A DNA stretch of 40,007 nucleotides from IMG/VR virus record IMGVR_UViG_3300031565_000126, positions 1 through 40,007 of that record. One strand, given 5' to 3'. Made by a program: the position numbers and the translations under genes. This document shows positions 1-40,007 of the stretch, piece by piece. The notes under the pieces were generated by a model that was given only the letters and a program-made list of their open reading frames with translations, searched no databases and had not been told where the DNA came from. Source of the stretch: a virus. Every line of letters starts with the position of its first letter. Within the stretch, counting starts at the first letter, position 1.

Positions 1-127
1 ACCTCCGTTACGCCCCACTCAAGCTGCGCCAGGAACTCCATGTCCTTGTGCGAGGGGAGCCCTTGGTCTAGAGCCTTCAGGTCGCCCGATACCACCCAGG
101 CCCGATGCGCCTTATCTGTACCTCGGA
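1..127. repeat. Terminal direct repeat, left copy (assembly overlap of a circular genome)
   Basis: Bases 1-127 are identical to 39881-40007. A 127-base identical overlap is what a de Bruijn assembler leaves at the ends of a circular contig (inference), so the unit genome is 39,880 bp. The repeat lies inside the portal coding region, and an open frame runs through it without a break, so it is not a genuine non-coding terminal repeat. Confidence 0.95.
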
Positions 128-854
128 ATTTCGCCTCAATTTCCTTTTCTAGACGAGCGCACTCTGCGGGGCCTGCTCCATCTTCACCACCCACACCGAA
201 TAGATGCCCTCTCATTATGACTTCATCGAAGAACGCCTGGTTGAAGCGCCGCGCCTCCATGCCGGTGTCCAGCTCCATCCTGATAGCACCGATGGGCGAG
301 AGGCCCCTGAGTGGATTGCGGGGGTCTACCATGTGGCGGAACCACACCACGTCCTTCATGTCTACCCGCTCGGTTGTCCCATCCCGCTTGAAGCGCTCGA
401 AGTAGGCCGGCAGCCAGGGCTTCTCCTTGTCGGCTATCACGTTGACCTCGTGCGGCGGCCATATCTCAAACTCAACTGGCACCCCCAGGCCGTTGCGCCT
501 CTTGACCCAGAAGGCGTCGCCCGATGTGAGCTTGTGCTGCTCGATAAGTCCAAAGCCCTGCCTGAAGGTTAGCCCCTCATTGACCCTGTAGAGTGCCTGA
601 AGCGCAGGGTGGTCGTCAGGCTCCTCGATGAAGTCTGCACCCCTCTTTCGTAGCAGCACCATCTCAGGCTTGGAGATGGCCGCTGTGCGCTTGCGGATGG
701 CAGCGTAGACGGCCCCGTAGACAGCCACCATGTCGATATCGCGCCGGAAGAGGCGGCGGGCTTCAGGGGTCGTCATCTCCTCCGAACGGTCTTCGAAGCG
801 CGGGGCTATGTCCCCGATGTCGATTGCTCTCTTACCGAACGGCCACAGTTTCAT
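1..854 (-). CDS. Phage portal protein fused to MuF-like domain, N-terminal part (crosses circle junction)
   Basis: Starts at ATG 852-854 behind an AAGGGGG ribosome site and is open to base 1. It continues at 39880 on the circle, giving 645 residues in total. This half is the body of an HK97/phage_portal-family protein: MKLWPFGKRAIDIG start, then VYGAVYAAIRKRTAAISK, SGDAFWVKRRNG, WFRHMVDPRNPLSGLSP, and the FFDE..MRG segment typical of the family before the clip and crown. Portals form the dodecameric DNA channel at the unique capsid vertex and dock the terminase. It follows terL after one membrane micro-gene, the usual terL-portal order. It is split only because the circle was opened here. Confidence 0.93.
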   Translation of the reverse strand, partial: MKLWPFGKRAIDIGDIAPRFEDRSEEMTTPEARRLFRRDIDMVAVYGAVYAAIRKRTAAISKPEMVLLRKRGADFIEEPDDHPALQALYRVNEGLTFRQGFGLIEQHKLTSGDAFWVKRRNGLGVPVEFEIWPPHEVNVIADKEKPWLPAYFERFKRDGTTERVDMKDVVWFRHMVDPRNPLRGLSPIGAIRMELDTGMEARRFNQAFFDEVIMRGHLFGVGGEDGAGPAECARLEKEIEAKFRGTDKAHRAWVVSGDLKALDQGLPSHKDMEFLAQLEWGVTE

Positions 855-866
855 GTCAGCCCCCTT

Positions 867-971
867 CTAGAGCCATCCCTTGTGCATACTGATTATGATA
901 GCTAGGAAGACGTAGAGCAGTAGAGTGTTGACCCAAGCCAGCATCTTCCAAAACAGAAGGTCATTCTTCAT
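867..971 (-). CDS. 34-aa single-helix membrane micro-protein between terL and portal
   Basis: ATG at 969-971 overlaps the terL stop as TGATG and has a strong GGAGGAAGAG site inside the terL end, so it is translationally coupled. The product has a charged start (MKND), one hydrophobic helix of about 22 residues (LLFWKMLAWVNTLLLYVFLA and following) and a basic HKGW tail. It is a probable inner-membrane peptide of unknown function. Two other one-helix peptides occur nearby in this operon (2570-2656 and 38576-38680). Confidence 0.65.
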   Translation of the reverse strand: MKNDLLFWKMLAWVNTLLLYVFLAIIISMHKGWL

Positions 972-2566
972 CACTCTTCCTCCTTCATTCCCAGCCAGCG
1001 CCTCAGCCTCCAGATCCCGTACCGCTTGCTATCGCACCCGTGGCTGAAGGCGTGATTCGCGGGGTCGGGGTCGGGCCTCGGGTCGAATGAGCCATCGGCC
1101 AACTGCCGCGCCCTGTAGCGTGACACGGCGTCTATGCTCTTAACACAGCGTGGGTGAATGAAGTATCGCCGCTCACCGTCTGCCGAACAGAACGCAGCCC
1201 TAAGCACGTCCTGTCCTTCCTCGACGTTGTGCTTCACTCGTTTGGCCGACGCTGCCCCGACGCCGTGTTCCTTGAGTTCAGCGCGGAACTGGACGGCGCT
1301 AGGATCGCCTATGGCTTCAGGCCAGACCTCCGGCCACGGCGAGGGCCATTCCTGCCTCTTCCATATCTCCGTCCACGCAGGGGGCTTCACCCAGCCAGGC
1401 GGCTTGATTTCTGGTTCCTCTTCTGACTCGAATGACGGGCCATCATAGCCTGGCAGTTGCGTAATGCGCCGCACAGCTTCCCGAACCCACTCACGCTCAG
1501 GACGATTTGAGCCGTTGAGTTCGTCGAACTGGTAGAATGCGCCGTCCCGGTACTGCACGAGGTCAATGTGGGTGGGATCGGTGTAGCCCCAGTCGTAGAA
1601 GAGGAACAGTGGCCCGGCACCTTCGACATACTCTGCCTCCTCGGTCACGTTGGCGCTGGAGAATGGCGCGTAGATAAGTGCCTTGGCTTCAGGCTTGCGG
1701 CAGAGGAATTGAGCCTCCCAAGTGTCCTGCCCCGCCCTCTTGTAGTGGGACATGATGTCCAGATGCGACCGCCAACCCGTCGCCTGTCGGCTGCGGCCCT
1801 GTGTCCACTCGTAGAGCTGGCAGCCGTTGGTCTCACATTCCTCAGTACAAGGCCGCATGGTCTCGAAGACGCAGTATTCGTAGACCTTGGTTCCCTTCTC
1901 TGCCGCCTCGTCCAGCGCTCGCTGCATCAGCCCCATGCTCGTCACGCGGGTTGACGCTGCTAGGAATTGCCCCAGCCGCATGACGCCGTTGTCGTCCCAC
2001 TCAGAGGGCATGGCCTTAGCGTTCTCGTAGGGCTGGAACTTGCCGCTCTCCAGCTCGTCATACGCCACCAAATGAGGATGCCCACCCTGCGTCTGACGCT
2101 CGGTGCCGGGCAGAATCTCAATCCAAGAGCCGTTAGTCCACACCGTAGAACGGATGTGGGGATCAGGAGCCAGGCTCACCAAGTCAGGGTGCCGTAGCCC
2201 TTGACGATAGTAGGCGTAGCAACGATGTCCCTGAATGTCGATGGCCCCAATATGCGAGGTCTCAAAGCGCGGCTTCCAGCGCCCATTCGCTAGGTGGAGG
2301 GACGACAGATTCTCCGTCTTGCCCCCACCTCGATTTGCCAGAACAAGGGCATCCGTCTCCTTGTGGAAGAAGAAGTCCCGCACGAAGTCGAAGGGGGCGC
2401 AGTGGTCGGGGCATACGGAGGTCGCAGGGATGTTGTGGCCTGTCACCTTGACCAGCCAAGCATGGAGGGCTTCAGGCGTCTCAGGGCGCGTCTCTGTGTC
2501 CTGGCATCGGTGCTTCAGGCTGACAGCCGCAAGGGGTAGGGCTTCAAGGATGGAGGCGCGGTTCAT
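971..2566 (-). CDS. terL: Terminase large subunit (ATPase-nuclease)
   Basis: 531 aa, ATG start with a GGGGG site upstream. The DNA-packaging motor cuts concatemers and translocates DNA into the prohead. ATPase domain: Walker A LANRGGGKT (76-84), Walker B HLVAYDELE (165-173), coupling motif AASTR (~203-207). RNase H-fold nuclease domain: acidic residues in YDWGYTDP (D325), IGDPS (D421) and the terminal NHAFSHGCDSKRYGIW (D512). Between them is a Pro/Trp/Glu-rich segment (~378-418) that looks like an insertion, and a Cys cluster C232/C240/C244/C249 that could bind metal. It lies downstream of terS and two small genes, and is coupled to the next micro-gene. Confidence 0.95.
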   Translation of the reverse strand: MNRASILEALPLAAVSLKHRCQDTETRPETPEALHAWLVKVTGHNIPATSVCPDHCAPFDFVRDFFFHKETDALVLANRGGGKTENLSSLHLANGRWKPRFETSHIGAIDIQGHRCYAYYRQGLRHPDLVSLAPDPHIRSTVWTNGSWIEILPGTERQTQGGHPHLVAYDELESGKFQPYENAKAMPSEWDDNGVMRLGQFLAASTRVTSMGLMQRALDEAAEKGTKVYEYCVFETMRPCTEECETNGCQLYEWTQGRSRQATGWRSHLDIMSHYKRAGQDTWEAQFLCRKPEAKALIYAPFSSANVTEEAEYVEGAGPLFLFYDWGYTDPTHIDLVQYRDGAFYQFDELNGSNRPEREWVREAVRRITQLPGYDGPSFESEEEPEIKPPGWVKPPAWTEIWKRQEWPSPWPEVWPEAIGDPSAVQFRAELKEHGVGAASAKRVKHNVEEGQDVLRAAFCSADGERRYFIHPRCVKSIDAVSRYRARQLADGSFDPRPDPDPANHAFSHGCDSKRYGIWRLRRWLGMKEEE

Positions 2567-2569
2567 GGA

Positions 2570-2656
2570 TTACCCCCACAGATTAAAGCCCACAATTACC
2601 CCCATTCCCATCCCTATAGCCCACCAGAAGGCAATAGCCAGATCTGTCTTGTTCAC
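2570..2656 (-). CDS. 28-aa glycine-rich membrane micro-protein upstream of terL
   Basis: GTG start at 2656 behind GGAGAGAAGAG, stop TAA four bases before the terL ATG. The product has a short polar start (MNKTD) followed by one hydrophobic helix with a GxGxGxxxG pattern (WAIGMGMGVIVGFNLWG), typical of helices that pack in membranes. No family recognised. It fills the gap between the 62-aa gene and terL, which together with the ribosome site argues that it is translated. Confidence 0.5.
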   Translation of the reverse strand: MNKTDLAIAFWWAIGMGMGVIVGFNLWG

Positions 2657-2657
2657 G

Positions 2658-2846
2658 CTACTCTTCTCTCCGCTCCACAAAGTTACCGTCAAGCAAATAA
2701 AGACCCTCTTGTTTCGCAGGGCACTGGCAGCAACACCGAATCGTTAAAGCCTTCTTTCCATAAGTCAAGCCGTGATCCATGGTCACGCTTCGGAAGACCT
2801 CGCCAGTAGAATGCCAGCAGTGGAAGTGCCACCAAAGTATATTCAC
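2658..2846 (-). CDS. Small Cys/His-rich protein, function unknown (62 aa)
   Basis: GTG start overlapping the terS stop (GTGA). Cysteines and histidines near the start (WWHFHCWH) and a CCCQC cluster in the middle suggest a small metal-binding protein; the end reads LYLLDGNFVERREE. An alternative start is the ATG at about residue 23. No family recognised; accepted from operon position, overlap and composition. Confidence 0.55.
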   Translation of the reverse strand: MNILWWHFHCWHSTGEVFRSVTMDHGLTYGKKALTIRCCCQCPAKQEGLYLLDGNFVERREE

Positions 2847-3262
2847 GCTGCCACGATCCTCTCGGCCTCGGCCATGATCTCCTCTACGTCCAGCCCCGTC
2901 TCCTTGGCGATCTTCTCGGCCTCCCTGCGGATGGTGATGTCCAGGCTCTCCTTACGGCCCCAGGCCCCATGCTTACGGCGCTCAAGCCACCAGGCCGCCG
3001 CCTGCCAGGACTTCCGCGCTGCTTCGCGGATGATAAGGACGCTCTCAAGTTCGGCATCGTTTTCGGCTTCTTTTACGGCCTCCCACAACTCCCGACATTT
3101 GGAGCCATTGCGAGAGCGCCTGCCGGTCTGAAGCCAACGATACAGCGTAGTCTCTCCTACCCCTGCATACTGAGCCGCCGCCTCCCTCGTGTTGCCGGCA
3201 CGGATGGCCGTCACGATGCGGTCCATTCGCTCAGGGGTTAGCTTGTCAGGTCGGGCCATCAC
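2843..3262 (-). CDS. terS: Terminase small subunit (DNA-recognition HTH protein)
   Basis: 139 aa. An N-terminal helix-turn-helix (ERMDRIVTAIRAGNTREA then YAGVGETTLYRWLQTGRR, ~10-50) is the DNA-recognition part of small terminase subunits. It is followed by an acidic helical oligomerisation region (~60-85), an AAWWLERRKHGAWGRKE segment common in phage TerS proteins, and a helical C-terminus. It sits just upstream of terL. The start is GTG 3262 or the adjacent ATG 3259, which overlaps the previous stop as TGATG; an AAAGGGG site serves either. Confidence 0.82.
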   Translation of the reverse strand: MMARPDKLTPERMDRIVTAIRAGNTREAAAQYAGVGETTLYRWLQTGRRSRNGSKCRELWEAVKEAENDAELESVLIIREAARKSWQAAAWWLERRKHGAWGRKESLDITIRREAEKIAKETGLDVEEIMAEAERIVAA

Positions 3263-3462
3263 ATCCCCTTTGCCAAGCGCCTTGCCTTCTCCGCCAGCAG
3301 ATCACTCTCTTTGACAAGAGCCGAAATGCCCTCCTGAGCTTCCTGGGCCATCTCGCGTCCCCCAAGCGCACCAATCGCTGCTATTGTCAGGTGGAAGTTG
3401 GCCCGAAGTTCAAGCCGTATAGACTCCAGTTGTGAAACTAGGGCTTCCGTAGTCTCGCTCAT
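3259..3462 (-). CDS. Small helical protein, function unknown (67 aa)
   Basis: ATG start with AAGGGGT seven bases upstream; overlaps terS. The sequence is almost entirely amphipathic helix (SQLESIRLELRANFHLTIAA, then LVKESDLLAEKARRLAKGM), consistent with a small coiled-coil or assembly factor. Position before terS suggests a packaging-related or late-leader gene. No family recognised. Confidence 0.7.
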   Translation of the reverse strand: MSETTEALVSQLESIRLELRANFHLTIAAIGALGGREMAQEAQEGISALVKESDLLAEKARRLAKGM

Positions 3463-3466
3463 AACA

Positions 3467-3628
3467 TTACCCCTTGTTCAGAACCCTCTCCGTCATCCAG
3501 GCACCCTTGCGCTGGACGACCTTGTTGCTGTTGCCACATGCGGAACAACGGACGAACTTGGGGCCATCGTGAGCTGAGGTTACCCGTAGTGGCTCGGGGC
3601 AGTAGGCACAGACAAGAATGAGGTCCAT
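3467..3628 (-). CDS. 53-aa zinc-ribbon protein
   Basis: Start ATG 3628 overlaps the preceding stop as TAATG. It contains CAYC (7-10) and CSAC (28-31), a classical four-cysteine zinc ribbon, followed by a basic tail (NKVVQRKGAWMTERVLNKG). Probably binds nucleic acid or protein; precise function unknown. Second gene of the packaging operon. Confidence 0.7.
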   Translation of the reverse strand: MDLILVCAYCPEPLRVTSAHDGPKFVRCSACGNSNKVVQRKGAWMTERVLNKG

Positions 3629-3831
3629 TACACCGGAACCCCCAACTCCTCCAACTGGCGCTGTAGCTCAGCGATCTCGTCTCTCAGCGCCTGCCGCTTG
3701 TCGTACTTGACGGCTCCGCAGCTACAGGGCATCCCGTCATAGGGCCAGTCAGGGATTTCCCCCGCCCACGTCCAGACGTGCCCGCCGTAACAAGCGCTGG
3801 AGTCGGTGTAGTTGTCAGCCGCTGCGTCCAT
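3628..3831 (-). CDS. Small Cys-containing coiled-coil protein, first gene of the packaging operon
   Basis: The frame is open to 3846, but ATG 3831 is preferred because GGGGGC lies five bases upstream. 67 aa. Scattered C/H residues (C14, H18, then CSC at ~36-38) may bind metal. The C-terminus (ALRDEIAELQRQLEELG) is a clear short coiled coil. It is the first gene after promoter 3930-3957 and terminator 3841-3880, so its expression depends on read-through. No family recognised. Confidence 0.7.
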   Translation of the reverse strand: MDAAADNYTDSSACYGGHVWTWAGEIPDWPYDGMPCSCGAVKYDKRQALRDEIAELQRQLEELGVPV

Positions 3832-3840
3832 GTCGCCCCC

Positions 3841-3880
3841 AAACAAAAAGGGCCGCCGCCCTCTCAGGCTAGCGACCCTT
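3841..3880 (-). terminator. Intrinsic terminator in the leader of the packaging operon
   Basis: On the minus strand the stem AAGGGTCGC (3872-3880) pairs with GCGGCCCTT (3848-3856) through nine pairs (one G-U), with a 15-nt loop containing GAGAGG, followed by TTTTTGTTT. It lies about 43 nt after the predicted start of the 3930-3957 promoter and before the first gene (ATG 3831). It could end early-operon transcription, act as an attenuator or antitermination target for the packaging operon, or both. Confidence 0.75.
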
Positions 3881-3929
3881 CGGTTGCTCCGTTCGGATCG
3901 AGGTTATTTGGTTATGCGTCTACGCCTTT

Positions 3930-3957
3930 AGTCTAACAGGATTGGCGAGGATGTCAA
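3930..3957 (-). promoter_or_regulatory. Sigma-70-type promoter for the packaging operon
   Basis: Minus-strand TTGACA (3952-3957), 16-nt spacer, TAGACT (3930-3935). Predicted transcription start near 3923. It shares AACTTGACA and TAGACT with the promoter at 38551-38579, which suggests one late-promoter class. Confidence 0.65.
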
Positions 3958-3966
3958 GTTGATGGC

Positions 3967-4242
3967 TCACCCAGGATATGTAGAGTAAGAATCCTTATCT
4001 ATGTGAGGGGCCTCCGACGTGAGCGCCACCTCGTGCAGCACCACATCTCCTATCACACCAGCAAAGCGGGCACCCGGAGAGAGCACTAACGGTGTGTTCA
4101 TCCACCCCAGCTTCACTGCGACCTCCGGCTCTTTACCCTCGTGCATCTCCCAGTGATGGCATTGCAGGAGCCACTCAGCCAGGCTCGTTGAGTCTGGCCC
4201 TGTGTGCATCATCCAGGGACACTTGCTACATCGTATGTGCAT
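3967..4242 (-). CDS. Zinc-finger-like small protein (91 aa)
   Basis: ATG start with GGAGG seven bases upstream, two bases after the previous stop. The N-terminus has CSKC (5-8) followed by a CHHWEMH cluster (~28-34), a C2H2/C2HC-like zinc knot. The rest (VAVKLGWMNTPLVLSPGARF) is beta-rich and unassigned. Last gene of the early operon before the late promoter. Confidence 0.7.
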   Translation of the reverse strand: MHIRCSKCPWMMHTGPDSTSLAEWLLQCHHWEMHEGKEPEVAVKLGWMNTPLVLSPGARFAGVIGDVVLHEVALTSEAPHIDKDSYSTYPG

Positions 4243-4243
4243 C

Positions 4244-4471
4244 TTATGGCCTCCACTCAGTAGCTGCCCTTGCAGATTTGCTCACAGCGTCAACAAGGCC
4301 ACCTGCCTCGGTGTTCTTCGTCGCCCAGCACAGCATACACACCGCTACCTTGTCGCCGAATCCCTGAACCCAACAGTGGCCGCATGGTTCGTCCTCCCAA
4401 GGCGTCCCGATGCCTGCTATGATAGTTGTCTCTGCTGTGCCTATAGCGTCCACGTAGATAACGTCGTCCAT
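4244..4471 (-). CDS. Zinc-ribbon small protein (75 aa)
   Basis: ATG 4471 overlaps the previous stop (TGATG) with AGAAGGA upstream; an in-frame GTG 15 bases earlier is less likely. Contains CGHC and CMLC, a four-cysteine zinc ribbon, after an acidic MDDVIYVDAIGTAE start. Function unknown; part of the run of small zinc proteins in the early operon. Confidence 0.7.
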   Translation of the reverse strand: MDDVIYVDAIGTAETTIIAGIGTPWEDEPCGHCWVQGFGDKVAVCMLCWATKNTEAGGLVDAVSKSARAATEWRP

Positions 4472-4689
4472 CAGTCCTTCTCGCACGGCTCAAACACCTC
4501 TGCCCGCTCCCCATCCTCTCGCGTCTCATAACGGCGGGTACGTCCAAAGGTAACAGCCCCCTCGCCACCGCTGAGTTGGCCTGCATATATCATTGCCCGA
4601 GCTACCTCATACCAACGACCCTCTAGGCTCTCGGCCCCTGGTGGACAGTTCCGCAAGACGATGAATCCTCTCATCGTTACGCTTCCCAT
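4471..4689 (-). CDS. Hypothetical protein (72 aa)
   Basis: The frame is open further, but ATG 4689 (MGSVTMRGFIVLRNC) is preferred: it has GGAGGGTAGGGAG upstream and lies just after the stop of the 4694-4855 gene, which the longer frame would overlap almost entirely. No recognised domain; contains WYEVARAMIYAGQL and a charged C-terminus. Confidence 0.65.
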   Translation of the reverse strand: MGSVTMRGFIVLRNCPPGAESLEGRWYEVARAMIYAGQLSGGEGAVTFGRTRRYETREDGERAEVFEPCEKD

Positions 4690-4693
4690 CTCC

Positions 4694-4855
4694 CTACCCT
4701 CCACACACCGCCGGGTCAGGCGGCTTCGCGGCTTCCGCGTCCTCTTTCGTCTCATACATCCCTATGATCACGCCGTCCCGATAGAGGCCCCACGGGCGCT
4801 TCAGTGGCGGAAACTGCGAAGGCCATTCCCGCTTGCGAATCTCGTAATGAGGCAC
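4694..4855 (-). CDS. 53-aa small protein with W-LYRDG-IG-YETKEDAE motif
   Basis: GTG 4855 with GGAGG five bases upstream, directly after the previous stop. The product reads like an ordinary folded small phage protein (basic YEIRKREWPSQFPPLKRPWG, then LYRDGVIIGMYETKEDAEAA). The longer frame over the same bases (start 4755) is Arg-rich and judged a shadow. Function unknown. Confidence 0.65.
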   Translation of the reverse strand: MPHYEIRKREWPSQFPPLKRPWGLYRDGVIIGMYETKEDAEAAKPPDPAVCGG

Positions 4856-4856
4856 C

Positions 4857-5048
4857 CTACCCTCCTAGCTTCACCGTCGCTAGAGGCTTTTTGATCATCG
4901 TCGGCTCCCCATCATCTGTTGAGACGACAACCGCCTTGCCAAAGGGCATGTCCTCACGAAAGAAGAGGAGCAGATTCCGCTGCGCCGGGCTGATGTAGGC
5001 CAGCACCGGGGCCTTGTGGTCAGTCAGGCGCTCGGGCTTCTCGTCCAT
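4857..5048 (-). CDS. Hypothetical protein (63 aa)
   Basis: ATG start; only a weak ribosome site adjacent, with a GAGGAGGGG stretch 12-15 bases upstream in a small hairpin (GCCCC-GAGGA-GGGGC). Product MDEKPERLTDHKAPVLAYIS then a beta-rich region (FGKAVVVSTDDGEPTMI). No family recognised. Confidence 0.65.
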   Translation of the reverse strand: MDEKPERLTDHKAPVLAYISPAQRNLLLFFREDMPFGKAVVVSTDDGEPTMIKKPLATVKLGG

Positions 5049-5090
5049 TCTACCATGCCCCTCCTCGGGGCAGGACGCGCTGCCGAAGCG

Positions 5091-5333
5091 CTAGTCACCC
5101 TGGGTCCACCCTGGTGGCCGCTCGGAGATTCGGGCGGCCCCTCCCTGGCGCAGCCTCCCCACGCCCTTCACGCCCCGCAGTCGCTGGATGGCGCGGTCAT
5201 GGGCGTCCGGCTCCGAGTTGCGAAATTCGCGCTGGTCGCCGCACTTCAGGCAGACGCCCACGCTCGTCTTCCCGTTGGCCTCAGGGATCTTCCAGTGGTG
5301 GATGCACACCTGGACGACCGCTGAAGGCTTCAC
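5091..5333 (-). CDS. Zinc-ribbon small protein (80 aa)
   Basis: GTG 5333 overlaps the preceding stop (GTGA); the frame is open further upstream but overlaps that gene. CIHHWKIPEANG followed by GVCLKCGDQREFRNSE is a pattern common in small phage zinc proteins: Cys/His pair near residue 10 and CLKC at 28-31. C-terminus basic. Probably binds nucleic acid or a host protein; role unknown. Confidence 0.7.
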   Translation of the reverse strand: MKPSAVVQVCIHHWKIPEANGKTSVGVCLKCGDQREFRNSEPDAHDRAIQRLRGVKGVGRLRQGGAARISERPPGWTQGD

Positions 5334-5563
5334 AGCAGCATCACCTGCTCGGCCCCCACACGTCGGGCCCCGGCCATCTTCCTCGGCTCCCAAGATGGAC
5401 ATGCCTTGTCATAGCCCAGCACATCGAGGGCGAACACCGAGCAGCGCAACATCTCACAGTCTCGGCCACCTAATCGGTTCCTCGATTCCTTGCAGTTGCC
5501 GCAGTTATACCGCCAGGCTGAGCCCCCGAACTCGCCACGCTCATTCTCCTGGTAGGGCTTCAC
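5330..5563 (-). CDS. Cys-rich small protein (77 aa)
   Basis: GTG 5563 overlaps the previous stop (GTGA) with GGAGG upstream. Cysteines at ~21, 24, 36, 41 and 55 (CGNCKESRNRLGGRDCEMLRC region, shown here by positions 21-41) indicate a zinc-binding fold. Function unknown. Confidence 0.65.
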   Translation of the reverse strand: MKPYQENERGEFGGSAWRYNCGNCKESRNRLGGRDCEMLRCSVFALDVLGYDKACPSWEPRKMAGARRVGAEQVMLL

Positions 5564-5736
5564 ACCGCCTCCAGCTCGGACTCGAAGAATATGGCGTCAT
5601 CATTGGTCAACTGGAGCCTGATTAAGTAGCCGTAGATCGTGGCCGTCATTACTTCGCCGCACTGCCCCACGTGACGCTGGTCCCCGTCGCGGCCCACCTT
5701 GCTGACCCGCACCTTCTGGCCGTCACGGAACTTCAC
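5560..5736 (-). CDS. 58-aa SH3/KOW-like small protein
   Basis: GTG 5736 overlaps the preceding stop (GTGA); AAGGGGGAAG upstream. The start MKFRDGQKVRVSKVGRDG resembles KOW/SH3-like small beta barrels that often bind nucleic acid or act as adaptors. The rest is GEVMTATIYGYLIRLQLTN and an acidic end. Assignment is by pattern only. Confidence 0.65.
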   Translation of the reverse strand: MKFRDGQKVRVSKVGRDGDQRHVGQCGEVMTATIYGYLIRLQLTNDDAIFFESELEAV

Positions 5737-5936
5737 CCTTCCCCCTTATCACAAACAACCCGTGAGGCAATGAGCGATTTGAGCCCTCCCAGAACTTCGA
5801 GCCCCACCAGCGTTCCCTCACTATTGAAATCGGCTACGATCAGGGAGCCTTTCTCCGAAACGCGCAGGTAGCAGCCTTCAGGGTGATCAAGGCATCCCTC
5901 CAGGTTGACATGATAGCTTTTACTCTTTATCTTCAT
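5733..5936 (-). CDS. DUF2283-like small protein (67 aa)
   Basis: ATG start with a strong GGGGAAGGGG site. The stretch YLRVSEKGSLIVADFNSEG followed by TLVGLEVLGG matches the DUF2283 pattern (short beta protein ending in a G-lvGiEil motif) from memory. Function of this family is unknown. Confidence 0.65.
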   Translation of the reverse strand: MKIKSKSYHVNLEGCLDHPEGCYLRVSEKGSLIVADFNSEGTLVGLEVLGGLKSLIASRVVCDKGEG

Positions 5937-5978
5937 TCCCCTTCCCCCTTCGTCAGTCTCGCCGCCGGGTAGCTATCA

Positions 5979-6689
5979 TCAGTGGTTCACTTTTTCCCTG
6001 TGCTTCCCCGATAGAGGGCTGCGATCATCTTGGTTTCGTCTTCTTCTCCTTGCCCCCCCTTGGGGGGGCTTAAGGGGGGTACTTCTACTCTCCTCTTCTC
6101 TACTCTGATCTGATCTACTCTTCTCTAGACCGTCACGTGACCGTCTCACGACCTCTCTGTGAAGGTCACGTGCCCGTAACAGCTTTCCCCCATATTCCGA
6201 CCAATCGTGTATACGGAGACGGCCCCCGCGTCCGTGCTTCTCAAGGAAACCTGCGGATAACAGGGCGCTAACTAGCTTGTCGGGGTTACGCCTCCATGCA
6301 CAGGCCGTAGCAATAAGTCGTATGCTTCCTATACACTTCGTTGCACCGTCTGTAGCAATAACTCGTGTATTACCTTTAGGTTTGCCCGCAGAATTGGTAG
6401 ATATAACCCTGCTGTTGCTTTTACACTTTTTTGCAGCATCGGTACCACCAACTTTTGTGTCGCTGTTACACTTGCTTGCACGGTCGGTACCAGCAACTTG
6501 GGTGTTACTGGTACGTTTGTCCGCAGTTGCGTACTGTTTGATTATCCCGTCCGGCGCGTTGTCCAAGCACCATAACCAGAAAAAGACCAGATGCCCTGCT
6601 GCGGCGGCCTGGCTCACGCCTAGCTCAGAAGCTAGGACTAGGAGCTTGCGATGGTTCCGTAGCGATTGATCAACTGGAACCCAGGCCAC
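5979..6689 (-). CDS. Replisome-organizer-like replication initiation protein with internal repeat block
   Basis: 236 aa, GTG start. The N-terminus WVPVDQSLRNHRKLLVLASE through HLVFFWLWCLDNAPDGII (~3-50) and the LVSALLSAGFLE...LRIHDWSEYGGKLL segment (~140-170) match phage replisome organizer/DnaD-like N-terminal winged-helix domains that recruit host helicase to phage origins. Between them (~55-130) lie five degenerate 15-residue repeats of the type I-A-T-D-x-A-x-K-C-x-S-x-x-R-V, encoded by 45-bp tandem repeats (6307-6531). The C-terminus is Arg/Lys/Ser rich, likely disordered and DNA-binding. Lambda O also carries its origin iterons inside its gene; the same is proposed here (inference). Confidence 0.75.
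   Translation of the reverse strand: MAWVPVDQSLRNHRKLLVLASELGVSQAAAAGHLVFFWLWCLDNAPDGIIKQYATADKRTSNTQVAGTDRASKCNSDTKVGGTDAAKKCKSNSRVISTNSAGKPKGNTRVIATDGATKCIGSIRLIATACAWRRNPDKLVSALLSAGFLEKHGRGGRLRIHDWSEYGGKLLRARDLHREVVRRSRDGLEKSRSDQSREEESRSTPLKPPQGGARRRRRNQDDRSPLSGKHREKVNH
6053..6079. repeat. G/C-tract inverted repeat near the 3' end of the replication gene
   Basis: C7-TT followed by G7 and, after CTTAA, G6: CCCCCCTT (6054-6061) can pair with AAGGGGGG (6072-6079). The plus strand also carries two long G runs. Nearby, CACGTG occurs twice (6134-6139 within GTCACGTGAC, and 6167-6172). These could be structural elements linked to the origin region, or simple chance in the disordered C-terminal codons. 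Confidence 0.5.
6307..6531. repeat. Five 45-bp tandem repeats, candidate replication origin iterons
   Basis: Five units of exactly 45 bp (6307, 6352, 6397, 6442, 6487). Each begins GTAGCAATAA or GTACCA-CAA. Units 1, 3 and 4 share TACACTT-NN-TTGCA; units 2 and 5 share a variant GTTTG-CCGCA. The block is AT-richer than its surroundings and lies inside the replication initiator gene, the classical place for iterons in lambda-like phages. The frame is kept (15 codons per unit). Confidence 0.7.
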
Positions 6690-6691
6690 GG

Positions 6692-6964
6692 CTATGCCGG
6701 CTTCTCTGCGGGCAGGGGAAAGAAGAGGACACGAACCTGCTTCCGCCCTTGCAATATCTCCCCTGAGAGTTCTATACGGAGTAGCCCGTTAAATGTTCCG
6801 TTAGCATAGGAGATCGCAAGGGGGCAAATAGCTTGGTATAGCGGCTTCCCACAGGCACAGGAAGAGAGGGCGGCATTGTAGCCGTTCTCATATGCCTTAC
6901 GACAACATTCCGCGATAGCCTCAAGTTTGGCTGTTCCACTCTCTAGCGCCTCATCCCTGGTCAT
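6692..6964 (-). CDS. Hypothetical protein (90 aa)
   Basis: ATG 6964 chosen over an upstream in-frame start because AGAGGAGGGA lies just upstream and the start overlaps the previous gene by 14 bases, as elsewhere in this operon. N-terminal helix (LESGTAKLEAIAECCRKAYE), a CAC pair, then a beta-rich half ending FFPLPAEKPA. No family recognised. Confidence 0.7.
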   Translation of the reverse strand: MTRDEALESGTAKLEAIAECCRKAYENGYNAALSSCACGKPLYQAICPLAISYANGTFNGLLRIELSGEILQGRKQVRVLFFPLPAEKPA

Positions 6965-7154
6965 GGCGTCCCTCCTCTCGGACTCGTGCCTCCATGACAC
7001 GACTGAAGGCAAACGACTCTGGTTCTCCCTCTACGAAGGGGCGCCCAGTGCGATTCACCCAGCCACATCTCATTCTGAGGCAACGATGAACGCGCTGGTG
7101 GATGTCGAACTCGATGGTCGAGTGGTCACACTCAGGACAGATTTGTAGGCTCAT
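6951..7154 (-). CDS. Zinc-ribbon small protein (67 aa)
   Basis: ATG 7154 overlaps the preceding stop (ATGA) with GAGAGGAG upstream. CPEC (6-9) and CLRMRC (25-30) with intervening His form a zinc ribbon; charged C-terminus. The upstream part of the open frame is a shadow of the next gene. Function unknown. Confidence 0.7.
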   Translation of the reverse strand: MSLQICPECDHSTIEFDIHQRVHRCLRMRCGWVNRTGRPFVEGEPESFAFSRVMEARVREEGRHDQG

Positions 7155-7348
7155 CTCACTCCTCTCGGCCAGCACTTCTTGCATAGCCGCAGCCCCTCTA
7201 AGCTCTCCACATAATCTGTCTTCCAGTGGGCCACGTCTGTTAAGTAGAAGCCCTCTGGTCTGCATCTAGGATGCCAGCAGTAGGCATCAACGCAGCGATG
7301 GATGATTCCGCTTCGCTTGTAGGTTACGACATGTGTCAGTCCTGGCAT
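7151..7348 (-). CDS. Cys-rich small protein (65 aa)
   Basis: ATG 7348 with GGAGG seven bases upstream; overlaps the end of the 3D-domain gene. Cysteines at ~19, 24, 29 and CKKC at 56-59, with TYKRSGIIHRC and YLTDVAHWKTDY segments, suggest a zinc-binding fold. Function unknown. Confidence 0.7.
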   Translation of the reverse strand: MPGLTHVVTYKRSGIIHRCVDAYCWHPRCRPEGFYLTDVAHWKTDYVESLEGLRLCKKCWPRGVR

Positions 7349-8070
7349 CTCACTACCTCCACTACAGCCTGCGTCCCGACTTCCGCGAGCCAGGCCCAGC
7401 CCGTCCCTGGCGCGGGGTCTTGTTGGTCGCCGCAGTCGTAGAACCAGACGTCAACGTGGTTTCCACGGACTGCATCTCCTGTATCAAGGCATTGATATTC
7501 CTCATTGCCAATTCTAAGAAATTGGCCGAGTCTTGCAGGATCACACGCCACCGTTCCAGGCTGTGCCGAAGTGCCCGACTTTGTTGCTCTGTCCCCTTCT
7601 TCAACTGGGCAGTAGGCTCCTGTGCTGTCTCCGATGCAGCAGTAGATGGTGATGAGCCAGGTGGCTTCTTCGAGGTAGGGGTTGGCATCTAGGACTTCCC
7701 CTGATACTTGGCTTTGATTTCCTCCAGGGATTTCGATGGCCCCATAAGGATTCGCAGCAACTCTGTCGCGTTGTTCAGTTGTTTGCCCCAACGCAACCAC
7801 GCTGCCAGCAGCCCTAAACCGAAGGCTATCGCGCCAGTCAGCGCCATAAGCAATAAGGCGAACCACGTCTCCATCTAGGGCCACCATACGTCCCGACAAC
7901 GGGTTTCCAGTACCTTGCAGCCCTTGCAGAAGCGAAGGTGCCAACGCCGCCGAAGCCAACGAAGAAACAGTCTCTTCATCATTCCCTCCATCGCTATTCC
8001 AACCGCTCAGGCCGGCCCACAACAACCCCGCAACCACCACCATCGCAGCAGGCCAGCCTAGCCACTTCAG
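7336..8070 (-). CDS. 3D-domain protein (putative cell-wall enzyme-like), N-terminus uncertain
   Basis: The C-terminal half (~residues 125-235) is a clear 3D domain: QPGTVACDPARLG, then CLDTGDAVRGNHVDVWFYDC, the D/DTG/D pattern of the double-psi barrel in lytic-transglycosylase-like and phage structural enzymes. The frame is open up to a CTG at 8070 that overlaps the previous stop (CTGA) with GGAGGT five bases upstream; that start gives MKWLGWPAAMVVVAGLLWAG, a membrane or signal helix. ATG 8043 is the alternative. Residues ~57-118 have atypical codon use (low GC3) and are overlapped in another frame by two coding-looking ORFs (7689-7874, 7875-7982), so the middle may be non-coding in this frame. 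Confidence 0.65.
   Translation of the reverse strand: MKWLGWPAAMVVVAGLLWAGLSGWNSDGGNDEETVSSLASAALAPSLLQGLQGTGNPLSGRMVALDGDVVRLIAYGADWRDSLRFRAAGSVVALGQTTEQRDRVAANPYGAIEIPGGNQSQVSGEVLDANPYLEEATWLITIYCCIGDSTGAYCPVEEGDRATKSGTSAQPGTVACDPARLGQFLRIGNEEYQCLDTGDAVRGNHVDVWFYDCGDQQDPAPGTGWAWLAEVGTQAVVEVVRCQD
7689..7874 (-). CDS. Membrane protein embedded out of frame in the 3D-domain gene (61 aa)
   Basis: ATG 7874 follows the TAG of the 35-aa ORF directly. One strongly hydrophobic helix (WFALLLMALTGAIAFGLGLL, 4-23) then a charged amphipathic helix (ELLRILMGPSKSLEEIKAKY). GC at third positions is about 70% by hand count, higher than the overlapping frame (~42%), which supports this as the translated frame here. 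Size and shape resemble small holin or spanin-like proteins, but the lysis cassette lies elsewhere; role unknown. Confidence 0.6.
   Translation of the reverse strand: METWFALLLMALTGAIAFGLGLLAAWLRWGKQLNNATELLRILMGPSKSLEEIKAKYQGKS
7875..7982 (-). CDS. 35-aa Arg-rich CxxC micro-protein embedded in the 3D-domain gene
   Basis: ATG at 7982 (or 7979) behind GGAGGG. Arg-rich helix (LFLRWLRRRWHLRF) followed by CKGC and a third Cys, ending DVWWP. High GC3 and direct abutment (TAG-ATG) to the next ORF in the same frame support translation; short length keeps confidence low. Confidence 0.4.
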   Translation of the reverse strand: MMKRLFLRWLRRRWHLRFCKGCKVLETRCRDVWWP

Positions 8071-8279
8071 CTAGTACCTCCGTTGTTGATTGCGAGACCT
8101 ACTTCAGCATCCTCACGGGAGCGCCTTAGTATGGCTAGCGCGGCATCTACCTTTGTCCTAATTACTGGCCAGTCATCCTCATAGCAAAGCAAAGCATCAG
8201 CCTCACCTTGGCCATAGAGAATCGTGGCAGGTTTCTCCTCATTGAGTTCAATGGTGACTTTCCAAATCAGTTCAGTCAT
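8067..8279 (-). CDS. Hypothetical protein (70 aa)
   Basis: ATG 8279 preferred over an in-frame start 165 bases upstream because GGAAGGAGTGGAAGG precedes it and the upstream residues look non-coding (Gly/Pro/Arg rich). Product has a beta N-terminus (MTELIWKVTIELNEEKPATI), a CYEDDW segment and a C-terminal helix. Function unknown. Confidence 0.65.
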   Translation of the reverse strand: MTELIWKVTIELNEEKPATILYGQGEADALLCYEDDWPVIRTKVDAALAILRRSREDAEVGLAINNGGTS

Positions 8280-8465
8280 CCTTCCACTCCTTCCTGGCGG
8301 GCCAACGGGCTGTTTACCCGCGCCGCTTCCCCTTTCGTTTAGATTCCGCTGACCCGCCATCAGGGATGCGCCAAGGAGCGCTCTTGCTGCCGACTCCGGA
8401 AACCAGAACGGCTGGCTAGGTGGTCGGATACAGCCCTGACGCACCCCTGGCGACGGGCCAACACT
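8280..8465. other. Intergenic stretch with no supported gene; carries one copy of a 16-bp repeat
   Basis: CACCCCTGGCGACGGG at 8442-8457 recurs exactly at 9251-9266; both copies follow the stop codon of a minus-strand gene. A 34-codon GTG frame and an ATG at about 8360 exist but lack convincing ribosome sites. Function of the repeat unknown. Confidence 0.5.
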
Positions 8466-8666
8466 CTATCCATGCGCTATCGTAATCATCCTTAGCTGCC
8501 ACAGTTTCCACAGCATGAGACCTGCGTTGGTAGGATCGGCGTGACGAGTCCTAGTGAGCCTGCCCTGGCACCCCAAACAGAATCCACGAGGATTAGTTTT
8601 GTCGGTGTCAAGTTCCTCCTTCATGGTCAGCCAGGTGCCGCAGTTATGGCAGGTTTTCTTTGGCAT
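8466..8666 (-). CDS. Zinc-ribbon small protein (66 aa)
   Basis: ATG 8666 has GGGAGAGAG directly upstream; the open frame extends to 8756 through a Pro/Gly/Arg-rich stretch that may be leader. CHNC (6-9) and CLGC (~30-33) form a zinc ribbon (TCHNCGTWLTMKEELD); a hydrophobic C-terminal segment (LMLWKLWQLRMITI) follows. Function unknown. Confidence 0.65.
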   Translation of the reverse strand: MPKKTCHNCGTWLTMKEELDTDKTNPRGFCLGCQGRLTRTRHADPTNAGLMLWKLWQLRMITIAHG

Positions 8667-8762
8667 CTCTCTCCCTGGAGGCGCTGGGGGCTGGCCGCTC
8701 CCCGCATTGCTGCGGACACGCCGTTCCCAAGCCCGCTCACCAACCCCCATCACCACGCTGGC

Positions 8763-9179
8763 CTACTTCTCGCCGACCAGCCCTAGCTCGGCCAGGACAG
8801 CGATAACGACTGCCCGAATCGCCTCTATCTGTGCAACCGGCAGCACGTGCGCCTGCGCAGCAGCCTCGCTCGGCTCCAGGTTCCACTCCTTGTTGATGGC
8901 GATGTCCCTGTGCGCTGCCGCCTGCTTGTTGACCAAGTTGGCTGTGTCAACGGCATTGCTCAGGGCCAGGTTGCCAAGCCTCTGTCGCTCGTTGTCGGCT
9001 TGCTGGGCGTCACTGAGAATCTTGTCGATGTAGGCGCGATTGCGGCGGATCGACTCCAGACTCTCCTGCTGGAACTCGTCGTAGGTTCGCTTAACATTCG
9101 CGTCCCACGACCGCTCCTGCGTGTCGCCCTCGTAACGCTCCCTCGTCGCGTCTGGATCGTGCGTCCTTCCTTCTGTCAT
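8763..9179 (-). CDS. Hypothetical helical protein with an optimal ribosome site (138 aa)
   Basis: ATG 9179 is six bases downstream of AAAGGAGGTGA, the complete complement of the 16S tail and the strongest site in the window; the ten-residue upstream extension is just this site translated. The product is charged and helical (RSWDANVKRTYDEFQQESLE, ALSNAVDTANLVNKQAAAHR) with a hydrophobic end (AIRAVVIAVLAELGLVG). Strong initiation suggests a protein needed in quantity, perhaps structural or DNA-coating. No family recognised. Confidence 0.75.
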   Translation of the reverse strand: MTEGRTHDPDATRERYEGDTQERSWDANVKRTYDEFQQESLESIRRNRAYIDKILSDAQQADNERQRLGNLALSNAVDTANLVNKQAAAHRDIAINKEWNLEPSEAAAQAHVLPVAQIEAIRAVVIAVLAELGLVGEK

Positions 9180-9250
9180 CTGTATCACCTCCTTTCTGCG
9201 TGGCATTCTTCCCCCTTTGACTACCTACCCTGTTGATCCACCGCACATCC

Positions 9251-9266
9251 CACCCCTGGCGACGGG
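9251..9266. repeat. Second copy of the 16-bp intergenic repeat
   Basis: Identical to 8442-8457. It begins immediately after the stop codon of the 9267-9572 gene in the direction of transcription. No T tract follows, so it is not an obvious terminator. Confidence 0.5.
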
Positions 9267-9572
9267 TTAGACCAGACTCGCAATGGTCTCCAGAACCTTC
9301 CTCTTCAGCTTATTTGGCACCTTGTCCTTCTCAATCTTTGACCAGTCGGTTAGAGCTGCGAGGGCGCGGGCTATCTTCACGGCCCTCGGCTGCGTCGAGG
9401 CGTGGGTTATGTGCGTTCCAGACGGAATATGGGTGATGCCCCAGACATAGTTTGGGAAAATCGCATCACCTAAATTGGTTTCGTGAACAGCCAGCCCCGG
9501 AGCGATGATGCGAGCACGAACGCTCGTCATGCCGTAAAGCGTTGCTATCTTGATGGTCTGCCTCTTGTTCAT
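9267..9572 (-). CDS. Hypothetical protein (101 aa)
   Basis: ATG 9572 overlaps the resolvase stop (ATGA) with AGGGGG upstream; the longer frame to 9785 is a Pro/Arg-rich shadow of the resolvase. Product MNKRQTIKIATLYG, then VWGITHIPSGTHITHASTQP and a C-terminal helical half with basic residues (WSKIEKDKVPNKLKRKVLE). No family recognised. Confidence 0.7.
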   Translation of the reverse strand: MNKRQTIKIATLYGMTSVRARIIAPGLAVHETNLGDAIFPNYVWGITHIPSGTHITHASTQPRAVKIARALAALTDWSKIEKDKVPNKLKRKVLETIASLV

Positions 9573-10027
9573 TCCGCTACCCCCTGCAACCTTCTCCCGT
9601 ATTCCGCCATCAGCAGGGCTTCGGCCTCGCCATCTGATAGGTGGCCTAGCTCGGGCCACAGGCGGGAAGCCTGGAGCTTGGCTGCGTTCTTGTCCTTCGG
9701 CATGTCTCGGAGCATGGTGGCCTTCCAGGTCTGCGGTGCTACAAGAAGGTAGGGAATGCCGAGAGCTACCAGGATGCCCTCCCATAGCCCGAAGCCCCGG
9801 CCAAAGGAGAAGGAGCTCACCACGCCCTGCCTAGGCATGGAGTGGACGGATTCTAGGATGGCGAAAGCCCCCACGCCCCCTTGAAGCATCTGGAACATCT
9901 GCTGTGGCGGATATTGCCGCCGCTTCCCAACCTTGATCGTCGGTGTGCGGAAAACCACAACGTCCCTGCCGACAAAGCCCACAGCACCGTCAAGGCCAGG
10001 GTCGATTCCTATGTAGAGGTCAGTCAT
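9569..10027 (-). CDS. RuvC-like Holliday junction resolvase
   Basis: About 152 aa; ATG 10027 overlaps the stop of a 15-codon ORF (TGATG); GTG 10030 is possible. RuvC/RNase H fold: YIGIDPGLDGAV (catalytic D10), ILESVHSMPRQG (E60), and LSDGEAEALLMAEYGRR (D133/E137) at the C-terminal helix. Such phage enzymes cleave four-way junctions and branched DNA, resolving recombination intermediates before packaging. Lies with replication genes. The usual HD..DA motif is here SDGEAEA, a mild variation. Confidence 0.85.
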   Translation of the reverse strand: MTDLYIGIDPGLDGAVGFVGRDVVVFRTPTIKVGKRRQYPPQQMFQMLQGGVGAFAILESVHSMPRQGVVSSFSFGRGFGLWEGILVALGIPYLLVAPQTWKATMLRDMPKDKNAAKLQASRLWPELGHLSDGEAEALLMAEYGRRLQGVAE

Positions 10028-10074
10028 CACTTACCCGCTCTCAGGCTGAATCTCAGCTTGGCGTCGCTTGTCAT
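10027..10074 (-). CDS. 15-codon ORF coupled to the resolvase (possible leader peptide)
   Basis: ATG 10074 behind GGAAGGAACG encodes MTSDAKLRFSLRAGK; its stop overlaps the resolvase ATG as TGATG. It could set resolvase translation by coupling, since the resolvase itself lacks a good site. Too short to be sure it is made. Confidence 0.35.
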   Translation of the reverse strand: MTSDAKLRFSLRAGK

Positions 10075-10086
10075 CGTTCCTTCCCG

Positions 10087-11133
10087 CTAAGAGATAACCT
10101 TCGCATCAACGGGCGCTAATTGCGGGTCTGATCCTGCCAGAAACTCATCGCAGGTATCGCGTAGGCGGAGCACGGCTCCGTAGGCTGCTTCCTGTCCCGC
10201 TGGCAAGGTCGCTGCATTCCCAACTTCGCGGATGGCGAAGATAGCGCCCTCAACAGCCTTCTCTAGCTTCTGCCCTGGGGCGACAGCATCATCAACCGCC
10301 TCGGAAAGCGTTGGGGCGATGTCGCGGAGAGCCTTCTCAATCTGGCCACGTGGGGTGTTAGCCTGGACGGTCTCAATGATCTCGGTGGCCTTGTCAGGCT
10401 GTTGCCTCAACGCTTTTCCCACAGCGCGAAGGCCAAAGCTATCGACGCGCCCGTGCTTCGATTCTGTTGCAACGCGATTGGCTAGAGCCTCGCGGAACTC
10501 ACGCGGTACTTCACGTACTTGATGCGCCACGCTGACGTTTACCTTGCCCTCTTTGACTGCCTTCCTCAGCACCTCCGGCACCCTAGTTGAGTCGAGCAGA
10601 TCGAGGTATTGGGCTATGGAAGCATCGCTGATGCCCAACCTAGTTGCCAATGGTGCGATCCCCCGATAACGGGTGGGGCCCTTTGAAGGCACATGCCCGC
10701 CCCACTTCCTTCCTAGTATCTTGGAAGGAAGATCAGCATCGCCCGGAAGTGGTCCGAGAAGTCCCTTGACCTCCATGTCGCAGAGACGCTGGAGGGCGTG
10801 GGCGGTATCCAGCGGGCTCATGCGAAAGAGGCCAACGCTGGTCTGGTGGACATTCTCAGACATTTGGCGTAGGAAGCGCAGTTCGGGTGTCTCCGGCGTG
10901 TAGCGCCTAGTGGGGACTTGGGCGAATCCTGCTTCCTTAGCGGCAAGCCAACGCATCTCGCCCGTCACGATGATGCCCTTATCGTCAACCTCAATAGGGT
11001 TAATCATCCCGACGCCCTTCTGCTTGAAGTTCTGGGCCAGCCCCGTGATTTGGTCTGGACTCTTCAGCTTGCGGGGCTGCTTGGGGTCGGGCCGTATATC
11101 GTCGATGGGTACTAGCTCAATCGTCTCTGTCAT
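10087..11133 (-). CDS. ParB-like DNA-binding protein
   Basis: 348 aa, ATG overlapping the preceding stop (ATGA). ParB N-terminal domain: VPIDDIRPDPKQPRK (~8-22), INPIEVDDKGIIVTGEMRWLAAKEAG (box II equivalent, ~44-69), MSENVHQTSVGLFRMSPLD (box III-like). Then an HTH (LATRLGISDASIAQYLDLL, ~163-181). The C-terminal ~150 residues are helical. Binds DNA and may act in partition or as a regulator; several phage ParB proteins use CTP or have nuclease activity. No ParA was found in the window, so classical partition is doubtful. Confidence 0.85.
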   Translation of the reverse strand: MTETIELVPIDDIRPDPKQPRKLKSPDQITGLAQNFKQKGVGMINPIEVDDKGIIVTGEMRWLAAKEAGFAQVPTRRYTPETPELRFLRQMSENVHQTSVGLFRMSPLDTAHALQRLCDMEVKGLLGPLPGDADLPSKILGRKWGGHVPSKGPTRYRGIAPLATRLGISDASIAQYLDLLDSTRVPEVLRKAVKEGKVNVSVAHQVREVPREFREALANRVATESKHGRVDSFGLRAVGKALRQQPDKATEIIETVQANTPRGQIEKALRDIAPTLSEAVDDAVAPGQKLEKAVEGAIFAIREVGNAATLPAGQEAAYGAVLRLRDTCDEFLAGSDPQLAPVDAKVIS

Positions 11134-11804
11134 TTGCCCTGCCCCAATTGGAGAGCCGCGTTCTTAAGGACGCGCTTCGCGGCTCCGGGATCAAGCGCCC
11201 CAAGGAGTGCTGTAGCAACGCTCGTCTGCTCGGCCAAAAGCTGCGTAAAGGTGGGCTTGCACGCTTCGGCTAGAGCCGCCTTTTCTTCAGGGGGGAGTCC
11301 AGCAGCAGCAGTCGTTACGCCGCGGGTCGCGCTTCTTGTATGCCCCCGGGCCATGCGGAGTTTGCGTTTCCCAACGGCGATTCTCTCCTCGAATGTGAGA
11401 AGTTTCTTGTACTTTCCGGGCAGGCATCCGCTGTCAGGGTTAGGAACAAAGCCGATAGGAGAGTCTGGGTAATACCTTTCTAGGTAGCAGAGGACGGGAG
11501 ACATTACATGGCGAGCCTCCGCATTAGTCCCAGCAAAGCCCCTGTTGATCACGTCTTGGACGGTCAGGACTTCTCCGCCAAGTAGTATCTCAGCGATAGC
11601 CCGAGTTCGCTCTCCATAAGGCCCATCGTCAGTCAATGACGGAGCCTGTTTTATTGGTCGGGACTGGCGTTGACCATTGTCTCTGACTATCTGGCTGATT
11701 CGCTGCCTAGTGAGAGCGTACCTCTCGGCAATAGCACTTAGGGACAAGCCTTCCGCTCGTAGGTGCCGAATCTCCTCATTACGTTCCAGATTCAGTTGCG
11801 CCAT
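11130..11804 (-). CDS. HTH regulator-like protein (sigma-70 region 4-like N-terminus)
   Basis: ATG 11804 with GGAGGAG six bases upstream; the longer frame is a shadow extension. 224 aa. Residues ~10-40 (RHLRAEGLSLSAIAERYALT, RQRISQIVRD) form an HTH like sigma-70 region 4 or response-regulator HTHs. The middle (ERTRAIAEILLGGEVLTVQD) and a basic stretch (IAVGKRKLRMARGHTRSATR) follow, then a helical C-terminus. It could be a transcription regulator or a ParB partner; it abuts parB. A candidate for late-gene activation, but nothing in the sequence proves it. Confidence 0.7.
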   Translation of the reverse strand: MAQLNLERNEEIRHLRAEGLSLSAIAERYALTRQRISQIVRDNGQRQSRPIKQAPSLTDDGPYGERTRAIAEILLGGEVLTVQDVINRGFAGTNAEARHVMSPVLCYLERYYPDSPIGFVPNPDSGCLPGKYKKLLTFEERIAVGKRKLRMARGHTRSATRGVTTAAAGLPPEEKAALAEACKPTFTQLLAEQTSVATALLGALDPGAAKRVLKNAALQLGQGK

Positions 11805-11817
11805 ACTGACTCCTCCT

Positions 11818-12705
11818 TCATCGTTCCTTCCCACAAGCACAGATGAAACGGTGCTTGTCGCCATACTTAGGGCACACGTCGACAGGCTTAGACTCCTCAC
11901 CTAGCCGGTGCTGTAGGGCTGCTACGGTAGGGGGTTCCCCGAACTCGGCCAGGTGCGCCACCGCCGCCTCCAAAGCCACCTTCCCGTCCTCTGGCTTCCT
12001 GCGCCCTATGTTCTGCATCAAGGCTCGTGAGTCGGTGAGTGGCCCTATGTTCTCCAGATTTGGGCCAGACGTGTCGCATATTCCCCAGATGTTTGCGTAA
12101 GCCCCTAGCGTCCGGCGCGACGGGGCACCATCAAAGAGCTCATACGCCTGCTCAGCCCAAGACTCACCCCATTGCTGGACATGGCGTTCGCGGTAGGTAT
12201 GGATGACGTGGCACTTTAGCAGGAAGGCATCGGCTTGGTGTTTGTCAGCTTGGGCAAAGACGGTTGCCAGTTCTTCGTCTGACAGTTTTTCCAAGGGTGC
12301 CAAGACGGGCGCGGCGCGGGAATACACCACCGCCTCTTCCTGGACGGCGGGGAGGGTTCCTGGCACCTCGGCCTCGTCAGCAGGGGATTGCTCATCTGGT
12401 GCCGCCTCGATGATGCGCTCAAACACCGTGCGATTGTTCTGGTCCCAGACGCGGTAGAGCCTGCCTACCCCATGGATATCCAGCACGGCGTTGCCCCAGT
12501 GGTGCTCGTCGATTCTCTGATGGCAGGCTGGGCAGATGAAAACGATGTCGCCCTTTGTGCCGCCTTGAGAGCGCTTCACAACATGATGATGATGGCCCTC
12601 TAAGCCGTGACCACACCACGGCACATGCCACTCGTGGGCGTCGCCCTTGAAGCTCTTGAGGCGTGTAGGACATCCCTTGACGGTACACAGGGGGATGTGG
12701 GTCAC
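11818..12705 (-). CDS. HNH-domain protein with long C-terminal extension
   Basis: GTG 12705 overlaps the previous stop (GTGA). 295 aa. N-terminus: CTVKGC zinc pair, GLEGHHHHVVKRSQGGTKGD then CPACHQRIDEHHWG, the H-N/G-H and CxxC pattern of HNH nucleases (~35-70). Residues ~125-260 are helical and unrelated to known HNH enzymes (WGESWAEQAYELFDGAP, TLGAYANIWGICDTSG); the C-terminus carries CPKYGDKHRFICAC, a second zinc-like cluster. Possibly a DNA-modifying or replication nuclease rather than a homing enzyme, given its place inside the operon. Confidence 0.75.
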   Translation of the reverse strand: MTHIPLCTVKGCPTRLKSFKGDAHEWHVPWCGHGLEGHHHHVVKRSQGGTKGDIVFICPACHQRIDEHHWGNAVLDIHGVGRLYRVWDQNNRTVFERIIEAAPDEQSPADEAEVPGTLPAVQEEAVVYSRAAPVLAPLEKLSDEELATVFAQADKHQADAFLLKCHVIHTYRERHVQQWGESWAEQAYELFDGAPSRRTLGAYANIWGICDTSGPNLENIGPLTDSRALMQNIGRRKPEDGKVALEAAVAHLAEFGEPPTVAALQHRLGEESKPVDVCPKYGDKHRFICACGKER

Positions 12706-12902
12706 TCGGCTTCCTCAACGAGTTCCAAGTCCTTTTCCTTAATCCACCACGACCACATCCCTGGGCCTTCTGGCCGAACGAGGTATTGGCGCAAGCGTTC
12801 ATGGGGCCTTACCACGGCACTCCGCCTAAAGCCCAATATCTTCACGGCGACTGGATCAAGAATCCTTACGCTATCGCCTACCTTGAATTTCGGATTCTTC
12901 AT
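12702..12902 (-). CDS. SH3/KOW-like small protein (66 aa)
   Basis: ATG 12902 with GGAGG six bases upstream; that site lies in the 3' arm of a long hairpin (12909-12982). Start KFKVGDSVRILDPVAVKILG is typical of small SH3-like barrels; WSWWIKEKDLELVEEAE closes it. Overlaps the HNH gene by GTGA. Function unknown. Confidence 0.7.
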   Translation of the reverse strand: MKNPKFKVGDSVRILDPVAVKILGFRRSAVVRPHERLRQYLVRPEGPGMWSWWIKEKDLELVEEAE

Positions 12903-12908
12903 TCGTGC

Positions 12909-12982
12909 CTCCTCGTCGCCGCCCCAGGGGCACCTCCCGGGCCACTTTTCCGGGGGCAGGCTGGGGCAGCGACGGCGAGGAG
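12909..12982 (-). promoter_or_regulatory. Long stem-loop over the ribosome site of the 12702-12902 gene
   Basis: CTCCTCGTCGCCGCCCCAG (12909-12927) pairs with 12961-12982 over about 18 of 19 positions with a 3-nt bulge. In the minus-strand mRNA the 3' arm contains the GGAGG site of the next gene, so folding would block its translation. A 31-codon GTG frame (12899-12994) runs through the hairpin and ends ATGA-coupled to that gene, but has no ribosome site. No T tract, so not an intrinsic terminator. Confidence 0.5.
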
Positions 12983-13019
12983 CGAAATCCTCACCGTAAG
13001 GGGGTGCGGCCCTTAGTCA

Positions 13020-13661
13020 TCATTCAAAAGGCTCCTCCTCTGGAACTTCTTGATCGGCCATAGCAGCATCGCCACGACTGGCCATAGCGAGAGTCAGCAG
13101 ATCGTCTACTGTCTTACCCTTGTTCACCTTGAACCAGTGCTCTAGGGCGGAGGCGGTAAGGGGGCCGATGATGCCTCGGAGTTCATCCAGCCCATAGTTT
13201 TGCTCCTGCCAGAAGCGCCCGAAGCCCTTTGTGTCTACTGTCCCGTCGTTGTCCCTGAAGCCCGCTAGGGCATCCTTGCTGCGTCCTACCACCTTCGCGC
13301 CAGCAGCCTTGCCAGCCGTAACCAGGGGCGTCTCCTCGTCAGGACGCACGAGTTTGTAGGGGGAATCTTGGTTGCCCTGCCCGCCGAGCTTCATGGTCAT
13401 CGGGAGCCTGCCGGTAGTCTTGGCCCATGAGAGTTGCCGGCTGACCAGGACACCGCCGAGCCAGTAGCGCAGTTCTTCGCCGTCCAGAATTAGGGTCGCT
13501 ATCTGCGTGTGCCTCTTCTCGCCTGTCTTCTCATCCTCCCAACGAGTCGGTATCTGCTCGAAGTCAAGGAGTTCGAATGTTCTGCCCACCAACTCAGCGG
13601 TAGGCCGAACGTCCCCGCCGGCTGCTTGTTCTAGTCCGTCGTAATCCTCTCCGTTAGCCAT
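13020..13661 (-). CDS. Hypothetical protein, possibly ssDNA-binding-like (213 aa)
   Basis: ATG with GGAGGAG upstream. N-terminal half is beta-rich (AELVGRTFELLDFEQIPTRW, HTQIATLILDGEELRYWLGG, then LPMTMKLGG and SPYKLVRP), resembling OB-fold-type phage proteins from early operons. C-terminal half is helical (FGRFWQEQNYGLDELRGIIG, TASALEHWFKVNKGKTVDDL) with an acidic tail (QEVPEEEPFE), and acidic tails are common in SSB-like proteins. The ssDNA-binding idea is inference only. Confidence 0.65.
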   Translation of the reverse strand: MANGEDYDGLEQAAGGDVRPTAELVGRTFELLDFEQIPTRWEDEKTGEKRHTQIATLILDGEELRYWLGGVLVSRQLSWAKTTGRLPMTMKLGGQGNQDSPYKLVRPDEETPLVTAGKAAGAKVVGRSKDALAGFRDNDGTVDTKGFGRFWQEQNYGLDELRGIIGPLTASALEHWFKVNKGKTVDDLLTLAMASRGDAAMADQEVPEEEPFE

Positions 13662-13665
13662 CTAC

Positions 13666-13848
13666 TCACTCCTCCTCTGTCCAGCGATGCCCACAGCCGG
13701 GGCACTCGACTTCCCGCCCATTGCCTGTCGAGCGCGGTGTTACGCTGTGGTTGCACTTAGGACAGTTCATAGGGGCAGGCTTCCTCTGCGGCCAGATAAC
13801 CTGATGCACCTGCTTGACATCCTTCTTCCCTTGTGGTTTCATGGTCAT
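13666..13848 (-). CDS. Zinc-ribbon small protein (60 aa)
   Basis: Basic N-terminus (MTMKPQGKKDVKQVHQ) followed by CPKC (29-32) and CPGCGHRW (~49-56), a canonical zinc ribbon, and an acidic TEEE end. A GGAG site lies about nine bases upstream. Probably binds nucleic acid; role unknown. Confidence 0.7.
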   Translation of the reverse strand: MTMKPQGKKDVKQVHQVIWPQRKPAPMNCPKCNHSVTPRSTGNGREVECPGCGHRWTEEE

Positions 13849-13853
13849 GGAAT

Positions 13854-14060
13854 CTATCTCCTACGAGGGCTTGGGCGCTTGATGTCCAGGCCCTCAATCG
13901 TTCCTAACGCCTGCTTGTTCAGGACCAGCGCAACCTTCACGCATCGAATCCCCCCTTCTACGTCCCTGATAAGGAGCATCTTTATGCACTCCTCCAGGGC
14001 TACCTGGCCGTCCATTAACGGTAGGACAGCCTGTGTCTTCGGGCCTTGCGGCCGTCCCAC
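13854..14060 (-). CDS. Hypothetical protein (68 aa)
   Basis: GTG 14060 behind GGGAGGCGGAC; ATG at codon 16 is an alternative start. Helix-rich (MDGQVALEECIKMLLIRDVE) with a hydrophobic strand (IRCVKVALVLNKQALG) and a basic tail (DIKRPSPRRR). The overlapping frame 13894-14094 is Gly/Arg-rich and rejected. No family recognised. Confidence 0.5.
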   Translation of the reverse strand: MGRPQGPKTQAVLPLMDGQVALEECIKMLLIRDVEGGIRCVKVALVLNKQALGTIEGLDIKRPSPRRR

Positions 14061-14090
14061 ATCGTCCGCCTCCCTTCCTTCCCAGGCCGG

Positions 14091-14222
14091 TCATACTGAC
14101 CGTCTCGCAGTCGTGGCGTTTGGCCTACAAGACGGCATCGCTGGATTGCGCTTGCCACATCGTTCGCAGTGGTATTGAGCTTCGTTGACGTGGCGGCAAT
14201 CCTGACACACCCAAACTTTCAT
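14091..14222 (-). CDS. 43-aa zinc-ribbon protein
   Basis: ATG 14222 with GGGGTAGG upstream. VCQDC (5-9) and CERCGKRN (~19-26) form a textbook four-cysteine ribbon, followed by a basic tail. Function unknown; one of the cluster of small zinc proteins. Confidence 0.65.
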   Translation of the reverse strand: MKVWVCQDCRHVNEAQYHCERCGKRNPAMPSCRPNATTARRSV

Positions 14223-14226
14223 CGGC

Positions 14227-14454
14227 CTACCCCTTCGTTCCTTCTAGGCATTCCATAATTCGCTTCGCCAGAAGGCGGGCAGTAGCACGCGACATCTTGA
14301 AGCACCTATCCTCAAAGGGATTGCGCTCAGGAGAATACTGGATTTCAAGCCAACCGTCGGGTAGTGTTCTCACGGAACCGTTCGGGTGCTCCCCTACCCG
14401 ACGCAGCATCCAGACCTTCCCTGGCTCATGCTTTGCCTTCACCTGTTCCTTCAC
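14227..14454 (-). CDS. Hypothetical protein (75 aa)
   Basis: GTG 14454 overlaps the previous stop (GTGA) with GGAGGTGAGGG upstream. A basic start (MKEQVKAKHEPGKVWMLRRV), a DGWLEIQYSPERNPFED segment, then a C-terminal helix (SRATARLLAKRIMECLEG). No family recognised. Confidence 0.7.
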   Translation of the reverse strand: MKEQVKAKHEPGKVWMLRRVGEHPNGSVRTLPDGWLEIQYSPERNPFEDRCFKMSRATARLLAKRIMECLEGTKG

Positions 14455-14696
14455 GCCCTCACCTCCTGCTGGCCGGCATTTGTCCTCAGATACTGTCCTG
14501 CCGTGCTTGCATGTCTATTCATAATCTTGCCGATCTCCACCAAATCGAACCCCCCATGCCACAAGGCCCACATCGCCTCCCTCCGTGCCTCTACGGTTTC
14601 AGCAACCCTGCGAGGCCCTTTAAGGTCGGCAAGGGTCAGCCCATGTTTCGCAGCTATCTCTTCAAGGTCGGGCATTACTCGTGGGCGTCGTGTCAT
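14451..14696 (-). CDS. Orphan DnaA domain-IV-like HTH protein
   Basis: 81 aa, ATG with GGGAG upstream. KHGLTLADLKGPRRVAETVE then ARREAMWALWHGGFDLVEIG and KIMNRHASTAGQYLR reproduce the DnaA C-terminal domain pattern (Arg-rich loop, helix, basic signature with the H-A/S-T motif) that contacts DnaA boxes. No AAA+ domain is present. It may bind origin-like sites or modulate host DnaA; in phages such orphans are common but poorly understood. Confidence 0.75.
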   Translation of the reverse strand: MTRRPRVMPDLEEIAAKHGLTLADLKGPRRVAETVEARREAMWALWHGGFDLVEIGKIMNRHASTAGQYLRTNAGQQEVRA

Positions 14697-14699
14697 GGT

Positions 14700-14879
14700 T
14701 CACTCCCTCAGTTCCGAGTCGGGCACCAGCCTACAACCCGGGAACCGCTTGAAGGTGCGCCTTAATGCGTTAGACACATTCCTGGCCGAGACGAAGACGG
14801 TGAACCTCTTTACCGTGACCTCCTTCGTTCGGGCCTCCTGCATATGGAGGTCAAAGGTTACGGGATATGGCTTGTGCAT
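14700..14879 (-). CDS. Basic small protein (59 aa)
   Basis: ATG 14879 with GGGGG nine bases upstream. Sequence MHKPYPVTFDLHMQEARTKE then VKRFTVFVSARNVSNALRRT; strongly basic and beta/alpha in pattern, ending with an acidic SELRE. Possibly nucleic-acid binding. No family recognised. Confidence 0.65.
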   Translation of the reverse strand: MHKPYPVTFDLHMQEARTKEVTVKRFTVFVSARNVSNALRRTFKRFPGCRLVPDSELRE

Positions 14880-14891
14880 GATGTTTCCCCC

Positions 14892-15095
14892 TCAGTTCTG
14901 CCACTGCATCTGTTCGGGCCAGCCAGGGTCGAGTACCATGCCGTGATGGGGCCAGCCAATCGTGAAGCCGTAGTCATCGCCCTGGGCCAAGAGGCATACG
15001 ATGTCGCGCTCCAATGCCCAGTGGATGTAATGTTCCCGCTCTATGATCTTGCGCTGTACGGCGCGGTGTATCCGCCGGTAGGCCTCAGGCGTCAC
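14892..15095 (-). CDS. Hypothetical protein (67 aa)
   Basis: GTG 15095 with GAGGGG four bases upstream, overlapping the previous gene by 11 bases; the longer frame from 15164 is a Ser/Thr-rich shadow. Helical start (YRRIHRAVQRKIIEREHYIH), then CLLAQGDDYGFTIGWPHHG. No family recognised. Confidence 0.65.
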   Translation of the reverse strand: MTPEAYRRIHRAVQRKIIEREHYIHWALERDIVCLLAQGDDYGFTIGWPHHGMVLDPGWPEQMQWQN

Positions 15096-15372
15096 GATGC
15101 CCCTCCGTGATGAAGAGGGTGACGGGGAGTTTGCCGTAGAAGTCTCCGTAAACCCAGACGCCATGTGCCTCTAGGCCCGTGAGTTTCTTCGAGGCGATGT
15201 CTCCATTTAGCAGCCACCCCTCCACCACCGCCAGCGGCTCGGGCTCGAGGGCGGCGAGCTTGGCCTCGGCTTCCTCGCACCAACGCTTCCAGCTATTGCG
15301 TTCCTCTGTGACTTGTTTGAGTTTGCGCTCTAACCGTCGGCAATCAGCAGCCAGATCAGCATCCCTGTTCAT
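15085..15372 (-). CDS. Coiled-coil small protein (95 aa)
   Basis: ATG 15372 overlaps the regulator stop (ATGA) with GGAGGGAAGG upstream. Residues ~5-45 (DLAADCRRLERKLKQVTEER, then a W/E-rich stretch) are a coiled coil; the rest (GVWVYGDFYGKLPVTLFITE) is a short beta domain. Function unknown. Confidence 0.7.
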   Translation of the reverse strand: MNRDADLAADCRRLERKLKQVTEERNSWKRWCEEAEAKLAALEPEPLAVVEGWLLNGDIASKKLTGLEAHGVWVYGDFYGKLPVTLFITEGHRDA

Positions 15373-15545
15373 GCCTTCCCTCCATCCCTGCGGCACTTGC
15401 GGCAGACACGGGACTTCGTCCTCTTGCGCCCACCACAGACCGGGCAGGAATCGTAGCCGTAGTCGTGCAGAATGTTCCAGACTGCCTGACGACTGATACC
15501 GAGCTTCTTGGCGAGTTTCGTTAAGCCTTTGTTCTTCATCATCAT
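15369..15545 (-). CDS. HTH plus zinc-ribbon regulator, first gene of the early operon
   Basis: Start in an ATG-ATG-ATG run (15545, 15542 or 15539) behind AGGA; about 58 aa. LTKLAKKLGISRQAVWNILH is a helix-turn-helix, followed by CPVCGG and CRKC, a zinc ribbon. Being the promoter-proximal gene and a DNA-binding protein, it is the best candidate for a Cro- or repressor-like regulator of the intergenic region, which holds a 14-bp palindrome (15706-15719). No larger CI-type repressor is present. Confidence 0.75.
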   Translation of the reverse strand: MMMKNKGLTKLAKKLGISRQAVWNILHDYGYDSCPVCGGRKRTKSRVCRKCRRDGGKA

Positions 15546-15656
15546 TCCTAGCGGCACTGGGAGCTGGCTACACGCCTTTCGGCCCTCGGTGACGGGAGCG
15601 ACCCGCCAGCCGCGTCCTGCTACCACGACCCTCACCAACCCCCAGCAACCGAATTT

Positions 15657-15686
15657 AGCGTACATTAGCTATGGCAATGTTGTCAA
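15657..15686 (-). promoter_or_regulatory. Early promoter candidate
   Basis: Minus-strand TTGACA (15681-15686), 18-nt spacer, TACGCT (15657-15662). The leader (~105 nt) is structured (e.g. GCTGGC...GCCAGC) but has no T tract. TTGACAACATTG (15675-15686) recurs exactly at the capsid-operon promoter (38568-38579). Confidence 0.55.
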
Positions 15687-15705
15687 TACCCTAAGGGGGT
15701 CATTT

Positions 15706-15719
15706 CCAAACTATTTTGG
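15706..15719. promoter_or_regulatory. 14-bp imperfect palindrome, operator candidate
   Basis: CCAAACTATTTTGG, five arm pairs (CCAAA/TTTGG), 20 bp upstream of the early -35. In the int/early divergent region it is the clearest symmetric element, suitable for a dimeric repressor. Confidence 0.4.
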
Positions 15720-15784
15720 TGTCGGCATTTGTTCCACGAATAGCGTTTCCGCCTACCCCTAAACTCACTAGGAATTCTCCTCAA

Positions 15785-15804
15785 CCTGTGCTACCCTGTG
15801 CTAC
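15785..15804. repeat. Tandem 10-bp repeat upstream of integrase (attP or arm-site candidate)
   Basis: CCTGTGCTAC occurs twice without gap. It ends nine bases before the integrase ATG. Direct repeats beside an integrase gene are often integrase arm-type sites, but the same bases also resemble a weak extended -10 (TGC-TACGCT). Confidence 0.5.
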
Positions 15805-15813
15805 GCTCCTTGT

Positions 15814-16668
15814 ATGTTCGGGTGGAGATCCTTGAGAATTGAAGAGGCGGCTGAGCAGTTTGCCATTCACCTTCAGCTCGAAGGCCGCCCCAAGACTACC
15901 AGGGATAACTACGGCTACGTGGTACGCCGTCTAGCCCGGCGCTTCCCGCACATGCCCGTTAGCAAACTCAAGGGCTCCGAACTCCACGAATACATAGCGG
16001 AACTAGGCGAATCTGTCTCGCACAACGCATTGACCTGCTACACCTTGGAGTTGAGGGTGTTCTTTAGGTGGCTTGTTGAAAACGGCTACATGAAGGAGAA
16101 CCCCCTGGATCGGTTTCGCACCCACCGGGAGCCGCTACCACCCGTGACGCCGTTTACCAAGGAAGAGGCGGCCCGCCTCATGGAAGCTATCCAAACCCCG
16201 TTTGAGCGGGCAGTTCTCATGCTGCTAATGGATTGTGGGCTGCGGGCCTCGGAGCTCTGCAATTTGAAGCTAGAGGACATTGATTTGAGGGCGGGGGAGC
16301 TAATCGTTCGGAAGGGCAAAGGCGGAAAGTCTCGCCGACTGGCCTTGAACGCCAGGCCAAGAAGGGCGTTGGTGGAGTATCTACGGGGCCGTGGGCAACT
16401 GGACGGCCTCCTATGGCCCGCTCAGTGGCAGAGGAAGCAACTCTCATGGGCACTCGACAAGCTCGCCCGTCGCGCCAAGGTCTACCGCGTCTACCCCCAT
16501 AGGTTCCGTCATAGCTGGGCGATTGAACTGAGAAGGGAAGGCGTGGACATCCTCGTCATCCAGCAACTCCTCGGCCATTCCAGTATCCAGATGACGTTGC
16601 GCTACGTTGCCTTCTGCGAGCAGGAAATTGCCGTCGAGGTCCACCGGCAGCACCCCATTGCCTCATAA
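15814..16668 (+). CDS. int: Tyrosine recombinase / phage integrase (XerD-like)
   Basis: 284 aa. N-terminal SAM-like core-binding domain (FAIHLQLEGRPKTTRDNYGY, ~16-35). Catalytic domain with R144 (DCGLRASEL), K169/K172 (GKGGKSR), H229-x-x-R232 (YPHRFRHSWA), H255 (LLGHSS) and nucleophile Y264 (TLRYVAF); all residues are present. Catalyses integration between attP and a host attB. Compact like XerC/D, without a DNA-binding arm domain. ATG 15814 lacks a ribosome site; TTG 15832 has GGAGA upstream. Transcribed away from the early operon and convergent with endolysin. No excisionase recognised. Confidence 0.93.
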   Translation: MFGWRSLRIEEAAEQFAIHLQLEGRPKTTRDNYGYVVRRLARRFPHMPVSKLKGSELHEYIAELGESVSHNALTCYTLELRVFFRWLVENGYMKENPLDRFRTHREPLPPVTPFTKEEAARLMEAIQTPFERAVLMLLMDCGLRASELCNLKLEDIDLRAGELIVRKGKGGKSRRLALNARPRRALVEYLRGRGQLDGLLWPAQWQRKQLSWALDKLARRAKVYRVYPHRFRHSWAIELRREGVDILVIQQLLGHSSIQMTLRYVAFCEQEIAVEVHRQHPIAS

Positions 16669-16672
16669 GATG

Positions 16673-16678
16673 ATTATA
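16673..16678 (-). promoter_or_regulatory. Antisense extended -10 (TATAAT) facing into integrase
   Basis: Minus-strand TG-G-TATAAT just after the integrase stop, with no good -35. It would give antisense RNA to int, comparable in principle to lambda's anti-int promoter. A single hexamer in a short AT-rich gap is weak evidence. Confidence 0.25.
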
Positions 16679-16681
16679 CCA

Positions 16682-17431
16682 CTAGCCCGGTCTTCCCATC
16701 CATGTGCATCGTTTCCGCGCCTCTTCGATGGCCTTGATCTCGGCGAGGTAAGCCCTTGACAGGCATCCCCATTGGCGCTCCTCTTCCTCTGGGGACTCGC
16801 CCTCGTTATGGCGGATGGCGCTGATCATCCTCATTTGGGTTGCCAGTGTTACCCCGTGGGCGACATCGGCCAGGTTCATCAGGCGCATCTCGGTTGCCCG
16901 CAATTGCGCGAACTGATCCTCGAGCACTTCTTTCTCCTTCAAGTCTGCTATCAGCCTCGCCCTCGGCCAGTTCGGGCCAGGGCAATTCGCCCTGCTCACG
17001 GAGTCGAACTGGAAATGACCCACGATTGCCAGCCCGGGTTCTTGTTCCAGTAGCCACCTCTTTAGCTTGAGGTCGGCCTGGTACATCGCCTCCGTCCACA
17101 AGTCATTAGGCCAACCCTCGTGTTCAATAGACCATGTAACAACGTTGGGGTTGTAGTTCTCGTAGATGTAGGCCAGCGCTGGATCGGGGTTGGCGATGGC
17201 ACCATTGGCCCAGGCGCAATCCTCTAGCTCAACATACTGGTGGGTGTCTCCATTCTTGCCGATCCCGAATGTGGCCGACAGCCCACCACCGTTGAACCAG
17301 GAGTCACACCCTACCAACGTGCCACACATGATGTGGTCACAGATGGCGAGGGGGATTAACTGGCCGTGAGTCCCCGCCGGGTAGCCGAAATGGTCAGGGG
17401 TGCCGACCCACTTGGCAAAGGGGCATCTCAC
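16682..17431 (-). CDS. Endolysin: N-acetylmuramoyl-L-alanine amidase (Amidase_2)
   Basis: 249 aa. Zinc ligands of the amidase_2/PGRP fold: H33 (ICDHIMCGT), H139 (IVGHFQFDS) and C150 (ANCPGPNWP); also SWFNGGGLSATFGIGKNG, CAWANG and SIEHEGWPND around the active site. Cleaves the amide between muramic acid and the stem peptide. Residues ~160-249 are a charged helical tail (LRATEMRLMNLADVAHGVTL) with no known wall-binding repeat. Last gene of the late operon, directly after the holin. Confidence 0.93.
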   Translation of the reverse strand: MRCPFAKWVGTPDHFGYPAGTHGQLIPLAICDHIMCGTLVGCDSWFNGGGLSATFGIGKNGDTHQYVELEDCAWANGAIANPDPALAYIYENYNPNVVTWSIEHEGWPNDLWTEAMYQADLKLKRWLLEQEPGLAIVGHFQFDSVSRANCPGPNWPRARLIADLKEKEVLEDQFAQLRATEMRLMNLADVAHGVTLATQMRMISAIRHNEGESPEEEERQWGCLSRAYLAEIKAIEEARKRCTWMGRPG

Positions 17432-17650
17432 TTAGGGCTTCCTAACCTTTTCGGGATCGATCCCGTCTAGGATTCCCTCCAGCCATCGGATGACGAAGTA
17501 GCCTATCGGCGCGACCAGGATCAAGTCCTCGGCTTCCCCTAGCCAGAGGGTAGCCCCGCCGAGTCCGCCCATCAGCACGGCCTCAACGAGACCCCGTGCT
17601 GCACCGACTACTGCCGGCGGTAGATGTAGCCCGCGTAGTAGATCAATCAT
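17432..17650 (-). CDS. Putative holin (72 aa)
   Basis: Two hydrophobic segments, VVGAARGLVEAVLMGGLGGA (~14-38) and LILVAPIGYFVIRWLEGI (~43-60), separated by an acidic turn (GEAED), ending with a charged tail (DPEKVRKP). This size and two-helix topology, one base upstream of the amidase start region, fit a class II holin that opens the membrane for the endolysin. Confidence 0.8.
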   Translation of the reverse strand: MIDLLRGLHLPPAVVGAARGLVEAVLMGGLGGATLWLGEAEDLILVAPIGYFVIRWLEGILDGIDPEKVRKP

Positions 17651-17659
17651 GTTCTCCTC

Positions 17660-17926
17660 CTATTCTCTCTGCTGCCGATCATCCATCAGCCTCAGGATTC
17701 CGACAGCTTCATTCATGGCCCCTTCGATGCGTCCCAGCTTTTCGTTCCCCTCCCTTTGGGCATCCCTCATTTCCTGCTGCCAGCGCCCGTTGATGAGTGG
17801 CGGGCCAGGGTTGCCGGGGTTAGAACTGCGCCGGCCATTGCGGTCCCGAAGGAGGAGGTAGATAGCGATGACGGAAACGACGGCAAGCGGCCCGCCTTCC
17901 CGGAGTAACTCTATCCATTCTGGCAT
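17660..17926 (-). CDS. Membrane-anchored coiled-coil protein of the lysis cassette (88 aa)
   Basis: One N-terminal membrane helix (LAVVSVIAIYLLL, ~14-27), then RDRNGRRSSN, a Gly/Pro linker and a helical C-terminus (WQQEMRDAQREGNEKLGRIE). The layout resembles XhlA-type holin partners or a single-helix spanin or antiholin. Its position before the holin supports a lysis role; the exact one is uncertain. Confidence 0.7.
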   Translation of the reverse strand: MPEWIELLREGGPLAVVSVIAIYLLLRDRNGRRSSNPGNPGPPLINGRWQQEMRDAQREGNEKLGRIEGAMNEAVGILRLMDDRQQRE

Positions 17927-17937
17927 CGTCTCTCCTC

Positions 17938-19314
17938 CTAGAAGATCATTACCTGCGGTATGAAACCAGACGGCGGCGCTACATACGTTGCTTGGTCGTA
18001 GACCACACAGACCCAGGCACCAGAGACAAAGATTTTTTCAGCCGTTGCCTCGTTCACGTCGGCAGGGCATTTCAGGCCGACCTCCAGGTTGCCAATCATG
18101 GCGTTCGTAAAAGGGGTGCCGTTGCCTGGTTCCTCATAGAAGATAAGCTCACCACCCCAACAATAAGTCCCAGACCACGTTACCCATTCGGTGCCGTCGT
18201 AATCTGCGGCTCCATATCTAGCCAGGATCGTAGCGCCAGCAGTATTGTTGCTACACCACATCTCCACGCTTGCGCATCTCGGCGTGGCATTGTAGGTCGG
18301 GGTAATGACTGTGTAGGTTTCCTTCTCATTGTCGCGCTGGAGGATGTTCTTAGTGGTAGCGTCATCGGGGGGATTTTCGTCTACATTTTCCCAGTTATCG
18401 GAGTCCCCGCTGTAGATTTCCCACCCACTCCCGTCGTCAGGTTGGGCACCTACCCACCCGCCGCTTCCTGTAAGAGTAGTTTCGTCGTTGGATGTGATGT
18501 CTAACCAAGTGCCAGGGGCACTTCTGGCCACCGCCCCGATCCACTCGTTTGGAGTCCATGCCTCGCGGGAGTCAGTCAGGGTTGTGCCCGTGAAGGTCAC
18601 GGCAACGTTGGGGCTACCATTGTCTGCAAGTTGAGTGCCGTCGTTGTACGCCCCGATGCCATCGACGGTGTGGTGTGTTACGCGGCTGTCCCCAATCCAC
18701 GAGTTCATAGCCGCCCCCGTGGTGTCGCACCAAATCATGTGGGCGAAGTAGTAGTCGGTGTTGTTGTCCTTTGTGCCGTTGGTGCATTGGATTCGGGAGC
18801 AGCCTCGGATGTTGTCCTCGGTAGTGGAGCTAAATACCTCGACACCACCGAGTTTTACTTCTATCTCACCGTCGCCAGAACTGCCGTAGACTGAGGATTC
18901 TTTAATGTGGACTTCGATGAGGTTCCAAACTGCCCCCCCCATAGCAACCGACGATACGCCAATCTGGTTGTCCGCACCATCATAAATGCCTATTTTGTCG
19001 GCGTTGGGAGCAGTTATTAAGTGCCTGAGACTGCAAGATACGTTGGTTCCATCTAGAATTATAAGAAACTCGTTGATAGCCAGTGGGATAGCTGTGTAGT
19101 CTAAGTAGAAGTGGCCGTAAACCTCAGAGAGAGCAAAGATGTTCTGCGTTTGCGCCTGCGCTCCCGTCTCCCCTTGTGTGAGCTTCAGGGAATACGGGCT
19201 GGGACTGAGGACAGAGCCCGCGTCAATCGAGGCGCTGACGTTGGTGCCCAGGAACTTAGCACCTGTCAGGGAGTTGATACCTGGCCCCGTGGTGAACCTA
19301 GGGATCAAGGCCAT
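17938..19314 (-). CDS. Tail fibre / receptor-binding candidate with LamG-like fold (458 aa)
   Basis: Beta-rich throughout: ASIDAGSVLSPSPYSLKLTQ, GHFYLDYTAIPL, WNLIEVHIKE, DGEIEVKLGGVEVFSS, then YYFAHMIWCD are the strand pattern of a concanavalin/LamG-like jelly roll (~1-200) as found in phage receptor-binding proteins. The C-terminal ~250 residues (WLDITSNDETTLTGSGGWVG, NILQRDNEKETYTVI) form a second beta domain. Most distal tail gene, next to lysis. Probably binds host surface glycan or protein; assignment by pattern. Confidence 0.75.
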   Translation of the reverse strand: MALIPRFTTGPGINSLTGAKFLGTNVSASIDAGSVLSPSPYSLKLTQGETGAQAQTQNIFALSEVYGHFYLDYTAIPLAINEFLIILDGTNVSCSLRHLITAPNADKIGIYDGADNQIGVSSVAMGGAVWNLIEVHIKESSVYGSSGDGEIEVKLGGVEVFSSTTEDNIRGCSRIQCTNGTKDNNTDYYFAHMIWCDTTGAAMNSWIGDSRVTHHTVDGIGAYNDGTQLADNGSPNVAVTFTGTTLTDSREAWTPNEWIGAVARSAPGTWLDITSNDETTLTGSGGWVGAQPDDGSGWEIYSGDSDNWENVDENPPDDATTKNILQRDNEKETYTVITPTYNATPRCASVEMWCSNNTAGATILARYGAADYDGTEWVTWSGTYCWGGELIFYEEPGNGTPFTNAMIGNLEVGLKCPADVNEATAEKIFVSGAWVCVVYDQATYVAPPSGFIPQVMIF

Positions 19315-19569
19315 CTAGATAACCCACCAGTCGTCGGGTGTGTCCTCACAGCCCATGATAACGAGGTGCCGCACGGGGTCGAGCGAGTAGATGTGGTAGC
19401 GCACGTCCTCGGAGAACACGGTCTGGATCATCGCCAAGACCTGCTGCTCCACATCGTAGCGGTCGCCAGGATTCGCGGGGGAGGGCAGGTCGGCCAGCGT
19501 GAACGAGCGCCCATCTCCTGACGTGATCTCAATGGCTGACCCACCCGCGCCGAGAATCTTGTTGATCAT
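19315..19569 (-). CDS. Hypothetical tail-associated protein (84 aa)
   Basis: ATG 19569 overlaps the pentapeptide gene stop (ATGA) with GGTGGAGG upstream. Small alpha/beta protein (INKILGAGGSAIEITSGDGR, YDVEQQVLAMIQTVF, HLVIMGCEDTPDDWWVI). Lies among fibre genes; function unknown. Confidence 0.65.
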   Translation of the reverse strand: MINKILGAGGSAIEITSGDGRSFTLADLPSPANPGDRYDVEQQVLAMIQTVFSEDVRYHIYSLDPVRHLVIMGCEDTPDDWWVI

Positions 19570-20105
19570 TCCTCCACCTCGAAGTATTCCTTGACTATTG
19601 GGTACGCAAAGACCTTCCACGCAGCCCTCAACCTGTGGTGCGAGGCCATCGCTTCCCTGACTCTGGTGATATAGGCCACGCTAGGCGTCCACCTCTCGCA
19701 CCACATCAACACGAAGTCACGGAAGGACGGGCCAGGGTTCTCTATCAGGTCAAGAGCCATCTGCCTAAAGGCTAGCTTCAAGGCGTCGGGCATATCCCGC
19801 TCCGAGAACTTGAGGAACAGCATCGCCATGAAGACGTGATCGAAGGCGGGAACCTTGACCAACGCCACCATGTCTTGAATCGAGGGCAGGATGACCCCTG
19901 CGTACTGGCAGTTGGTGAACGCAACCCCTACCCAGTTGGCCTCGGAGAAGTCTGCCCCTCGCAGGTCGCAGTCAACGAACGTGGCGTTGGTGATGATGCC
20001 GAACCTAGCCCCCTGGAAGTTGCAGCGCAGGGCGTAGGCATCCGTGCCATCTATGGAGCGCAGGTCACGGTTCGTATAATCTTGGTCGATTAGAACTTGT
20101 CTCAT
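19566..20105 (-). CDS. Pentapeptide-repeat protein (179 aa)
   Basis: ATG start overlapping the fibre gene stop. N-terminal ~70 residues carry A(D/N)LxX-type repeats (RCNFQGARFG, NATFVDCDLRGADFSEANWV) that fold as a right-handed quadrilateral beta helix. The C-terminal ~100 residues are helical (FDHVFMAMLFLKFSERDMPD). Pentapeptide proteins may mimic DNA or act as scaffolds; in a tail module a structural or fibre-linked role is plausible. Confidence 0.75.
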   Translation of the reverse strand: MRQVLIDQDYTNRDLRSIDGTDAYALRCNFQGARFGIITNATFVDCDLRGADFSEANWVGVAFTNCQYAGVILPSIQDMVALVKVPAFDHVFMAMLFLKFSERDMPDALKLAFRQMALDLIENPGPSFRDFVLMWCERWTPSVAYITRVREAMASHHRLRAAWKVFAYPIVKEYFEVEE

Positions 20106-21409
20106 GCTACGTGCTCCTGAAAGACCATGTGGACATCGAATCCCTTTGTCCCCGTCCCTGCCGCGGTATCAACGTCAAACCGGAGTACGTCCCCCGTCGC
20201 AACGTCATCGTTGCCTGTGTCGATCACAGGCTGAGTGGCGGCGGTGTAGGAGTTCTTTTCATCCTGGTCCAGGGTGATGCCGGTCGAGAGCATGTCGGCG
20301 GTCTGGGTCACGTTGTAAATCTGAATCGGCCCCACGGCTGCATTGCCGCCAGCCGTTGATGCCGTGTAGACAGCAACGTCGGCGTCCACGAGGTCAAAGC
20401 CGTTCAGACGCGACGGCACAGTCCACTCTTCCTTGCCGTCCCCCGTTGTGAGGGCCGTGTCGTGGGCCAAGACTTTGAAGATGACGGTCACTGGCGCGCC
20501 ACGCAACCCGTCTGGCGTAACGACTCGCCCTGCATCTGTGCCCGTCTGCGTCTCAGCGACGGTGGCGAGTTCAACCTTCCCGGGGGCAGAGGTCGTTGCG
20601 GCCGGGAGGATCACCATAACTTCGGCAGGCGTCTTGGCTTGGGGTGTATTGTCATCGGTGGCGTAGAGGAACGTGGTAGCGTCGAAGAGGGTTTTTAGGA
20701 CAGCGTTGTCAACTACATACTTCTTGGTTGCGGCGTCCTGGTCATTCGTAGGATCAGTGACGTTCTGGATGGGCTTGCTCTTGGCGTCGAGAATAGTGGC
20801 TGTAACCTCGAACTCTGAGGCTGCCCCAAGGAAGAAATACCACTTCCCCGTAGCGTGACTATATAGAATGAAGTTATCCCCGTCATAAGAGAAATAGAAG
20901 CTGGTGCTCAGCTTGCCGATTTTCATGTCGGGATTGGCGACGGCAGAGGGATAAATCAAGCCGTCCTTCATCTTTGTCAAGTCAACGAGGACGCCAGCAT
21001 CGCCCGTGTGCTCGGTGATCTGGTCCACCTGGATAGCGTTGGTCATATCAAGTGGGTCTGCCGCCTCGACAGCGGTGACAGCCAGAGTGTTAATGTCAGC
21101 GTCTTCAAGGCTCAGGTCTTCCTTCACCTCAGCATAGGAGCGCCCCTCCAACCCATTGACCGTGAATTTAGCGTAATCATCATCGGCTACAGCAGCGTGG
21201 TCTATCTCCACAAGGTTGTCATCGGCTATCCCGATGGTCTGATCTTCTAGGAAGTTCGGGCTATGATGCGCATTGCCATGCTCCGCGAGCGTCCCCAGTC
21301 CTTCTTTAAGCTCGGCAGGTCCAACCGAGCGCGGCCCATGATACTTGGCGAGGTGCTGGCGCAACCCCTCAAGGATTCGCTCTGTGATTCCCTTGTCTTT
21401 CTCCATCAT
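20102..21409 (-). CDS. Tail fibre protein (435 aa)
   Basis: ATG 21409 overlaps the hub gene stop (ATGA) with GGAG upstream; the 24-residue upstream extension is a shadow. Contains the phage tail-fibre repeat PIQNVTDPTNDQDAATKKYV and a GKVELATVAETQTGTDAGRV segment, both typical of trimeric fibres. N-terminal helical part (ERILEGLRQHLAKYHGPRSV) may attach to the baseplate; the C-terminus is beta-rich (GFDVHMVFQEHVA end). Confidence 0.85.
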   Translation of the reverse strand: MMEKDKGITERILEGLRQHLAKYHGPRSVGPAELKEGLGTLAEHGNAHHSPNFLEDQTIGIADDNLVEIDHAAVADDDYAKFTVNGLEGRSYAEVKEDLSLEDADINTLAVTAVEAADPLDMTNAIQVDQITEHTGDAGVLVDLTKMKDGLIYPSAVANPDMKIGKLSTSFYFSYDGDNFILYSHATGKWYFFLGAASEFEVTATILDAKSKPIQNVTDPTNDQDAATKKYVVDNAVLKTLFDATTFLYATDDNTPQAKTPAEVMVILPAATTSAPGKVELATVAETQTGTDAGRVVTPDGLRGAPVTVIFKVLAHDTALTTGDGKEEWTVPSRLNGFDLVDADVAVYTASTAGGNAAVGPIQIYNVTQTADMLSTGITLDQDEKNSYTAATQPVIDTGNDDVATGDVLRFDVDTAAGTGTKGFDVHMVFQEHVA

Positions 21410-23751
21410 GCTTGCTCCAGGTGGAAGATCGTCTCGTGGAAGATCCCTGGCTGGATGTGGTGCTCGATGCCCTCGATCCACATATCACCGTCGATGTCGG
21501 TGCTGAAGGCCATAGCCACGTTCTCGACGTGAATCTTGTCGCCGATCTCCCGCGCCAGCATCTGCGTCAGCACGGTATCGTTCTTGGGCCGGAGCACCAT
21601 CGAGCATCGCCAGATTCGCCCGTCGTAGAAGTCGGCCAAGCGGTCGGCCTCCGTCACCATGCTGGCCGTTCTGGTGCCTTGAAGAGGCAGGGCACATCTC
21701 AGGGTGCGCTCGACGGCCGGCGGCGAAGCGGAGGCGTCTACGACCTTCGACTCTTCCATGCTGCCGCGGAGGGGGTAGCCCGTGACCGACAGTTCTTCGA
21801 CTAAGGCAGGATCAGCGCCAGCGCCGATAGTGATCTTTGCACCGACGCCATAGTTCTCGAAGACCTCGGAGTCTGGCTGTGCGCCCTCTAGGGTAACGAT
21901 AAGTAGCGGGGGATCGCCTTGCTCTAATGCCGCAAAGTAAAGATGCTCATGGCCAGTCGGGGGAACAGCCTCGTTGTCGCTCATGAGTTCGAATTCCGTG
22001 TAGCCATCCAAGACAACACCCGCAATAGCGATGTCAATCTCGATCCACTCACCCACTGGCGGCAGATCTGCTGTGTCGGCGTAGGTGCCGCGCACTGTTC
22101 CTACGCCACTCCAGTCACCTACGGCGAGGGTATCCCCCCAAGCACAGTCCCGAACCTGGATAGCGAAGTCTGTGTCAGTATGGTTGCCAGTCAGCTTTAG
22201 GCGGAGCTTTGCTGCCGTGATTGTCGCATCATCAGCAATAGGTGCTGTGTTAAATCGGAGGTAGCCGCGATGGGAATAATAGATCGTGCCTACCAGCGCC
22301 TGCCCGATGCAAAGTCCTGTAAGAACGCGGTCATTCAGATCAGGTGGATGAGCCCCATCTTCGTATCGCTGTATAAAGCCGTCATCTGCTGCGATGGCGA
22401 TGGGATAGGAGGTAGGGGTGCCATCGGGATTCACGGATAGAGTGCAGTCCCTTGACGGCTGCGAGTAGAAGGCGTGGAACACCATCGTCTCCGTCGCGGG
22501 GATGATCACTGGCGTCGGCGACAGCTCCCAGATCGTCGCGCTCGTGTTCTCGTCCTCGAAGTCACCCTGAGATGTGAGCTCGCATTCCGAGATGCGGTCG
22601 ATGGCGTGTTCGGCGTAGAATAAGTCCTGATAGGGCACATCGGAGCCGTCGTCGCTGAAGGTGGCCGAGGATGCTACTGCACGGTGATCCAAGTCCCAGA
22701 AGCGGAAGTGCTCAAGGTAGTTGATGTGGTCACAATAAACAAAGAAGAAGGAACGCGGCTCGCTCTCGGCGATGGCCTGGATAATCTCAAGGGCGGGTTG
22801 GCGGTAGGACGCGGCAAGCTCGATCTCGGCGGTACCGTCATCGAAGTCACGGGTGATAAGTTCCCCAACGGTACTGGGAGTGACGAAATATAGCCCGTCG
22901 CTCCAGAACATGACCTCAGATGCGCCCTGGGTGATAAGGTCGAAGTAGTGGCTTTCACCGTTATTGAATGACTTTGCGGCAGCTATTATGGTCAACAGGG
23001 TCGGCGTCGTACCCACGCTGAAATCGAAATAGGTCTCAACGCCTTCAACACTATTGACAGCCTGGAACCTGAGCGTCACCGTCTCGCTGGCCTTCGCCCA
23101 AACCCCCGCGATAATGGCCTTGCCCACCGTCACATCCCCCGTGCAGTCGAAGCGCCAGCCCTCGCCCGCGTTGTCGCCCGGACAATCGCAGAATATGGTA
23201 TAATCGCCCTCAATCTTCATGGTGGCGTCCCGAACGGGGGTCACGCCCTGCTGCGCCGCGTAGCCTGTTATGTTCGCCTCCACGCTGGGGTTGTCGCACT
23301 CGTTGTCGCCGATGGCCCTGTTCACCGCCAAGTCCAGGGCACACTTCACGGGGATCTTCCGCAACAGGGGCAGGTTCAATGTCGAGTATTGCCACAGCGC
23401 GAACCTGTCCCCGAGAGTCCACGTGACGGTCTGCTGATTCATCTTGGGCTTGTTGTCCATAGTCAGAACAAAGCCATAGAACAAGCCGTAGGTGGAGGCA
23501 CCGACCACTGTCCCCTTGATGCGGACACGGCGATACATCTCCACGAGACCGGCGTAGGCACCGTCAGCCTTGTCGGGGCTGAACCGCCCGTCCCCATTCT
23601 TCAGGATGAGGGTTGCCGTGCCGGGGGACATACGGCTGAGGTCATCTCTGCGACCACGGTTGATCTTGATATCCATGACGTAGGCCGAGATGTCGGTCGC
23701 AAAGCCGCCGTCGCCCGCGCTATCCCATTGAACCTGGACGGACTCGCTCAT
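21406..23751 (-). CDS. Tail hub / tail-tip protein with embedded carbohydrate-binding-like domains (781 aa)
   Basis: Starts four bases inside the tape-measure stop. The N-terminus (VQVQWDSAGDGGFATDISAY, DIKINRGRRDDLSRMSPGTA, LILKNGDGRFSP) matches siphovirus distal-tail/hub proteins. Two probable insertions: ~175-275 a CBM4/9-like sandwich (CTGDVTVGKAIIAGVWAKAS, TVTLRFQAV), and ~480-610 a DNRLRE/TNF-like jelly roll (YLRFNTAPIADDATITAAKL, WIEIDIAIAGVVLDGYTEF). C-terminal ~130 residues resume a baseplate-type domain (GIEHHIQPGIFHETIFHLEQ). Likely recognises host surface polymer. Confidence 0.8.
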   Translation of the reverse strand: MSESVQVQWDSAGDGGFATDISAYVMDIKINRGRRDDLSRMSPGTATLILKNGDGRFSPDKADGAYAGLVEMYRRVRIKGTVVGASTYGLFYGFVLTMDNKPKMNQQTVTWTLGDRFALWQYSTLNLPLLRKIPVKCALDLAVNRAIGDNECDNPSVEANITGYAAQQGVTPVRDATMKIEGDYTIFCDCPGDNAGEGWRFDCTGDVTVGKAIIAGVWAKASETVTLRFQAVNSVEGVETYFDFSVGTTPTLLTIIAAAKSFNNGESHYFDLITQGASEVMFWSDGLYFVTPSTVGELITRDFDDGTAEIELAASYRQPALEIIQAIAESEPRSFFFVYCDHINYLEHFRFWDLDHRAVASSATFSDDGSDVPYQDLFYAEHAIDRISECELTSQGDFEDENTSATIWELSPTPVIIPATETMVFHAFYSQPSRDCTLSVNPDGTPTSYPIAIAADDGFIQRYEDGAHPPDLNDRVLTGLCIGQALVGTIYYSHRGYLRFNTAPIADDATITAAKLRLKLTGNHTDTDFAIQVRDCAWGDTLAVGDWSGVGTVRGTYADTADLPPVGEWIEIDIAIAGVVLDGYTEFELMSDNEAVPPTGHEHLYFAALEQGDPPLLIVTLEGAQPDSEVFENYGVGAKITIGAGADPALVEELSVTGYPLRGSMEESKVVDASASPPAVERTLRCALPLQGTRTASMVTEADRLADFYDGRIWRCSMVLRPKNDTVLTQMLAREIGDKIHVENVAMAFSTDIDGDMWIEGIEHHIQPGIFHETIFHLEQA

Positions 23752-26456
23752 CCGAATCTCCGGCGCAGGACGGGCTCAAGCCGTTCGGCGATCTCCTCAA
23801 GCTGGCGCTGGTCGCCAAGTAGGGGGCCGCTGAACTCGATGTGGATGGGGCTGACACTACCGCCAGAACCGCCAGCAGCGGCACCCACAGGGGCGTAGGA
23901 GGAAGTTGCCGCAGGAAGGGACAGGGAAGCCACACTCGGCGTAGTCAGGGATTCTAAGCCCTGCTGCCAGCCATGACTCAAGTCCTGGGCCATCGCCTTG
24001 CCCCAATGCCATGTCAAATACTGAGGAGAAGCGTGGAGAGCGTCGTAGAGTTCTTTGATTAGAGCAAGGATCGCTACAATACCACTTGTCTTCTTAGCAG
24101 CAATGCCATTTACAAAGCCCGTCACCAAGTCCTCCGCCATCTCGATGCCCCAGTGCCAGGTCTTGTATTGGGGGGAGCCGTGTAGGGCTTTCTTCATCTC
24201 CTCCGTCATGTAGTTGATGGCCCCGACCGCCTCCTGCGTCTTCGGGCCGAACAGCGTCAGCGAGAAGGCGTCAATCATGGCCTCGGCGAAGGCGACCATC
24301 TCCAGTCCTACCGTCTCCCGCTCGTTCTCGATGGCATCGACGACATCGCCCGTGTAGTCCTCGACCACCGTGATATGCTCGCCCAGCAGCCGATAGGTTT
24401 CCAGGCCCATCGTTCCCTCGCGGAGCATATTGATGGCTGCCTGAGCTGCCAGGGGACCGCCCTCTTCAACCGTTCGCACGATGTCGCCGACGTTCTCTAC
24501 CTGGGCGGTTGCCAGTACGGTATAAAGCTCCCTAAGATTGCCCTCGAAGGCGACCTGGGCAGCGAACAGCGTGGTCAGGCGTTCCTCCCAGGCGTCGAAT
24601 TCCTCATCTATAGTGGGCAACAGACCCTTGATGGTTCCCTTGATGGCGGCGAATGACTCTTCGTTTGCCGCTGCCAGATCCTGCGTCGCCGCAATCATCT
24701 TGGGCGTGTCGTCCTCATATCGCCGCAGTAGTTTCCCAATCTCGCCGCCCACACCCTGTTCGCCTAGAGCCTCCTTCGCTGCTCGTTCCATTGGACGCAG
24801 GGCATCCTCTATAGTCGTATTCTTCCAGTCGATGCCAGCCCGCTCCAGGGCATCGTAGATTTGCTCTAGGTCAGCTCCCTGGGCCTGCATCTCCTTAACC
24901 GTATCAGTGACAATATCCAGGTAGCTCTCCCAAGCAACCTCGTTAAGTCTGCCCCACGGCCCGACCTTCTTACCCTGCTCATTGTATTCGTCAGTCAATG
25001 TCTTCAGGGATTTCCCGAGGGCTTTGAGAGTCCTAAAGGCCAATTGGTCAACCGTAAGTAACTGGCGGCGATAGAGGTCATTCGCATCTGCCAGTGCCTC
25101 ATTTAGCTCCCGCTGGTAGCGAGCATTGGCCCTGACCAGGCCGCCCAGAACTGGCATCTTGTCGATCGCGTCACGGTTCTTGTCGATGAACTTACCGAGG
25201 GCAAAAGCGCCAATAGCAAGAGCAGCGACGATCCCAGCCGGCCCAAGAAGTGCAAGGTTCATTGACCGAAGAGCCGTAACCAGCGTCCCTATTTGCGAAA
25301 CGAGACTGACAATTTTCCAAGTAGCCCAAGCCGCTACGAGGGCAACTATCGCACCAGCAAGCGGAACAATAATTGGCCTGATCTTCTCTAGGCCCGCAAC
25401 GAGCAGGGGCAATACCTTTACCCCCACTGTAATCATCTCGACTTTCATTTCGTTGATCGCCTTGTTCAGTTTGTAACTGGTTGTCTCAGACACCGTTTCA
25501 AAGGCTTGATCCAGGCCGCCAGTGGCCTCTTCCGCCTCGGCTATGGCGTCCTTGAAGGCTGCCGCCTGTTCTCCGCTGAGACCGAGGATGGCCATTAGAG
25601 CTTCAGTGGAACCAACCAACTTCCGCATCTGTTCCATGTTGCCGCCGGTTGCCGTATTGAGTTCGTCAAAGGCCCCCACTAGACCTATCGACTCTAGGCG
25701 TGATGCAGAGAAGTCAAGGCCAAGCTCCTCCATGAGTTTCGATTGCGCTTCTGTCGGAGCAGCGAGAGCCTGAATAGCGGCCCGGAGCTGTGTCGTCGCC
25801 TGAGCCGTAGGAACACCTTGAGCAGTCAGGCTAGCGAGCGCGGCGGTCACTTCCTCAAAGGAAATGCCTGCGGCTGAAGCCATCGGCACGACGTTGTAGA
25901 GACTAGCCGACAGCTCCTCGAAGGTCGTCTTGCCCAGCCGGACGCCAGTGAACATGACGTCAGCGGCCTTTGCCGCGCTGATGTTCTCGACACCATAAGC
26001 GTTGATGACTGACGTGATTCCATCGACCGCTGTCTCCAAGTCAGTGACGCCGCCGATGGCGGCTTTGGAAGCGACGGTCATAAACTCCATGACGTTCTCT
26101 TTGGGGACGCCAGCGGAGATCGCCTGGTAGAGCGCGGGCACGGCCTGGTCGGTAGCGATACCCATCTCCTTCGAGAAGTCGAGAACGTCATCCTTCATCT
26201 TGCCGAAAGCCTTCTCGGAGATGTCTGGCATGAGCGTCTTGACCTCGGCCATCGTCTTCTCAAAGTCCATGCCCATCTTGAGGGCTGCCACGCCTGCGCC
26301 AGCGAGAGCAGCGCCGCCAGCCACTGCGCCAGCCTTCAGCGCAGTCCCGAGCATGTTGCTCAGGCCCTTCGCTTTGCCCTGAACGTGGTCCATTGTGCCC
26401 GAAGCCTCGTCCCGGGCTTTAATCAGGATGGCGATTTCGTTTCCGCTCAACGCCAT
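23748..26456 (-). CDS. Tail tape measure protein (902 aa)
   Basis: N-terminal helical coil, then the TP901-type core (MDFEKTMAEVKTLMPDISEK, VPALYQAISAGVPKEN, LSASLYNVVPMASAAGISFE, LRAAIQALAAPTEAQSKLME; ~60-260). Membrane-like segments at ~355-420 (VLPLLVAGLEKIRPIIVPLA, VALVAAWATW, IVAALAIGAFALGKF). Near the C-terminus the motif LH-SPQY-TWHWG-MA-DL occurs twice. It sets tail length; at ~1.5 Å per residue (known rule) about 135 nm. Preceded by chaperones and the moron insertion. Confidence 0.95.
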   Translation of the reverse strand: MALSGNEIAILIKARDEASGTMDHVQGKAKGLSNMLGTALKAGAVAGGAALAGAGVAALKMGMDFEKTMAEVKTLMPDISEKAFGKMKDDVLDFSKEMGIATDQAVPALYQAISAGVPKENVMEFMTVASKAAIGGVTDLETAVDGITSVINAYGVENISAAKAADVMFTGVRLGKTTFEELSASLYNVVPMASAAGISFEEVTAALASLTAQGVPTAQATTQLRAAIQALAAPTEAQSKLMEELGLDFSASRLESIGLVGAFDELNTATGGNMEQMRKLVGSTEALMAILGLSGEQAAAFKDAIAEAEEATGGLDQAFETVSETTSYKLNKAINEMKVEMITVGVKVLPLLVAGLEKIRPIIVPLAGAIVALVAAWATWKIVSLVSQIGTLVTALRSMNLALLGPAGIVAALAIGAFALGKFIDKNRDAIDKMPVLGGLVRANARYQRELNEALADANDLYRRQLLTVDQLAFRTLKALGKSLKTLTDEYNEQGKKVGPWGRLNEVAWESYLDIVTDTVKEMQAQGADLEQIYDALERAGIDWKNTTIEDALRPMERAAKEALGEQGVGGEIGKLLRRYEDDTPKMIAATQDLAAANEESFAAIKGTIKGLLPTIDEEFDAWEERLTTLFAAQVAFEGNLRELYTVLATAQVENVGDIVRTVEEGGPLAAQAAINMLREGTMGLETYRLLGEHITVVEDYTGDVVDAIENERETVGLEMVAFAEAMIDAFSLTLFGPKTQEAVGAINYMTEEMKKALHGSPQYKTWHWGIEMAEDLVTGFVNGIAAKKTSGIVAILALIKELYDALHASPQYLTWHWGKAMAQDLSHGWQQGLESLTTPSVASLSLPAATSSYAPVGAAAGGSGGSVSPIHIEFSGPLLGDQRQLEEIAERLEPVLRRRFG

Positions 26457-26488
26457 TGAGGATTCCCCACAGGGATAAGAAACCGTGC

Positions 26489-26494
26489 TATGAT
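26489..26494 (+). promoter_or_regulatory. Extended -10 promoter for the secreted moron
   Basis: TG-C-TATGAT (TATGAT 26489-26494) on the plus strand in the 65-bp gap before the moron ATG; -35 weak. An independent promoter is expected for an antisense moron. Confidence 0.5.
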
Positions 26495-26521
26495 TGCTCT
26501 AGTTTGGAGAAGGAGGTCGTC

Positions 26522-27142
26522 ATGAGAACATCTGTGGTATTTGCGCTCGTTATAGCTGGGCTTCTGCTCTTGACCAGCCAGGCTTCGAGCGAACAGGAAC
26601 AGATGGCGAATTGCCCACTCGCTACCAAGTGGTCGATAGCGACATGGGAAGGGCCAGATGCTACGCCAAGTGATACGGCTTTTCAAACTTGCGGCCATGG
26701 AACAATAACCGCCGCCTATTCGCTTGACCGTGAGACTCAGGGCTGGTATCGCTACATTGCAGATCGGCCAGAAGTGACTACCCTGGACGCATTGAATCGT
26801 AGCCAGGGCATCCTTGCGCTCGGCTCCCCTACTGCTCCCACTACGCCTACGCCAGAAATAAGCCAGCCCATCCTTTTTACGGGTAGCGGCGACAAGGACA
26901 CTGGCGACTTCCATATTTCGGCTTCCCAATTCACCGTCTCCTGGGCAGTCGAGAGTGATTCGCCGGATTCCGTCATCCTGGGCATTTTCATCTACCCGGC
27001 AGGAGAGACGGTTTCCTATGTGGGAGCCGCCTCTTTCTACAGCGTTGGTTCGGATTCGACAGTCGTTCGTGCTGGCCCTGGCGATTTCTGGCTGAGCATC
27101 CTGGCTGCTAATTGCGACTGGAGGATTGAGGTCAAGGAGTAA
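26522..27142 (+). CDS. Secreted protein, plus-strand moron inside the tail operon
   Basis: ATG 26522 with AAGGAGGT five bases upstream; the longer frame from 26456 lacks a site. 206 aa. Cleavable signal peptide (MRTSVVFALVIAGLLLLTSQ). Then a region WSIATWEGPDAT...GWYRYIADRPEVTTLD that resembles a repeat-like domain of Chloroflexota secreted proteins (from memory), a TPTPE linker, and a C-terminal beta domain (FTGSGDKDTGDFHISASQF, FWLSILAANCDWRIEVKE). No catalytic motif. Opposite strand, own promoter and position between chaperone and tape measure make it a moron, plausibly expressed in the lysogen and altering the host surface. Confidence 0.8.
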   Translation: MRTSVVFALVIAGLLLLTSQASSEQEQMANCPLATKWSIATWEGPDATPSDTAFQTCGHGTITAAYSLDRETQGWYRYIADRPEVTTLDALNRSQGILALGSPTAPTTPTPEISQPILFTGSGDKDTGDFHISASQFTVSWAVESDSPDSVILGIFIYPAGETVSYVGAASFYSVGSDSTVVRAGPGDFWLSILAANCDWRIEVKE

Positions 27143-27446
27143 CATCAGTTTCTCCCACCAGCTTCCCCTCAGCCGCCATCTGGTCTAGCTCCTGCTGTAT
27201 CTCCGCGACTTTCTTGACCATCGGTATGGCCGGCAGGTCGCCGCCCCGCTCGACAGCAGCCTTGGCGTTTGCGTAGGCTCGCAGTTCCATGATGTCTAGC
27301 ACCAACTGGCTCGGCCCCTCATATAGCTCCTCAACCGCCTGCGAGGGCAGGCAACCGAACTCTTCACAGACTCGGCTTACAAGCCATTGCTCCGGCGCTG
27401 TCCAGCCCTCCACGCCATCCAGGGTTAAGTGGAAGGCTATGAGTCG
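27132..27446 (-). CDS. Tail assembly chaperone, frameshifted C-terminal part (gpT-like)
   Basis: The frame from 27446 continues the upstream chaperone after a -1 shift, giving a ~233-aa fusion. Residues EQWLVSRVCEEFGCLPSQAV and VLDIMELRAYANAKAAVE are typical of the T part of G/GT chaperone pairs that coat the tape measure. The in-frame GTG at 27413 has no ribosome site, so independent initiation is unlikely. Its end overlaps the plus-strand moron by 11 bases. Confidence 0.85.
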   Translation of the reverse strand, partial: RLIAFHLTLDGVEGWTAPEQWLVSRVCEEFGCLPSQAVEELYEGPSQLVLDIMELRAYANAKAAVERGGDLPAIPMVKKVAEIQQELDQMAAEGKLVGETDVTP

Positions 27447-27452
27447 TTTTTT
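27406..27452 (-). promoter_or_regulatory. -1 programmed frameshift signal: slippery A-AAA-AAC plus stem-loop
   Basis: Minus-strand A AAA AAC at 27446-27452, in register with the zero frame (GCA AAA AAC GAC TCA TAG). After nine bases a stem CCTTCCAC (27429-27436) / GTGGAGGG (27406-27413) with a 15-nt loop follows. The -1 frame runs without a stop into the second chaperone ORF. Confidence 0.9.
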
Positions 27453-27832
27453 GCCTCTTCCTCCGAGGCGGGTCCACTGAAGGCCAGGATCTGTTCAACC
27501 GCCCAGGCAGCCGTGATCTCGTCCAAGTCGTCAACGATCTCCGGCGCAAACTTCCCGTAGCTCCAGTCCACGATCCCGAACTGAAGCACGAGGCTTCGGT
27601 CGTAGGATGCCGCCGGGTCCGCGAGTGCCGCCTTCACGTCGGCCCGCTTCTCGGCCCCGCGCAGCTCGTGCATCAGGTCTACGCCCATGCTCTTGACACG
27701 GGCCAGCACCGAGTCCGTCTTCGAGTCCGAAGCCTTCTCCCTCTGCCGCCAGGACAGTTGCCGGATGATGATCCACTGGCCTTCCTCGTGGGGTATATCC
27801 ACCTTCTTGGTCAGGCCCGTTACAATAGCCAT
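27437..27832 (-). CDS. Tail assembly chaperone, zero-frame product (gpG-like)
   Basis: 131 aa, ATG with GAGGAGG six bases upstream. VDIPHEEGQWIIIRQLSWRQ, REKASDSKTDSVLARVKSM and YDRSLVLQFGIVDWSYGKF fit the N-terminal half of siphovirus G/GT chaperones. Ends EEEAKNDS shortly after the slippery heptamer; a minority of ribosomes should read on in the -1 frame to make the fusion. Lies upstream of the tape measure, as is standard. Confidence 0.88.
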   Translation of the reverse strand: MAIVTGLTKKVDIPHEEGQWIIIRQLSWRQREKASDSKTDSVLARVKSMGVDLMHELRGAEKRADVKAALADPAASYDRSLVLQFGIVDWSYGKFAPEIVDDLDEITAAWAVEQILAFSGPASEEEAKNDS

Positions 27833-27891
27833 AAAGCCTCCTCTGCTTTCTGATTCAGCTTATCTAGCCGCTATGTCCATGTTGGTATCGT

Positions 27892-28308
27892 TCACGACCA
27901 CGTAGGTGCTGTGCCGTCGCCCAGGTTGCCAGAGGCGACAAACCCGAAAGAGCCGTCGGCAGGCCGTGAGTAGGCCACGTTGTCGTACATGACCTCGTTA
28001 GCCAGTGTCTGTCCGCTGATCACGAGGGTTGTAGTGCGGATCACGCTGGCGTCGCATACCGTCTTGAATACGGTCCACGCACTAACGGCATTATCGTTGA
28101 ACACGCAAGTCAGCGAGATGCTGAAGTCGGGCAGCAGTAGCAGACGCTCATGCGCTGCTGAGTCCAAGCCCGTGGTGTCCTGTACCCCTCGTGTCGTGCT
28201 GAAACTCAGAGCGGTGACATCGTTGACGATGGCCGTAACCGCAGGCACGGAGCTATCTACGCTGCAAGTCGTCCAAGCTATTCCTGATTCCTTAACTTCT
28301 CCCGCCAT
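27892..28308 (-). CDS. Tail-tube-like structural protein, copy 2 of a tandem pair (138 aa)
   Basis: Starts MAGEVKESGIAWT with AAGGAGGA upstream. Beta-rich; shares with the upstream gene (28438-28857) the start, AIVNDVT, TRGVQDTTG, DSAAHERLLLLPD, VFKTV, VIRTTTL and the ending G-DGT-P-WS. Well over half of residues match by eye. Position between chaperone and major tail protein indicates a tail tube or tail decoration role. Confidence 0.8.
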   Translation of the reverse strand: MAGEVKESGIAWTTCSVDSSVPAVTAIVNDVTALSFSTTRGVQDTTGLDSAAHERLLLLPDFSISLTCVFNDNAVSAWTVFKTVCDASVIRTTTLVISGQTLANEVMYDNVAYSRPADGSFGFVASGNLGDGTAPTWS

Positions 28309-28341
28309 GATTCGTTCCTCCTTTCCTTAGTCTTTCTACTT

Positions 28342-28373
28342 ACAGCGGGGCAGCGGCCATGCCACCCCGCTGT
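28342..28373. other. Stem-loop between the two tail-protein paralogs
   Basis: ACAGCGGGG (28342-28350) and CCCCGCTGT (28365-28373) form a perfect 9-bp stem with a 14-nt loop; no T tract on the minus strand. The 129-bp gap also holds a 15-codon ORF (MQVDGIDTAKTPVWQ) with GGAGGTG upstream. It may mark an RNA processing or partial termination point that sets the ratio of the two proteins. Confidence 0.5.
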
Positions 28374-28437
28374 GTCATTGCCAGACGGGGGTTTTAGCTG
28401 TATCTATCCCGTCCACTTGCATGGCATCACCTCCCCT

Positions 28438-28857
28438 CTACGTCGACCACGCTGGCTCTGTACCGTCTGCGAGCGCTCCCGTAGCCGTCCAGACCAGGCT
28501 CCCGTCTAGCGCCCGCGTTACGTCATAGTTCCCGTAGAGACACTCGTTGGTGCATATCTGCCCGCTGATCGTAAGAGTGGTGGTGCGTATCACGGCGCTG
28601 AAGGGCACAGTCTTGAATACGTCATGGCTCGCTAGAGCGGTCGGGTTGAACACGCCATTGAGCGTGACGCTGTAGTCGGGCAGCAGCAGCAACCGCTCAT
28701 GCGCCGCTGAGTCGATCCCAGTGGTGTCTTGAACGCCCCGGGTATGGCTGAAGTTCAAGCTCGTAACGTCATTGACGATTGCCCTAAGTGACTCCCCCAT
28801 GTCGTCCACGCTGCACAGCGTCCAAGCTATGCCTGATTCCTTAACCTCACCCGCCAT
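28438..28857 (-). CDS. Tail-tube-like structural protein, copy 1 of a tandem pair (139 aa)
   Basis: Paralog of 27892-28308 with the same start and the same conserved blocks; differs mainly in the middle (LNGVFNPTALASHDVFKTVP) and near the end (DVTRALDGSLVWTATGALAD). Good ribosome site (GGAGGTAGGGG). The two may form a mixed tube, or one may decorate it. Confidence 0.8.
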   Translation of the reverse strand: MAGEVKESGIAWTLCSVDDMGESLRAIVNDVTSLNFSHTRGVQDTTGIDSAAHERLLLLPDYSVTLNGVFNPTALASHDVFKTVPFSAVIRTTTLTISGQICTNECLYGNYDVTRALDGSLVWTATGALADGTEPAWST

Positions 28858-28860
28858 CCC

Positions 28861-29304
28861 CTACCTCCTTTCTCTCTGCATTTTGTAGGTCTCCTCGTTC
28901 ATGTGTTCCGTCCAGTCCCGGGGCCGCTCGTGGATGCGGTCTCCCATCATGGTTCGGTGAATGAATATCTCCTGCTTGTCCAGTGGTCGCCTGTGAGGAG
29001 GATGAAGACCAGTGTGGCTTTCCCCAAAGCAGGTCTGCCCGGGCGGGAAGGTGAACTCTGATTGCCCGCCCTCAACCTTCTTCTCTGTGAAGTAGCGCCC
29101 GCTCTTGTGCCGGATGTATTCGGCCTGGACGCTATCTGTCGGGACAATCGTCATCCAGCCCCCTAGGTAGTGAGGGCATTCTGCTTCCTTGCAGCTAATC
29201 GTCTCCCAATGCGTCTCCAGGGGGCGGTCAACTATGAACTCCTGACCGCCAGGTCTTACAGCCCTTCGCGGCGGGAGATGAATCATCGGTCGGCTGTAGC
29301 TCAC
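28861..29304 (-). CDS. Conserved phage protein of unknown function in the tail module (147 aa)
   Basis: GTG 29304 overlaps the previous stop (GTGA). Contains CKEAECPHYLGGWMTIVPTD, YIRHKSGRYFTE, EFTFPPGQTCFGESHTGLHP, and a DWTEHMNEETYKM end. The C/H pattern (38, 43, 92, plus His) could bind metal. I recall this pattern in tail regions of other siphoviruses without assigned function. Confidence 0.7.
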   Translation of the reverse strand: MSYSRPMIHLPPRRAVRPGGQEFIVDRPLETHWETISCKEAECPHYLGGWMTIVPTDSVQAEYIRHKSGRYFTEKKVEGGQSEFTFPPGQTCFGESHTGLHPPHRRPLDKQEIFIHRTMMGDRIHERPRDWTEHMNEETYKMQRERR

Positions 29305-29423
29305 TTCTTCACCTTCTTTGGGCAGATGGGCTTGCCAGCCACTAGGCCATCATGGTCATCCCATGCCCGCCCGCACCTCGAGCAGCAGCCCGTCCCCGCT
29401 GGTAGCTTCTCTTTCATAGTCAT
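29301..29423 (-). CDS. 40-aa zinc-binding micro-protein
   Basis: ATG 29423 overlaps the tail-tube stop (TGATG); ATG 29417 also possible. CCSRCGRAWDDHDGL then PICP gives a Cys/His zinc knot with a Lys-rich tail (KKVKK). Overlaps the next gene by GTGA, which supports translation. Function unknown. Confidence 0.6.
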   Translation of the reverse strand: MTMKEKLPAGTGCCSRCGRAWDDHDGLVAGKPICPKKVKK

Positions 29424-30406
29424 CAGAACACCGGCGTTGCTTGGTTGCGGTTGTAGCAGACGGCGAACGTCACGCTGGTGACGCCCTCGCTGGTGGACGT
29501 AGCCAGCCGCAGATGGCGCTCTACCTTTAGCGTGGTAGCCGTAGCGATGCGCTCAGTGGTCACGCCTGTGACCTCTGTGAAGGCCCCGCCAGTGACGGCG
29601 GCATAGGCGTCGTTGGCCGCGTCGTCCATCGACTCCTCAATCGTCATAGTCACGTCTGTGCCGGTGAAGGCCGTCACGACGAGGTAAGCCTGGAGGCCGT
29701 AGTTGGTGTTGATCTTCGTGCAGGTTCCGCCGGTGCCAGCGGTAGTTACATTGACCGCAATGGTGAAGTTGAGGGTGTCGACAACGGTCACGACATGGCT
29801 GGCATTGACATCAGCCAAGGGCACCGCATCTTCATGGCCGGCGATGATCACCGAGTCGCCACTGACCAGACCATGCACTGCCGCGCACAGGATGTTCGTC
29901 GGGCTGGCTTCACTTGAGGAGGTGATGGTGACAGCGGCTGCCTGAGTGCCGTCATTTACATCGTCGCCGTTCGTAGCCTCGGTGTCCGTACGCAGGCCGA
30001 GCGTCAGGTTCCGACACCACTCCAGGCCATAAGCATTAGCAAGGCACTGGCACGTCACCTGAAGGCTCCCATCGGCTCCCCGCACCATGTCATGGTTCAT
30101 CTGCTTGGCGGTCATGGCCGCGGCGGGGTCGCCGAGCGTCGTCCCCCTGAAGTAGAGGACCTGAACGTCAGTGATCGCCATGCCCTTCAGTGCGGCGAAC
30201 TCTTTGCCAGTCTGGTCATCAAACCAAGACTGAAAACTGATCTCCCCATCCCGCTTGCCGCCGATGCGATCGTGGGCACTCTGGTTGATGGCCGTCACAT
30301 CCATGAGCGCGGGTCCGCCGCCAATGCGGGTCAGGGCACAGATGTCTCCGCTCAGGTCGTAGACGCCGACATAGGCGTTGTCTCCGAGTCCGCTCTCTTT
30401 AGCCAT
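29423..30406 (-). CDS. Major tail (tube) protein with extra domain (327 aa)
   Basis: N-terminal ~150 residues (SGLGDNAYVGVYDLSGDICA, IGGGPALMDVTAINQSAHDR, GEISFQSWFDD, VLYFRGTTLGDPAAAMTAKQ) match a recurrent siphovirus tail-tube family. Residues ~165-230 (PTNILCAAVHGLVSGDSVII, VVTVVDTLNFTIAVNVT) form an added beta domain, possibly displayed on the tube surface, before the C-terminal part (HLRLATSTSEGVTSVTFAV). Forms the DNA conduit of the tail. Confidence 0.82.
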   Translation of the reverse strand: MAKESGLGDNAYVGVYDLSGDICALTRIGGGPALMDVTAINQSAHDRIGGKRDGEISFQSWFDDQTGKEFAALKGMAITDVQVLYFRGTTLGDPAAAMTAKQMNHDMVRGADGSLQVTCQCLANAYGLEWCRNLTLGLRTDTEATNGDDVNDGTQAAAVTITSSSEASPTNILCAAVHGLVSGDSVIIAGHEDAVPLADVNASHVVTVVDTLNFTIAVNVTTAGTGGTCTKINTNYGLQAYLVVTAFTGTDVTMTIEESMDDAANDAYAAVTGGAFTEVTGVTTERIATATTLKVERHLRLATSTSEGVTSVTFAVCYNRNQATPVF

Positions 30407-30614
30407 TCCTCACTCCCCTCTTGATGACCGGCGCTGGCCCCCGGCCTTCCCTCACTCTCTCCATGATGCCCCGCGCCAGCGCCGACTCAATGTTCAAATG
30501 AGCCGGCGGCGTGAACACCTCGCCCGCCTTCCACACATGCCACTCCTCGTACTTCGGCGACTCGGGGTTGGGGCTCTGTCGGAGGCTCATTTTCTTGAGC
30601 GCCTTGTATCTCAT
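30399..30614 (-). CDS. Small conserved phage structural-region protein (71 aa)
   Basis: MRYKALKKMSLRQSPNPESP, then WKAGEVFTPPAHLNIESALA; a short protein of this pattern recurs beside tail genes in siphoviruses. Basic at the end (PAPVIKRGVRNG). Function unknown. Confidence 0.65.
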   Translation of the reverse strand: MRYKALKKMSLRQSPNPESPKYEEWHVWKAGEVFTPPAHLNIESALARGIMERVREGRGPAPVIKRGVRNG

Positions 30615-30622
30615 ATCCCCTC

Positions 30623-31063
30623 CTATGGCGCGAACGTCGCGCTGCCGTCTATCATCAATGGAATGCTGATGTCCAGAACACGGAAGATCGTGCCGCTCAC
30701 ATCCTGGTAGCCCGGCCTACTATTTATCCCCAACGGCATGATGTTCCTGACGCCCGTCACCTCCAAGGTGAAGTCGCCCAGCAGGTCGGCCTCGACCTCC
30801 GCCATGATCTCATCCAGCGCGAACTCGATGTCTTCCCTCGGTAGCTCCATTGCGTTCACATAAACCCTGATGATGATCTCTCGCTGCTCAATAGAGCTGG
30901 CCAGCGTTGTGCTGACGTGGGCAGCATCGCCGAGTATCAGCGCGGCGTGGTAGTCAGCAGGGGCGCTCTTAGGCTCCCCTACCTCGACGCCGCCGGGGAA
31001 GTAGCCCGACGCCTGAAGGTGGCTCTGCATAGCCTGGAATACGGGCTTGAGCTTAACCGCCAA
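30623..31063 (-). CDS. Tail terminator / head-tail joining protein (146 aa)
   Basis: VFQAMQSHLQASGYFPGGVE start, YHAALILGDAAHV, EQREIIIRVYVNAM, VEADLLGDFTLEVTGV pattern resembles lambda gpU-like/tail terminator families. Located between the gp10-like gene and the tail tube, the expected place. Overlaps the gp10-like gene by 11 bases. Confidence 0.72.
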   Translation of the reverse strand: MAVKLKPVFQAMQSHLQASGYFPGGVEVGEPKSAPADYHAALILGDAAHVSTTLASSIEQREIIIRVYVNAMELPREDIEFALDEIMAEVEADLLGDFTLEVTGVRNIMPLGINSRPGYQDVSGTIFRVLDISIPLMIDGSATFAP

Positions 31064-31439
31064 GTCGTCTCACCGCCTGGGCGATTCTGTTGTTCACGAT
31101 GCCAGCCTTCAGTTTCTCCAGTTGTTGTTTCGCGTTCCTGAACATGGCGTAGCCCTTGAACCGACTCTTGGCATTGCGGCTCGAAATGCCCTCCAGCCAG
31201 GGACCGTAAACGACCTTCGAGTCGTGGATACGACCGTGCATGGAGTTCTGCATTTCGCCGTGGATGCTGCGCCGATAGTGGCCGGTGAGGACGCCGTGAC
31301 CTGAGTGAAGCTGGAGCTTTACCCTACGTTCGCCCTCCGCCGTAACGTCCTTGACGGCTTCATGGATGGCCTCCTTTATCGCCCCTGGCCCCTTGCCCTC
31401 AAGGAGAGGCCCCCTGGCTGTGACCGTTACCGAAGGCAT
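31053..31439 (-). CDS. HK97 gp10-like head-tail joining protein (128 aa)
   Basis: GAIKEAIHEAVKDVTAEGER, VLTGHYRRSIHGE, VVYGPWLEGISSRNAKSRF is the characteristic HK97-gp10 pattern (helix, TGxLRxS, YGxxLExG). Acts in completing the connector or tail. ATG overlaps the previous stop. Confidence 0.82.
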   Translation of the reverse strand: MPSVTVTARGPLLEGKGPGAIKEAIHEAVKDVTAEGERRVKLQLHSGHGVLTGHYRRSIHGEMQNSMHGRIHDSKVVYGPWLEGISSRNAKSRFKGYAMFRNAKQQLEKLKAGIVNNRIAQAVRRLGG

Positions 31440-32494
31440 CAGACGCCCACCACGATGTTCCGCCGGTAGCGCTTCCGAATCTCATCTGTCATCCTACTTA
31501 GGACAGTTGTGCGCGTTTCCCTGACTCCCTCGCCGCCACCAATAGAACCTGTCCAACCGCCCTTCGAGAGCTGCAAGTCAGCCAGAGCCAGAGCCTTGCA
31601 GAACTTCTGAATGTCCGCTGGGGGCTTGTAGACATTGATGGCCGTGGCGTTAGCGTGTACCGCCGCCGTCGTGCCGTTGACCCCGCGCTCGATGGTCAGG
31701 GTACGGAAGGTGTAGACATCTGAAGCAGTATCATGTGCGGCCAGTGTGGTGCCGTCGTAGGCCCGAACCACGGAGAGGTCGTTAACGCTGACCGACTCGA
31801 CGTACATCCTCTCGGCGTTCACCAGAATGACCTCGCCGGCTAGGACGGCGTGAGCCGCCTCAAGCGTGACCGTAGTCTGAGCCTTGTTAGCAGTAAGCGC
31901 CCCATTGGTGTTCTTCCCCACGTCGACCACTGTCCGCTCGCTGACGAACACCTGTTCAGTCCCGATTAGCAGAGTGTCCCCGACGCCGATTAGGGAGGCG
32001 TTGGAGCAGACGAAGACAAGAACCGTATCACCTTCTTCCGCATCGGCCAAGCCCGAGGCGACGGTGCCGGCCGCTACGGTATCGTCACAGTAGCCCCAGG
32101 AACCCGTGACGCGGATCTGCTGCTGGTGTGTGTCCTTGATGCTGAAGTAGGCAGAGGAGGCAAGGTCAATCTCAATCCACTGGTAGGGTTTCAGGTTGTG
32201 GGGTTCCTCGAAGAAGTCAGTAGTCTCGATGGCCGTTACGTCGGTGCCATCTTTGGTAAGGGCAGTAGCATCAAGCAGGTCTTCGTCCAGCAGGAGGATG
32301 TAGGGGGAGCGGCCAGCCGAATGCGGCCAGTTATAATAGCGTGTCGCCGTGAGGGGGATGAAGCGGCGGTTGGTGAGCCGATCGATCTCGCGGGAGGCTG
32401 CGTCTATGGCAGCGTCTATCTCGGAAGCGTGATCAGTACCTTTGATGCTGCCCGCCGAAGCTACGGCCTCGCGGGTCGTATAGCGATTGCTCAT
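31439..32494 (-). CDS. Head-tail adaptor (gp6-like) with inserted beta domains (351 aa)
   Basis: N-terminal helices (IDAAIDAASREIDRLTNRRF) and the C-terminal PPADIQKFCKALALADLQLS...RKRYRR frame belong to the gp6/gp15 connector family. Residues ~150-280 (EEGDTVLVFVCSNASLIGVG, TVTLEAAHAVLAGEVILVNA) are extra beta modules that make it about three times the usual length. Stop of the longer connector is followed by the gp10-like gene. Confidence 0.8.
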   Translation of the reverse strand: MSNRYTTREAVASAGSIKGTDHASEIDAAIDAASREIDRLTNRRFIPLTATRYYNWPHSAGRSPYILLLDEDLLDATALTKDGTDVTAIETTDFFEEPHNLKPYQWIEIDLASSAYFSIKDTHQQQIRVTGSWGYCDDTVAAGTVASGLADAEEGDTVLVFVCSNASLIGVGDTLLIGTEQVFVSERTVVDVGKNTNGALTANKAQTTVTLEAAHAVLAGEVILVNAERMYVESVSVNDLSVVRAYDGTTLAAHDTASDVYTFRTLTIERGVNGTTAAVHANATAINVYKPPADIQKFCKALALADLQLSKGGWTGSIGGGEGVRETRTTVLSRMTDEIRKRYRRNIVVGV

Positions 32495-32522
32495 CTGTCC
32501 CTCCTGCTTTCCAGAGGTCGAG

Positions 32523-32837
32523 CTATTCGATTGCTACTGCGTCGCCCTTCTTGATCCTGTCCTTGGCTATCTGGTAACAGTCCGGCGGCTCCACGCCTAC
32601 CTTCTCGCAGTCGTGCTGTAACTCAATCTGCGCGTCTTGGAATCTGTCGAGGTTCAGACGCCGTTCCCGCGTCGGCGTAGGTTTACTAACGGTATCGCCG
32701 CGAATCGCCACGCCGACGCAGTAGGGCATCCGCCGCGAGGGAAAGCCACACTCAGGGCAGGGGACTTCCTCGTCCTCATAACCAGCCACGATCTCCCTTC
32801 TGTGGCCTCCCTCGCAGCAGTAGTCGTATCTTGGCAA
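32523..32837 (-). CDS. FmdB-like zinc-ribbon protein (104 aa)
   Basis: MPRYDYCCEGGHRREIV then CPECGFPSRRMPY is the FmdB/CxxC zinc-ribbon pattern, common near head-tail genes. The rest is charged helix (LDRFQDAQIELQHDCEKVG). Function unknown. Confidence 0.8.
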   Translation of the reverse strand: MPRYDYCCEGGHRREIVAGYEDEEVPCPECGFPSRRMPYCVGVAIRGDTVSKPTPTRERRLNLDRFQDAQIELQHDCEKVGVEPPDCYQIAKDRIKKGDAVAIE

Positions 32838-32838
32838 T

Positions 32839-33525
32839 CTACACCACCAGCGCCTTGGGGAACTGGGCGAACTCCAGAACGCCGTAGCTCAAGGGCTGGT
32901 CGGTAGCCGCACCGAGCTGACAGACGATTGAACCAGCGTCAATGATGGCGCAGGCCGGCCGCTTCCTGATGCTGTAGATGACGGTGTTCCAGGCGCCGGG
33001 ATAGCCGAGGCTGGTGGTTATCGTGTCCTCAATGAAGTCCTGCCGGGCCAGCTCTATGCAGTTCGGGCTGGCACTCTGGGCGGCGGGAATGACATCATCC
33101 GACTGGACGTAGAATGTCCCGCTCGCAGCGTTGCGGTCGTCGCCTCGCAGGTTAGCGGGGACGTAGGCCGTACCTCCCGAAGCGTAGCGCACGATGTCCT
33201 TGTCTACCGTCAGCGCAGCCTGTATGAGCGTAGCCGCAGCGATAACGCCCGGAGTCGCTTCGTAGAGCAGGGGCATCATGCAATTCCCCGCCGAGTTGTC
33301 ACAGATCATGAAGGCCAGCTGGTCGTCGAGTGCCGCGGCGGTCTCTACGCCCGCATCCTCAGTACCCACCTGCACATGGTAGGCCCGGCCAGACAGGATC
33401 ATCTGGGTGAAGAAGTCGGTGACGACCTGAAAGCCCATGCGGTTCACTACGGCCTGGTCTGCCATGCCCTCAGCGACGGGGGCAATGGTGTTGTGCCTGA
33501 CTTTGAACGTCTTGTCTAGGGCCAT
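32839..33525 (-). CDS. Head structural protein, copy 2 of a tandem pair (228 aa)
   Basis: ATG 33525 (MALDKTFKVRHNTIAP) right after the previous stop; GGTGG site nine bases upstream. Shares with 33528-34223 the blocks GFQVVTDFFTQ, GTEDAG, PLLYE--PGV, GTAYVP-NLR-DD, S-PN--ELAR-DF-EDT and GYPG-W, and the end L-FAQF-K-LVV. Probable capsid-surface or head-tail structural protein, exact role unknown. Confidence 0.78.
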   Translation of the reverse strand: MALDKTFKVRHNTIAPVAEGMADQAVVNRMGFQVVTDFFTQMILSGRAYHVQVGTEDAGVETAAALDDQLAFMICDNSAGNCMMPLLYEATPGVIAAATLIQAALTVDKDIVRYASGGTAYVPANLRGDDRNAASGTFYVQSDDVIPAAQSASPNCIELARQDFIEDTITTSLGYPGAWNTVIYSIRKRPACAIIDAGSIVCQLGAATDQPLSYGVLEFAQFPKALVV

Positions 33526-33527
33526 GA

Positions 33528-34223
33528 CTACACCACCAAGTCCTTGTCGAACTGCGCGAACTGAAGGCAACCGTAGCCGGTCGTGTCAGCAGACGCGGCC
33601 CCGTTGTGGCAGACAATGGAGGAGGCGTCGACCAGAACACAGGGCGGGCGACTCATGACGCTGTAGATGCAGGGATCCCAGGTGCCTGGGTAACCTAGGG
33701 TGTCGGCCAGCGTGTCCTCAAGGAAGTCCTTGCGGGCTAGCTCAACGCTGTTCGGGACAGCGCTCTTGGCAGAAGTAACAACCCCAGTACCCGCAGCAGT
33801 AGTAAAGTAGAAGCTACCGCTGGCACTGTTCGGGTCATCGGTGCGGAGGTTGGACGGGACATAGGCCGTACCCGAAGAGGAGTACCGCGCCTTGTCCTTG
33901 TCCACTTCCAACATGGCCATAGCGAGGGTGGCCCCAGCTACCACGCCAGGGTTGACCTCGTAGAGTAGCGGGATCATGGCGCAACCGGCCACATTGTCAG
34001 CCACCATCCAAACAAGGATGTCGTCAATGGATGTGGTGGAACAGCACCCCGCGTCCTCTGTTCCGATCTGTATGTGGTAGGCGTACCCGCTCAACACGAG
34101 CTGGGTGAAGAAGTCCGTTACCACCTGGAAGCCCAGGAGGTTGATGACCGCCCTCTCTTCGTTCGCTTCGGCAACCGCTGGGATAGCGTTATGCCGCGCC
34201 AGGAAGATGTCGCTTCTTGACAT
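33528..34223 (-). CDS. Head structural protein, copy 1 of a tandem pair (231 aa)
   Basis: ATG with GAAGAGGG upstream. Paralog of 32839-33525 (blocks listed there), roughly half identical by eye. It has a CC pair (GTEDAGCCSTTSIDD) absent from the other copy. Likely forms the same fold; two versions may assemble together. Confidence 0.78.
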   Translation of the reverse strand: MSRSDIFLARHNAIPAVAEANEERAVINLLGFQVVTDFFTQLVLSGYAYHIQIGTEDAGCCSTTSIDDILVWMVADNVAGCAMIPLLYEVNPGVVAGATLAMAMLEVDKDKARYSSSGTAYVPSNLRTDDPNSASGSFYFTTAAGTGVVTSAKSAVPNSVELARKDFLEDTLADTLGYPGTWDPCIYSVMSRPPCVLVDASSIVCHNGAASADTTGYGCLQFAQFDKDLVV

Positions 34224-34243
34224 CCCTCTTCTCCTTTCCCTTT

Positions 34244-34295
34244 CCGCCTCGCTCTCTTGCTGGTTAGGGCCGTTTATACACTCGGCCCGAGGCGG
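34244..34295. other. Nested inverted repeat between structural genes
   Basis: CCGCCTCG (34244-34251) pairs with CGAGGCGG (34288-34295), and inside it GGGCCG (34267-34272) with CGGCCC (34283-34288). In the minus-strand mRNA it lies between 34297-34635 and 33528-34223; no T tract. Possible RNA processing or stability element. Confidence 0.45.
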
Positions 34296-34296
34296 T

Positions 34297-34635
34297 CTAT
34301 CTTATCTTCGGCCCGACTGCAAACCAGGCGATGACTTGAGAGTTGTTGGTAGAATCAAGCAGCGTGGGGTCGGTGCCATCCGTCTTGTACGCCTCGATGT
34401 TGAGAATTGCCGCAGAAGTGGATACGCAGACCTGAGTGGGGTCATCGCCAGGTGTGCCAGTCGCTACGATGTTGGCGACTCCAAGCTCACAGGACTGCAT
34501 GTAAGCCGTCAGGGTGACAGGCGTAGGGTTGGTGCCGTCCAGAACGACGGTGCCCCACATCACCCGATAGATTCCTGCCTTGCCCCCAACGTCGGGGATG
34601 AAGTCTCCCAGTATCGTGACATCGCCAGCAGCCAT
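34297..34635 (-). CDS. Small beta-rich structural protein (112 aa)
   Basis: MAAGDVTILGDFIPDVGGKA, YRVMWGTVVLDG, PTPVTLTAYMQSCELGVANI, SNNSQVIAWFAVGPKIR; beta-rich and similar in style to small head proteins placed after the capsid gene. ATG abuts the preceding stop. Role unknown. Confidence 0.68.
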   Translation of the reverse strand: MAAGDVTILGDFIPDVGGKAGIYRVMWGTVVLDGTNPTPVTLTAYMQSCELGVANIVATGTPGDDPTQVCVSTSAAILNIEAYKTDGTDPTLLDSTNNSQVIAWFAVGPKIR

Positions 34636-34880
34636 TACTTCCTCCGCTTCCTGCCGCCGCGCCCACGTCGGTCGGGGGCCACGAGGCCCGTCTCTGTCTT
34701 GGTGCTCATGGCCGACAGGTCGGGCGCCGGGGTGTCCTCGATGGGCTCGACGTAAAGCTCGAAGTTCTCTTTGCCGTCATTCAGAATGTCTTGGCCGAGG
34801 GCATCCGATACCCCGAACACCTGGCCCGGCTCGTAACTGCCCAGGCTCGATGTGTAGCGGCTAACGCATCTCAGCTTCAT
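34635..34880 (-). CDS. Small head-region protein (81 aa)
   Basis: MKLRCVSRYTSSLGSYEPGQ then VFGVSDALGQDILND matches a small family common between capsid and connector genes in siphoviruses. C-terminus very basic (PDRRGRGGRKRRK). Function unknown. Confidence 0.68.
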   Translation of the reverse strand: MKLRCVSRYTSSLGSYEPGQVFGVSDALGQDILNDGKENFELYVEPIEDTPAPDLSAMSTKTETGLVAPDRRGRGGRKRRK

Positions 34881-34882
34881 GG

Positions 34883-35257
34883 CTAACCCAACGTCACGCC
34901 GTCATTGCAGACGATGCGCCACTCCCAGCCGTCCGTCGGGTTGTAATGGCCACAGAGCCGTAGGTGGTCGCCCACGTCAGCGAAGGCCATAGTGGTGTTC
35001 CCCGTCTGGTTGACAGGGGAGACTGCCGTGATCGTGACAGTGCCGTTGTCAACGGTGAAGAAGATGTCCATGATCTGCCCGATGTAGGCGGGGTCGCCCA
35101 GCCCTCGGGCCTCAGCCCCAGCACTAACCAGATTGACGTAACCCGGCTGGTTGCTGGAGATCGTCCCGTCGGCGGCAGGGTCATCAATCTGGCGCGGCTC
35201 CACGCCCACTGCCAAGATATTCTCTCTCGGGGGTCTTCCAGGTCGTCTTGAACTCAT
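34883..35257 (-). CDS. Head decoration-like protein, copy 2 of a tandem pair (124 aa)
   Basis: Shares with 35267-35644 the blocks GVEPR-IDDP, GTIS, PGYVNLV, DP-YIGQ--D-FF, TIT--SPVNQ-G-T, GDH-RL-GHYNPTDGWEWR and CADGVT/CNDGVT. Beta-rich, located just after the capsid gene. Capsid decoration is the best guess. Confidence 0.72.
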   Translation of the reverse strand: MSSRRPGRPPRENILAVGVEPRQIDDPAADGTISSNQPGYVNLVSAGAEARGLGDPAYIGQIMDIFFTVDNGTVTITAVSPVNQTGNTTMAFADVGDHLRLCGHYNPTDGWEWRIVCNDGVTLG

Positions 35258-35266
35258 AGTTGCCTC

Positions 35267-35644
35267 CTAGGCTGGTGTCACGCCATCTGCACAAATGACC
35301 CGCCACTCCCAGCCGTCGGTCGGGTTGTAGTGACCGACCAGCCGTACGTGATCGCCCGTAACAAGGAATGGCAGCGATGTATGGCCGTCCTGATTGACGG
35401 GAGAGGAAGAAGTGATCGTGCAGGTGCCGCCACCAAAGCTCTCGAAGAACAGGTCTAACTCCTGCCCGATATACTTGGGGTCGGCAAGCGTTCGCGTCTG
35501 CGCCCCGCTGAGTGTGACGAGGTTGACGTAGCCAGGGCGACTCGTGGAGATCGTCCCCCCATTGCCAGGGTCGTCTATCTCCCTCGGCTCGACGCCGAGA
35601 ACCGTGATGGCTTCTCTCGGAGCCCTTCCAGGTTGTGCTCCCAT
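35267..35644 (-). CDS. Head decoration-like protein, copy 1 of a tandem pair (125 aa)
   Basis: Paralog of 34883-35257; about half of positions identical by eye, highest over GHYNPTDGWEWR. Starts MGAQPGRAPREAITVLGVEP. Separated from the capsid gene by the inserted plus-strand HNH gene. Confidence 0.72.
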   Translation of the reverse strand: MGAQPGRAPREAITVLGVEPREIDDPGNGGTISTSRPGYVNLVTLSGAQTRTLADPKYIGQELDLFFESFGGGTCTITSSSPVNQDGHTSLPFLVTGDHVRLVGHYNPTDGWEWRVICADGVTPA

Positions 35645-35659
35645 GTCTCAGCCTTCCTC

Positions 35660-35688
35660 TTGACCGTTTTGTGATTTCATGCTACAAT
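35660..35688 (+). promoter_or_regulatory. Strong sigma-70 promoter of the HNH gene
   Basis: TTGACC (35660-35665), 17-bp spacer, TGC-TACAAT (35683-35688), five of six matches in each box plus an extended -10. The predicted start falls at or next to the HNH ATG (35695). Confidence 0.75.
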
Positions 35689-35694
35689 TCTCCT

Positions 35695-36180
35695 ATGGAA
35701 AAGGATTCGCGGGGCCGATTCGCCAAGGGCAACACCTACAATGTCGGACGATGTGGGCCTGCCCATCCTCGTTACAAGGGAGGGCACGTCCAAAAGAGAA
35801 CTGGTTATCGAGTGATTCGGGCCAATGGTCTCTTGGTCTATGAGCATCGTGTCGTCATGGAGCGCCTTCTTGGACGTTCCCTCCAGCGTTGGGAAGTTGT
35901 GCATCACCGAGATGGTGATCCGGCCAACAATGCGCCAGAGAACCTTGAACTGATGACCCAGAGCGAGCATCGCCGCCGGTGCCATCCCCATGCTTCGAAG
36001 CCCCCACCTTGTAAGCCGATGGCTCTGGATGTGGATTACATCGTTGCCCAACATCTCGCTGGCCGGACGGACGCCGATATCGGTGCCGAACTGAACATCA
36101 GCCGCGACACGATCCGCCGCCGTCTCCTTCAGCGGGGCATCAAGCGTAACCCTGGCAATCACCATCTAGTCCTCTCCTAA
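35695..36180 (+). CDS. HNH homing-type endonuclease (161 aa), probably leaderless mRNA
   Basis: MEKDSRGRFAKGNTYNVGRC start; HNH core LLVYEHRVVMERLLGRSLQR then EVVHHRDGDPANNAPENLEL (H-H...N...N-L-E-L); C-terminal HTH (DADIGAELNISRDTIRRRLL). The free-standing HNH_3/HTH layout of homing enzymes in phages. Only six bases separate the -10 box from ATG, with no ribosome site. Sits between capsid and decoration genes on the opposite strand, typical of a mobile insertion next to conserved structural genes. The frame upstream of 35695 is non-coding promoter DNA. Confidence 0.88.
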   Translation: MEKDSRGRFAKGNTYNVGRCGPAHPRYKGGHVQKRTGYRVIRANGLLVYEHRVVMERLLGRSLQRWEVVHHRDGDPANNAPENLELMTQSEHRRRCHPHASKPPPCKPMALDVDYIVAQHLAGRTDADIGAELNISRDTIRRRLLQRGIKRNPGNHHLVLS

Positions 36181-36192
36181 CGTAGCACGTTA
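36178..36192. other. Small inverted repeat between convergent HNH and capsid genes
   Basis: TAACG-TAGCA-CGTTA covers the HNH stop and ends just before the capsid stop. Short stem, no T tract; possibly a weak bidirectional structure. Confidence 0.3.
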
Positions 36193-37692
36193 TCACGCTA
36201 CAGAGATATTGTAGATTCCGCTCGCCACGTTCGCGCCGAACCGAGTGAAGGCCCGCCGCGTGTAGAGCTCGATCAAGAACTGGTCGGTCTTCTGGATACG
36301 GTCCATGAAGAACTGCGTGTCCCGGCGCACTCCGCCAAGCCAGCCAGCAGGGTTGAACAAGGTGATCTGGCCCTTGACGTTGGTGGTCTCGGTGTCTACG
36401 CACTTGCCGTCAGAGTCGGTCTTGGTGGCGTAGGGCGGGCAGATGATCGGGATGCCGTAGATGCTGCCAAGCTCGCCGGTTACGATAGTGGCCTGGGGGC
36501 CGTACTTGTCGACGGTCTTGAAGACATCCAGTTCAAGCATGTTCATGTAGGTGTCCCAGTCGCAGACCAGTCGGAGATCACGAGCCCGCAGCCCCCAGTT
36601 GGTGTTCTTGATGAGGCTGTCAACGTCGTCATCGCAGCCGTTCAGCTTGCCGCGAGCGCGGACGATCTCCGCGGGGTCAAGCTCGCCGGCCTGGTTCTTG
36701 CCCTGGCCAGCGGTGGTCACGAGCCAGTAGTGCCGGATGCCATCCCAGGCTAGGTAGTGCTTGGTGTCGCCTGGGTCAGCGTCGTCCAGGTTGATGTTGG
36801 CCGTGCCAGCGTTGGTGGTGTCACCATTGAGGTAACACGAGCCAAGATAGAGTGCCGCCGACTCCGCTAGCTTCTTCCGAAGGAATGGCGTGTAGGCGAC
36901 CAGGCTATCCTCGCTCAACTCGCCCGACCATATCTGCTGAATGGTGAACTTCTTGGCCGTGAGCGTCGCCTTGCTCGAAGGTGTCTTGCTCGTGGTGTAG
37001 GCCGTCGCGTTGTAGACCAAGGACTCAGCGACGAACAGCATCTCGGGCGGAGCGCCGTCGATGGGAATGTAGCTCACGGGGGCAGTCATGGGCACCGTGG
37101 GGATGCTGGCTATGATGCCATCGTTGTTCTTGGCCGATTCCCACATGCTAGTCGCGTACTGAGCGCCGATAAGGTCAGCGCCGTAGCCAGACTCGCCGGT
37201 GTCCATTGCCCGAACAGGCTGGCCCTTGTCGTTGGAGAGGTGGATGCGCTCGCCTCCGCCCTCGAAGACTGCGGCCTGGTAGCACTGAGTAAAGCGCTCA
37301 GAAGGCTCGATGTTCACAGGGGCACCTCTTACTTTGCCGGCACCGTCCATGATCATTCGGGCAACCTCGAAGTTGGCCCGCCGCTCCTCTGCCTTCTCCT
37401 CTTGGCTGGGCCTGCTACCATCGGGCCGCACATCGGGGCCGGAGAAGCCCATGCGGTCGAACTCGTCCTTGGTGTGGTAGCCAGGCTGAATCGTTACCTT
37501 GCTCGGGGTCGTAAGCTCCCCAGCAGCGGCCTTGATCGCGTCACCGACGCGCCGCTCAAGGTCTTCCTCGCGCTGCTCGTCCCGCTCCTCCATCTTGGTT
37601 ATGGAGTCAGTCAGCCGCTCAATGGCGACAGCAATCGCGTCTTCCTGGTCGTCACCCTCCTGGTCATCGACCTTTGTGTCCTCATCGCTCAT
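36193..37692 (-). CDS. Major capsid protein, HK97 fold (499 aa)
   Basis: ATG overlaps the protease stop (TAATG). Residues ~15-60 are an acidic coiled coil (AIERLTDSITKMEERDEQRE), the delta/scaffold region usually removed by the protease. The HK97 shell domain follows: DTGESGYGADLIGAQYATSM, IPTVPMTAPVSYIPIDG, KKFTIQQIWSGELSEDS, LRLVCDWDTYMNMLELDVF, FFMDRIQKTDQFLIELYTRR. Forms the icosahedral shell. Followed by the HNH insertion and decoration genes. Confidence 0.92.
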   Translation of the reverse strand: MSDEDTKVDDQEGDDQEDAIAVAIERLTDSITKMEERDEQREEDLERRVGDAIKAAAGELTTPSKVTIQPGYHTKDEFDRMGFSGPDVRPDGSRPSQEEKAEERRANFEVARMIMDGAGKVRGAPVNIEPSERFTQCYQAAVFEGGGERIHLSNDKGQPVRAMDTGESGYGADLIGAQYATSMWESAKNNDGIIASIPTVPMTAPVSYIPIDGAPPEMLFVAESLVYNATAYTTSKTPSSKATLTAKKFTIQQIWSGELSEDSLVAYTPFLRKKLAESAALYLGSCYLNGDTTNAGTANINLDDADPGDTKHYLAWDGIRHYWLVTTAGQGKNQAGELDPAEIVRARGKLNGCDDDVDSLIKNTNWGLRARDLRLVCDWDTYMNMLELDVFKTVDKYGPQATIVTGELGSIYGIPIICPPYATKTDSDGKCVDTETTNVKGQITLFNPAGWLGGVRRDTQFFMDRIQKTDQFLIELYTRRAFTRFGANVASGIYNISVA

Positions 37693-38474
37693 TAGCGATA
37701 CCCTCCTCTCGCCATGTTCTGGCGGATTCTCTCTTCCGTCTTTCCCGTCGCCTTAGCCAGCCCAGCGACGATCAAGTCCCTGGTGCTAGGCCTCGCCAGC
37801 CGACGGGCTAGATGGCTAACCACGCGGCCCTCTAGCCGCCTCAGTTCCGTGTTCTCAGCAACCTCGTTCTCGTCTGGAATGAGTTGACAATGTGGAATCT
37901 GGATCGTTGGAATAGCGTTCCTCATGGCCTCCGGCCCCCACAAGGGAGTTGCCCTATAGCCATAGCCAGGGGGCAGGTAGTCTTCCAAGGAAAGCACTTC
38001 GCCATCGGCCCGGACGATCAGGGCCATCGGGTCGGCGGGGACGGTGACGAACGACCACTCTAGGAGTTCTTGGCGAAGGAACACGAGCACATCCCGCTTA
38101 TCCTTCCCCTCGCCTACCTTGCGGACCTCCGTCTCTTTGGGGAGCCAGCGCACAGAGGTGGCGTTGATGTAGCCGTTCTGTATCTTGCGGAAGACGCTCG
38201 CGCCTACGGGGTCTTCGAGGTCGAACTCGGCCTTGGCGACCAGTTCCTTCTCTGTAGCGATGCGCTCGACTGTGCGAGCGAAGGGCATGGCGTTATCGTC
38301 ATGCTGCCAGAGGACGACCGGGTTGCGGTCGTAGTTGTCGAACTCCCAGCCCTTGGGGTCGATGATCGCGCCGTCACGAGCGATGTCGCCAGTGGAGATG
38401 ACCGAGGTTACTGTGCGGGATTCGGAGTCTACGTTTCGAAGTTGCCCGAAGCTCTCAAGTCTCTGAAATGCCAA
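37692..38474 (-). CDS. Prohead (HK97-type, U35) protease (~260 aa)
   Basis: The frame is open to GTG 38507, but codons 1-11 coincide with the terminator hairpin 38473-38503. TTG 38474 is preferred, with GAGAGGAG nine bases upstream in that hairpin's loop and arm. Catalytic region: NPVVLWQHDDNAMPFART (His), GYINATSVRWLPKETE (Ser), LLEWSFVTVPADPMAL. Matures the capsid by cleaving the delta region. C-terminal ~60 residues are helical and basic (EGRVVSHLARRLARPSTRDL). First gene of the capsid/tail operon. Confidence 0.88.
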   Translation of the reverse strand: MAFQRLESFGQLRNVDSESRTVTSVISTGDIARDGAIIDPKGWEFDNYDRNPVVLWQHDDNAMPFARTVERIATEKELVAKAEFDLEDPVGASVFRKIQNGYINATSVRWLPKETEVRKVGEGKDKRDVLVFLRQELLEWSFVTVPADPMALIVRADGEVLSLEDYLPPGYGYRATPLWGPEAMRNAIPTIQIPHCQLIPDENEVAENTELRRLEGRVVSHLARRLARPSTRDLIVAGLAKATGKTEERIRQNMARGGYR

Positions 38475-38503
38475 AAGCCCCGACTCCTCTCTGAAGTCGG
38501 GGC
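38473..38503 (-). terminator. Intrinsic terminator in the leader of the capsid operon
   Basis: Minus strand GCCCCGACT (38495-38503) pairs perfectly with AGTCGGGGC (38477-38485), with a nine-base loop containing GAGAGG, followed by TTTT (38473-38476). It lies ~41 nt after the predicted start of the 38551-38579 promoter and overlaps the beginning of the protease frame. A 19-codon GTG leader frame (38455-38514, GGAG upstream) runs across it. Confidence 0.72.
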
Positions 38504-38550
38504 ACACGGGCCACGATTGACTCCGGGCACAAAGGCCACTGCTGATTAAA

Positions 38551-38579
38551 AGTCTATACGGTTAATTCAATGTTGTCAA
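38551..38579 (-). promoter_or_regulatory. Sigma-70-type promoter for the capsid/tail operon
   Basis: TTGACA (38574-38579), 17-nt spacer, TAGACT (38551-38556) on the minus strand; start near 38544. It overlaps the stop of the micro-gene 38576-38680. Shares TTGACAACATTG with the early promoter and AACTTGACA/TAGACT with the packaging promoter. Confidence 0.7.
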
Positions 38580-38680
38580 GTTCTCCATCTTCTCCATGAG
38601 CGGATGGCCTCTAGCGTGAGTATTATGGAGAAGATACCGTAACCCGCTACCGTAACTACCGCTGCAATAATCTCACTCAT
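38576..38680 (-). CDS. 34-aa single-helix membrane micro-protein
   Basis: ATG 38680 behind GGGAGGGTAGGGGG. One membrane helix (IIAAVVTVAGYGIFSIILTL, ~4-23) and a basic, Trp-rich tail (IRSWRRWRT). Lies after the Com-like gene at the end of the packaging operon. Function unknown; the shape resembles small membrane-active or exclusion peptides. Confidence 0.6.
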   Translation of the reverse strand: MSEIIAAVVTVAGYGIFSIILTLEAIRSWRRWRT

Positions 38681-38684
38681 CCCC

Positions 38685-38813
38685 CTACCCTCCCTGATTC
38701 GTAGCCCCACAACGAGGGCACACTATCCTGAACGGCACCGATACCTTCTCCGCCAGCAGTTTAGCACATCGCCAGCAGCGCAGGCTTACGATGGGTTTAG
38801 CTACGACGGCCAT
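38685..38813 (-). CDS. Com-like zinc-finger protein (42 aa)
   Basis: ATG 38813 with GGGGGC upstream, overlapping the MuF end by 17 bases. LRCWRCAKLLAEKVSVPFRI then VCPRCGATNQ matches the Mu Com family pattern (C-x2-C-x-KLL...I-CPRCG-xN). Mu Com is an RNA-binding translational activator of mom; Com-like genes often follow MuF genes. No mom-like gene is seen here, so its target is open. Confidence 0.72.
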   Translation of the reverse strand: MAVVAKPIVSLRCWRCAKLLAEKVSVPFRIVCPRCGATNQGG

Positions 38814-40007
38814 TGCCCCCACTCAATATCGCCACTCTGGGCATCTCCCTCACGGGGAGAAGTCCACATTCACATTTTGGATGCGCTGGTGGCCCCTGGA
38901 AGCCGTTGCTGAACGCCTCCCCCAAACGCACCGGCCCATCAGCCGCAGCAGCCAAGCATAAGTCGCAGACATTGCTACCAGAGGTTTGCCACTCCTTGCC
39001 CTCATGCCCCAGGCTCTCATAAGAAGCGAGGCTCCCCTTGGTCTGGGCCGAAGCCGTCTCAGTCCTGGCGATGACCTCCGCCCGGTCCTTGCTGTAGCCC
39101 CATCCTTCGCGTAGGTGCTTCTGAAGCGTCTGTAGGCTCTCGCCCTGTGAGATGTTCTGCCTTACCAGGCCACGCACCCAATCCCTCGTCACCGCCGTAA
39201 TGCTCTCCTTGCCGCCTGGACTGAGGATCGCTATCGTGCGCTCTCGGGCAAACTTCGCTGCGAGCTCCTGCGCCGTGGCCAGCGTCCCTGTGAACCCCGT
39301 CTCCTCGAGCGCCGCAATGAAGGCCACCTTCAACTCAGCCGCAACCTCCTTGCCGTACCTCCGCTCCCAGTCCCAGGAGAAGCTGTCCACGTCCTTGACA
39401 TCAATGGCGCGTCCGGCCAGGTGCTTGGTGATGGCCTGGAGTTCTTTGCTCAAGCGTCCCTGCCAGCCCTTCTCCATACCGACAGCGCGTTCCAACGAGG
39501 CGGCCTGTGGCGGCGCTGGCGTGGACCCTAGCGGCACGATGTTGTTCGGCATCAGCGGCGTGTCGCCCCAAGGCACGGAGTCCTCACCGTCCCGCTCCCG
39601 CAGTTCATTGATGATGACCTTGCCGTTCTTGAGGTAAATCTCATCTAGCTCGGCCTGGAGCTTGCGATCGGTCTGGAGGGCAGGGATGTTATCGTAGCGG
39701 CCCACTAGCTCGTACTCAGGGCCGAAGTCGGGCTTGATGTAGAACTCGTTGAACTCGTCCATCATGGCGCTGAATTGATCGGTCATGGTCTCCCAGAAAG
39801 CCCTCTGCGCTGCGGGCATGTTCTCATAAGTGCGGTTGCCCACGGCCAGGATCTCAGGCGCTATCTCAAAGACACGGCAGACCTCCGTTACGCCCCACTC
39901 AAGCTGCGCCAGGAACTCCATGTCCTTGTGCGAGGGGAGCCCTTGGTCTAGAGCCTTCAGGTCGCCCGATACCACCCAGGCCCGATGCGCCTTATCTGTA
40001 CCTCGGA
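38797..40007 (-). CDS. Phage portal protein fused to MuF-like domain, C-terminal part
   Basis: Continuation of the gene starting at 854 (bases 39881-40007 repeat 1-127). The first ~150 residues finish the portal domain (FLAQLEWGVTEVCRVFEIAP, AAQRAFWETMTDQF). From about residue 420 of the 645-aa fusion comes a Mu gpF-like minor head domain with RAEVIARTETASA (~552-564), a CDLC pair (~590-593) and PAHPKCECGLLPV (~616-628), the usual metal-binding tail of this family. Portal and MuF are normally separate neighbouring genes; here they are one polypeptide, a fusion also known in other phages. It overlaps the following Com-like gene by 17 bases. MuF domains may be ejected or act in head assembly; its role here is unknown. 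Confidence 0.93.
   Translation of the reverse strand, partial: RGTDKAHRAWVVSGDLKALDQGLPSHKDMEFLAQLEWGVTEVCRVFEIAPEILAVGNRTYENMPAAQRAFWETMTDQFSAMMDEFNEFYIKPDFGPEYELVGRYDNIPALQTDRKLQAELDEIYLKNGKVIINELRERDGEDSVPWGDTPLMPNNIVPLGSTPAPPQAASLERAVGMEKGWQGRLSKELQAITKHLAGRAIDVKDVDSFSWDWERRYGKEVAAELKVAFIAALEETGFTGTLATAQELAAKFARERTIAILSPGGKESITAVTRDWVRGLVRQNISQGESLQTLQKHLREGWGYSKDRAEVIARTETASAQTKGSLASYESLGHEGKEWQTSGSNVCDLCLAAAADGPVRLGEAFSNGFQGPPAHPKCECGLLPVREMPRVAILSGGNGRRS
39881..40007. repeat. Terminal direct repeat, right copy
   Basis: Exact second copy of bases 1-127. Removing one copy joins the two halves of the portal-MuF gene in frame: 854 + 1084 nt = 646 codons including the stop. Confidence 0.95.

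Follow-up and report, generated by a model that had tools for sequence, protein, structure and literature searches.

What governs two phage operons, one for packaging and one for the capsid, that each begin with a predicted promoter followed almost at once by a terminator-like hairpin? We addressed this question in IMGVR_UViG_3300031565_000126, the record of an uncultured virus with a siphophage-like gene set, all 40,007 bases of which make up the window analysed here (Table 1). The portal gene seems to be divided between the ends of the record (window 866-1 and 40005-38797, both on the minus strand), so that the genome is likely to be circular or permuted and the record almost complete. No close relative was found among annotated phages, and a megablast of the head region against them gave zero matches. 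Relatives were collected from IMG/VR and from bacterial genomes through the capsid protein and the protease.

Table 1. Position and support of the features discussed in the text (window coordinates).
Feature	Position	Strand	Support
Terminase	971-2566		siphophage-like gene set
First gene after site A, ATG at 3831, free GGGGG Shine-Dalgarno	3628..3831	-	sequence
Terminator-like hairpin of site A with its T5 tract	3845..3881	-	-23.1 kcal/mol; strict Com box scan empty
Predicted promoter A, TTGACA-16-TAGACT	3930..3957	-	10/12 matches, TG before second hexamer
Integrase	15814-16668		siphophage-like gene set
Tape measure	23748-26456		siphophage-like gene set
Major capsid protein, following the protease in the operon	36193..37692	-	PHROG 267, 5.4e-5
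Capsid maturation protease, probable TTG start 38474, 260 codons	37692..38474	-	PHROG 80, 1.3e-20
Terminator-like 11-bp hairpin of site B, followed by U4; loop and 3' arm contain the protease Shine-Dalgarno	38477..38503	-	-21.0 kcal/mol
Com box 2, GGC[CCGUGU]GCC	38501..38512	-	strict scan and covariation
Com box 1, GGC[CUUUGU]GCC	38526..38537	-	strict scan and covariation
Predicted promoter B, TTGACA-17-TAGACT	38551..38579	-	10/12 matches
Com-like gene, 42 aa zinc ribbon (MAVVAKPIVSLRCWRCAKLL..CPRCGATNQGG)	38685..38813	-	PF10122, PHROG 6417

Two parallel units without a common leader motif

A sequence-only reading of the window had described a promoter, leader and hairpin before the packaging operon (3957-3841, minus strand; site A) and the same arrangement ahead of the capsid genes (38579-38477, minus strand; site B). 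From this duplicate geometry, with a leader motif said to be shared, it had proposed that both hairpins are conditional terminators read through with the help of a phage factor, as in N/Q systems in principle. Both predicted promoters and both hairpins were recovered. At site A the hairpin spans 3881-3848 and runs into the T5 tract at about 3850-3845, and the leader folds with z = -2.26; at site B the leader fold reaches z = -2.36 and the hairpin, followed by T4, is the only uninterrupted stem of at least 9 bp with a T-rich tail on the minus strand of the window (block shuffles yield 0 to 2 such stems, mean 0.3). The shared motif, CGGAG-CAA-CCG / CGGAGTCAATCG, had to be given up as a chance resemblance: segment pairs drawn at random from the window attain its best local score of 9 in 57% of cases (P = 0.57), and the CGGAG-CAA element is not kept in relatives. 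The general idea of a conditional hairpin served by a phage factor does fit, and the unit is kept in several relatives. For its N/Q-type side we found no feature: Rfam gave no match at the two sites and nothing else of relevance, and no recognisable nut, qut or put element came to light.

Lambda Q and HK022 put share with this phage a promoter-proximal terminator before late genes; neither a Q-like protein nor an RNA or DNA element related to theirs was identified in the window, where a weak helix-turn-helix match named late transcriptional activator lies at 11130-11900. The BglG/SacY (RAT) systems resemble site B in principle, in that the RNA hairpin to which the protein binds includes part of a terminator's 5' arm, but their protein family, RNA sequence and host context are all different. 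A BglG/SacY-like antiterminator was our first reading of the box and terminator overlap at site B, and it was dropped on account of the com-like gene upstream and the SELEX motif described below.

A Com-type hairpin is conserved before the capsid protease

The element that is conserved is another one, absent from the sequence-only reading and found at site B only: a Com-type RNA mini-hairpin, GGC[C NNN G(A/U)]GCC, present in one or two copies about 25 nt apart, the last of which runs into the hairpin covering the ribosome-binding site of the protease. The two boxes of the window start 63 and 38 nt before the protease TTG, and the last three bases of box 2 are the base of the adjoining hairpin, whose stem ends 2 nt before that start codon. 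Homology with relatives begins at the protease N-terminus read from this TTG, and the GAGAGG in the hairpin loop is probably the protease Shine-Dalgarno. Several relatives follow the same plan of promoter, one or two boxes and a hairpin whose end lies on the start codon or shortly before it, with promoter-like sites at the place of promoter B in L005, L006, L007, L012, L034 and L102.

With boxes defined strictly (at least 3 bp of stem, a closing C-G and a loop of C N2-3 G A/U), the window, L005, L006 and L007 each gave two, and L011, L012, L019, L022 and L127 at least one; dinucleotide shuffles gave 0.03-0.23 per 140 nt. Strict boxes also occur about once per kb per strand across the window; not being rare genome-wide, a single copy is weak evidence, and what carries the argument is that the box is doubled, keeps its place and is conserved. 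A tighter pattern, AG[TA]GGCCNNNG[TA]G[CT]CCCG, was matched with zero mismatches in L005, L006 and L019-L023, and only before the protease. When box and GCGGGGC stem were used together as a DNA pattern across IMG/VR, most matches were unrelated and the clear ones fell within the known group only.

All 14 distinct aligned boxes can form a hairpin with a 5-6 nt loop that starts with C and is closed by C-G. Their stems are 100% paired, with a covariation score of 0.421 that none of 500 shuffles reached (mean 0.152, sd 0.051). The signal, part of which comes from Mu and TJ1, sits in the outer pair, which occurs as GC, AU, GU, CG and UA; in L007 both copies show AGC..GCU pairing. The more distant phage L127 carries its strict box at 2868-2878, with a terminator-like hairpin, before the protease.

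A com-like gene lies upstream of the boxes

Directly upstream of promoter B the window encodes a 42-aa protein whose four-cysteine zinc ribbon, CxxC..CPxC (C-W-R-C ... C-P-R-C), aligns with that of Mu Com. It matches PF10122 (Mu-like prophage protein Com) with 27.9 bits, or 25.7 in the genome scan, above the cut-off of 22.9, and PHROG 6417 (translational regulator) at 9.8e-7. Com-like proteins were found in all other box-bearing lineages except L127, where no com gene was found within the 7.6-kb fragment. Matches to PF10122 or PHROG 6417 were obtained in L007, L011/L012 and L102 and, more weakly, in L005, L022, L027 and L034; the Com matches of L005, L006, L034 and L022 stay below the Pfam cut-off, and the training set of our in-house com profile included some of the sequences it scored. 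The gene is not always adjacent to the box: in the L019/L022 group it lies 1.3-2.1 kb upstream.

Box and gene tend to occur together. Among 62 protease clusters (75% identity), a strict box was found in 5 of the 9 with com and in 4 of the 53 without (Fisher P = 0.002). The clusters with com and no strict box are L102, L027/L028, L034 and L016, whose variant boxes were recognised only after the fact. Com-like proteins were also seen among the head-tail connector and tail genes of the Arthrobacter phages Kovu and Ottawa (L180, L181), with no strict box near them.

Likeness to known com systems

The box form was derived before it was compared with the Com motif, and it is the same. SELEX and SHAPE show Com binding to CC(N)2-3GAG in hairpin loops that an invariable C-G pair closes, and RNA carrying two motifs binds better (Nowacka et al. 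2019, PMC6483171). The natural site in Mu, GAAUGCCUGCGAGCAUCCC, adjoins the translation inhibition structure (TIS), a hairpin with the start codon of mom in it, and Mu Com, the characterised homolog, activates mom translation (PMC6483171). Our strict scan of the Mu com-mom stretch returned exactly this natural site. Studied Com proteins contact the GA of the loop; GA is present in L005, L019, L027 and one L006 box, whereas both window boxes have GU, so that they represent a variant Com-type site and not an identical one.

The likeness to Mu com-mom thus extends to a Com homolog of the same Pfam family, a com gene upstream of the target, a short hairpin whose loop C NNN G(A/U) is closed by C-G, and a box abutting a second hairpin over the Shine-Dalgarno or start codon of the next gene, a feature present at site B and in most relatives. 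The differences are that the target is the capsid protease and not a DNA-modification enzyme, that a promoter of their own separates the boxes from com, and that the window has two boxes, GU for GA and a U-tract past the hairpin.

In ten other com phages (Mana, KS5, Carl1, Bise, PAN70, B3, Phipami28, JD024, Smp131 and Mcat3) the gene next after com, mom-like or a DNA methylase where annotated and otherwise unnamed, has one or two strict boxes, mostly two, 29-57 nt ahead of it. Chuche and TJ1 have no strict box in this interval, TJ1 having one further up. Among Burkholderia, Pseudomonas and Stenotrophomonas phages (L183, L187-L194) we observed com, then one or two strict boxes 20-25 nt apart, then a DNA-methylase or mom-like gene. 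Such com-DNA methylase or com-mom-like cassettes, those of Burkholderia KS5, Carl1 and Mana, Pseudomonas B3, JD024 and PAN70, and Stenotrophomonas Smp131, resemble the window in their one or two boxes and in a distance to the gene close to its 63 and 38 nt, and differ from it in the gene targeted. In the literature found we saw neither a description of the second box of com-methylase phages nor an experiment on the boxes of these cassettes, and found no open-access report of Com acting outside DNA-modification genes.

Probable translational activation and its alternatives

Judged from its sequence, site B is likely to be a Com-operated leader that serves the capsid protease operon rather than a DNA-modification gene. 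The small zinc-ribbon Com made from the upstream gene would bind the 5' end of the mRNA of the capsid operon, at one or two mini-hairpins of the form xGC[C NNN G(A/U)]GCx, and help to break the adjoining hairpin from its base. Once open, the hairpin would expose the Shine-Dalgarno GAGAGGAG and the TTG start and so allow the protease to be translated, in the way that Mu Com works on mom, and perhaps, by coupling, the major capsid protein as well. Computation gives the Com homolog, the boxes with their covariation and position, and the like gene order and spacing of known com phages; we infer Com binding, hairpin melting and the level of control, and activation rather than repression by analogy with Mu.

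The anatomy points to control of the ribosome-binding site first, and of the possible modes we hold translational activation to be the likeliest. The Shine-Dalgarno or start codon lies inside the hairpin in nearly all relatives, and the U-tract is lost in L012, L019/L022, L034 and L027/L028, which keep the hairpin and a box or box-like sequence; translation therefore appears to be the conserved function ahead of termination. L027/L028 point the same way: they have kept com along with a box-like sequence and a hairpin over the Shine-Dalgarno, and inspection showed no consensus promoter there. Melting would have to go beyond the box itself: when box 2 was forced in silico the hairpin lost only its three basal pairs, and the 8-bp stem that stays leaves the Shine-Dalgarno covered, so that Com would have to melt the rest. 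In L007 and L012, by inspection, the whole box is inside the stem.

Because the window hairpin ends in U4, Com binding could also relieve termination. Taken as the whole explanation, antitermination would make both hairpins intrinsic terminators some 40-80 nt past a promoter, which RNA polymerase passes with the aid of a protein of the phage, Com at site B and a different one at site A. The strength of the two stems, the U4 and U5 that follow and the promoters just upstream agree with this, as do the U-rich tracts of L006, L007, L102, L127 and both units of the colinear G001 contig, and the position of box 2, which takes three basal pairs beside the U-tract. The relatives that keep hairpin and box or box-like sequence after losing the U-tract, the leader of L027/L028 with no consensus promoter seen before it, and the known action of Mu Com on translation speak against it, and we consider antitermination possible but rather doubtful. 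Repression, in which Com would prevent the leader from opening before the late phase of infection or exert feedback control, draws on the stability of the Shine-Dalgarno hairpin even with box 2 formed; with an activator as its characterised homolog (PMC6483171), such a role seems improbable.

Two further explanations do without Com-bound RNA at this leader. The boxes of site B can be read in DNA as direct repeats, GTGGCC..GTGCCC, about 25 bp apart at the predicted transcription start, where they could serve a repressor or activator with no RNA involved. However, the compensatory AGC..GCU pairing in both L007 copies, the UA and CG pairs in Mu and TJ1, the match to the Com RNA motif and the similar boxes inside known com-target transcripts speak against this, and a DNA operator is very unlikely. 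Alternatively, chance might have placed a promoter and an upstream terminator together at each site, the box being a GC-rich by-product: generic promoters in the first half of the window are at chance level (5 found, 6.7 expected), so that the weight rests on position and conservation, and strict boxes have the genome-wide frequency given above. Conservation at a specific position in several lineages, double copies, covariation and co-occurrence with com make coincidence hardly credible, the least probable of these accounts.

A proposed Com switch for capsid genes

Com has been known as a special regulator of DNA-modification genes. In this phage group construction of the shell appears to have come under a regulator known from such genes, through a variant Com switch that targets the capsid. 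If this is true, it would, together with the double box seen in com phages of several groups, make Com a portable RNA switch for phage genes; its box consensus offers a simple means to predict and test Com targets, and the small zinc-ribbon genes beside head genes in uncultured phages gain a likely function.

The packaging side

The strict scan found no Com box in the site A leader, and the likely Shine-Dalgarno (GGGGG) and ATG of the first gene lie outside the hairpin. Site A is best described as a predicted promoter and a terminator close behind it, parallel to site B in layout and boxless; an attenuator at these coordinates is a plausible prediction. Two relatives were checked for the site. 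The sequence of the close relative L017 begins within the terminase region. G001, the L102 contig, has no consensus promoter directly before the terminase, and carries a second unit of promoter, leader, hairpin and U-tract 4.5 kb upstream of it. Its two units speak for such parallel units occurring as pairs in this group of phages, though not for an element common to both.

A wider scheme would make Com a general control of phage late genes: one zinc-ribbon protein, acting through one or two hairpins recognised by their loops, would antiterminate the capsid operon and activate its translation, shell assembly waiting for it, with the packaging operon under a sister zinc-ribbon protein at site A. 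We regard this scheme as speculative and, as a whole, unlikely.

Some minor observations complete the description of these regions. The second unit of the G001 contig (L184/L185) is at position 17212 of the contig's reverse complement, with a zinc-ribbon reading frame (RCPNCRRLYSV) upstream and one strict Com box, CAUC[CGAUGA]GGUG, in its leader. In the window, a small zinc-ribbon reading frame (MDLILVCAYCPEP..) at about 3633-3472 on the minus strand weakly matches the Lar-like restriction alleviation protein (PHROG 6422, E = 7e-4). A C6/G6 hairpin, CCCCCCTTGGGGGGGCTTAAGGGGGG, lies at 6054-6079 on the plus strand, within the replication-initiation reading frame.
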